Shown here one piece after another: positions 1-33,414 of a DNA stretch of 33,414 nt. The DNA comes from a virus: positions 1-33,414 of the IMG/VR virus record IMGVR_UViG_3300033553_000794; one strand, given 5' to 3'. Under the pieces are notes generated by a model. That model worked only from the letters and a program-made list of their open reading frames with translations. It was not told where the DNA came from and did not search any database. Position numbers and translations under genes: made by a program. Positions within the stretch are counted from its first letter, which is position 1; each line of letters starts with the position of its first letter.

Positions 1-1017
1 TTATAATTTAACACTGTGTAAACCGCCGCCGCCGTATTTGGCCATTTCCCGCTTCAGGGCCTCGGCTGCCAGGCGGGAGTAAAGCTCGGTGACCTGGCTG
101 GTGGAGTGGCCCATGATCTGTTGCAGGCTGCGCAGGCCCATGCCGGCTTCGGTACAGTGGACCCCGAAGGCGTGGCGGAGCAGATGCGGGTGGATGTGGC
201 GGGTGATCCCGGCCCGTTTGCAGGCGGCCTCGATGCTGGCCCGCAGGTCGAAGCGTTTGGCCTGGCCGGTATCCCAGAGGCGTCCGCCTGGAACCTCGCT
301 CAGCCGGCGGATCAGGTAAGGCAGCAGGTCGGCGGCGATCGGGATCACCCTTTCTTTATTGCCCTTGCCGGTGACGATCATCACGCCCATGGCCAGGCTC
401 ACCCGCTCCACGGTCAGGCCGACCGCCTCACCCACTCGCATCCCCCCGAAATAGAGACAGGCCACCAGCCCGCACCGGGGCCAGATCATGGCCGCGATCA
501 GCGCCAGCACCTCCGCCCTGGTCGGGACATCCGGCAGCGGGGCGCGGGTCATCTTATTGGGGAACCGTTCCACCTTGACCGGCTGGCAGAACCCCTGCTT
601 GTGCGCCCAGCGGCAAAATCCGGACAGGCAGGCCAGCTCCTTGTTGATCGTGGTCGGCTTGACGCCGTCCTCCAGCCGCCGGGCCTTGTATTTATCCACC
701 ATGGTGGCCGCGATGGCGGTGAACTGATAGCGCCCGAAAAAGCCGAGGATATGCTGCAGGCTCCGGGCCGTGCGTTCCGCCCCGCTTTGCAGATGTGACA
801 GCCGGTACCAGGCCATATAATCCGGAGCGGCCTCCTCCAGCCGCGGGAAGGCCGACAGCGGCGTCGTGCGGTTCTGCCGGCGCAACTCGGCCTCCAGCAG
901 CAGCGCCTCCTCCTGCGTCCCCTCAAAAGGGACCCGTACCTGCCTACCCTTGCGCCCGTCAGGACGATAGGCGATATACCAGACGCCGGGCTTTTTGGGG
1001 TAGGGGTGGACACTCAT
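1..1017 (-). CDS. int: Phage tyrosine recombinase (integrase)
   Basis: A complete 338-residue site-specific recombinase that would integrate and excise the prophage through strand exchange at att sites. The N-terminal part (about 1-50) resembles an arm-binding region, residues about 60-145 a SAM-like core-binding domain, and 165-325 the catalytic domain. All catalytic residues are visible: R194 in GGMRVGEA, K218 in TGKGNKE, H278 and R281 in HPHLLRH, H304 in MGHS and the nucleophile Y313 in ELYSR. It is the last gene of the leftward operon, 15 bp after the lipoprotein gene. No clear ribosome binding site precedes its ATG, so translation may depend on the upstream gene. The stop codon is the first three bases of the window, so attP/attL, usually beside int, cannot be examined. 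Family assignment is secure. Confidence 0.96.
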   Translation of the reverse strand: MSVHPYPKKPGVWYIAYRPDGRKGRQVRVPFEGTQEEALLLEAELRRQNRTTPLSAFPRLEEAAPDYMAWYRLSHLQSGAERTARSLQHILGFFGRYQFTAIAATMVDKYKARRLEDGVKPTTINKELACLSGFCRWAHKQGFCQPVKVERFPNKMTRAPLPDVPTRAEVLALIAAMIWPRCGLVACLYFGGMRVGEAVGLTVERVSLAMGVMIVTGKGNKERVIPIAADLLPYLIRRLSEVPGGRLWDTGQAKRFDLRASIEAACKRAGITRHIHPHLLRHAFGVHCTEAGMGLRSLQQIMGHSTSQVTELYSRLAAEALKREMAKYGGGGLHSVKL

Positions 1018-1032
1018 GGGATTACAAGTAGC

Positions 1033-1416
1033 TTACTCGGAAATCATAATATTATAACAAGGCCCTGGGCCTAATTCGATAAGCGCCCCGGCCGCCGTTA
1101 TGCCGACACAGTGAGAGCTGACGCCGGCATAACCTCCATAGGAATTTTTCGCGTTATAAGAATAGACCACGCCCCAGATGTCATGCTGACCATCGTCGGA
1201 TTGGACCCGTTTTTTTACTATTTTTTCTATTTCGAACTGCTTCATACTGTCGGGATCCTTCAATTGTGATCGAGCCCACTCTTTCACCTCTTCTATTTTC
1301 GCGGCGGACGGCTCTTCCTCGACCTGGCTTAAGAGCGTCGTCGGTCTGGGGGCGGCGCACCCTGTCAGCAGGATAAGGAGTAAGGCCGCTGTGAAAAATA
1401 CTTTTTTTAAGTTCAT
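1033..1416 (-). CDS. Small lipoprotein of unknown function
   Basis: A 127-residue protein with a lysine-containing start, a hydrophobic stretch (residues 6-17) and a lipobox LTGC that places the lipidated cysteine at residue 20, so it should be an exported, membrane-anchored lipoprotein. The mature part contains a DPDSMKQF segment and a NAKNSYGGYAG segment. I recall similar segments in small lipoproteins of unknown function in phages and bacteria. An AGGAGAG ribosome binding site lies 7 nt before the ATG. It sits in the leftward operon expressed with the repressor, 4 bp after the nuclease-like gene. Lipoproteins in that position are often lysogenic conversion or superinfection exclusion genes, but here that role is only inferred from location. 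Confidence 0.8.
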   Translation of the reverse strand: MNLKKVFFTAALLLILLTGCAAPRPTTLLSQVEEEPSAAKIEEVKEWARSQLKDPDSMKQFEIEKIVKKRVQSDDGQHDIWGVVYSYNAKNSYGGYAGVSSHCVGITAAGALIELGPGPCYNIMISE

Positions 1417-1420
1417 GATG

Positions 1421-2488
1421 TTACTCTCCTGTTAAAGTGCTCATCGCCGCCTTGATCTGCTCGGAAAAGCCGTAAATACCGTTGAGGTCGGCAAGCGGAT
1501 GCCTTAGCTCTTTTTTATCCGCTCCCATAAAGCCGATATATTTCTGCGAAACGGCATTAAAATGCAGTCGACAGATTATTTTTCGGTTGCTGTCATCAAG
1601 CAGGATGGCCAGATACGACTGCGTATCCCGGTAATAAATTCTTGACACGTCGACCACCTGGCGCAGTATCGCCCGGATAATATAAAAAGCCTCCATTTCA
1701 TCCTGGGTGGTCACTATTTTTGTTTCCACCACGCTTTTTGGCTCTTCTGCCGGTTCAACGGCGGCCTCCGGAGTCTTAGCCACCAGGGCGGTCTTCAAGC
1801 GGGCGTTAATGTGATCATTGATGAGAGAAACAAAGGCCTGCTTGATGATTGGGCCGAACTGCTCAACTACCTGCTGGGTTTTTAAGCCGGCATAAACCTC
1901 GGAGATAATCGGCCTGGTGAATTCCGGGGTCGGGCTGACGAGCTGACTCTCAAGATAGGCTTTGATCTCTCTGGTGTATTTTAAATTATTGGCCGTCGAC
2001 AGCATCTGGTCGAGCTCAAAGGAGGACTTGGTCAGTTTCTTCAGCTCGGGGATAATTTCTTCGTTGATGTCCAGCAGATTTATTTCCATGAACGGCTTTT
2101 TGTCCATGATGTTTTTATCTTCCAGATCGGAAAAAAACTGATAGGTCGAGCCGTTGGTGAGGACGCCGATCCGCGCCTCGGTAACATGAAAATAACGCCT
2201 TAGCTGGGAGGCATGCACAGTATCGAGATCAGCTGTGCAGCACTTGCATTCGAAGAGCAGCGTCGGTTTGCCGTCGGTCATGATGGCGTAATCGATTTTT
2301 TCGCCCTTTTTACTGCCGACATCGGCGGTAAACTCCGGTACCACCTCGGTTGGATCAAAGACGTCATAGCCCAGGGCCTGGATGAACGGCATGACAAAAG
2401 CGGTTTTGGTGGCCTCTTCAGTCTGGATATGTCCTATCTGCTTGCTCATGCGGGTCGCCAATGCTCGCAATAAATCTATGAAATCCAT
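1421..2488 (-). CDS. HsdR N-terminal-like PD-(D/E)xK protein
   Basis: The 355-residue protein starts at the internal ATG (2488), where GGAG stands 6 nt upstream; the longer frame would overlap the preceding gene. The N-terminal region, with TEEATKTAFVMPFIQALGYD followed by PEF, resembles the type I restriction enzyme R-subunit N-terminal fold (COG4748-like). A PD-(D/E)xK nuclease core can be read as D66 in KIDYA and E80-x-K82 in FECKC. The C-terminal half has no recognised domain, and no helicase motor is seen, so this is not a whole HsdR. Such stand-alone proteins are frequent in prophages and their function is unsettled. Its place in the repressor operon makes expression during lysogeny likely and fits an anti-phage or exclusion role, which is inference. 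Confidence 0.8.
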   Translation of the reverse strand: MDFIDLLRALATRMSKQIGHIQTEEATKTAFVMPFIQALGYDVFDPTEVVPEFTADVGSKKGEKIDYAIMTDGKPTLLFECKCCTADLDTVHASQLRRYFHVTEARIGVLTNGSTYQFFSDLEDKNIMDKKPFMEINLLDINEEIIPELKKLTKSSFELDQMLSTANNLKYTREIKAYLESQLVSPTPEFTRPIISEVYAGLKTQQVVEQFGPIIKQAFVSLINDHINARLKTALVAKTPEAAVEPAEEPKSVVETKIVTTQDEMEAFYIIRAILRQVVDVSRIYYRDTQSYLAILLDDSNRKIICRLHFNAVSQKYIGFMGADKKELRHPLADLNGIYGFSEQIKAAMSTLTGE

Positions 2489-2541
2489 GCTGTTCTCCGT
2501 TTTTGGTCTTCCATGGTTGATTGGTAACTTTCGCCGGCCAT

Positions 2542-2877
2542 TTACCGGGCTATTATCCAACTGGCTATTTTTGCATATTCATAATCGCTTACCGAGATAG
2601 AATCGGTGAGTGTCGAGGTGGTGCCGGTGGGGATGGTGCCGGTCAGGTGTTTTATCTTCATGGTGGAGCCGCTTTTGTCGACGGCCTCCAGAATGATCAG
2701 AACGCGGGGGCTGTCGCTATTGTTGGTGACATCGGCGCTCAGGTTCACCCAGGTGTTGCCTTGCTCTTTTTTGGCCGCACTAGCGGTAATGCCTGAGACT
2801 TCAAGCTCTCCGGCCAGGCCGCTGCCGGCAGTCAGTGATAAAACACATATCAAAATGATGGGCAGTAATTTTTTCAT
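2542..2877 (-). CDS. Small exported protein with a beta-sandwich-like domain
   Basis: A 111-residue protein with a typical Sec signal peptide: MKKLL start, hydrophobic core to about residue 17 and a GLA cleavage site near residue 22. The mature part, with VNLSADVTNNSDSPR and ILEAVDKSG, resembles the short FxLYD/DUF3426-like immunoglobulin-type domains of envelope proteins; this is a motif impression only. There is no lipobox cysteine, so it should be periplasmic or secreted. An AGGAG ribosome binding site lies 8 nt before the ATG. It belongs to the leftward lysogeny operon, between an unknown gene and the nuclease-like gene, and with the downstream lipoprotein forms a pair of envelope proteins made by the lysogen. 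Confidence 0.72.
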   Translation of the reverse strand: MKKLLPIILICVLSLTAGSGLAGELEVSGITASAAKKEQGNTWVNLSADVTNNSDSPRVLIILEAVDKSGSTMKIKHLTGTIPTGTTSTLTDSISVSDYEYAKIASWIIAR

Positions 2878-2930
2878 GAATAGACTCCTGTAAAATTTAG
2901 TTTGCAGCTGCCGTTAGTGGTTCTGTCATT

Positions 2931-3452
2931 TCAATCGTTTAAGTCATTCCTTCGCTGCAGTAGGTTTGTGGCGGTCGTTTCGTTTAATTGATAAAAAATG
3001 CCGGTTTTAAGCAGCCCAACGAATTCGCCCTGGGTGCAATCATAAACTGTATCCCGAAGCATTTTGCTTGTTCCGTTCTCTTTTTTAAACAGCTGGAATT
3101 TCACCAGCCCGGCAATATTTAAACTGGCCGGGGCGGCAGCAATAACCTGTAGGCATATTTTTTCATAAGTAGCAGTATTATCACTGGTTAAACAGGCCGC
3201 CTGGTTGCCATAAATGATATCCCCTTCGGAGAAGGAATAATATTTGCCTTGAGTCCATGTTTTTACTTTTTCCTTAGTGCCTTTTTTAACAACTTCAGTG
3301 AATCTTATATCTAAGGTTTCTTTAAAGGCATCATGCACGGCAAACAGCCAGCCAATTGCAAATTCCGGCTGGTTTGGGTCGGTTCGTGGCGGGAATTCAG
3401 CAACTAACTTTCTTGATCTGACAGCTCTTTTTGGCTTATTATTTTCGGGCAT
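2931..3452 (-). CDS. Unknown protein next to the repressor
   Basis: A 173-residue cytoplasmic-type protein with no signal peptide or membrane segment that I cannot assign. The ATG at 3452 (MPENNKPK) is preferred over an in-frame GTG two codons upstream. No clear ribosome binding site is seen, but the start is only 15 nt from the repressor stop, so the two genes are probably co-translated. The first 20 residues are basic (KPKRAVRSRK). The remainder contains repeated beta-strand-like stretches, for example GKYYSFSEGDIIYG and LVKFQLFKK. Genes directly behind a phage repressor often modulate it or exclude other phages; nothing in the sequence decides this. Confidence 0.68.
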   Translation of the reverse strand: MPENNKPKRAVRSRKLVAEFPPRTDPNQPEFAIGWLFAVHDAFKETLDIRFTEVVKKGTKEKVKTWTQGKYYSFSEGDIIYGNQAACLTSDNTATYEKICLQVIAAAPASLNIAGLVKFQLFKKENGTSKMLRDTVYDCTQGEFVGLLKTGIFYQLNETTATNLLQRRNDLND

Positions 3453-3467
3453 AATCACATTAATGTT

Positions 3468-4100
3468 TTAGTCGCCGTTGACCGATTTCGTAGATAAGTA
3501 CTTATCCTGATGATTTTGTTCCCTTCTTTTTTTTAGCTTTTCCTCGAGCTCTGCCGCCTTTTCATATTTCCAGTACCGATAATCCGGGTTCTGCATCAAA
3601 AAATCTTTGTCCATTTTCTGAAGAAACTCTTGGATCATAGTGGGATCGCCTTCATAGGCCTCCAGTAAAAAGTCAAAGACATGATCGAACTTTGTCTGGA
3701 TGTCACGATATTTGGCCCGCTGATCGGGGGCGATCGTTTGTTCTACTTCCTTTGATTGCAACTGCTGCTCATTATCCCAGCCAGCGGCTACCGACTTGGT
3801 GACCGGGTTTCTCCCGTAAGTGCGAACCAACTTTTCTTCCGGAGTTTCCGGCTTGGGTTCGGCGACCATAGGGCCGACTCCAGATTCAAGCCACTCTCGG
3901 TTTATCCGATAAGCGGTTGTTATTTCGGAAATAACCGCACCAGAGGGATTGGCTTTACCTTTTTCTATATCTGATATGTAACCACCTGAAACACTTAACT
4001 TTTCTGCAAATTCTTTTTGTGTCAACCTTACGGATAAGCGAAGAGTTTTTAAACGATATCCTAATGTATTTTCATCTGTACCGATTTTTTCGGTTGACAT
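3468..4100 (-). CDS. cI-like phage repressor, XRE family
   Basis: A 210-residue transcriptional repressor. Residues about 14-70 form a helix-turn-helix domain of the XRE/Cro-cI family, with LTQKEFAEKLSVSGGYISDIE giving the two DNA-contacting helices, followed by a YRINREWLESGVGPM segment typical of phage repressors. The C-terminal 110 residues are charged and helical, and no S24 (LexA-like) autoprotease motif is visible, so induction may not rely on RecA-stimulated self-cleavage. The gene heads the leftward lysogeny operon and diverges from the Cro-like gene with only 24 bp between start codons. A GGAG lies 10 nt before its ATG. A perfect TATAAT on the minus strand (4116-4121) has a poor -35, as expected of an activated maintenance promoter. 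Confidence 0.88.
   Translation of the reverse strand: MSTEKIGTDENTLGYRLKTLRLSVRLTQKEFAEKLSVSGGYISDIEKGKANPSGAVISEITTAYRINREWLESGVGPMVAEPKPETPEEKLVRTYGRNPVTKSVAAGWDNEQQLQSKEVEQTIAPDQRAKYRDIQTKFDHVFDFLLEAYEGDPTMIQEFLQKMDKDFLMQNPDYRYWKYEKAAELEEKLKKRREQNHQDKYLSTKSVNGD
3919..3935. promoter_or_regulatory. Perfect 17-bp palindrome inside the repressor gene
   Basis: Two 8-bp arms, GTTATTTC and GAAATAAC, are separated by one base. The odd length and single-base centre resemble cI-type operators. It lies inside the repressor coding sequence, about 165 bp from its start, so it could be an auxiliary operator or a codon coincidence. I do not see a full second copy in the switch region. Confidence 0.25.
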
Positions 4101-4123
4101 AATAGGTTACTCCGAATTATAAG
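4094..4123 (+). promoter_or_regulatory. Rightward early (pR-like) promoter
   Basis: A perfect -35 TTGACA (4094-4099) is followed, after 18 bp, by TATAAG (4118-4123), a five-of-six match to the sigma-70 -10. The -35 overlaps the repressor start codon on the other strand. The predicted transcription start is at about 4130, right at the second in-frame ATG of the Cro-like gene (4131), which would give a leaderless message. Confidence 0.6.
4116..4121 (-). promoter_or_regulatory. Putative -10 of the repressor promoter
   Basis: The minus strand reads TATAAT here, an exact consensus -10. The 16-18 bp spaced -35 candidates are poor. The element overlaps the -10 of the rightward promoter base for base, so only one promoter could be occupied at a time. 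Transcription from it would begin near 4109, leaving a leader of about 9 nt that lacks the GGAG at 4110-4113. Confidence 0.35.
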
Positions 4124-4124
4124 C

Positions 4125-4346
4125 ATGACTATGAAAGTTACAGATATAAAACAAAAGCTCAAAGAGCACAACGTCACCATGGTCGGGATTGCCAAAAGCC
4201 TTGGCATAACCCATACGGCTGTCTGCCTGGTCATCAAAGGCACCAGCAAATCAGCCAGGGTCAGCCAGGCCATTTCGGACGCCATTGGTGTGCCGGTCTC
4301 CGAGATCTGGCCGGAACCAGCAACCGAGGACCAATCAGCGGCATAA
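4125..4346 (+). CDS. Cro/Ner-like early regulator
   Basis: A 73-residue helix-turn-helix protein and the first gene of the rightward operon. Residues about 5-65 read as a complete DNA-binding domain: IKQKLKEHNVTMVGIAKSLG is followed by ITHTAVCLVIKG as recognition helix, then SARVSQAISDAIGVPVSEIWP, which matches the Nlp/Ner-like small regulators of phages. It is expected to repress the lysogeny promoter and tune early transcription. Two starts are possible, 4125 and 4131. Neither has a convincing ribosome binding site, and the promoter position favours leaderless translation from 4131. The divergent arrangement with the repressor is the classic immunity switch. Confidence 0.85.
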   Translation: MTMKVTDIKQKLKEHNVTMVGIAKSLGITHTAVCLVIKGTSKSARVSQAISDAIGVPVSEIWPEPATEDQSAA

Positions 4347-4611
4347 CGTCCTCTTTTAGTTCAAATAAGTAACAAATTACGGCGGACTCTACAGTAACCG
4401 TCGCAGAGCATAAAGCGCAAAACGCAGCTGTCCGGCGCAATCTACCGGGCTCAACCAGTACAAACAAGAATGCCCCCGCTCCTGTCGGCGGAATAGTCCG
4501 CTGGAATAGGATGATCAACAGGTTGGCGCCTAGTCGATATCTTTAACAGGATGCGGGGACATAATCAACATTTTCCCATTTTAACAATAGCGGGAAACGG
4601 GGAGCGGGTAA
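4347..4611. other. Gene-free stretch after the Cro-like gene
   Basis: About 265 bp with no plausible gene on either strand. A 5-bp hairpin (GCGGA, loop ATAG, TCCGC) lies at 4488-4501 without a T-run, so I do not call a terminator. An AT-rich patch at 4558-4592 could hold a promoter, but no good -35/-10 pair is visible. Confidence 0.4.
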
Positions 4612-5079
4612 ATGCCGGAACGTCGACAGAAAATGCAGTCTTGGCAGATTTTTCATTTTGCGCGCAAGCACCTGGGCGCGTCTACACTTTATGCGTTGTT
4701 CGGTAAAAAGAACGCGCGGGCTATTGATTACTGGTCGCAGGATCCTGACTACACCGATAAGCCGGAGGGGGCCTATGATCCGATTCGCGGCCTCAAGAAC
4801 CTGCTGGACAAGCTGGACGACATGAGCCATTGCGGCGTCGTGCGGGCTACCATTGCTTATCTGCTGTCGGGGACATCGATGTCCTGCGGCGAGCCGGAGC
4901 TGATCGAGCCGCTGCCGACTATCGAGCAGGAGCAGCTGGCCGACTACCGCGCCCTGGGGGCGATGCAGCTCGGCATTGAAGATGGTCTTTGTGTGCAGCA
5001 GGTCGAGAACCTTAAGGACGCCGCCATTGCGGAGATCGAGCGCACCGTGGCGAAATATCGTGAAGACTTCCATAAATAA
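4612..5079 (+). CDS. Putative early regulatory protein, unassigned
   Basis: A 155-residue cytoplasmic protein. The N-terminal half (about 8-60) contains FARKHLGASTLYALFGKK followed by ARAIDYWSQDPDY, a pattern I associate with small phage DNA-binding proteins in which a helix-turn-helix precedes a tryptophan-containing turn. The middle (GLKNLLDKLDDMSHCGVVRATIAYLLSG) and the end (LCVQQVENLKDAAIAEIERTVAKYRE) look helical, the latter possibly a short coiled coil. GGGGAGCGGG before the ATG may be its ribosome binding site. It holds the position of cII-type regulators in temperate phages, but I cannot show homology. Confidence 0.7.
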   Translation: MPERRQKMQSWQIFHFARKHLGASTLYALFGKKNARAIDYWSQDPDYTDKPEGAYDPIRGLKNLLDKLDDMSHCGVVRATIAYLLSGTSMSCGEPELIEPLPTIEQEQLADYRALGAMQLGIEDGLCVQQVENLKDAAIAEIERTVAKYREDFHK

Positions 5080-5080
5080 G

Positions 5081-5230
5081 GTGGTGGCTGATGCCGTCGG
5101 TCAGGGTTGTCTGGTGTTAGATCCGGACAAGAGGCGGGCTCCCGAGCTGATCTTTTTGACCGATGACCTCGTGCTTCTGGATCCGGCTCGGGCCGCCTTG
5201 AAGACATTCCAAAATGATGAACCGGCATGA
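5081..5230 (+). CDS. Small protein, GTG start, unknown
   Basis: A 49-residue frame starting at GTG 5081 (or GTG 5084), directly after the preceding stop. Its TGA overlaps the next ATG as ATGA, the junction style used throughout this operon, which supports real translation. The product reads VADAVGQGCLVLDPDKRRAP then ELIFLTDDLVLLDPARAAL, a compact acidic beta-like peptide. An upstream ATG in this frame lies inside the previous gene and gives an arginine-rich shadow, so it was not chosen. Function unknown. Confidence 0.42.
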   Translation: MVADAVGQGCLVLDPDKRRAPELIFLTDDLVLLDPARAALKTFQNDEPA

Positions 5231-5424
5231 ATCTTAGCCCCGCCGAAATAGACGCCATTGCCGAGGCCGTGGTGGCCAAGCTGCAGGCGGCAGAGAGACG
5301 GCCGGTGAGCACGGTGGCGGCAGAGATCAATGCGGTGCGGTTGGCCGGCGGCGATCTGGCCCAGCATTACCGCGATAAGTTTGCAGCATCCAAAACCAAG
5401 GCCGGTAAGGCCGCCAGGAGATAG
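5227..5424 (+). CDS. Small basic protein, unknown
   Basis: A 65-residue protein starting in a 4-bp overlap with the upstream frame. It opens with a helical stretch, LSPAEIDAIAEAVVAKLQAA, and ends in a basic tail (FAASKTKAGKAARR) that could bind nucleic acid. No motif identifies it. It belongs to a chain of coupled small early genes. Confidence 0.6.
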   Translation: MNLSPAEIDAIAEAVVAKLQAAERRPVSTVAAEINAVRLAGGDLAQHYRDKFAASKTKAGKAARR

Positions 5425-5483
5425 AGCCGCTAGCCTATCTCAAGAGCAAATTCAGAGCCGCATCAGGCGGGCAGGAGGAAGGT

Positions 5484-5777
5484 ATGAATAATGGTATATG
5501 GATTGAAAAACGGCCCCGGCGCGGAGCAGTGCGACGCTGGTGGCAGAACTACAAAGGGCAGATGCTGGCTACTGTTTTCGCAGTTGTTGTCGTCTGCTGG
5601 CTCACGATGTTAACCATGATCACCCTGGGAGAGTATCCGTCCGGCCCTGTTGCGGAGCTCTCCACCCTCCACCGAGACCGCCTCACGTCTCCCTCCTCCT
5701 GTTCCACCGGCCATGATCCCTACACGATAGCAAGCAGGGCGGATCATGGCCACCTGGTGGGAGGTGCCGCGCAATGA
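5484..5777 (+). CDS. Small single-pass membrane protein
   Basis: A 97-residue protein with a strong ribosome binding site (AGGAGGAAGGT) directly before its ATG. A basic N-terminus (KRPRRGAVRRWW) precedes one hydrophobic segment at about residues 29-48, which predicts an N-in membrane protein. The C-terminal 45 residues are low-complexity and rich in Ser, Thr and Gly. It ends VGGAAQ, and its TGA overlaps the next ATG. Early-region membrane peptides of phages often act on host membrane or cell-division targets; this is only a general possibility here. Confidence 0.62.
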   Translation: MNNGIWIEKRPRRGAVRRWWQNYKGQMLATVFAVVVVCWLTMLTMITLGEYPSGPVAELSTLHRDRLTSPSSCSTGHDPYTIASRADHGHLVGGAAQ

Positions 5778-5779
5778 TA
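5760..5779 (+). repeat. 20-bp direct repeat, copy 1
   Basis: ggaggtgccgcgcaatgata occurs here and, identical, at 5924-5943. In both places it encodes the last residues GAAQ and stop of one gene, supplies the GGAGG ribosome binding site, and carries the overlapping ATG ATA start of the next. Confidence 0.85.
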
Positions 5780-5941
5780 GGCCTGGATAAAACAATAATA
5801 AAGGCGGTACGTACGGCCCGCTATATGGACCTTGACGACCTGGTAGTAATGCTGGCGGTGGTGGCCCTCGTGGTGGCTATAGTCCTCAGTCTTATGTCTG
5901 CGGCCGGCGATTGGCTGGCCGTCGGAGGTGCCGCGCAATGA
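5774..5941 (+). CDS. Short membrane peptide, 55 residues
   Basis: The ATG overlaps the previous stop (ATGA) and has GGAGGTG 8 nt upstream. The protein begins MIGLDKTIIKAVRTARYMDL and then has one strongly hydrophobic helix (about residues 22-43, rich in Val, Ala and Leu), followed by GDWLAVGGAAQ. The end matches the end of the preceding membrane protein in both protein and DNA. The two may derive from duplication of a C-terminal segment or of a coupling cassette. A holin or anti-host membrane role cannot be judged. Confidence 0.58.
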   Translation: MIGLDKTIIKAVRTARYMDLDDLVVMLAVVALVVAIVLSLMSAAGDWLAVGGAAQ

Positions 5942-5943
5942 TA
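5924..5943 (+). repeat. 20-bp direct repeat, copy 2
   Basis: Identical to 5760-5779 and in the same functional position: end of one frame, ribosome binding site and start of the next. Confidence 0.85.
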
Positions 5944-6180
5944 AAGATAAACCCGGACCAGGCCCGCCAGATAGCTGCCGACCTGGCTGCTACCGCCATT
6001 GATGATGGCCGTATTTTTTGCCGAAGGCATCTCGATCCCGTAGTTGATCCAGCTCTCCTTTGCATCGGCCATATACCCGCCCAACCGATTGACGAGGCCG
6101 CTCTGCTCGACAGATTCTCGCATCTAGTGTTCCCGCTGAAATACCGGGCCGCTGTCAATAGTGGCCCCAAGTCTTATTGA
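5938..6180 (+). CDS. Unknown 80-residue protein
   Basis: It starts at the ATG contained in the second 20-bp repeat, coupled to the membrane peptide by a 4-bp overlap; the in-frame start further upstream was rejected because it adds arginine-rich shadow sequence. The product opens MIKINPDQARQIAADLAATA, has paired cysteines spaced by 14 residues (C28 and C42) and ends in a basic tail. No family is recognised. Confidence 0.58.
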   Translation: MIKINPDQARQIAADLAATAIDDGRIFCRRHLDPVVDPALLCIGHIPAQPIDEAALLDRFSHLVFPLKYRAAVNSGPKSY

Positions 6181-6601
6181 TCATGATGAGACTACTGCCT
6201 AGCCCTACGCTTCCCGCCGGTTGCGGCCTGGTGCCTTGCCACGCCTTAACCGGCTCGCCATTGATCCGCACCGCCCTGGTGCGAGACCTTGCTTCCCCTG
6301 CCGTGGTAACCCTGAGGGGCCGCGTCGGTTGCCGCCCTTCCCCCCTTCCCCCCGGAGGAATCCTCCCACAGGCTACCAAACCCTACCAGACCAGCAACCT
6401 CACCAATCAGCCCTCAAATAATCGCGGGTCCTTTCCAGCCTTAGGACTCCTAACGGGTCCGCCGAGCCCTTGGTTTGGCTCGATGTGGATTTTTAATTTT
6501 GGTGGCAAGTTGGCAACTTTGGCAAATTCACCGGCCCTTAATTTTTGGGCCAGCATTTTTTGGATTGGCTTTTCTATTATCAATATTTTTGATGGCATGA
6601 A
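6181..6601. other. Region before the helicase gene, doubtful coding
   Basis: About 420 bp without a convincing gene. A frame from 6183 to 6605 stays open and overlaps the helicase start as ATGA, but its product is proline-, serine- and leucine-rich and unlike its neighbours. Its last 40 codons (from ATG 6483) would encode a hydrophobic peptide. Because the helicase lacks a ribosome binding site, some translation through this frame is possible. The stretch also has a pyrimidine tract (6336-6353), a GGAGGA/TCCTCC hairpin (6354-6366), three TGGCAA motifs and an AT-rich end. Confidence 0.4.
6503..6525 (+). repeat. Three TGGCAA motifs, possible iterons
   Basis: TGGCAA occurs at 6503, 6511 and 6520, spacing 8 and 9 bp. 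The middle copy lies in a perfect palindrome, AAGTTG-G-CAACTT (6507-6519). An AT-rich stretch follows up to the helicase gene. It could be a protein-binding site for replication or early control. Confidence 0.35.
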
Positions 6602-8209
6602 ATGAGCGAATTTTCCGAGCAAGAAATAGCGCGGCAGGTGGAGGAGAGGGCTGCCGGCCTGCTGCCAACGGCAGACCGTGAGCCGCTTGATCCGCCGTTT
6701 ATCAAGACGTGCCTGGACGGCAATGAACGGGGGGACGGCTGCATGACGGCGGAGCTGCTGAAAGATCGCTTTCTGCTCAACGTCACGGTCACCAAGTATC
6801 CCGAATGGTACTCATGGCAAGGTAACGTCTGGGACTGCGATGTCTTTCGGGAATCGATCAACGCGGTCGAGGATTGTGCCCTGGAATATGAGCGCATGCG
6901 CCTTGATCTCGCTCAAAAAATTGAGGAGGAAGGCGTCACCAAAAAGGACGCCGATGCCTGGATGCTGACGTTGCGTGATAAATACGCCGCCCGGGTCACC
7001 AGGTTGCGCTCTGAAAACGGCATTAAAAAAGCCCTGGCCATGGCGGCGGTTGTTGACCGGAAGAATATGGCCTGCGAAGAGTCTGATTTCAATAAAAATC
7101 CCTTACTGCTGCCTGTGCAAAACGGCGTGCTTGACCTGGATTCCGGCGCTCTGACCAAGGGCCGCCCCGCTGACCGGATGACTAAGGCCCTCGATATCAA
7201 CTACGATCCCCGGGCGGAATACGGTCCCTGGGTCGATTTTGTTCAGGAGGTCTCCGGCTCGGTGGAGATGGAGCAGTTTCAAAAAAGGTCGTTCGGCTAT
7301 GCGGCCACCGGTTTTACCCACGAGCAGTATATCTGGATCTACATCGGCCCCGGCCGCAACGGCAAAGGCCTGCTCTTTAATGCCGTCGCCGATGTCCTGG
7401 GCCCCTATTACCACGAGATTGACAAGGCGATGATCCTGGAGCAGCGCAACGAGCCGTCAGTCAATGCCGCCTCCGAGCATAAATACAGTCTGCTGCACAA
7501 GCGCTGGATCGTCGCGGCCGAGACCAACAAGGGCCAGCGCATCGACGCGGCCGCCCTGAAGGCCCTGACCGGCATGAATAAGATCAAATGCCGCCCCAAT
7601 TTTCGCAGCGAGATCATCTTTGACCCGACCCATACCACCTTTCTGCAGACCAACAATTTCCCGGTCGGTCTCACCCGCGAGCTGTCCCTGATCGAACGGA
7701 TCCTGATCATCGAATTCCCCTACATCTATGTTGATGACGTCGATGAAAAGAAGCGCAAGTTTCCGGCCCTGGCCGATAAATTCCGCAAGAAAGATCCTAA
7801 GCTCCATGAATACCTCGCCAAATACCGGCCAGGCATCCTGCGCTGGATCGCCGAGGGTTATCAGGACTACAAACATAACGGCGGCCTGCGACCGCCACAG
7901 CAGGTCCTCGACCACGTCAGCCGCCTGGTCAAGGAAAACGACCCGGTCGGCCTGTTTATGGACGACTGCTGCGACCAGTGGCCGGACCGGCCGGAGGCGC
8001 GTATCACCACTAAAGTCCTGTACGCGGCCTTTCAGTTCTGGTGGAACCAGAACAACGGCGAAAACGATACCTTTATTCCAAAAATGAAATCCCTCACCGC
8101 CACCCTGCGCGAAAAAGGCTTCATCATCGAACCGTCCGGCGGCTCCACCTGGGTATACCGGCTGACCATTAAAGTGGCCGTGGTGCTCAATATGCAGGGT
8201 GACCACTGA
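6602..8209 (+). CDS. D5/SF3-family replicative helicase
   Basis: A 535-residue phage/plasmid primase-helicase of the P4-alpha/D5 type. Residues about 165-235 match the D5 N-terminal region (PVQNGVLDL...). The SF3 ATPase core has Walker A GPGRNGKG at 249-256, a Walker B-like IVAAE ending in E307 and the sensor asparagines in TNN at 350-352. The C-terminus resembles the winged-helix domain of D5 proteins (residues about 430-520). No primase active site is seen in its N-terminal 160 residues; priming is probably supplied by the zinc-finger/TOPRIM protein two features downstream. The start overlaps an upstream frame and has no ribosome binding site of its own. It would unwind DNA at the phage origin. 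Confidence 0.92.
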   Translation: MSEFSEQEIARQVEERAAGLLPTADREPLDPPFIKTCLDGNERGDGCMTAELLKDRFLLNVTVTKYPEWYSWQGNVWDCDVFRESINAVEDCALEYERMRLDLAQKIEEEGVTKKDADAWMLTLRDKYAARVTRLRSENGIKKALAMAAVVDRKNMACEESDFNKNPLLLPVQNGVLDLDSGALTKGRPADRMTKALDINYDPRAEYGPWVDFVQEVSGSVEMEQFQKRSFGYAATGFTHEQYIWIYIGPGRNGKGLLFNAVADVLGPYYHEIDKAMILEQRNEPSVNAASEHKYSLLHKRWIVAAETNKGQRIDAAALKALTGMNKIKCRPNFRSEIIFDPTHTTFLQTNNFPVGLTRELSLIERILIIEFPYIYVDDVDEKKRKFPALADKFRKKDPKLHEYLAKYRPGILRWIAEGYQDYKHNGGLRPPQQVLDHVSRLVKENDPVGLFMDDCCDQWPDRPEARITTKVLYAAFQFWWNQNNGENDTFIPKMKSLTATLREKGFIIEPSGGSTWVYRLTIKVAVVLNMQGDH

Positions 8210-8215
8210 TGGCTG

Positions 8216-8480
8216 CTCATGGTGGATACGCTGCCCTCACGCAACTCATGGCTTTTATGTCCTTGTTTTCACAAAGGAAAAGGATAGGGCCATGAGCAAT
8301 ATGAGGAGATTGCAGGCGCGTACGCATGTCTTAAAAAACCACCATCATATTTATATTTCCCATTTATCTTCCATGCTACATATACATTTTACTCATATTA
8401 CTCATAATATCTAATAATAATAAATTAAATCAAATAGTTAAATACCATGAGTTAAAAGATGGCAGCGTATCCACCATGAG
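8216..8480. repeat. Inverted-repeat-bounded AT-rich block, candidate origin
   Basis: The arms CTCATGGTGGATACGCTGCC (8216-8235) and its exact reverse complement (8461-8480) bound 265 bp. After 7 unmatched positions the pairing resumes with a 9-bp perfect match (8243-8251 with 8445-8453). The interior from about 8330 to 8450 is very AT-rich against a GC-rich genome. CTCAT or ATGAG occurs at 8216, 8245, 8292, 8301, 8392, 8401, 8447 and 8476, with a further copy at 8493. The block sits between helicase and primase genes. A replication origin fits best; a small MITE-like insertion is the alternative, but I see no target duplication and no transposase. A short His-rich frame inside (from 8292) is probably not a gene. 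Confidence 0.6.
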
Positions 8481-8492
8481 GAGACCAGCACT

Positions 8493-10058
8493 ATGAGCAA
8501 TATCGAAGCAATCGTCCAGGATGTCGCCGCCCGGTATGCCCTGGCGAAGAAAAACGGCCGTTTCGCCGGTTCCTGTCCGGAATGCGGCGGTTCCAAGCAA
8601 TCGGACAAATTCAGCTTTTATCTGGACGGCGGTTTCCGCTGTTTTTCCTGCGACTTCCGAGGCGACATCATCACCTGGCTGCGCAAGAAAGAGGACCGCA
8701 CCTGCCCGGAGGCCCACGAGCTGGCCGGGGTGGCCTGCCGGGCAGAATCGTGCCAGGTGCGGGGTACCTGCCGCATGGGTGACGGCTCCGGCAAAAGGCA
8801 GGCCTTCCGGCCGCGGGCCATCGCCCCCCGGGCCAATGTCCCGGTCACCGATCTGCCGCTGACTATTGTCAAGTCGCCGCAGGCCGTCTGGCGGGATTGG
8901 GCGGAAGCTCTCATTGAGCTGGCTGTGCCGCGCCTGCAGGACAACGATGAGGTGCTGGCCTGGCTGGCCAAGCGGGGCATCACTAGGCAGGCCGCTGATC
9001 GCTACGGCCTGGGCTGGCTTGATCATGACCGCCGGGTCAAACGGGCGGCTATCGGCCTGCCGCCCCGCCATGGCAAAACCGAGCTGTGGGTGCCCGGCGG
9101 CCTGTTGATCTCGATTTATGACGACAACCGGATCCACCGCTGCCGGATCCGCCGTTCCGACGAGGCCCGCGCCCGCTTTCTGGAGGATCTCAAATATGTG
9201 TGGCTGGAAGGGTCGGGCAATGAGCCGCTGGTCCTCAGGCCCACCGGCCGGATCCGCGGGGCCGTGATCATTGAGGCCGAGCTGGATGGCATAGCGGTAG
9301 CGGTTGCCCATGACCAGGTGCTGGTTATTGCCATAGGCTCCGTTTCCACAGGTCTACCGCCCCTCCTGCGGGCTGAACTGGCCACTCTGCCGGTGATTCT
9401 GGTGGCACTCGATGCCGATCCCGGCAAGAACGGCAAAGCCGGCGCCGGTCCGGCAGCGATACTACGCTGGCAGACGGCTTACCGGCAGGCCAAATTCTGG
9501 CCGGTCCCGCAAGGCAAGGATCCCGGCCATTACGCCGAGCTGGGCGGCAACCTGCGGGCCTGGATTGAGGCCGGCCTGGTGCCCGAACTGCCGCAAAAGG
9601 CCACCAACCATGACCTTGTCTTTACACCTGTGGGCTCCACGCCGGGGGGAGGGGGTGTGCCGGAAAAGAGTATTGAGAAAAACCTTAAGCAAGATGTGAT
9701 TACCGGATCCACCCCGGCCCGCGATTGGGCCAGCGTGGATCCGATTAAAGACGGCCACTATCTAGTTTACTCCACCCCGACCGGCAACAGCCCCGATTTT
9801 CAACAGTTCGCGGATGAGCAATGCAATCGTATGGCCCAGAATCTTAAAACCAACCTGCTGACTGTCTCCTGGCCTGTCGAGCCCGCTCCAATCGAGCCCG
9901 AACAGATCCCCGGCCTCCAATGGTGCCTGCTCTGTGACGGTGACCGCTTCTGGGCCGGTGAGGCCGGCGGCTTCTTCTGCCTGACCTGCCAGCCGGTGAC
10001 CATGCCCGGCCGCCTGGTGCGGGCCACCGTACCGCGCCGCGAATACGTGGTCGATTGA
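8493..10058 (+). CDS. Zinc-finger TOPRIM primase
   Basis: A 521-residue DNA primase-like protein. A CHC2-type zinc ribbon is formed by C28, C31, C50 and C53 (CPEC, FRCFSC). The TOPRIM domain lies at about 255-345, with acidic residues E261 and D265 in VIIEAELDG, D307 and D309 in LDADPG, and a K342-D343-P344 motif. No bacterial DnaG RNA-polymerase domain of usual length lies between them, and a second four-cysteine motif (C478, C481, C496, C499) closes the protein. It should make primers with the D5-type helicase. GGAGACCAGCACT before the ATG provides the ribosome binding site. The gene start repeats an 11-bp string (ATGAGCAATAT) also found at 8292. Confidence 0.85.
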   Translation: MSNIEAIVQDVAARYALAKKNGRFAGSCPECGGSKQSDKFSFYLDGGFRCFSCDFRGDIITWLRKKEDRTCPEAHELAGVACRAESCQVRGTCRMGDGSGKRQAFRPRAIAPRANVPVTDLPLTIVKSPQAVWRDWAEALIELAVPRLQDNDEVLAWLAKRGITRQAADRYGLGWLDHDRRVKRAAIGLPPRHGKTELWVPGGLLISIYDDNRIHRCRIRRSDEARARFLEDLKYVWLEGSGNEPLVLRPTGRIRGAVIIEAELDGIAVAVAHDQVLVIAIGSVSTGLPPLLRAELATLPVILVALDADPGKNGKAGAGPAAILRWQTAYRQAKFWPVPQGKDPGHYAELGGNLRAWIEAGLVPELPQKATNHDLVFTPVGSTPGGGGVPEKSIEKNLKQDVITGSTPARDWASVDPIKDGHYLVYSTPTGNSPDFQQFADEQCNRMAQNLKTNLLTVSWPVEPAPIEPEQIPGLQWCLLCDGDRFWAGEAGGFFCLTCQPVTMPGRLVRATVPRREYVVD

Positions 10059-10090
10059 TTTACTAAAATTTAACTCTGGAGGACGAAGAA

Positions 10091-10186
10091 ATGCAGCAAC
10101 CACAAATACCGCCGATCTTGACAACAAAATTAGTCTTCGGGGACGAGGCCCAGCTGATTGCTCTGCAGAATTATCGGCCGCGATAA
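10091..10186 (+). CDS. 31-residue peptide
   Basis: A very short frame with a good ribosome binding site (GGAGGA, 8 nt before ATG). The product is MQQPQIPPILTTKLVFGDEA plus 11 residues. The stop lies one base before the next ATG, which has no separate ribosome binding site, so this may be a leader peptide that couples translation. Function unknown. Confidence 0.45.
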   Translation: MQQPQIPPILTTKLVFGDEAQLIALQNYRPR

Positions 10187-10187
10187 T

Positions 10188-10487
10188 ATGAGCCTGAACC
10201 ATGACGATCTGGTCCGGATCCGCCTGGCCGCTGAGCAGAACCGCCGCAATAAATACGTGCTGGCCTGGACCAGCGGCCATACTCCGCCCCAAGTCCTTTA
10301 TTTTGTGGAGACGGAGCAAGGGTGGTGCTGCACCGATCAGCGGGTGCTGGCTAAACTGTTCCCCTCCAAAAAAGAGGCGCTGGCCATGTGGCTGTCCAAA
10401 CACCGCTTTCCGGAAGATTACCAGGGTTCCATCGACAGCGGCCTGGTCCGGGCTGAACATTATAAAACGCCCCGGTTGTGGACGTAA
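10188..10487 (+). CDS. Unknown 99-residue protein
   Basis: It starts at the ATG one base after the preceding stop; a longer TTG-started frame overlaps that peptide and is less likely. The sequence is ordinary and soluble (KYVLAWTSGHTPPQVLYFV, then TEQGWCCTDQRVLAKLFPSK), with a KKEALAMWLSKH helix. It resembles small phage proteins of unknown function located just before terminase genes. No catalytic motif is seen. Confidence 0.68.
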   Translation: MSLNHDDLVRIRLAAEQNRRNKYVLAWTSGHTPPQVLYFVETEQGWCCTDQRVLAKLFPSKKEALAMWLSKHRFPEDYQGSIDSGLVRAEHYKTPRLWT

Positions 10488-10500
10488 TAAGGGTGTGATC

Positions 10501-11067
10501 ATGAAAGAATGGCCTGAATACATCGATACCGCTTCCACCGCTGAGGTGCTGCGCCAGCTGCAGGATCTTGGCTATCCGGTGGCCCAGCGCACCTTTTACC
10601 GGCACTGCGACCAGGGCAAGTGCCACAAGAACAAGGACGGCATCTATACCCGGCGCCTGGTCAAGCAGTATGTCGAGGCTGAGGGCATCCGGCGGGCCGG
10701 GGAGGACGGCCCGGAGGACAGCGGGCCGGATATCTCGGCGGCTATCCTTAAGCAGCAGCTGGAGAACCAGAAGCTGGAGTGGCACAACAAGGCCGCTGAG
10801 CTCAAATATAAAAAAGAGGCCGGGGAGCTGATCGAGCGGGAGGGCGTCTATCTGGAGCTGGCCGCCCGCTATGTCACCCTCGACAATAATTTCCGCCAGC
10901 AGCTCGACCAGAACGCCCCGGCCATCATCGCCGCGGTCGGCGGTGATCAGACCCGGCTGGTCGAGCTGGCCGAAATGCTGCTGGCCATGTGGGACGAGAT
11001 GCTGAACAGCTTCGTCCGGGTCGATGAGTTCGAGGTGCTGTTTGCCGATGAGGAGGAAAAGGGATGA
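10501..11067 (+). CDS. Terminase small subunit (Nu1-like)
   Basis: A 188-residue protein starting at ATG 10501. The N-terminal 60 residues form a helix-turn-helix-type domain (TAEVLRQLQDLGYPVAQRTF then YRHCDQGKC) that would recognise the packaging site. A charged central helix (LKQQLENQKLEWHNKAAELK) is a likely oligomerisation region, followed by a helical C-terminus that would contact the large subunit. Length and domain plan match lambda Nu1-type small terminases. In lambda the large subunit follows directly; here four small genes lie between. Its stop overlaps the next start as ATGA. Confidence 0.78.
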   Translation: MKEWPEYIDTASTAEVLRQLQDLGYPVAQRTFYRHCDQGKCHKNKDGIYTRRLVKQYVEAEGIRRAGEDGPEDSGPDISAAILKQQLENQKLEWHNKAAELKYKKEAGELIEREGVYLELAARYVTLDNNFRQQLDQNAPAIIAAVGGDQTRLVELAEMLLAMWDEMLNSFVRVDEFEVLFADEEEKG

Positions 11068-11285
11068 AATATGCTATACAGCAGCGATTACGCTTTATCG
11101 ACTTCCTTTGCCACCAATACGGCAGTATCAACCGCAGCGCGTTAGTGGATTATTTTGGTTTGTCTGTGCCTCAAGCAACAAAAGATTTGAAAGAATATAT
11201 GAAAATAGCGCCTGATAATATCCGATATTCTCATACTCAAAAGGTTTATTTAAGCAATCCAGAGTTCGTCCGGGTATGGGCCTAA
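11064..11285 (+). CDS. Small winged-helix DNA-binding protein
   Basis: 73 residues, coupled to the small terminase gene by a 4-bp overlap. The whole protein reads as one DeoR/WYL-type winged helix: IQQRLRFIDFLCHQYGSINR, SALVDYFGLSVPQATKDLKEY as helix-turn-helix, then a beta wing (NIRYSHTQKVYLS). It lacks any effector or WYL domain, so it is a stand-alone regulator or DNA-packaging accessory. It might bind the cos/pac region or a late promoter; neither is shown by the sequence. Confidence 0.65.
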   Translation: MKYAIQQRLRFIDFLCHQYGSINRSALVDYFGLSVPQATKDLKEYMKIAPDNIRYSHTQKVYLSNPEFVRVWA

Positions 11286-11310
11286 CTACCAAAGAAACCA
11301 AGGAGAAATC

Positions 11311-11796
11311 ATGAGTGAAAGTAAATTTAAAACCCTGCGGCATATCGAGACGGTTAGAAACTTTCTCGGGGCAGCAATCAAGGCTCTTTTGCAGAGGTCG
11401 GAAAGACATGACCAGAGCAAGCTGCAGCCGCCTGAAGTTGACACCTTCGAGATTTACACGGCGAAGCTGCGGGGAATCACCTATGGATCAGACGAGTACC
11501 GCTAATGTATGGCCGAGATGAAACCGGCCATTGACCACCACAACAGCGCCAACCGGCACCACCCCGAACATTTTGAGGGCGGTATCCATGAGATGAATCT
11601 GATCGACCTCCTCGAAATGATGTGCGACTGGAAGGCCGCTACTCTGCGCCATAATGATGGCGACATCATGAAAAGCATCGAGATAAACCAGAAACGGTTT
11701 GGTTATTCCGATGAGCTGGCAGCAATACTACGGAACACGGCAAACTGGTTGAACGATCAAGAATACCTGATCGTGAACTTTGCCGAAGAAAGCTAA
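11311..11796 (+). pseudogene. DUF5662-like gene split by an in-frame TAA
   Basis: Two frames in the same reading phase, 11311-11505 (64 residues) and 11509-11796 (95 residues), read as consecutive halves of one protein, interrupted by TAA at 11503-11505. The first half contains HDQSKLQPPEV and GITYGSDEYR; the second continues MAEMKPAIDHH, NRHHPEHFEGG, DLLEMMCDWKAATLRH and SIEINQKRFGYS. From memory these blocks occur in this order in intact DUF5662-type phage proteins, with two or three residues where the stop now stands. The histidine-aspartate pattern suggests a metal-dependent HD-like fold. Options are a nonsense mutation, readthrough, or reinitiation at ATG 11509 giving two chains. AGGAGAAATC precedes the first ATG. 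Confidence 0.7.
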
Positions 11797-11838
11797 CGAA
11801 AAACCTAAAGATGAAAGAAGTGAGGAAGGGGTTAAATA

Positions 11839-12096
11839 ATGAAAATTTGTCAAGCGTCAGCAAAGTGTAAGGTGGACTACTGTGTTCATAGACGTCCACA
11901 CCACGAGTGCAATGATACCAATATTGAGCGGCAAAATATCTGCAGCGCTCCTTGCGATGTCTCCGGTGGAGTCATGGGTTCTGTATGCGAGGACAGAAAA
12001 ATGAAAGGAATTCGCTTCGTGTATTTCCGGTGCGTGTTTTGTGGCCAAGAGTTTGAGACCGTGGAGGAGTGTAATGCCTGCGAAGAAAGCCACTAA
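11839..12096 (+). CDS. Cysteine-rich putative zinc protein
   Basis: An 85-residue protein with 12 cysteines. The N-terminal part has a CQASAKCKVDYCVHRRPHHEC cluster in two overlapping blocks (C4, C10, C15, H17, H21/H22 and C24), and the C-terminal part a zinc-ribbon-like pair (CVFC, CNAC). The protein could bind two metal ions and act as a small nucleic-acid or protein-interaction module. Its 3' end overlaps the next gene by 23 bp. Confidence 0.6.
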   Translation: MKICQASAKCKVDYCVHRRPHHECNDTNIERQNICSAPCDVSGGVMGSVCEDRKMKGIRFVYFRCVFCGQEFETVEECNACEESH

Positions 12097-12343
12097 AACA
12101 GCGAACATCTGCGCAACTGTCTACGAAGGTGAATTTCAGCTCAACTTTGATTGCGTGGGAGTGGCAGTGTGCCAGTTTGCGCTCTGCCCAGTAATGCCCC
12201 CTAATGGTAGCGAGGAATGCACTTACCTTGAGCATGGCTCATGCCGATGCCCACATGCAAAATATGCGGCCTTGGAATCTCTCAGGAATAGGCTCACGAA
12301 AGAGTTGAAACTGATGCAGGAAGATGAGGACGGCAAATCCTGA
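12074..12343 (+). CDS. Second small Cys-rich protein
   Basis: 89 residues, starting at ATG 12074 because GGAGGAG lies just upstream; the longer frame adds an unlikely arginine-rich segment. The seven cysteines (from CATVYEG through CRCPHAKY) suggest metal binding. The C-terminal helix (YAALESLRNRLTKELKLMQE) is charged and could be a coiled coil. Its TGA overlaps the ATG of the large terminase (TGATG), so the two are translationally coupled. Confidence 0.62.
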   Translation: MPAKKATKTANICATVYEGEFQLNFDCVGVAVCQFALCPVMPPNGSEECTYLEHGSCRCPHAKYAALESLRNRLTKELKLMQEDEDGKS

Positions 12344-14403
12344 TGCTAACCGCCCAGACCCCGGGACTTTGCCGCCGCTATTCCGGCCCGTCTCTCGCCG
12401 CCATCCTCGGCCCCGAGATCGCCGCCCGGGTGCGTCCGCTGCTCATTCCTAAGACCGGCCGCGACATTCATGCCGCGGCCGGTCTGCAGGTGCACCGCTA
12501 CCGCCACTCCGCTGCCGAGCGCCAGGTGCTGCGCCGCCGCCAGAAGGAGCTGCCGTCGGTCTGGGCCCCCAAGAACTTCAAGGTACCCTACGGCCCGTTC
12601 GAGTCGCGCTATTTCTCTTTTGAGATCACCCCGCACCTGCTGGGCATGCTCGATGCCTACGCCCAGCCCTACGTCGGCAAAGTCACCGTCTGTGCCGCCC
12701 CCCAGACCACCAAGACCACCTTTGCCCATGTGGCCGCCGCCTGGTCGTCGGTGTTCGGCCCCGGTCTCACCCTCCATATCTATCCGACCGAGACCACCGC
12801 CAAGGAGATCATGGAGGAGCGGATCCGCCGCATCTATACCGAGGCCCCGGCCCTGCGCCGCCTGCTGACCGGCCGGGCCGAGGACATCGGTCAGCTCAAG
12901 CTGCGCCTCAAATCGATGCTGGTCCGCATGGCCTGGGCCGGCTCGCTGACCCAGCTGGCCCACCGCTCGGTTAAATACTGGGTGGCCGATGAGGTCGATA
13001 AATATGGAGAGAGGCCTTCCGAGACCGAGACCACTACCCTGGAGCAGATCAAGCTGCGCGGCCGTACATTTGAGCGCCAAGGCGGCAAAGGCCTGGTGCT
13101 GTCGTCGCCCTCCATTGAGGCCGGCAACGTCTGGACCGAGCTGACAAAAGAAACCCAGGCCGTTTTTGTCTACTGGTCGCGCTGCCCTTTCTGCGACACG
13201 GAGCAGCTGATGGATTTCAACAAGGCCCGCTTCACCTGGCCGCACGGTGCCGACGGCCACTCACTCGACCGCCTGGAGATCGCCGCCCGCAAGCTGGCCC
13301 GCTATATCTGTCAGGCTCCGGGCTGCCGGCGGGAATGGGACGACGATCTGCGCCACAAGGCCCAGGTCCTGGCCATGCACGGCGGCTGGCGGCTGCGCAT
13401 GGCGGATGGCAGCAAGGGTGAGGAAATGGGCCATTATATGCGCCGGGTGCGGCCGTGGTCCATCGGTTTTATCGTCCCCTCGTGGATCTCTTACTTTGTA
13501 TCGCTGTCGGCGGTGGCCGCCGATTACCTCAAATGCAAGGATAAAAACCTGAGTAAAACCGAACAGTTCGCGGCCTACCAGAATTTCCAGAACGCCCACC
13601 GGGCCCTGCCCTGGAAAATCGAAATGCAGGCCAAACCGGCCGATAAGCTGCTGCTGCTCTGCGATGACCGGCCGGAAGGCATGCTGCCCGGCGGCGACCG
13701 GGTGGCCGCTCTGCTGGCCACGGTCGATACCCAGGACGGCGGTCTTTTTTATCTGTCCCTGTGGGCCATCGGCTACGGCAAACTGCAGGAGATGTGGCTG
13801 GTCATGCGGCGGCCGGTCGACTCCTTTGCCGCCATCGAGCAGATCCTGTGGGGCGCGGAATACTACGATGCCGATGGCCAGATCTACCGGGTCCGCCACG
13901 CCTTTATCGATATGCTGGGCCACCGCACCAAGGAGGTCCTCGATTTCTGCATCAAACATTATAGGCAGATCACCCCCTGCTACGGCTCGGCCCGCGATAT
14001 GGGCTCCCTCGGTTTCACCTTCAGCCAGAAAGAGTATATGCCCGGCAGCGACCGGCCGATGGCGGACGGCGGCATCCGGGCCATCCGCATGAATTCCCGG
14101 CGCTATAAGGATTTTATCGCCGACAAGCTGGACCTGGCCCCCGACACCCCCGGCTGCCTCCATTTTTTCCGCGACGTCGGCGAAGACTACTGCAAGCAGC
14201 TGGTGGCCGAGGCCCGCGACGCCAAAGGCAACTGGGTGCAGATCGGCTCCCGGGCCAATCATTACGGCGACAACCTCTACACCGTCGCCTGCCTGGCCGA
14301 ATGGCTGGGCATCAGCGACATCCCCAAACCGGACAGCCGGCAGGTCCAGGACGAAGAAGACAGCATAATCGAGCAGGTGGTGGTGGCCGATATCGGCCGA
14401 TAA
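12343..14403 (+). CDS. Terminase large subunit, GpA family
   Basis: A 686-residue DNA-packaging motor and nuclease of the lambda gpA family, about the usual length. The ATPase domain has a deviant Walker A (APQTTKTT, 119-126) and a Walker B VADEVDKY at about 214-221 (D216, E217). A zinc-finger-like insertion follows (CPFCDTEQ and CQAPGCRREW). The C-terminal nuclease region includes TVDTQDGGLFYLSLWAIGYG and FIDMLGHRTKEVLDFC, with acidic residues as metal ligands, and closes with NHYGDNLYTVACLAEWLG. It cuts concatemers and drives DNA into the procapsid through the portal. It is separated from the gpW and portal genes by about 6.4 kb. Confidence 0.95.
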   Translation: MLTAQTPGLCRRYSGPSLAAILGPEIAARVRPLLIPKTGRDIHAAAGLQVHRYRHSAAERQVLRRRQKELPSVWAPKNFKVPYGPFESRYFSFEITPHLLGMLDAYAQPYVGKVTVCAAPQTTKTTFAHVAAAWSSVFGPGLTLHIYPTETTAKEIMEERIRRIYTEAPALRRLLTGRAEDIGQLKLRLKSMLVRMAWAGSLTQLAHRSVKYWVADEVDKYGERPSETETTTLEQIKLRGRTFERQGGKGLVLSSPSIEAGNVWTELTKETQAVFVYWSRCPFCDTEQLMDFNKARFTWPHGADGHSLDRLEIAARKLARYICQAPGCRREWDDDLRHKAQVLAMHGGWRLRMADGSKGEEMGHYMRRVRPWSIGFIVPSWISYFVSLSAVAADYLKCKDKNLSKTEQFAAYQNFQNAHRALPWKIEMQAKPADKLLLLCDDRPEGMLPGGDRVAALLATVDTQDGGLFYLSLWAIGYGKLQEMWLVMRRPVDSFAAIEQILWGAEYYDADGQIYRVRHAFIDMLGHRTKEVLDFCIKHYRQITPCYGSARDMGSLGFTFSQKEYMPGSDRPMADGGIRAIRMNSRRYKDFIADKLDLAPDTPGCLHFFRDVGEDYCKQLVAEARDAKGNWVQIGSRANHYGDNLYTVACLAEWLGISDIPKPDSRQVQDEEDSIIEQVVVADIGR

Positions 14404-14425
14404 ATTTAAGTGATGAGGTAAGAGA

Positions 14426-15040
14426 ATGGAACTCAAAGGCATCAAATTTGCACCAAACGCCACCTTTGAAATGGTTGTAGCGGATGGCTTTTCCCATTGT
14501 GAGCCCGGCGAAGGGTTTGACTATATCGTCGGCCGGGTGGCGGGTGGAGAGCTGAAGGTAGTGTTTGATCCTTATTCACCCGATTTCAGCAGCAACATTA
14601 TCAACGGTGTCGACGGCTTTGGTTACATCCTGGCGTTTGAAGATAAGGAAGGGGACGCTAAGGTCGTGCCGGAAAGTGACGCTCCTGAGAACCCGGAGGT
14701 CGAGCTGCATGGCCAGTGGTTCCCGGCCGATCAGGTGCCGGCCCACACCGATCGTCGGCAACGCCAACCGGCTGGCCAGCCTGCAGCAGCTGCTGTTGCG
14801 CCGTCTGTGACAGGTTATGTCAGTTATGATGTGCGTGTTACCTGCCCGCATTGCGAGAGAAAATTGGCCCTCAATCAAACCCCATACAACGACGAAAGCG
14901 AATACTCTCCGGCAGAGGATGATTTAGGACTGGCGCTGTTTGGCACCAACCAAAAACCGGCAACCTGGGACGGTCTGGCCATCGAATATACCTGCTGCGC
15001 CTGCCAACAGACATTCATGGTCTCTTCTTTGGAAATATGA
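14426..15040 (+). CDS. Unknown protein with C-terminal zinc ribbon
   Basis: 204 residues. The N-terminal half (1-100) looks like a mixed alpha/beta domain with no known motif. A Gln/Ala/Pro-rich linker (residues about 108-130) leads to a C-terminal domain with CPHC and CCAC pairs about 50 residues apart, a zinc-ribbon arrangement. GAGGTAAGAGA precedes the start. It is the first gene of the accessory block between the large terminase and gpW. Confidence 0.62.
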   Translation: MELKGIKFAPNATFEMVVADGFSHCEPGEGFDYIVGRVAGGELKVVFDPYSPDFSSNIINGVDGFGYILAFEDKEGDAKVVPESDAPENPEVELHGQWFPADQVPAHTDRRQRQPAGQPAAAAVAPSVTGYVSYDVRVTCPHCERKLALNQTPYNDESEYSPAEDDLGLALFGTNQKPATWDGLAIEYTCCACQQTFMVSSLEI

Positions 15041-15113
15041 GACCTTCATTTCTTTAACGGAAGAATAAAAAAATTTTGAGACTGAATTAACAACCGGGCA
15101 GACGGAGAGATAA

Positions 15114-15332
15114 ATGGCAGCAAAACAGAGCAAAATCCTGGTCAATATGAGCGAGATCGCGGCCTATACCGGGCGGCCCGGCAACACCATTAAGAAGTGG
15201 GTGCGCGAGAATAACTTCCCGGCGGTCCTGATCGATGGGCGCTGGGAGTCCAACACCGAGCTGATCGACAACTTCCAGCGCCGCCGCCTCGAGGACCGGA
15301 TCAAGCCAGCCGCGGGCGAGGTGGGCGAATGA
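15114..15332 (+). CDS. Small helix-turn-helix protein, Nu1/excisionase-like
   Basis: 72 residues with a GGAGAGA ribosome binding site before the ATG. NMSEIAAYTGRPGNTIKKWV is a MerR/excisionase-type helix-turn-helix, followed by a basic wing (RENNFPAVLIDGRWESNTEL) and a charged C-terminal helix. Such domains occur in excisionases, terminase small subunits and phage activators. It is far from int, so an activator or packaging role is more likely than excision. Its stop overlaps the next ATG as ATGA. Confidence 0.68.
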   Translation: MAAKQSKILVNMSEIAAYTGRPGNTIKKWVRENNFPAVLIDGRWESNTELIDNFQRRRLEDRIKPAAGEVGE

Positions 15333-15856
15333 GCGTTGTTGCCAATCCGGTTCCGGCTGGCCAAGCCCGGCGGTCCCCCGGTCGGCCGCGTCCCCGGCAA
15401 CTACCCCGCCCGGATGGTGCCCCGCCCGCGCCGGCCATGCCCCTGGGTCAGCCGACCTTGCTGCTCAAGCCGCCGGAACAGATCACCGGCAGCCGCGGCC
15501 TGCCTTATTATCTCTTTACCTGCAACGACGGCGGGATCTACCGGATCACGGTCCTGGCCGCCCTGAAAGGCCTTAAGGCCGAAACCCTGCGCCACCGCCT
15601 CAAGGACTACCTCTGGTGGTCGCTGGAAATCCTCTATACCAAAGAGGAGGCCCTGGTCGCCAAAAAAGAGCGAACCAGCCAGCGCCAGGCCGCCGCCCGT
15701 CTGGCCAAAGAAGCAGCCCGCCTGGCCCAGCTGGCCGACGGCGGCAACAGTGAATGGGCGCGGCTCGGCCAGAAGACCAGGCCGCAAAATTTCCGCCGCC
15801 TTAAACCATGGGGCAGCTGGGAACAGCAGCAGGAGGAGCGCCGCCATGGCCGCTGA
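15329..15856 (+). CDS. Unknown protein with GSWE tail motif
   Basis: 175 residues. The N-terminal 45 residues are Pro/Arg-rich and probably disordered. A folded core (LPYYLFTCNDGGIYRITVLA, then LKGLKAETLRHRL) is followed by a long charged helix rich in Lys, Ala and Arg. It ends with RLKPWGSWEQ, which recurs as ALKPLGSWEL near the start of the next protein. It overlaps its neighbours at both ends (4 and 11 bp). Confidence 0.6.
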   Translation: MSVVANPVPAGQARRSPGRPRPRQLPRPDGAPPAPAMPLGQPTLLLKPPEQITGSRGLPYYLFTCNDGGIYRITVLAALKGLKAETLRHRLKDYLWWSLEILYTKEEALVAKKERTSQRQAAARLAKEAARLAQLADGGNSEWARLGQKTRPQNFRRLKPWGSWEQQQEERRHGR

Positions 15857-17426
15857 TCTGATGGGCCTGAGCAACCGGGTCCGCTCTGAGAACCTGGCCG
15901 CCCTGAAACCGCTGGGCTCCTGGGAACTGGCCCGGCTGGCCCGCGATGAAGGGCGGCCCCTGCCAAAGGCCCCGGCCCGCCGGCCATTAGCTGCTGATAC
16001 CTTTATTGATGAAGGTACCAGCTCAGATGCCACCACCAGGGCTGCGGCCCGCCCATCGCCGGCCGCCAAGCCGGACCAGCCACCCCAAAAAATTATAACC
16101 GCTGAGGTCAACACAATGAGCAAGCACGGCCGGGACGAAGCAGCTCCACCAACATCAACCACAAAGGATATCACTATGCCCGCTACAGTACAAATAGACG
16201 GCACCTGCGGCCTCTGCGACAAGAAGGCCCGCACCAAATTGGTAAAGGGAGTGTTCTGCTGCGCCACCTGCCTGACGATCCGCTACGCCGCCCGCAAACA
16301 TCCGGCGCTGATATTGGCCCAGGTCCGGGAGTTCCATCCCGAGCTGCTAGCCCCCCTCAGCTCAGCGCCGGCAGCCACCCCGGCCGCGGCCTGCGAACTG
16401 GCTGAGGCTCACACCGCCCTGGCTGACAGCGAGGCGCAAAATAAAGCGCTGGGCGCCTCTAATGTGGATCTGGTCCGGCAGCTGCACGACATGGAGGTAA
16501 AAAATGAAGACCTGCGTAACGCCCAGGAGTACTTGCGGCCCGAAAATAAGCGCTTGTCTCATCTGGTGCAGGAGCTGGGTCAGGCTAATATCAACCAAAA
16601 GCAAAAATTACGGGATCTGGAAGCTTTTCAGAAAGAGATTTTTTCCCTGCAGGTGCAGGAGACCAATCAGCGGCAATGGGCTGAGATTCACAATCTGCTG
16701 GCTGAGATTAACGGCCTGCAAGACATCCTGGAGGCCGGATCCGGAGTGACCGCGACCGCTGCCGCCCGGCAGCGGATGAGTGAGCTGCAGTATCTTAGAA
16801 ACCAGCCCGGGCCCTCCCAGGAGTTGCTGGCCCTGCAAGGCGAACTGGCAGGCCTGCAGGACGTCCTTACGGCCTGGGAGCAGGAGCGCGCCGCTTTACT
16901 CGAGGAGCAGGGCCGGCTGGCCGGGCAGGTGCGCTGGCTCCATGAGCAGCTGGCCGCCACCGAACGCAAGGCGGCCGGTCTGGAGCAGGAGGTGGACCGC
17001 CTGCAGGAGTGCACAGTCGGCACTATCACCAGCACCAGCCCGGTCGGGGAGGCCCTGCCCCTGATCGAAGATGGTCCGGCCGGCCAAAAGCTGACAACGG
17101 CCGGCGCCAGCATCCTCTACCCGCCGGGTTATGGCACCCTGACCGCCGTCCTCTGCCAGGCCATTGACCAGGCCAGCGCCGGCAAGGGGCTGGATCGGCA
17201 TGCCACGGCCGGCGAACCCTTCGACCGCCAGAAGATCTGCGAGATCACCCGCCGCGGCGGCCTCGGCTTTCCGTTGGGCCAGGCCATCAAAAAGGCTGAG
17301 GAGTCGCTGCGCCTGGGCACCGCTGGCCTCTACGAGCTCCTCGGGGCCATCAACTACCTGGCCGCCGCCCATATCTGCATGAGCGAACTGGTGCAACGCG
17401 ATCAGGCCCTGGAGCAGGCGGCATGA
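15846..17426 (+). CDS. Zinc-ribbon coiled-coil protein, unknown
   Basis: 526 residues from ATG 15846, which has AGGAGGAG 8 nt upstream; a longer frame within the previous gene is rejected. Order of parts: ALKPLGSWELARLARDE segment near residue 20, a Pro/Ala-rich linker, a four-cysteine ribbon (CGLC and CCATC) around residues 120-140, a long predicted coiled coil (about 185-400) with heptad-like Leu/Glu/Gln spacing, and a compact C-terminal domain from about 430 that contains YPPGYGTLTAVLCQAIDQAS. It could be a scaffold or DNA-associated adaptor. I recognise no family. Confidence 0.68.
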   Translation: MAADLMGLSNRVRSENLAALKPLGSWELARLARDEGRPLPKAPARRPLAADTFIDEGTSSDATTRAAARPSPAAKPDQPPQKIITAEVNTMSKHGRDEAAPPTSTTKDITMPATVQIDGTCGLCDKKARTKLVKGVFCCATCLTIRYAARKHPALILAQVREFHPELLAPLSSAPAATPAAACELAEAHTALADSEAQNKALGASNVDLVRQLHDMEVKNEDLRNAQEYLRPENKRLSHLVQELGQANINQKQKLRDLEAFQKEIFSLQVQETNQRQWAEIHNLLAEINGLQDILEAGSGVTATAAARQRMSELQYLRNQPGPSQELLALQGELAGLQDVLTAWEQERAALLEEQGRLAGQVRWLHEQLAATERKAAGLEQEVDRLQECTVGTITSTSPVGEALPLIEDGPAGQKLTTAGASILYPPGYGTLTAVLCQAIDQASAGKGLDRHATAGEPFDRQKICEITRRGGLGFPLGQAIKKAEESLRLGTAGLYELLGAINYLAAAHICMSELVQRDQALEQAA

Positions 17427-17614
17427 GCGGGCTTGATGTCGTCGACTGCCAACGCCACCGGGTGACCATCGAGGGCGAAAACTTTTATTTCATCATCGGC
17501 CCGGACTTCATCCACGCCACCGTCGCCCATGAAAACCGGCCGGAAAACCAGAAGCTGCGGCAGATTGTCGACTCGATCTGTGAGGCCATCACCACTCTTC
17601 AGGGAGGCACCTGA
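17423..17614 (+). CDS. Unknown 63-residue protein
   Basis: Coupled by ATGA to the coiled-coil gene. A beta-rich first half (RVTIEGENFYFIIGPDFIHA) is followed by a C-terminal helix (NQKLRQIVDSICEAITTLQ). It has no known motif; a small partner of the upstream protein is a plausible but untested guess. Confidence 0.6.
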   Translation: MSGLDVVDCQRHRVTIEGENFYFIIGPDFIHATVAHENRPENQKLRQIVDSICEAITTLQGGT

Positions 17615-17654
17615 TATGTTTTTTTTAACCACAAAACCAACTACGGAGGAAGCA

Positions 17655-18218
17655 ATGCCTATCATTTTAGATACCTCACCTGAGGCCGCCCAGTTTGTCG
17701 ACCATATTTCCGGCTGGGTCAGTCGGGACGGTCATTATTTTGGCAATAATAAAACTTCGGAGCAGGCGGCCCGGTATGCAGGTTGCACCCATACTTTATG
17801 CCAAGATTGTCAGCAGCCGGCCCCGAAAGAATATACTTTTTGCGATCTTTGTCGAAATAAACGCGCCGATGAACGCTACACCAAACGGGAACAGGTGGTA
17901 TGGGATGAAACGGGGATGCTCTATTCGGAGGCCGCCGATCATTACTTTTCGGCCTGGGATGAGGTTTATGATTTTGCAGATGATAACGCTCCTGGGCCTG
18001 TCGATTTGCGCTCTTTGCGTCTGCTGATCTGTGAGCCGGTTTATTTAAGCACTCTGGAAGATGATTACTGGCTGGATGATTTTCCTGAAGATACAGAGTT
18101 ACCGGCCGATGTTCAAACAGCATTACAAGAATTTAACGCTGTGCTCAAAGCTGCGGGCCCCGTCTCCTGGCGGCCGGGTGAAAAAGCAGTTTTGCTCCAG
18201 GAGGCCCCGGCAGCATGA
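17655..18218 (+). CDS. Zinc-binding acidic protein
   Basis: 187 residues. ATG 17655 was chosen for its GGAGGAAGCA ribosome binding site; an in-frame ATG at 17616 is possible. A zinc ribbon is formed by CTHTLCQDCQQ and FCDLCRNKRADERY (about residues 47-80). The C-terminal 100 residues are strongly acidic (LEDDYWLDDFPEDTELPADV). I recall similar proteins as conserved unknowns in phages. Its TGA overlaps the next ATG. Confidence 0.65.
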   Translation: MPIILDTSPEAAQFVDHISGWVSRDGHYFGNNKTSEQAARYAGCTHTLCQDCQQPAPKEYTFCDLCRNKRADERYTKREQVVWDETGMLYSEAADHYFSAWDEVYDFADDNAPGPVDLRSLRLLICEPVYLSTLEDDYWLDDFPEDTELPADVQTALQEFNAVLKAAGPVSWRPGEKAVLLQEAPAA

Positions 18219-18526
18219 AACCGCTCTTTATCCCGCTGCATACCGAATATTTCCAGGCCTTCAAGGCCGGTACCAAGACGACCGAGCTGCGGGCCTACGG
18301 ACCGCGCTGGAACGAAAAAACCTGCTGGCCCGGCCGCCCGGCGGTCCTCTCCAAAGGCTACGGCAAACAGGAGCGCCTGGCCGGTCGGGTTGCCGGTTTT
18401 ATAAAACAGCCAGCCCGCTCCTTTAATGCCACCGATCAACAGGCCATCCTGGCCCTCTACAAAACTTTGGATCTGGAGATTGCCGCCATCGCCATCACCG
18501 ATCTGCGGCCCTGGGGAGGGAAATGA
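18215..18526 (+). CDS. ASCH-like domain protein
   Basis: 103 residues. The opening MKPLFIPLHTEYFQAFKAGT with KTTELRAYGPRW, then CWPGRPAVLSKGYGKQERLA, follows the ASCH/PUA-like pattern, where a GTKTxExR-type loop and a glycine-rich strand bind RNA or modified bases. The end, IAAIAITDLRPW, fits the last strand. The fold is an inference from motif spacing. It is coupled by 4-bp overlaps on both sides, and might regulate mRNA or bind modified nucleic acid. Confidence 0.58.
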   Translation: MKPLFIPLHTEYFQAFKAGTKTTELRAYGPRWNEKTCWPGRPAVLSKGYGKQERLAGRVAGFIKQPARSFNATDQQAILALYKTLDLEIAAIAITDLRPWGGK

Positions 18527-19017
18527 TGGCGCTGCAACAAGACAAATTAAGCCAGTACGACGGCCTGATCAGGCGCCTGGATGGGGTCAAGCCCTACAAC
18601 GGTTACCTGTGGCCCACTGAAAGTTGGTGGGCCAATCAAGAGCTGGCCGCTTATGTCGACAGCCGCTGGCATTTTGGGATTGTCGCCCTGGCTGATGGCC
18701 GTTTTGCCGTGGAAGGGACCGTCTCGGCCATCGAGCGGAATGAATACGCCGGCCAGCCGGTCGTCTTTGCCACCAGAACAGCGGCCATCCGGACCGCGGC
18801 CGCCCGCCTGCTTATCCTGGCCCGCAAGTCGCAACGCTGGCCCGCCGGTACCGGCCTGCACGGTCAGTATCTGGCGGCGGTAATTAATTGGATCCGGCAA
18901 GTGGTCGCCCACCAGACCGGCGGCCCGGCGCCGAAACTCATCACGATCAAAGCACTGCCGCCGGTAGTTCGCAAGACCGGCCTGCCGCTGTTGGATTTTT
19001 TGGCTCAAGCTGAGTGA
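18523..19017 (+). CDS. Unknown 164-residue protein
   Basis: Coupled by ATGA to the ASCH-like gene, with GGGGAGGGAA before the ATG. Two Trp-rich stretches (GYLWPTESWWANQEL and DSRWHFGIVALADGRF) precede helices rich in Ala and Arg (TAAIRTAAARLLILARKS). I cannot assign it. It closes the coupled chain that starts at 15114; a 105-bp spacer with an AT-rich patch (19055-19100), where a promoter could lie, follows. Confidence 0.62.
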   Translation: MMALQQDKLSQYDGLIRRLDGVKPYNGYLWPTESWWANQELAAYVDSRWHFGIVALADGRFAVEGTVSAIERNEYAGQPVVFATRTAAIRTAAARLLILARKSQRWPAGTGLHGQYLAAVINWIRQVVAHQTGGPAPKLITIKALPPVVRKTGLPLLDFLAQAE

Positions 19018-19122
19018 GATTGCCAGATGTATTGGTGGGGAAGTCTAACAAGGGATTATATAGAAAACGTATAACACGCAATTTGTAATATTATCCGATA
19101 GCCGGAACAAACGGAGATCCCC

Positions 19123-19455
19123 ATGTCAGAGACCAGGCGGCCCTATGAGTCGTTCTCCCACCGCTTGCCAGAAAACGATGGCAAGAAAGAGGTTCAAAAG
19201 TGTATAAAGTATGAACTGTTCGCCGCCAAGGAATGGGCCTTGGTGTGGTCGCCCGGCGATCGCCGCTTCTGCCCGCCGCTGCCCTCGCCCGGCCTGGCCC
19301 GCAAGGAGTTCTGGGAAACCAGGATCCGGGTCCGGATCAACGGCTGCTGGTACGGGGCCAAGGGCCAGTATCTCTTTCTGACCCGGGCCGAGTTCGGGGC
19401 CCTGCTGCTGGGAGAGATGCCGGCCCTGGCTAATCAGTTAACCATCAATGAATGA
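19123..19455 (+). CDS. Unknown 110-residue protein
   Basis: ACGGAGATCCCC before the ATG gives a ribosome binding site. The protein is soluble, with WALVWSPGDRRFCPPLPSPG and a C-terminal WYGAKGQYLFLTRAEFGALL segment. No motif is known. It follows the 105-bp spacer and so may open a separate transcription unit with the small genes that follow. Confidence 0.58.
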   Translation: MSETRRPYESFSHRLPENDGKKEVQKCIKYELFAAKEWALVWSPGDRRFCPPLPSPGLARKEFWETRIRVRINGCWYGAKGQYLFLTRAEFGALLLGEMPALANQLTINE

Positions 19456-19467
19456 GAGGTTGAGAAG

Positions 19468-19863
19468 GTGAGCGAATCAAAAAAATACGCCCAGGGGGGA
19501 ATAGGAAGAGTGCCCAGCAATATAAATGCCGGTCTTCTGGTCGATTTTAATCATCCGGAATGGGCAAACTTGAAAAATTCTAGTGAGCTGCTACAAAAGT
19601 CAGCTATCATGTTTGCTCTATCTCTGATCCCGACTGCTAGACGAGCTGCAGCGGCCATGCGCGAGTTCGGCCGCAGCATAAAAGAAAATAATATGTCTTA
19701 CAGCCGAGTAGGAAAAGAATTCTGCGGCCGGGAATTCAGCGCCCGGATGAGGCTGGAAAAAGAGAACGCGTATCGGCAACAGCACGGGCGGTTGCCGGGC
19801 AGCAGGTCCACCGCTCGGTTGCGGAAAAAAAGAAAAGATCTGGTGGATCGAAATGAAAATTGA
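19468..19863 (+). CDS. Unknown basic protein, GTG start
   Basis: 131 residues from GTG 19468, with GAGAGGT 7 nt upstream. It has a hydrophobic stretch (LLQKSAIMFALSLI) near residue 45 and a very basic C-terminus (RSTARLRKKRKDLVDR), suggesting nucleic-acid or membrane-surface binding. The codon use is more AT-rich than that of its neighbours. It overlaps the next small gene by 11 bp. Confidence 0.52.
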   Translation: MSESKKYAQGGIGRVPSNINAGLLVDFNHPEWANLKNSSELLQKSAIMFALSLIPTARRAAAAMREFGRSIKENNMSYSRVGKEFCGREFSARMRLEKENAYRQQHGRLPGSRSTARLRKKRKDLVDRNEN

Positions 19864-20017
19864 TTTTTGGAGTTGGGCTGGGATTTATATCTGTCTCATT
19901 ATAATTTTGGCGGCAATCAATATGGTCTGGTGCGCTCAGTTTGGCAACTGCCTGATCGATGATGCCAGGCACAGCCACGGCGAACCTTTTTCTTTTTTAA
20001 ACCTATTAGGTAAATAA
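19853..20017 (+). CDS. 54-residue single-pass membrane peptide
   Basis: Begins MKIDFWSWAG and continues with a hydrophobic helix (IYICLIIILAAINMV) and a short polar tail containing CAQFGNCLIDDARHSHGE. It overlaps the preceding gene and ends two bases before the next ATG. No good ribosome binding site is seen, so it is probably coupled. A small inner-membrane protein of unknown role. Confidence 0.5.
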   Translation: MKIDFWSWAGIYICLIIILAAINMVWCAQFGNCLIDDARHSHGEPFSFLNLLGK

Positions 20018-20019
20018 CT

Positions 20020-20232
20020 ATGAGCCAGATAATACTTGATCTTGGTGGTTGGAAAAAAGAGATAGACCACCCTTGGCCGGCTGACCGGGTGATAACAGCC
20101 GATGTTCTGCCGCCCCTGTCGCTGATCGTTGAGCAGCATAGTGCCCCTATACAAAACAGGCCGGTCACGGTCAGGTTTTACAGAACAGGGCATTTCGAAG
20201 ATGGTAAGCCTGTTTTTAAGGCGGAAACTTAA
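20020..20232 (+). CDS. Unknown 70-residue protein
   Basis: Two bases after the membrane peptide. The sequence is beta-rich (SQIILDLGGWKKEIDHPW, RPVTVRFYRTGHFEDGKP). No motif is known. It is the last gene before the non-coding control region. Confidence 0.55.
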   Translation: MSQIILDLGGWKKEIDHPWPADRVITADVLPPLSLIVEQHSAPIQNRPVTVRFYRTGHFEDGKPVFKAET

Positions 20233-20256
20233 CATTTATTGCAAAAAGTTTGTTTT

Positions 20257-20650
20257 GGCGGCCCACCGTGTGGGAGAATCCGCCGCATGAGAACTTGTCC
20301 GGTGTAGCGATGACTCGATGCGGGCAAGACCAGCCAGATCTAATCGGGGCCTGAAAGAGGTGGTGGTAAGCTGGCGGGCAAGATGTAAAACGAGGCGACA
20401 TCACAAACGCGCCTATCATGCGGACAGCAGGCCGATCCTGCCCGAAACATTTTTTTCCACCGAGGCCAGAATAAAGTCGCCGCGATCCTCGGTTAGAAAC
20501 GGCGGATGACACCTGGGAAAGGTCCAGGGTAAGACATGCCTATACACCACATTTAAAGGTTGATTGCATGGCAGTCGGTGGAAGCCCGACATTCTGGCGC
20601 CTCACTCTCCATCCCGGCCGATCACTCACCTAGTGACCGGCTTTTTTTTT
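20257..20650 (+). ncRNA. Candidate large structured non-coding RNA
   Basis: No convincing protein frame is present, but complementary segments are dense. Hairpin 1: GGCGG/CCGCC enclosing CCCAC/GTGGG (20257-20284). An 8-bp long-range stem CCGCATGA (20283-20290) with TCATGCGG (20416-20423) encloses three stems: CTTGTCC/GGGCAAG (20294-20300, 20322-20328; one G-U), CCAGC/GCTGG (20330-20334, 20370-20374) and GATGT/ACATC (20382-20386, 20398-20402). The 3' side has GCAGG/CCTGC (20427-20441), CCGAGG/CCTCGG (20460-20465, 20487-20492), CCTGG/CCAGG (20512-20528) and GTCGG/CCGAC (20574-20590), and it ends in the terminator. No tRNA, tmRNA, RNase P or group I intron signature was recognised. The promoter was not identified, so the 5' end is approximate. 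Confidence 0.5.
20617..20650 (+). terminator. Strong intrinsic terminator
   Basis: GCCGATCACT pairs with AGTGACCGGC (9 of 10 pairs, one A-C mismatch) around a CACCT loop and is followed by nine T residues (20642-20650). It ends rightward transcription from the accessory block or the candidate RNA before the structural genes. Confidence 0.85.
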
Positions 20651-20655
20651 GCCTT

Positions 20656-20679
20656 TCTCGGCGCCTCGGCGTCTCTGCG
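20656..20679. repeat. Three tandem 8-bp units
   Basis: TCTCGGCG, CCTCGGCG and TCTCTGCG follow one another directly behind the terminator. The consensus is YCTCKGCG. Similar low-complexity C/T-G-C-G elements are, from memory, common between genes of many bacteria. No function can be given. Confidence 0.5.
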
Positions 20680-20760
20680 CGCTCCCTTTTTTTACCCCAT
20701 CTTTTGCCCCCAAAAACACCCCGCAACTAAAACCCTGTCAATAGCTTTAACTGTACTTGG

Positions 20761-20833
20761 AGTGTCACCCACTGTCACACACTGTCACCCACTGATTTGG
20801 CCAAAATCGTCGGGTATGCTGCGCGCACGATTT
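20761..20833 (+). promoter_or_regulatory. Putative late promoter with repeats
   Basis: Three 10-bp units AGTGTCACCC, ACTGTCACAC, ACTGTCACCC plus ACTG (20761-20794) end on a poor -35 (CTGATT, 20792-20797), which stands 17 bp before TATGCT (20815-20820). A perfect 7-bp inverted repeat AAATCGT/ACGATTT (20804-20810, 20827-20833) brackets the -10 and start site. The layout suggests an activator-dependent, possibly repressed promoter for the head and tail genes that begin at 20860. Confidence 0.5.
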
Positions 20834-20859
20834 CAGCAGTCTCTTTTTAAGGGGTGGAC

Positions 20860-21087
20860 ATGGCATTTACAACGACAGATCTGGGCAATGTAGAACGGGC
20901 AATTATTGATCTTGCCACCGGCAAGCGCTCCACCAAGTTCGTCATTGACGGCGAGGTGGTGGAGTATGCCGCCGTCGAGCTGCCGGCCCTGCGCGTTTTG
21001 CGCAATGAGATCGCCGGCGAGCTGGCCGCTGAGGCCGAATCCGGGACCGTCACCGCCTTCGTTTTTACCGGAGGCAAGGGCCTATGA
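20860..21087 (+). CDS. gpW-like head-tail connector
   Basis: A 75-residue protein close in size and position to lambda gpW (68 residues), which seals the portal vertex after packaging. It begins MAFTTTDLGNVERAIIDLAT and ends with an acidic helix and TAFVFTGGKGL. AAGGGG lies just before the ATG; a GTG two codons upstream is less likely. It overlaps the portal gene as ATGA and is the first gene behind the putative late promoter. Confidence 0.85.
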   Translation: MAFTTTDLGNVERAIIDLATGKRSTKFVIDGEVVEYAAVELPALRVLRNEIAGELAAEAESGTVTAFVFTGGKGL

Positions 21088-22604
21088 GCTTCCCGGCCGG
21101 CACTATCCTCGATCATACCGGCGCCCCGCTGACCATGGCGGAGGCGTCACCGGCCCCCCTGTTTGAGGGGGCGTCGATTGCCGCCCGCATGGGGGACTGG
21201 GGCCTGTCGTCCGCCGGGCCGACTGCCGCTCTGGTCGGCGGCCTGGGCGCCCTGCGCACCCGGGCCCGCGATGCCGAGCGCAACAACCCGACCGTCAAAG
21301 GCGGTCTCGACTCCTTTGTCTCCAACCTGGTCGGTACCGACATCTCCCCCAACTGGAACCTGGCCAATGCCGACCAGAAAGACGAGCTGCAGCAGCTGTG
21401 GGACGATTCGCAGGCCGAGGCCGATTTTTACGGCGTCTCCGACTTCTACGGCACCATCGAGATCGCCGCCCGCGGCATGATCCGCGACGGTGAGCAGCTG
21501 GCCCGCTTCTATGATGTTGATCCGGCCGAGGGCCTGCTGGTGCCCCTGCAGGTGCAGCTGCTGGAGGCCGATCACCTCGATGCCGGTTACAACGATATCA
21601 GCCCGGACGGCAACGAGATCCGCTTTGGTATCGAATGGCAGAACGGCCGCCGTAAGAAATACTGGCTTTATGCCGACCATCCCGGGGAGAACTTCCTGCG
21701 CGGCTCCGATCTCACCCGCATCCCGGTCGATGCCGCCGATATGGCCCACGTCTTTCGGCCCCTGCGCGCCGGCCAGGCCCGCGGTATAACCTGGCTGGCC
21801 TCGATCATCACCAAGCTGCGCGAGATCGATATCTATGACGATGCCGAAGTGGTCAGGAAAAAGATCGCCGCCCTGTGGGGTGGTTTCATCTATTCCGATG
21901 CCCCGGTTTCCGATCGTTCTACCATGGGCGGCACCAACCAGGGCGTCAACAATAATATATCCTCGATCAAGCTGCAGGCCGGTACCTTCCCGGTCCTCAA
22001 AAACGGCATGAAGATCGCCTTCTCCGAGACCGCTGATGTCGGCAATAATTACCAGGCCTTCATGAAGGTGCAGATGCGGATGATCGCCCGGGGCCTCGGC
22101 ATCACCTACGAGCAGCTGACCGGCGACCTGGAAGGCGTCACTTACACATCCTTGCGGGCCGGCATGATCGAGTTCCGCCGCCTGTGCGAGACCATCATCG
22201 CCCGCACCCTGATTTTCCAGTACTGCCGGCCCTGGGTCAATCGCTGGATCCGCAGCGCGGTGTTAAGCGGCGCCCTGCAGACCATCTCCGTCGCCGATTA
22301 TTTGAAGAAACCCCGGCTCTTTCACCGGGTCGACTGGAATCTCGACGGCTGGGACTTCACTGATCCGGTCAAGGACCGGGTGGCCGAGCAGATGGATATC
22401 AGAAACGGCATCGTCACCCGCGGCCAGGTGGTGTCGCGGCGCGGCAACCATATCGACAAAGTCGACCGCCAGAACGCCTCTGAAAAAGCCAAAGCGGAAG
22501 AGCTGGGCCTGGTCTATGACAGCTATCCGTCACAGACCGACAAGAGCGGCACCGTCCAGGCCATTCAGGATAAAATCGTTATTGACGCGGCCACCAGCGT
22601 CTAA
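21084..22604 (+). CDS. Portal protein, lambda gpB family
   Basis: A 506-residue portal protein that forms the dodecameric DNA channel at one capsid vertex and binds the terminase. The sequence carries typical family blocks: ARDAERNNPTVKGGLDSFVS near residue 60, a long alpha/beta core with HVFRPLRAGQARGITWLASI, and the C-terminal DWNLDGWDFTDPVKDRVAEQ. The length fits the lambda portal family. It is followed at 10 bp by the protease gene with AAAGGAG before its start. Confidence 0.95.
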   Translation: MSFPAGTILDHTGAPLTMAEASPAPLFEGASIAARMGDWGLSSAGPTAALVGGLGALRTRARDAERNNPTVKGGLDSFVSNLVGTDISPNWNLANADQKDELQQLWDDSQAEADFYGVSDFYGTIEIAARGMIRDGEQLARFYDVDPAEGLLVPLQVQLLEADHLDAGYNDISPDGNEIRFGIEWQNGRRKKYWLYADHPGENFLRGSDLTRIPVDAADMAHVFRPLRAGQARGITWLASIITKLREIDIYDDAEVVRKKIAALWGGFIYSDAPVSDRSTMGGTNQGVNNNISSIKLQAGTFPVLKNGMKIAFSETADVGNNYQAFMKVQMRMIARGLGITYEQLTGDLEGVTYTSLRAGMIEFRRLCETIIARTLIFQYCRPWVNRWIRSAVLSGALQTISVADYLKKPRLFHRVDWNLDGWDFTDPVKDRVAEQMDIRNGIVTRGQVVSRRGNHIDKVDRQNASEKAKAEELGLVYDSYPSQTDKSGTVQAIQDKIVIDAATSV

Positions 22605-22613
22605 AGGAGCATT

Positions 22614-23912
22614 ATGGGTTTCCCGCATATCCTCACCGAAATTATCAACCAGCCGCTGCTGGTCACCCCGGCCAAGCTGGAGGTGATCCTCTCGCTGCTC
22701 AACGGCCGCGGCGGTAATGCGATCGCCCCGGATTTTTCGGCCTTGATGCACATGAATTCGGTCTCCGGCCAGGAGGTGCTGTCCCAGGCCCGGCCGGTCA
22801 ACCTGCTGGGTGAGGATGAGGCCCAGTTCATCCAGGTGGTGCCGGTGCTGGGCTCGATGGTGGCCCGCAACCACAGTATGAGCGGCGGCGATTCCTCCGG
22901 CCTGCGCTCCTACCGCACCCTGATGATGGAGCTCAATGCCGCCGGCAAGGACCCCTCCGTCGCCGGCCTCCTTCTTGATCTTGACACCTTCGGCGGCATG
23001 TCGGCCGGTTGCGAGCGGGTCACCCGCCTGGTGGCCGCCATTAATGCCATCAAGCCGGTCTATGGCGTGGTCGATCTCAACGCCTATTCGGCCGGCTACT
23101 CCATCGCCTCGGCCTGCTCCAAGATCATCCTGACCGATGAGACGGCCGGGGTCGGCTCCATCGGCTGCATCGCCATCCACTGCGATATGTCGAAGCACAA
23201 CGAGCAGGAAGGCCTCAATTACACGGTGGTCACCTTCGGGGCCAATAAGGACCAGTTTTCGCCGCTGCGGGCCATGGAAAAAGAAGAGGCAGCGGCCCTG
23301 CAAAAATCAGTATCCGCCCACGGCCTGCGCTTTGCCGAGACCGTGGCCGAGCTGCGCAACATGAAACTGGCCGATGTCCTGGCCACCGAGGCCGGGGCTT
23401 TCTCCGGCCGGCAGGCTATCGAGCTGGGCCTGGCCGATGATATCTGCTCATTTGATGAGGCTGTGGCCATGCTGGCCGATGAAATCGAGACGCGCAAGAA
23501 GACGTCTTTCACCCAAACTTTCCAGAAAAAAGGAGAAGCAATGGCAGAACCAATGAGCACCAAAGACCGGATGGCCGGCCTGTTGTCCGCCGAAGACGGC
23601 CCGGCCGCCATGGCCGAGCTGGGCTTTATCACCAAAGTGGAGGCATCCGCCGCCACGTTGCAAGAGGCTGGTGCGGTCCGCGCCGCCCTGATCGATGTGG
23701 CTGAGCTGTGCCAGCTGGGCGGCCTGTCCACCGACCAGACAGTCGCCCTGCTGAAATCCGGCAGCGATGCCGCTTCCGCCCGCCCCGAGATCCAGCAGCT
23801 GAAGGCGGCTAAATCCAAGGAAACAACGATCAAATCAACGATCACCCCGCTGGCCGGCGACGGCAAGCATCCGCTGATTGCCTCCTGCGAGCAGCTGGCG
23901 GCCAAGAGCTAA
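22614..23912 (+). CDS. Head maturation protease, S49 family (gpC-like)
   Basis: 432 residues. The N-terminal 290 residues form an S49 (ClpP/SppA-like) serine protease domain: the LDLDTFGGMSAG loop at 121-132, the nucleophile S159 in AYSAGYSIAS, and the general-base lysine K212 in FGANKDQFSP. It processes scaffold and portal proteins during capsid assembly. The C-terminal third (from residue 310) is a scaffold-like domain that also has its own start (see next entry), as in lambda C/Nu3. Confidence 0.93.
   Translation: MGFPHILTEIINQPLLVTPAKLEVILSLLNGRGGNAIAPDFSALMHMNSVSGQEVLSQARPVNLLGEDEAQFIQVVPVLGSMVARNHSMSGGDSSGLRSYRTLMMELNAAGKDPSVAGLLLDLDTFGGMSAGCERVTRLVAAINAIKPVYGVVDLNAYSAGYSIASACSKIILTDETAGVGSIGCIAIHCDMSKHNEQEGLNYTVVTFGANKDQFSPLRAMEKEEAAALQKSVSAHGLRFAETVAELRNMKLADVLATEAGAFSGRQAIELGLADDICSFDEAVAMLADEIETRKKTSFTQTFQKKGEAMAEPMSTKDRMAGLLSAEDGPAAMAELGFITKVEASAATLQEAGAVRAALIDVAELCQLGGLSTDQTVALLKSGSDAASARPEIQQLKAAKSKETTIKSTITPLAGDGKHPLIASCEQLAAKS
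23541..23912 (+). CDS. Scaffold protein from internal start (Nu3-like)
   Basis: An in-frame ATG at codon 310 of the protease gene is preceded by AAAAAAGGAGAAGCA, a near-perfect ribosome binding site. The 123-residue product begins MAEPMSTKDRMAGLLSAEDG and is helical and charged, as expected of a capsid scaffold. Lambda makes Nu3 from the end of C in the same way. No experiment supports it here, but the ribosome binding site inside coding sequence is hard to explain otherwise. Confidence 0.7.
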   Translation: MAEPMSTKDRMAGLLSAEDGPAAMAELGFITKVEASAATLQEAGAVRAALIDVAELCQLGGLSTDQTVALLKSGSDAASARPEIQQLKAAKSKETTIKSTITPLAGDGKHPLIASCEQLAAKS

Positions 23913-23987
23913 GAAGATAACGCAAGTTAAAACCGCCAGGGCGCTCCCCCCCGAGCCTGCCCGGCCCCACAACAAACGAGGTAAATC

Positions 23988-24944
23988 ATGCCAGTAAAAA
24001 ATGAACCGAACACCCTGGGCGATGGGCTCAAATGGGAAGAGCAGAACGACTACTCCCGCGCCAAAGTCACGGTCCTTTCCGGCCAGGTCCTGGCCATGCT
24101 TGCAGTCATTGCCCGTATCCTGCTGGCCGTCCCAACCACCGGCACTGCCGGGGCCGGCAATACCGGCAACGGCACCATGGGCAGCGTCACCGCCGGAGTC
24201 AAGACCCAGGTCGGCGCCTATGCCCTGACCTGCGTCACCGGCGGCGGCAGCGGGTCGGTCACTACCCCGGCCACCGGTACCGCCGGCGCCGGTGATACCG
24301 GCAACGGCACCATGACCGGCGTCTCGGCTGGCGCCGCCGCCCAGGCCGGGACCTATACCATGACCTGTATCACGGCGGTCGGTAACGGCGGTGTCTTTGC
24401 AGTAAAAGGACCAAACGGCGCCGCTCTGCCCGATGCCACCGTGGCCGTGGCCTACGTCAACGCCCAGATCAGCTTTACCATCAACGACGGCGCCGCCGAC
24501 TTTATCGTCGGTGACAGCTTCACCGTGCTGGCCAGCGCCGCCGCCGGCAACTCCGGCACCTTTGCTGTCCGCGCCCCGGACGGCACCGCCCTGCCTGATG
24601 CCACCGTAGCCGTGGCCTATACTAATGCCCATCTCAACTTCACCATTGCCGATGGGGCTACCGATTACGCCGCCGGTGATACCTTCACCGTCACCGTGGC
24701 CGCCGGCTCCGGCAAAGTGGTGGCCCTCGATCCGGCCGCCGTCAACGGTGCTGCCCAGGCCTATGGCGTCATGATCGCCGCCGTCGATGCCACCGCCGCC
24801 GATCAGGCCGGGGTCGCCATCGTCCGCGAGGCCATGATCGCCCCGGCTAACCTGGTGTGGCCGACCGGTATTTCCGCCGGTGACAAGGCCATCGCCCTGG
24901 CCGCTCTGGCCGAAGCCGGCATTGTCGCCGTCGAAACCGCTTAA
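23988..24944 (+). CDS. Head decoration protein with nested insert
   Basis: 318 residues, about three times the size of lambda gpD. The gpD-like halves are at 1-48 (LKWEEQNDYSRAKVTVLSGQ) and 242-318 (VALDPAAVNGAAQAYGVMIA, EAMIAPANLVWP, ending in LAEAGIVAVE). Between them lies an insert of four blocks: A1 (52-83, GNGTM to YALTCV), A2 (97-129, GNGTM to YTMTCI), B1 (134-181, GPNGAALPDATVAVAY to GDSFTV) and B2 (188-238, APDGTALPDATVAVAY to GDTFTV). Trimers of the parent family cap the capsid threefold sites; the insert would project outward. GAGGTAAATC precedes the ATG. Confidence 0.85.
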   Translation: MPVKNEPNTLGDGLKWEEQNDYSRAKVTVLSGQVLAMLAVIARILLAVPTTGTAGAGNTGNGTMGSVTAGVKTQVGAYALTCVTGGGSGSVTTPATGTAGAGDTGNGTMTGVSAGAAAQAGTYTMTCITAVGNGGVFAVKGPNGAALPDATVAVAYVNAQISFTINDGAADFIVGDSFTVLASAAAGNSGTFAVRAPDGTALPDATVAVAYTNAHLNFTIADGATDYAAGDTFTVTVAAGSGKVVALDPAAVNGAAQAYGVMIAAVDATAADQAGVAIVREAMIAPANLVWPTGISAGDKAIALAALAEAGIVAVETA

Positions 24945-25026
24945 CCGCGAGCAAAATAACTAGGGTGGCCCGCCCATGAGCGGGCTCACTCACCGGATCA
25001 CCCGCTTAAAACCAAGGAGCACCAAG

Positions 25027-26046
25027 ATGAATGATCTAATAATTAACCCGTTTGATACCAGCGGTTACGGCCTGGCCACCATGACCAGCGCTGTCAACCT
25101 CATCCCCAACAACTACGGGCGCGTCCGCCAGCTCGGCCTCTTTCAGCCGGAAGGAGTACGGACCCGCACCGTTATCGTCGAAAACATTAACGGTGTCCTT
25201 ACCCTGTTGCAGTCGCAGTCTCCAGGAGCCCCGGCTCCGCGCAAGCAGCACGGCAAGGCCACCACGCGGTCTTTCATTATACCCCATATCCCCTATGATG
25301 ATCGCATTATGCCTTCTGATATTCAGGGCCGTCAGGCCGGGACCGTCGAGCCTAAGACGCTGCAGGTGGAGATGACCAAGCGCCTCACCGAAATGCGGGC
25401 GGCCCATGCCATTACCGAGGAACATCTGATGATGGGGGCGGTTAAAGGCACTATCATCGATGCTGACGGTACCATCCTCTACAATCTTCATGACGAGTTC
25501 GGCATCACTGCCAAGACCATTGATTTTGCTCTTGATGTCGCTGACACCGATGTCTCAGCCAAATGCCGGGAGACGGTGCGCCATATCGAGGACAATCTTT
25601 ATGGTGATGTGATGATGGGAGTACGCTGTCTGTGCGATGAGACCTTCTTCGACGCACTAATCGGCCATGCCAAAGTCAAGGAGTTTTATCTCAACCATGC
25701 CAAGGCCATTGAGCTGACCGGCTCCGGCCTTGATCCCCGCAAGGGCTTCTCATTCGGCGGTATTACATTCGAGGAATATCGAGGTAAAGCCACCGATCCA
25801 AGCACTGGCAGTATGCGCGCTTTTATCGCCGCCGCCCGAGCCCATTTCTTCCCGGTCGGCACCCAGACCACCTTCAAGGTCCATCATGCCCCGGCGGAAT
25901 ATATGGAGACGGTCAACACCAGCGGCATCCCCATCTATGCCAAACAGGTGATGGCAGTCCACGGCAAATGGGTCGACGTCTACACTGAGTCCAATCCGCT
26001 GCCACTGTGCCGCCGCCCCGGTTGTCTGGTCACCGGTACCATTTAA
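25027..26046 (+). CDS. Major capsid protein, gpE family
   Basis: A 339-residue HK97-fold capsid protein of the lambda gpE group, the usual length. ATG 25027 has AAGGAG 7 nt upstream; a longer frame from 24976 is not needed. Recognisable blocks are NPFDTSGYGLATMTSAVNLI, the E-loop-like segment after RTRTVIVENINGVL, PHIPYDDRIMPSDIQG, and near the end HHAPAEYMETVNTSGIPIYA. The protein forms the icosahedral shell after cleavage of scaffold by the S49 protease. Confidence 0.94.
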   Translation: MNDLIINPFDTSGYGLATMTSAVNLIPNNYGRVRQLGLFQPEGVRTRTVIVENINGVLTLLQSQSPGAPAPRKQHGKATTRSFIIPHIPYDDRIMPSDIQGRQAGTVEPKTLQVEMTKRLTEMRAAHAITEEHLMMGAVKGTIIDADGTILYNLHDEFGITAKTIDFALDVADTDVSAKCRETVRHIEDNLYGDVMMGVRCLCDETFFDALIGHAKVKEFYLNHAKAIELTGSGLDPRKGFSFGGITFEEYRGKATDPSTGSMRAFIAAARAHFFPVGTQTTFKVHHAPAEYMETVNTSGIPIYAKQVMAVHGKWVDVYTESNPLPLCRRPGCLVTGTI

Positions 26047-26048
26047 GC

Positions 26049-26366
26049 ATGGCCGTAACCCGCGCCGATGCCCAGGCCGATCTCACCGCCGCTGCCTCCG
26101 ACCCTGAGGTGCTGGGCAGCGCGGTGGTTATTGATGGCGTCAGCTATCAGGCCTGTAAAAAGGGCCTGAGCCAGGACGAGGCCCGGGACTTTGCCGCCGC
26201 CGGTCTGATGATCGAGGGCCTGCGGCTCAGTATCGATCTGACGGCCCTGGGCTGGCAGCCGTCGGTCGGCTCCTGGCTCAATGTTGATGGCAAAAACTAC
26301 GAGGTCAACCGGTCGCAGCTGGCCGGTAACCTGCTGAAGATGACCATGACCAGGAATGTGGGCTGA
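26049..26366 (+). CDS. Head-tail joining protein (gpFII-like)
   Basis: 105 residues from ATG 26049, three bases after the capsid stop. The position between the capsid and gpZ-like genes and the size agree with lambda gpFII, which completes the head for tail attachment. A beta-rich end (WLNVDGKNYEVNRSQLAGNL) fits this. No equivalent of FI is present. Its stop overlaps the next ATG (TGATG). Confidence 0.65.
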   Translation: MAVTRADAQADLTAAASDPEVLGSAVVIDGVSYQACKKGLSQDEARDFAAAGLMIEGLRLSIDLTALGWQPSVGSWLNVDGKNYEVNRSQLAGNLLKMTMTRNVG

Positions 26367-27004
26367 TGAATATCAAGGTGGATATCAGAGGGGTCCAGGA
26401 GACCAGCGCTTATCTGGCCGGGACCAAGCGGCAGATCGACCTGGCTACCACCAGGGCCATCCGCTCGACGCTGAAATGGTGCCGGGTCCGCATTAAAAAA
26501 GATGGGGCCGCCGCTCTCAAGGTCAAACAGAAGGCCCTGACCCGCCGCATCCGCACCAGCAATATCAAAAACGGCGATCAGAGCGGCACCCTGTGGGCCG
26601 GCACCTGGAACCTGTCGCCTTATGTAGTGGGCACCCCCCGTCAGATCGGCGCCAAGTCGGTGGGCGGCAAAAAGGCCCGCTCGCTGTTGGGCGGCGTCGG
26701 CCTCGGCCGCGATCGTTTTTACCGGGGCGCCTTTCTCGGCAAGATCTACGGCGGCCGGGAGAATATCTGGATCCGCCTGAGCTCCGGCCATTTTAATCCG
26801 CTGCTCTTTCCGGGCGGCATGAAGTACGGCAGCTCCAAGTTTCAGGGCGGCCGCTTTCCGGTGGTCAAGGCCTCCATCGCCACTGATGAGGTAATGGCCC
26901 TGGTCTTCGACCGCGACGCCGACGAGATCCGGGAGCAGTTCCATAAGCGCCTGCGCAAGGAAGTTAATTATGCCGTCAATTTTGAGGGGCCGAAACTACG
27001 ATGA
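26366..27004 (+). CDS. Tail completion protein, gpZ-like
   Basis: 212 residues. MNIKVDIRGVQETSAYLAGT, then a basic helical segment (RAIRSTLKWCRVRIKKDGAA) and FKGGRFP-like beta segments (FQGGRFPVVKASIATDEVM) match the minor tail protein Z family, which acts in the last step of tail assembly. The gene overlaps both neighbours, typical of this module. Confidence 0.82.
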   Translation: MNIKVDIRGVQETSAYLAGTKRQIDLATTRAIRSTLKWCRVRIKKDGAAALKVKQKALTRRIRTSNIKNGDQSGTLWAGTWNLSPYVVGTPRQIGAKSVGGKKARSLLGGVGLGRDRFYRGAFLGKIYGGRENIWIRLSSGHFNPLLFPGGMKYGSSKFQGGRFPVVKASIATDEVMALVFDRDADEIREQFHKRLRKEVNYAVNFEGPKLR

Positions 27005-27444
27005 TGCCGCTGCTTACTGATGTCGTCACCAAGGCCCAGGCCCTGACCGCCGGCCAGCTGTTTACCAGCCAGCAGGGCGGCCTGCTGGAGATCGTCTACC
27101 ACCAGACAGTGATGCCGCCCCGGGACCGGGAAAACAGCGGCGAGGATGCCATGCCCTTTTGCCTGGTCCGCGGTCAGCAGTTCGCCATGCTGCCGCAGCG
27201 GGCCCAGAAAATCGAGCTGCTCTATGCCCTGCACAACGACGACCGCCAGGAGGCCCAAGCCGATCTGGGCCGGCTGTTTGGCCTGCTGGAGCCACTGGCC
27301 ACCAAGCTCACGGTCTACCCAGGCTGGAAGCTGGCCGCGGTCGGCGGCTGGTTCGGTGATCGGGAAAGCGGCCTGCAGCCGCACCCTGAATATTACATGT
27401 GGGTGGTGCTCGACTTTGCCGCCCAACTGATCCGCACCCATTAA
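27001..27444 (+). CDS. Tail terminator, gpU-like
   Basis: 147 residues, starting in a 4-bp overlap with gpZ. The alpha/beta pattern (LPQRAQKIELLYALHNDDRQ, then ACT-like strands, and a closing YMWVVLDFAAQLIRTH) and the place between Z and the tail tube agree with gpU, which caps the tail tube and fixes its length together with the tape measure. Confidence 0.68.
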   Translation: MMPLLTDVVTKAQALTAGQLFTSQQGGLLEIVYHQTVMPPRDRENSGEDAMPFCLVRGQQFAMLPQRAQKIELLYALHNDDRQEAQADLGRLFGLLEPLATKLTVYPGWKLAAVGGWFGDRESGLQPHPEYYMWVVLDFAAQLIRTH

Positions 27445-27465
27445 CAATTTAGAAGGAGCACCACC

Positions 27466-28221
27466 ATGCCACAGGAAGCGCAATCGTTTATCGGGGCCGG
27501 CGATGTCTACATCGACCGCCTCACCGCCGCCGGCGTCAGCCAGGGCAGCGTCAAGATCGGCATCGGCAAGCTGGAGATCAAGCCCAATGTCGAACTGAAG
27601 GAACAGACCTCCAAAGGCCGCGCCACCTACGGCCAGGTCATCGCCTCGGTGGCCATCAACAAACCGGCCGAGCTGACCATCAACCTGACCCAGGTCGACC
27701 GCAAGGCCCTGGCCATTGCCCTCTTGGGTGAAGATGTGGCCCATGCCGTCACCGGCGCCGCCATTACCGATGAGGTCCTGCTGGCCCGCCATGACAAGGC
27801 GGTCTTCCTGACCAAGCGCGGCATTTCGCTGGTCACCGTCACCAACTCGGCTGGGGCCGTCACCTACGTGCTCGACACCGATTATACCATCGACGCCCGC
27901 CTCGGCACCATTACCGCCCTGGCGGACGGCGCCATCACCGACGGCCAGAGTCTGCTGGTCGATTACACCCACGCCACCGAGGCCGGTTACAAGATCAAGG
28001 GCGCTACCCAGCCGCTGGTCAAGATGGGCGTCTTCCTCGACGGCAAGAACATGGTCAACGGCGCCCCCTGTTTTGTCACCATCCACGAGGCCACCGTCAG
28101 CCCCGAGTCGGCAGTCGACTTCCTGGCCGCTGATTTTGCCGAGATCGAACTGAAAGGGTCGATGGCCACCCCGGTCGGCCAGACCGAGCCGTTTACCGTG
28201 GTCATGATCGATGCCGTGTAA
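27466..28221 (+). CDS. Tail tube protein (gpV-like)
   Basis: 251 residues, preceded by AGAAGGAGCACC. The sequence is beta-rich throughout, begins GAGDVYIDRLTAAGVSQGSV and has a KPNVELKEQTSKGRATYGQV block frequent in tube proteins of long-tailed phages. A VTYVLDTDYTIDARLGTITA strand pair in the middle resembles repeated segments of the large tail protein at the right end of the window. Hexamers stack to form the tail tube. Confidence 0.85.
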   Translation: MPQEAQSFIGAGDVYIDRLTAAGVSQGSVKIGIGKLEIKPNVELKEQTSKGRATYGQVIASVAINKPAELTINLTQVDRKALAIALLGEDVAHAVTGAAITDEVLLARHDKAVFLTKRGISLVTVTNSAGAVTYVLDTDYTIDARLGTITALADGAITDGQSLLVDYTHATEAGYKIKGATQPLVKMGVFLDGKNMVNGAPCFVTIHEATVSPESAVDFLAADFAEIELKGSMATPVGQTEPFTVVMIDAV

Positions 28222-28264
28222 GCGGCATCCCCTTATTAATTTCTGCCCTGAAAGAGGTTTGTGC

Positions 28265-28636
28265 ATGGCCCGTAAATATAAAATGATCACCGTCGACGGC
28301 CGGGGCGAGGTCACCGTTAAGGAGGTGTCGCCCTGGGCCGTCTATCAGGCCTGGCAGGCCGATGAGCGGACCGAGGATCTGGCCGCCCTGGTGGCCGATG
28401 CCCTGCAGCCGTCCTGGCAGGAGATCCGGGGCTGGTATCCCTCGGAGATCGAGCAGGTGACCACTGCCTTCCTGGAGGTGAACGCCTCTTTTTTCGACCT
28501 GGCCCGGCGGCTCAAGCTCGACGGTCTGCTGGACGAGGTACTGAAGACAGCAGCCGCCAGCTTGCCCGTGGAGTTTGCCGCCTTATTCAGGCAGGCCATG
28601 GCGGCGCCTGGCATTACGGCTGGTCCTTCTTCCTGA
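28265..28636 (+). CDS. Tail assembly chaperone (gpG-like)
   Basis: 123 residues from ATG 28265 with AGAGGT just upstream. It is a small helical protein (EVSPWAVYQAWQADERTEDL, DLARRLKLDGLLDEVLKTAA) between tail tube and tape measure, as lambda G. The end (MAAPGITAGPSS) is unconvincing, while the -1 frame over the same bases reads GAWHYGWSFFLIALEELNGG, pointing to a frameshifted long form. Confidence 0.8.
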   Translation: MARKYKMITVDGRGEVTVKEVSPWAVYQAWQADERTEDLAALVADALQPSWQEIRGWYPSEIEQVTTAFLEVNASFFDLARRLKLDGLLDEVLKTAAASLPVEFAALFRQAMAAPGITAGPSS

Positions 28637-28671
28637 TTGCCCTCGAGGAACTGAATGGCGGACAAAAATAA
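28489..28671 (+). CDS. -1 frame extension of the tail chaperone (gpGT-like)
   Basis: The -1 frame stays open from the T TTT TTC heptamer (28489-28495) to TAA at 28669-28671, 17 bp into the tape measure gene. Its last part, GAWHYGWSFFLIALEELNGG, looks like a real protein end, and lambda G/GT uses -1 frameshifting at the same place. The heptamer is the only canonical slip site found, but the stretch directly after it reads poorly in -1, so the true slip point may be nearer 28590-28610. Confidence 0.5.
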   Translation, partial: FFRPGPAAQARRSAGRGTEDSSRQLARGVCRLIQAGHGGAWHYGWSFFLIALEELNGGQK

Positions 28672-30751
28672 AATAGAGATCATCCTGACGGCCATCGACC
28701 AGTCGGTGTCCAGGGTCTTCGGCCAGGTCAATAAAGCGATGGGTGCAGCGGATGCCGGAGCCGGCCGCTACGGCCGGTCGATGACGGCCCTGCAGGCCCC
28801 GCTGCGGGCCGTCACCTCTGCCCTCAGCGGCATGATCGCCGCCGTCGGCTCGGGGCTGCTGGCCAAGAGCCTGTGGGATGCCGGGATACAGGCCACCCAG
28901 CTCGATGTGGCCTTCAAGGCCATCAACGGCAGCTCGAATGCAGCAGCCAGGGAACTGGCCTTCGTCCGGGCCGAGGCCGACCGGCTGGGGCAGAGCTTCC
29001 CCGAGCTGGCCAATGCCTACAAGGGAATTTCCGCCGCCGCCAAGGGTACCATCCTCGATGGCGAACAGACCCACAAGGTTTTCTCTTCCATCGCCGAAGC
29101 CGCCGCCGCCCTCGGGCTGTCCGGGGCCCAGGCCGAAGGGGCGCTGCTGGCCATCTCCCAGATGATCAGCAAGGGCAAGGTGTCGGCCGAGGAGCTGCGC
29201 GGCCAGCTCGGTGAACGCCTGCCCGGCGCCTTCGGCATGTTCGCCGAATCCATGGGGGTCTCCACCGCCCAGCTGGACAAGATGCTGCAAAGTGGCGAGG
29301 TCGGCATTGAGACACTCTCCAAGTTTGCCGACGTGCTCCATGACCGCTACGGCAAGGCTGCGGAAGAGGCGGCGCTCGGGCCGATGGGGGCACTTAACAG
29401 GCTCTCCACCGCCTGGTTTGATTTCAAGGTCGCCCTGTCGCAGTCTGGCTTTCTCGACCAGGCCGCCGGCTACATGCGCAGCCTCGCCGCCGCCCTCAAT
29501 GACCCGGCCACCCAGGCCGCCATCAAGGAATGGGCGACCCGCTTTTTCGAGCTCATCGACTCCGTAGCCAGGCTGGCCTGGGAATATAAGGGCTTTCTTG
29601 CCGGCTTTGCCGGGACGGTCATGGCGGCCAGCCTGGTCGCCACCCTGACTACCGCCTTCCAGGGCCTGGCCGCCGCTTACAAGGTCCTGACTGGGGCCTC
29701 TCTCACCGCCTGGATGGGCTCGACCGTGGCCGCCATCACGGCCGTCGACCTGGCGGCCATGACCCTCAAGACCACCCTGGGTGCCATGTCCGCCATCCTG
29801 CTGGCCTATGGCGTCGGCTGGCAGGTCGGCACCCTGCTCAATAAGTTTGGCGTGGTCCAGCGGGCCGGGGCTGAGCTGGCCTACGGCCTCGACCGGGCCG
29901 GCCTGGCTGCGGAAAAGATGTGGGCCCTGCTGACCGGCGGCGATGTGGCGGCGGTGGAGCGCAAGATTGAAATTGCCAAGGAGGCCATCGCCTCAATGCG
30001 CCAGGATATCGCTGCCGGTCAGGATACCCGGCCGCAGGCGACCAGCCAGCCGGCCGCCCAAACCTCGGCGGCCGCCGCGTTGGTGCCGGCGGCGATCGAA
30101 GAGCCGGCCAAAAAAGACGTAGGCTACCGCACCACGGACTATCTCGACATGCTCGATGAGGCGGTCCTGAGTCCGGAGGAGCTGGCCGACCGCAAGAAAC
30201 GGTGGGCCGAGCGGGAAGCGCAGGAAAAGCAGCTGACGGCCGAGAAGAACGACCTGTTTGACAAGATCGCCGCCGACAAAACGGCCGAGGATGAGAAGCG
30301 GGCGGCGATCCGGGCAGCTGACGCCAGGCGCAAGGCCGATCCGAACAGCGACTATTATGACCCGCGTAAAAACGATCCGCGGAGCCGCTTTTATGTGCCC
30401 CCCGGTAAGGCCGACCCGGCCGTAAGCGCGGAGGCAGAACGATCACCGGCCAACCGCACCGCCAGGGCCGGGGTACAGTCCTCCGGTGAGCTGGGCCTGA
30501 CCATCAGCCGGTTGCTGTCCGGTCCGGTCCTCAAGGCGGCCAGCAGCAGCCTGCTGGGCATTGACGGCCTCAACGGCCGGGTCTCGGCTCAGCTGCAGGG
30601 TCTGGTGCCCGGTCCCGCTAAAGAGCAGGCCAGCGCCCGCCTGGTGGATAAGGTCCATGAAATCCGCCTGGGCGCCGCCTCCCTGCAGGGCTCAGCGGAC
30701 AGTGTTGAAGATTTTCTCAATCAACTGCAGCGGGCGGGGCTGACGGCATGA
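28655..30751 (+). CDS. Tape measure protein
   Basis: 698 residues. The N-terminal 270 residues match the tape-measure N-terminal domain, with GQVNKAMGAADAGAGRYGRS, LWDAGIQATQLDVAFKAING and AEELRGQLGERLPGAFGMFA. Two hydrophobic segments follow at about 310-400, and the C-terminal third is charged and helical. It sets tail length and enters the host envelope. At roughly 1.5 Angstrom per residue a tail near 100 nm would be expected. The start overlaps the -1 extension of the chaperone. Confidence 0.93.
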   Translation: MADKNKIEIILTAIDQSVSRVFGQVNKAMGAADAGAGRYGRSMTALQAPLRAVTSALSGMIAAVGSGLLAKSLWDAGIQATQLDVAFKAINGSSNAAARELAFVRAEADRLGQSFPELANAYKGISAAAKGTILDGEQTHKVFSSIAEAAAALGLSGAQAEGALLAISQMISKGKVSAEELRGQLGERLPGAFGMFAESMGVSTAQLDKMLQSGEVGIETLSKFADVLHDRYGKAAEEAALGPMGALNRLSTAWFDFKVALSQSGFLDQAAGYMRSLAAALNDPATQAAIKEWATRFFELIDSVARLAWEYKGFLAGFAGTVMAASLVATLTTAFQGLAAAYKVLTGASLTAWMGSTVAAITAVDLAAMTLKTTLGAMSAILLAYGVGWQVGTLLNKFGVVQRAGAELAYGLDRAGLAAEKMWALLTGGDVAAVERKIEIAKEAIASMRQDIAAGQDTRPQATSQPAAQTSAAAALVPAAIEEPAKKDVGYRTTDYLDMLDEAVLSPEELADRKKRWAEREAQEKQLTAEKNDLFDKIAADKTAEDEKRAAIRAADARRKADPNSDYYDPRKNDPRSRFYVPPGKADPAVSAEAERSPANRTARAGVQSSGELGLTISRLLSGPVLKAASSSLLGIDGLNGRVSAQLQGLVPGPAKEQASARLVDKVHEIRLGAASLQGSADSVEDFLNQLQRAGLTA

Positions 30752-31149
30752 GCACCACCATCACCCTGACCGACGGCGTGACCACCATCATCTTGCCGCC
30801 TGACACCCTGTGGCGCGATGAGACCGATTGGAGCCCGGTGCAGCAGTCGGTTGAGCACTCGGTGACCGGGGCCCTGCTGGTCGATGCCGCCACTATGCTG
30901 GCCGGGCGGCCCATTACCCTGGGCGGCGATGAGACCGCCAGCTGGCTGGCCCGCGCCACCATCCTGACCCTGCTGGCCTGGGCGGCGGTGGCCGGTCAGA
31001 CCCTGACCCTGAACTACCATGGCCGCTTGTTTACTGTGCTGTGGCGCCACCAGGAGGCCCCGGCCCTGGAGACCAGTGCCGTAATCGAGCAAGTACCGCC
31101 GGCCGACGCCGACTGGTATTATTTCACCCTTAAATTGATGGCGGTTTAA
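30748..31149 (+). CDS. Minor tail protein, tail-tip side
   Basis: 133 residues, coupled by ATGA to the tape measure gene. The beta-rich sequence (TITLTDGVTTIILPPDTLWR, LTLNYHGRLFTVLWRHQEAP) fits a small distal tail protein in the position of lambda gpM, which starts the tail tip. The match is by position and secondary structure, not by recognised motif. Confidence 0.6.
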   Translation: MSTTITLTDGVTTIILPPDTLWRDETDWSPVQQSVEHSVTGALLVDAATMLAGRPITLGGDETASWLARATILTLLAWAAVAGQTLTLNYHGRLFTVLWRHQEAPALETSAVIEQVPPADADWYYFTLKLMAV

Positions 31150-33414
31150 ATGCCCATATTAACAGAAGACGTCAAACTGATGGCCTCGCAGCGCCTGTCC
31201 GACAATGAGGACGGCGGCGGCCGTATGACCGGGGTTGAGATTGTCGACGGCAATATCAATAACCTCTTTCCTGATATCTCCCGGCTTGACCGCGTCTATG
31301 GCCGGGTATCGCTGCGCAAGGCCTTCGTGTCGGTGCAGACCGCCGATACCGATACCTATTCCGGCGCCCACGTCATCCTCTCGCTGCCGGCGGCGGATCC
31401 CAATGTCTCGGTCTGCATGTTTTCGACGGGGGATGCCAATGATGAGCGGCTGGCGGCCCGCAACCGGGTTGAGTCTTATGTCACGGTCGGCCCCCGTTTC
31501 CAGGGCTGGCTGTGGGGCGATCAGCCGGAGGGCTCCCGGGCTTTGCTGCTCTTTGTCATGCGGGGCACGAAGACGCCGGATGTCGGCAGCGTGCTGTGCC
31601 TTTATAAAGACAAGGGGCTGGCCAATGAGGTCGAGCAGTTTGTCCGGATCACCAAGGTGGAGGTGGTCAGCGGCGAGTTCACCTCGACCTCCGACTCGGA
31701 ATATGGGGCCACGGCCATGTCTTTTAGCCGCGATATCCTGCAGCTGGAGATCGGCGATCCGCTGCGCGCCACTTTTCCCGGTGTTGAGATCAGCCGCAAT
31801 GATTCCCTGGTCACCAACGTCTTTACCACCGTGGTCTCGGATGCCTCCAAATACTACGGGGTGATGCTGCCGACGCTGCCGGTCAGCCAGGGCGATATCG
31901 CCATCAATGTCGAGTCGATCTTTACCCATCTGGTACCGTCGGCCCAGGGGGAATCACCGCTGGTCGATCTATCGGTGGGCGAGGCCGGGCCGGTCATCGG
32001 CAGCGGCGCCCCCTACACGGTAGTCAAGACCGCCTTTGCCCTGACCAATGGCGCCCAGTTCCATTTCGGCCGCGGCATCGCCATGGGCAGCCTGTCCTTG
32101 GTCCATAACGGCAAGACCTACACTGACAAGGGCGATGGCCTGCTCTATGAGGGCCTGGCCCAGCGCGGTACCGTCGATTACGGCACCGGCACCATCACCT
32201 TTGCCGAGGTGGTTGCCGCCACCGCGACCGCCACCGCCACCGCCATTATCGGCACCGCTATTGAGCGGGTGGCCAACACCATTATGAAGGCGGTGGAGCT
32301 GGCCAATCAGGGCTACAACTACACCGTTATCCTGGAGCCCTTGCCGGTCAAAAAGACGGTGGTGGTCGATTATATGAGCCAGGGCAAGTGGTACCGCCTG
32401 CGCGATAACGGCCTCGGCACCCTGGTCCCGGATGTGGCCGGCACCGGCACCGGCACCGTCAACTACGGTACCGGCTCGGTGATCCTCACCTGCGCGGCCC
32501 TGCCCGATGTGGACTCCGGCATCATCTATGCCTGGGGCTCGCCCCTCGAGGTGGAGGATATCAGCCAGGACGTGGTGATTGATGTCGCCGAAATCAGCCA
32601 TCAGCTGGCCACGCCGCCGGTCAAACCGGGCTCGCTGCTGATCTCCTGGCTGTCCGGCGGGGTGACGGTCACCGCCGCCGATGACGACTTCGGCTTTCTG
32701 ACCGGGGCCGCTACCGGCTCCATTAATTACGCCACCGGCGCCTTGCTCTTTACGCCCACGGCTATTCCGGCGGCTGATAGCGTTTACACCATCGACTATG
32801 ACCGCTACCCCTTTGTCACCGGCAACGCTGCCGGCAGCGGGACCACCTTTACCCTGCCCGAGGCCCCGATCAAGCCGGGTTCGCTCGGTGCCGAGGTGAC
32901 GGTGACCATGGACAACGGCACTTCCCATGTCTATGCCCTGCGCGATAACGGCAACGGCGCGGTGTCGGCTGGCGGCTGGGGCGGCAATGTCACCGATGAC
33001 CAGGTGGAGCCGGGAATTCCGGGCTCCTATGTCACCAAGAATGTGACCGCCTCCGGCCTGGCCGGCACTATCGATTATACCACCGGCATCATCGTCCTCA
33101 ACCTGGCCGGGGTCAGCGGGACCGAAGTGGTGACCACCATCGTCTATAAAAGATGGTTCACCAACAATATCCCGGGGACGCTCTTGGAGAAGTACAGCAA
33201 AACGACCACCGTCCTCACCGCTGCGTCCGCGGCCGGTATGGCTGTCCGTTATTCGCTGGCCGCTGCCGCCCAAGAGACCGCCAACGAGACCACCCCGGCC
33301 CTGCCGTTTGTGGTCGATCTGACCCGCGGCATCACCGGCAAGATCATCATCCCGGGCAGTGTCAGCTTCTCCTGGGGCGGGGTCCGCTATGTCGACCGCC
33401 TGGGCAAGCTCTAC
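31150..33414 (+). CDS. Large tail protein, cut by the window end
   Basis: An ATG directly after the previous stop opens a frame of 755 codons that is still open at the window end. It is beta-rich. Four copies of a G[TS][VI][DN]YxTG segment, each with a following strand, stand near residues 341, 436, 524 and 640. They alternate with LRDNGxG or DDDFGFL-type turns, suggesting repeated small beta domains. The position behind the tape measure and minor tail genes suggests a tail-tip or baseplate component. No host-adhesion or peptidase motif is visible in the part present. Confidence 0.72.
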   Translation, partial: MPILTEDVKLMASQRLSDNEDGGGRMTGVEIVDGNINNLFPDISRLDRVYGRVSLRKAFVSVQTADTDTYSGAHVILSLPAADPNVSVCMFSTGDANDERLAARNRVESYVTVGPRFQGWLWGDQPEGSRALLLFVMRGTKTPDVGSVLCLYKDKGLANEVEQFVRITKVEVVSGEFTSTSDSEYGATAMSFSRDILQLEIGDPLRATFPGVEISRNDSLVTNVFTTVVSDASKYYGVMLPTLPVSQGDIAINVESIFTHLVPSAQGESPLVDLSVGEAGPVIGSGAPYTVVKTAFALTNGAQFHFGRGIAMGSLSLVHNGKTYTDKGDGLLYEGLAQRGTVDYGTGTITFAEVVAATATATATAIIGTAIERVANTIMKAVELANQGYNYTVILEPLPVKKTVVVDYMSQGKWYRLRDNGLGTLVPDVAGTGTGTVNYGTGSVILTCAALPDVDSGIIYAWGSPLEVEDISQDVVIDVAEISHQLATPPVKPGSLLISWLSGGVTVTAADDDFGFLTGAATGSINYATGALLFTPTAIPAADSVYTIDYDRYPFVTGNAAGSGTTFTLPEAPIKPGSLGAEVTVTMDNGTSHVYALRDNGNGAVSAGGWGGNVTDDQVEPGIPGSYVTKNVTASGLAGTIDYTTGIIVLNLAGVSGTEVVTTIVYKRWFTNNIPGTLLEKYSKTTTVLTAASAAGMAVRYSLAAAAQETANETTPALPFVVDLTRGITGKIIIPGSVSFSWGGVRYVDRLGKLY

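Follow-up and report, generated by a model that had tools for sequence, protein, structure and literature searches.

The window, that is, the whole stretch of DNA analyzed here, is a 33,414-base IMG/VR virus record, and it raises the question of what is encoded directly ahead of its head genes, in DNA where no protein is evident. The gene for the terminase large subunit lies at 12343-14403. Between it and a gpW-like gene there is a region of approximately 5.8 kb with mostly unknown genes (14426-20232), which is common to the closest relative of the locus (L001) and to other relatives in parts only. The last small open reading frame (ORF) before the non-coding stretch is at 20020-20232. No credible gene is found at 20233-20853, and this is followed by the gpW-like adaptor gene (20854-21087), a lambda-type portal and an S49 protease. 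A preliminary description had reported a gene-free region before the head genes, which is correct for the DNA between the small ORF and the gpW-like gene, and had treated about 390 nt of it as a single, possibly new, structured RNA.

The 394-nt stretch (20257-20650) is not a single RNA, but consists of RNA1, RNA2 and a terminator. RNA1 lies at 20252-20448 and the compact RNA2, which has an outer stem of its own, at 20465-20598, both on the plus strand. The strong terminator that had been noted as closing the region is present after both RNAs on the same strand (20617-20650), as an intrinsic terminator with a predicted hairpin followed by T9 (GCCGATCACT-CACCT-AGTGACCGGC-T9). L001 has 84% identity over 20247-20456 of the window and the DNA on either side is unrelated; the two ends of this homology thus define the limits of the element. 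RNA1 has a tract of T residues at its 3′ end (20451-20457, plus strand) that L001 shares. As the homology stops at 20456 and RNA2 has its own outer stem, the reading of the region as one RNA of about 390 nt does not hold. Among 12 loci of portal-anchored relatives, the element is found in L001 only.

The folding energy of 20257-20650 is no more favorable than that of shuffled sequence (z −0.24), and RNA1 alone gives a z of −0.76. The case for an RNA must therefore rest on comparison among homologues, and the number of stems counted in the single sequence, which had been put forward previously, is replaced as proof by covariation. There is no conserved reading frame in the element, where the gaps relative to L001 are of 3 nt, 17 nt and 2 nt, and this gap pattern rules out protein coding at RNA1. 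A simple promoter scan gives no sigma-70-like promoter upstream of RNA1 on the plus strand.

Architecture and covariation of RNA1

RNA1 is described here from its 5′ end, with all parts on the plus strand. The 5′ strand of an acceptor-like stem, GUUUUGG (20252-20258), pairs with CCGAAAC (20442-20448); the window has GUUUUGG/CCGAAAC where L001 has GUUUUGG/CCAAAAC, a U-G pair versus a U-A pair. The D-arm-like hairpin that follows, CGG-CCCAC-CGU-GUGGG-AGAAU-CCG (20259-20282), contains the AAUC that is the counterpart of the conserved UAAUCAG of the family. This hairpin is built with CCCA/TGGG in the window and CCCT/AGGG in L001, and the form is repeated in L022 and L124.

The core domain occupies 20283-20423 and is closed by CCGCAUGA (20283-20290) and UCAUGCGG (20416-20423). 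This 8-bp stem, CCGCATGA (20283-20290) with TCATGCGG (20416-20423), is the one noted in the preliminary description; it does exist and spans exactly 141 nt. Within it, the 5′ side of helix P2 and the hairpin P2a (20294-20328) present a loop, GAUG (20317-20320), that takes part in a pseudoknot. The outer part of P2 (CUUGUCC/GGGCAAG, with its 3′ side at 20376-20382) competes with CUUGUCCG/CGGGCAAG within the P2a hairpin. Hairpin P3 (20330-20374) is formed by CCAGC (20330-20334) and GCUGG (20370-20374), and its loop is longer in the window than in most relatives. The signature UAAAACGAGGCGAC...CGCCUAUC (20386-20417) holds helix P4, made up of AGGCG (20393-20397) and CGCCU (20410-20414), together with the 3′ strand of the pseudoknot, CAUC (20399-20402), which pairs with the P2a loop. 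A T-arm-like hairpin, GCAGG-CCGAU-CCUGC (20427-20441), comes next, with the acceptor 3′ strand directly after it.

Covariation was assessed in alignment A2, which comprises 36 members having the inner-domain type of the window. RNAalifold predicts the closing stem, P2a, P3 and P4 on this alignment; 95.1% of cells are paired and 17 pairs have changed on both sides. The covariation score is 0.539, compared with 0.180 after shuffling (0 of 500); sliding the pairing partners gives no score above 0.099. Sequence relatedness inflates such pair counts, yet the slid controls retain this relatedness and still score low. The inner pairs of the closing stem occur as A-U (18 members), G-C (13) and U-A (5), unbroken in all 36. 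P3 has changes on both sides at all five of its pairs and is 97.8% paired. The pseudoknot, in which the P2a loop pairs with the loop that follows GAGGCG, played no part in building the alignment and is paired in 100% of the 36 members, one of its positions being U-A in 23 and C-G in 12. Helix P4 is invariant and so speaks neither for nor against the structure model, and the outer P2 is the weakest helix, at 73-82% paired.

Two covariance models were used. The first, R1, recovers members from outside its training set at 150 to 25 bits. The second, R2, was built without the window, L001 and L124 (the subfamily of the window) and finds the window at 20277-20431 with 76.3 bits and an E-value of 2.6e-18. 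At the level of comparative analysis, the family shows a conserved core, composed of the closing stem, P2a, P3, P4 and the loop pseudoknot, that is carried in a tRNA-like shell. A lack of covariation in the stems and a conserved protein frame had been named beforehand as findings against such an RNA; both were looked for and neither appeared.

Distribution of the family and its tRNA-like shell

A sensitive blastn search of isolate phages, with the element delimited by the L001 homology as query, gave six phage matches. These are weaker than is usual for significance and all map to a single short segment of the query; they are intergenic or lie across small hypothetical ORFs, several of them beside tRNA genes. 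They proved to be relatives, and have a common layout and a signature, TAAAACGAGGCGNC...CGCCTAT, that is present in the window at 20386-20416. Exact matches to this pattern number at least 120 in IMG/VR, against a rough chance expectation of about two. A further 18 matches were found in GTDB representative bacterial genomes of many phyla, the loci including Treponema, Pseudomonas, Enterococcus, Dehalococcoidales, Dyadobacter, Shouchella and Pandoraea. The Pseudomonas, Enterococcus and Pandoraea copies were checked and have terminase, portal or other phage genes close by. A 41-nt core query matched 20 isolate-phage records, the weakest of which are provisional, and these include Acinetobacter, Achromobacter, Pseudomonas and Escherichia phages. 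Few bacterial genomes carry the RNA: it is present in 1 of 200 for the Pandoraea family and in 1 of 199 for the genus Pseudomonas, the one being the starting genome in each case. A strict pattern search found L001 alone and a pattern specific to the window subfamily found no match. The plasmids searched gave nothing beyond short chance matches in Ensifer.

The statement that the locus fits no established RNA class is in agreement with a search of Rfam 15, in which the window element has no plus-strand match at the gathering cut-off or at E≤10. The lone match at E≤10 is to a lncRNA on the other strand and is attributed to chance. The relatives scanned have no Rfam match at the element save one weak, sub-threshold tmRNA overlap (L018). 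The literature search, which covered open-access papers, found no description of the RNA family. RNA1 is a member of a widespread and apparently unclassified family of phage non-coding RNAs, and it is almost certain that this is a structured RNA family. The earlier proposal of a new structured RNA is upheld by the covariation and the wide phage distribution, but its folding energy is ordinary and it is not one molecule.

An RNA conserved in both sequence and shape is thus carried by phages of Bacteroidota, Firmicutes and Proteobacteria, and is present in isolate phages while absent from Rfam. Such conservation points to a common step of phage infection that is so far undescribed. The family model can be used by phage annotators in searches.

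The shell around the core very probably imitates a tRNA. Its parts are an acceptor-like stem of 7 bp, a hairpin resembling a D-arm, and a T-arm directly against the acceptor, with the core in place of the anticodon arm. The abutting of the T-arm on the acceptor strand is a pattern of the family and is seen in the window too. In 54 of 90 members the two acceptor strands are Watson-Crick complementary over all seven pairs, compared with 6% when the partners are swapped. The complementarity between D-loop and T-loop exceeds that in all 2000 permutations and is clear in many members, and the recurring kissing pairs are GCUGAU/AUCAGC, UAGCGA/UCGCUA, GAUGAU/AUCAUC and GUGAC/GUCAC. The T-arms are near-canonical in some members (e.g., GCAAGGUUCGAAUCCUUGC in L101), and some members have D-arms and T-arms that are close to those of a canonical leucine tRNA. 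In the window, the D- and T-loops have no evident kissing pair and the T-loop is of 5 nt; its shell is therefore less tRNA-like than most. No more than 3 of 71 members encode CCA, which makes aminoacylation or a tRNA-type use doubtful.

Circularly permuted copies account for 5 of 118 (L023, L047, L070, L099 and L138). In these, a short hairpin replaces the usual shell and tRNA genes are nearby in most, which indicates that members can dispense with the usual shell. In L056, L061, L064, L067, L075 and L133, a tRNA or tRNA-like hairpin is located between the 5′ and 3′ parts of the core. ARAGORN calls some of these tRNAs within cores, and their anticodon loops are irregular.

One known RNA that the family calls to mind is tmRNA (RF00023 and relatives), with its tRNA-like end and a large pseudoknotted domain replacing the anticodon arm. 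Unlike tmRNA, the family has no tag reading frame and a different core, and its acceptor sequences are diverse with no conserved G-U at position 3, the place of the G3-U70 of tmRNA. The Rfam tmRNA models have no match in the window, nor at the element of CUS-3 or of most relatives; the L018 match is weak, at 18 bits against a cut-off of 47, and extends over the beginning of a family match that is itself weak. A tmRNA identity is rejected on the model match, the tag frame and G3-U70. Sub-threshold matches to permuted tmRNA, of about 34 bits against the cut-off of 47, are observed in L015 (994-1119) and L017 (1146-1261), beside family members within tRNA clusters.

The bacterial Y RNA YrlA occurs in bacteria and phages, is likewise non-coding, and imitates a portion of a tRNA. 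It resembles the family in this partial mimicry and differs from it in the core. YrlA was rejected since there is no Rfam match and no Ro60 partner, the Ro60/TROVE gene being absent in 16 of 16 records with a positive control. An ordinary tRNA differs in that the family core stands in for the anticodon arm, and ARAGORN calls no tRNA in the window. The combination of a tRNA-like shell and a core is directly testable in laboratory phages.

Proposed mode of action and competing explanations

The genes beside the family RNAs show little constancy. The nearest upstream gene is on the same strand in 53 cases and on the opposite strand in 44, and the corresponding numbers downstream are 56 and 46. 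The neighbors are varied: there are tRNA clusters, late regulators upstream, and positions near terminases or helicases, with Q-like antiterminators, transcription regulators and holin among them. In CUS-3 the RNA is between Q and the holin gene S, and in Enterococcus between a transcription-regulator gene and the terminase. Terminators lie downstream of 20 of 113 copies, compared with 4.5% of control stretches. The variety of neighbors, the presence on either strand, the terminators that some copies own and the exchange as a unit indicate a stand-alone RNA gene. Roles in packaging or as a leader attenuator had been suggested for this locus; as functions tied to the head genes they are unsupported, because the relatives adjoin varied genes on either strand, including tRNA clusters, late regulators, terminases and helicases.

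The reading favored here is that RNA1 is probably expressed late by the phage and excised as a separate molecule by tRNA-maturation enzymes, and that its core would act on conserved host machinery. The recurrent position after Q-like antiterminators or other regulators suggests late expression, and the RNA would be transcribed within late or tRNA-rich transcripts. The tRNA-like ends, the locations in tRNA clusters and the tRNAs that flank permuted copies suggest that tRNA-maturation enzymes release the RNA, and such processing appears reasonably likely from comparison of the loci. The RNA may be cut free by the nucleases RNase P and RNase Z or through flanking tRNAs, and the shell would then protect its ends. 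The least certain step is that the free RNA may act in trans, with the near-invariant core contacting a host component conserved across phyla. The near-invariant stretches are AAUC, GAGA, UAAAACGAGGCG and CGCCUAU, and the fact that core bases are kept from one phylum to the next suggests that the host partner is conserved too; action in trans on conserved host machinery is offered tentatively. The translation machinery would be the most natural candidate for this component, as a guess from conservation.

It has also to be considered that the RNA could be a building block of an RNA-only particle, in the manner of GOLLD and ROOL, with copies that oligomerize through loop contacts. GOLLD and ROOL are structured phage or prophage RNAs that are often near tRNA islands and sometimes have tRNAs inside (PMC12286853). 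The family shares this habitat of phages, tRNA islands and tRNAs inside the RNA, and its fold is elaborate and pseudoknotted. However, it is approximately 200 nt in length, whereas GOLLD and ROOL are of several hundred nucleotides with other folds, and an RNA particle is unlikely. Membership of GOLLD or ROOL itself is rejected, as there is no match to their Rfam models.

A cis-acting leader, either an attenuator or a put-type antiterminator as in HK022 that lets transcription pass the terminator at 20617 and enter the head genes, would fit the window, where the RNA is directly upstream of the terminator and head genes, and the many relatives near the start of a late transcript, after Q or other regulators. 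Such a leader is nonetheless improbable when the nearest genes are of many kinds, with those on the opposite strand almost as numerous as those on the same strand, a variation in orientation that also argues against likeness to put. Some copies are ended by their own terminator, and a leader would have no use for a tRNA-like shell or for permuted copies.

The shell, with its elbow, and the locations in phage tRNA clusters could also belong to a decoy that absorbs host enzymes attacking tRNA, such as anticodon nucleases and other tRNA-targeting defenses, and RtcB or RNA ligase genes are near some copies. This too is improbable, given that the anticodon arm, the usual target, is missing, that the core and not the shell is the most conserved part, and that RtcB is in only 3 of the 30 records tested. 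The same count rejects RtcB as a universal partner. RtcB, an RNA ligase, is encoded by the phages or prophages of the L116, L129 and L064 records and of L154; in L154 it directly adjoins the RNA.

The bases outside helices that are invariant across phyla (AAUC, GAGA and UAAAACG), the pseudoknot and the cassette-like exchange between unrelated flanks would be in keeping with a self-processing ribozyme or an intron-like mobile RNA with the invariant core as its active site. The element matches no known ribozyme or intron family, however, and no split exon is seen around it, making this explanation decidedly improbable. That the locus is only a DNA recombination site with an incidental RNA fold, its conserved stretches being the lambdoid “boundary sequences”, is extremely improbable: the bsq3 and bsq4 annotations of CUS-3 adjoin the RNA and shell sequences recur in many phages, but compensatory pair changes throughout, covarying pseudoknot included, select for RNA pairing and not for DNA identity.

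RNA2 and tandem elements

RNA2 (20465-20598) folds better than its shuffles (z −2.45). Its outer stem is formed by GCCAGAAU (20465-20472) and AUUCUGGC (20591-20598), and its 3′ hairpin, GUCGG-UGGAAGC-CCGAC (GTCGGTGGAAGCCCGAC, 20574-20590), abuts this stem; both are on the plus strand. In IMG/VR, the pattern of this hairpin, TGGNAGNCGGTGGAAGCCCGNC, is matched exactly at least 119 times, and in most of these cases the sequence upstream is a different one. The hairpin is also found in Stenotrophomonas phages, and the recurrence is seen for the 3′ part only. Rfam gives no match at the RNA2-type hairpin in 12 loci. RNA1 and RNA2 are not usually together, as R1 has no match in any of 68 RNA2-type phage loci, which amount to 624 kb of other phage DNA.

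In HK629 (L160, 1396-1887), the DNA from Q to holin has the same tRNA-like shell with no match to the core model. The corresponding DNA of CUS-3 (L159, 2389-2985) holds a family member, and only “boundary sequences” are annotated there. These lambdoid boundary sequences (bsq) adjoin the family RNA in the Q-to-S region and are annotated in CUS-3 as DNA boundary features only, not as RNA. The family thus links some of them to RNA genes.

It is possible, though put forward with reserve, that a modular RNA system exists in phages of bacteria at large, one in which interchangeable cores, including that of the RNA1 family, are set in tRNA-like shells, often in tandem. RNA2, the HK629 Q-to-S leader RNA and the tandem elements of L079 may be further members of such a system, and the lambdoid boundary sequences may in part be RNA genes of this kind.

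The elements of L079 are three in tandem within one prophage (4380-4900). They comprise an RNA2-type 3′ hairpin, a short element with a tRNA-like shell and the kissing pair GAUGAU/AUCAUC, and a member of the RNA1 family.
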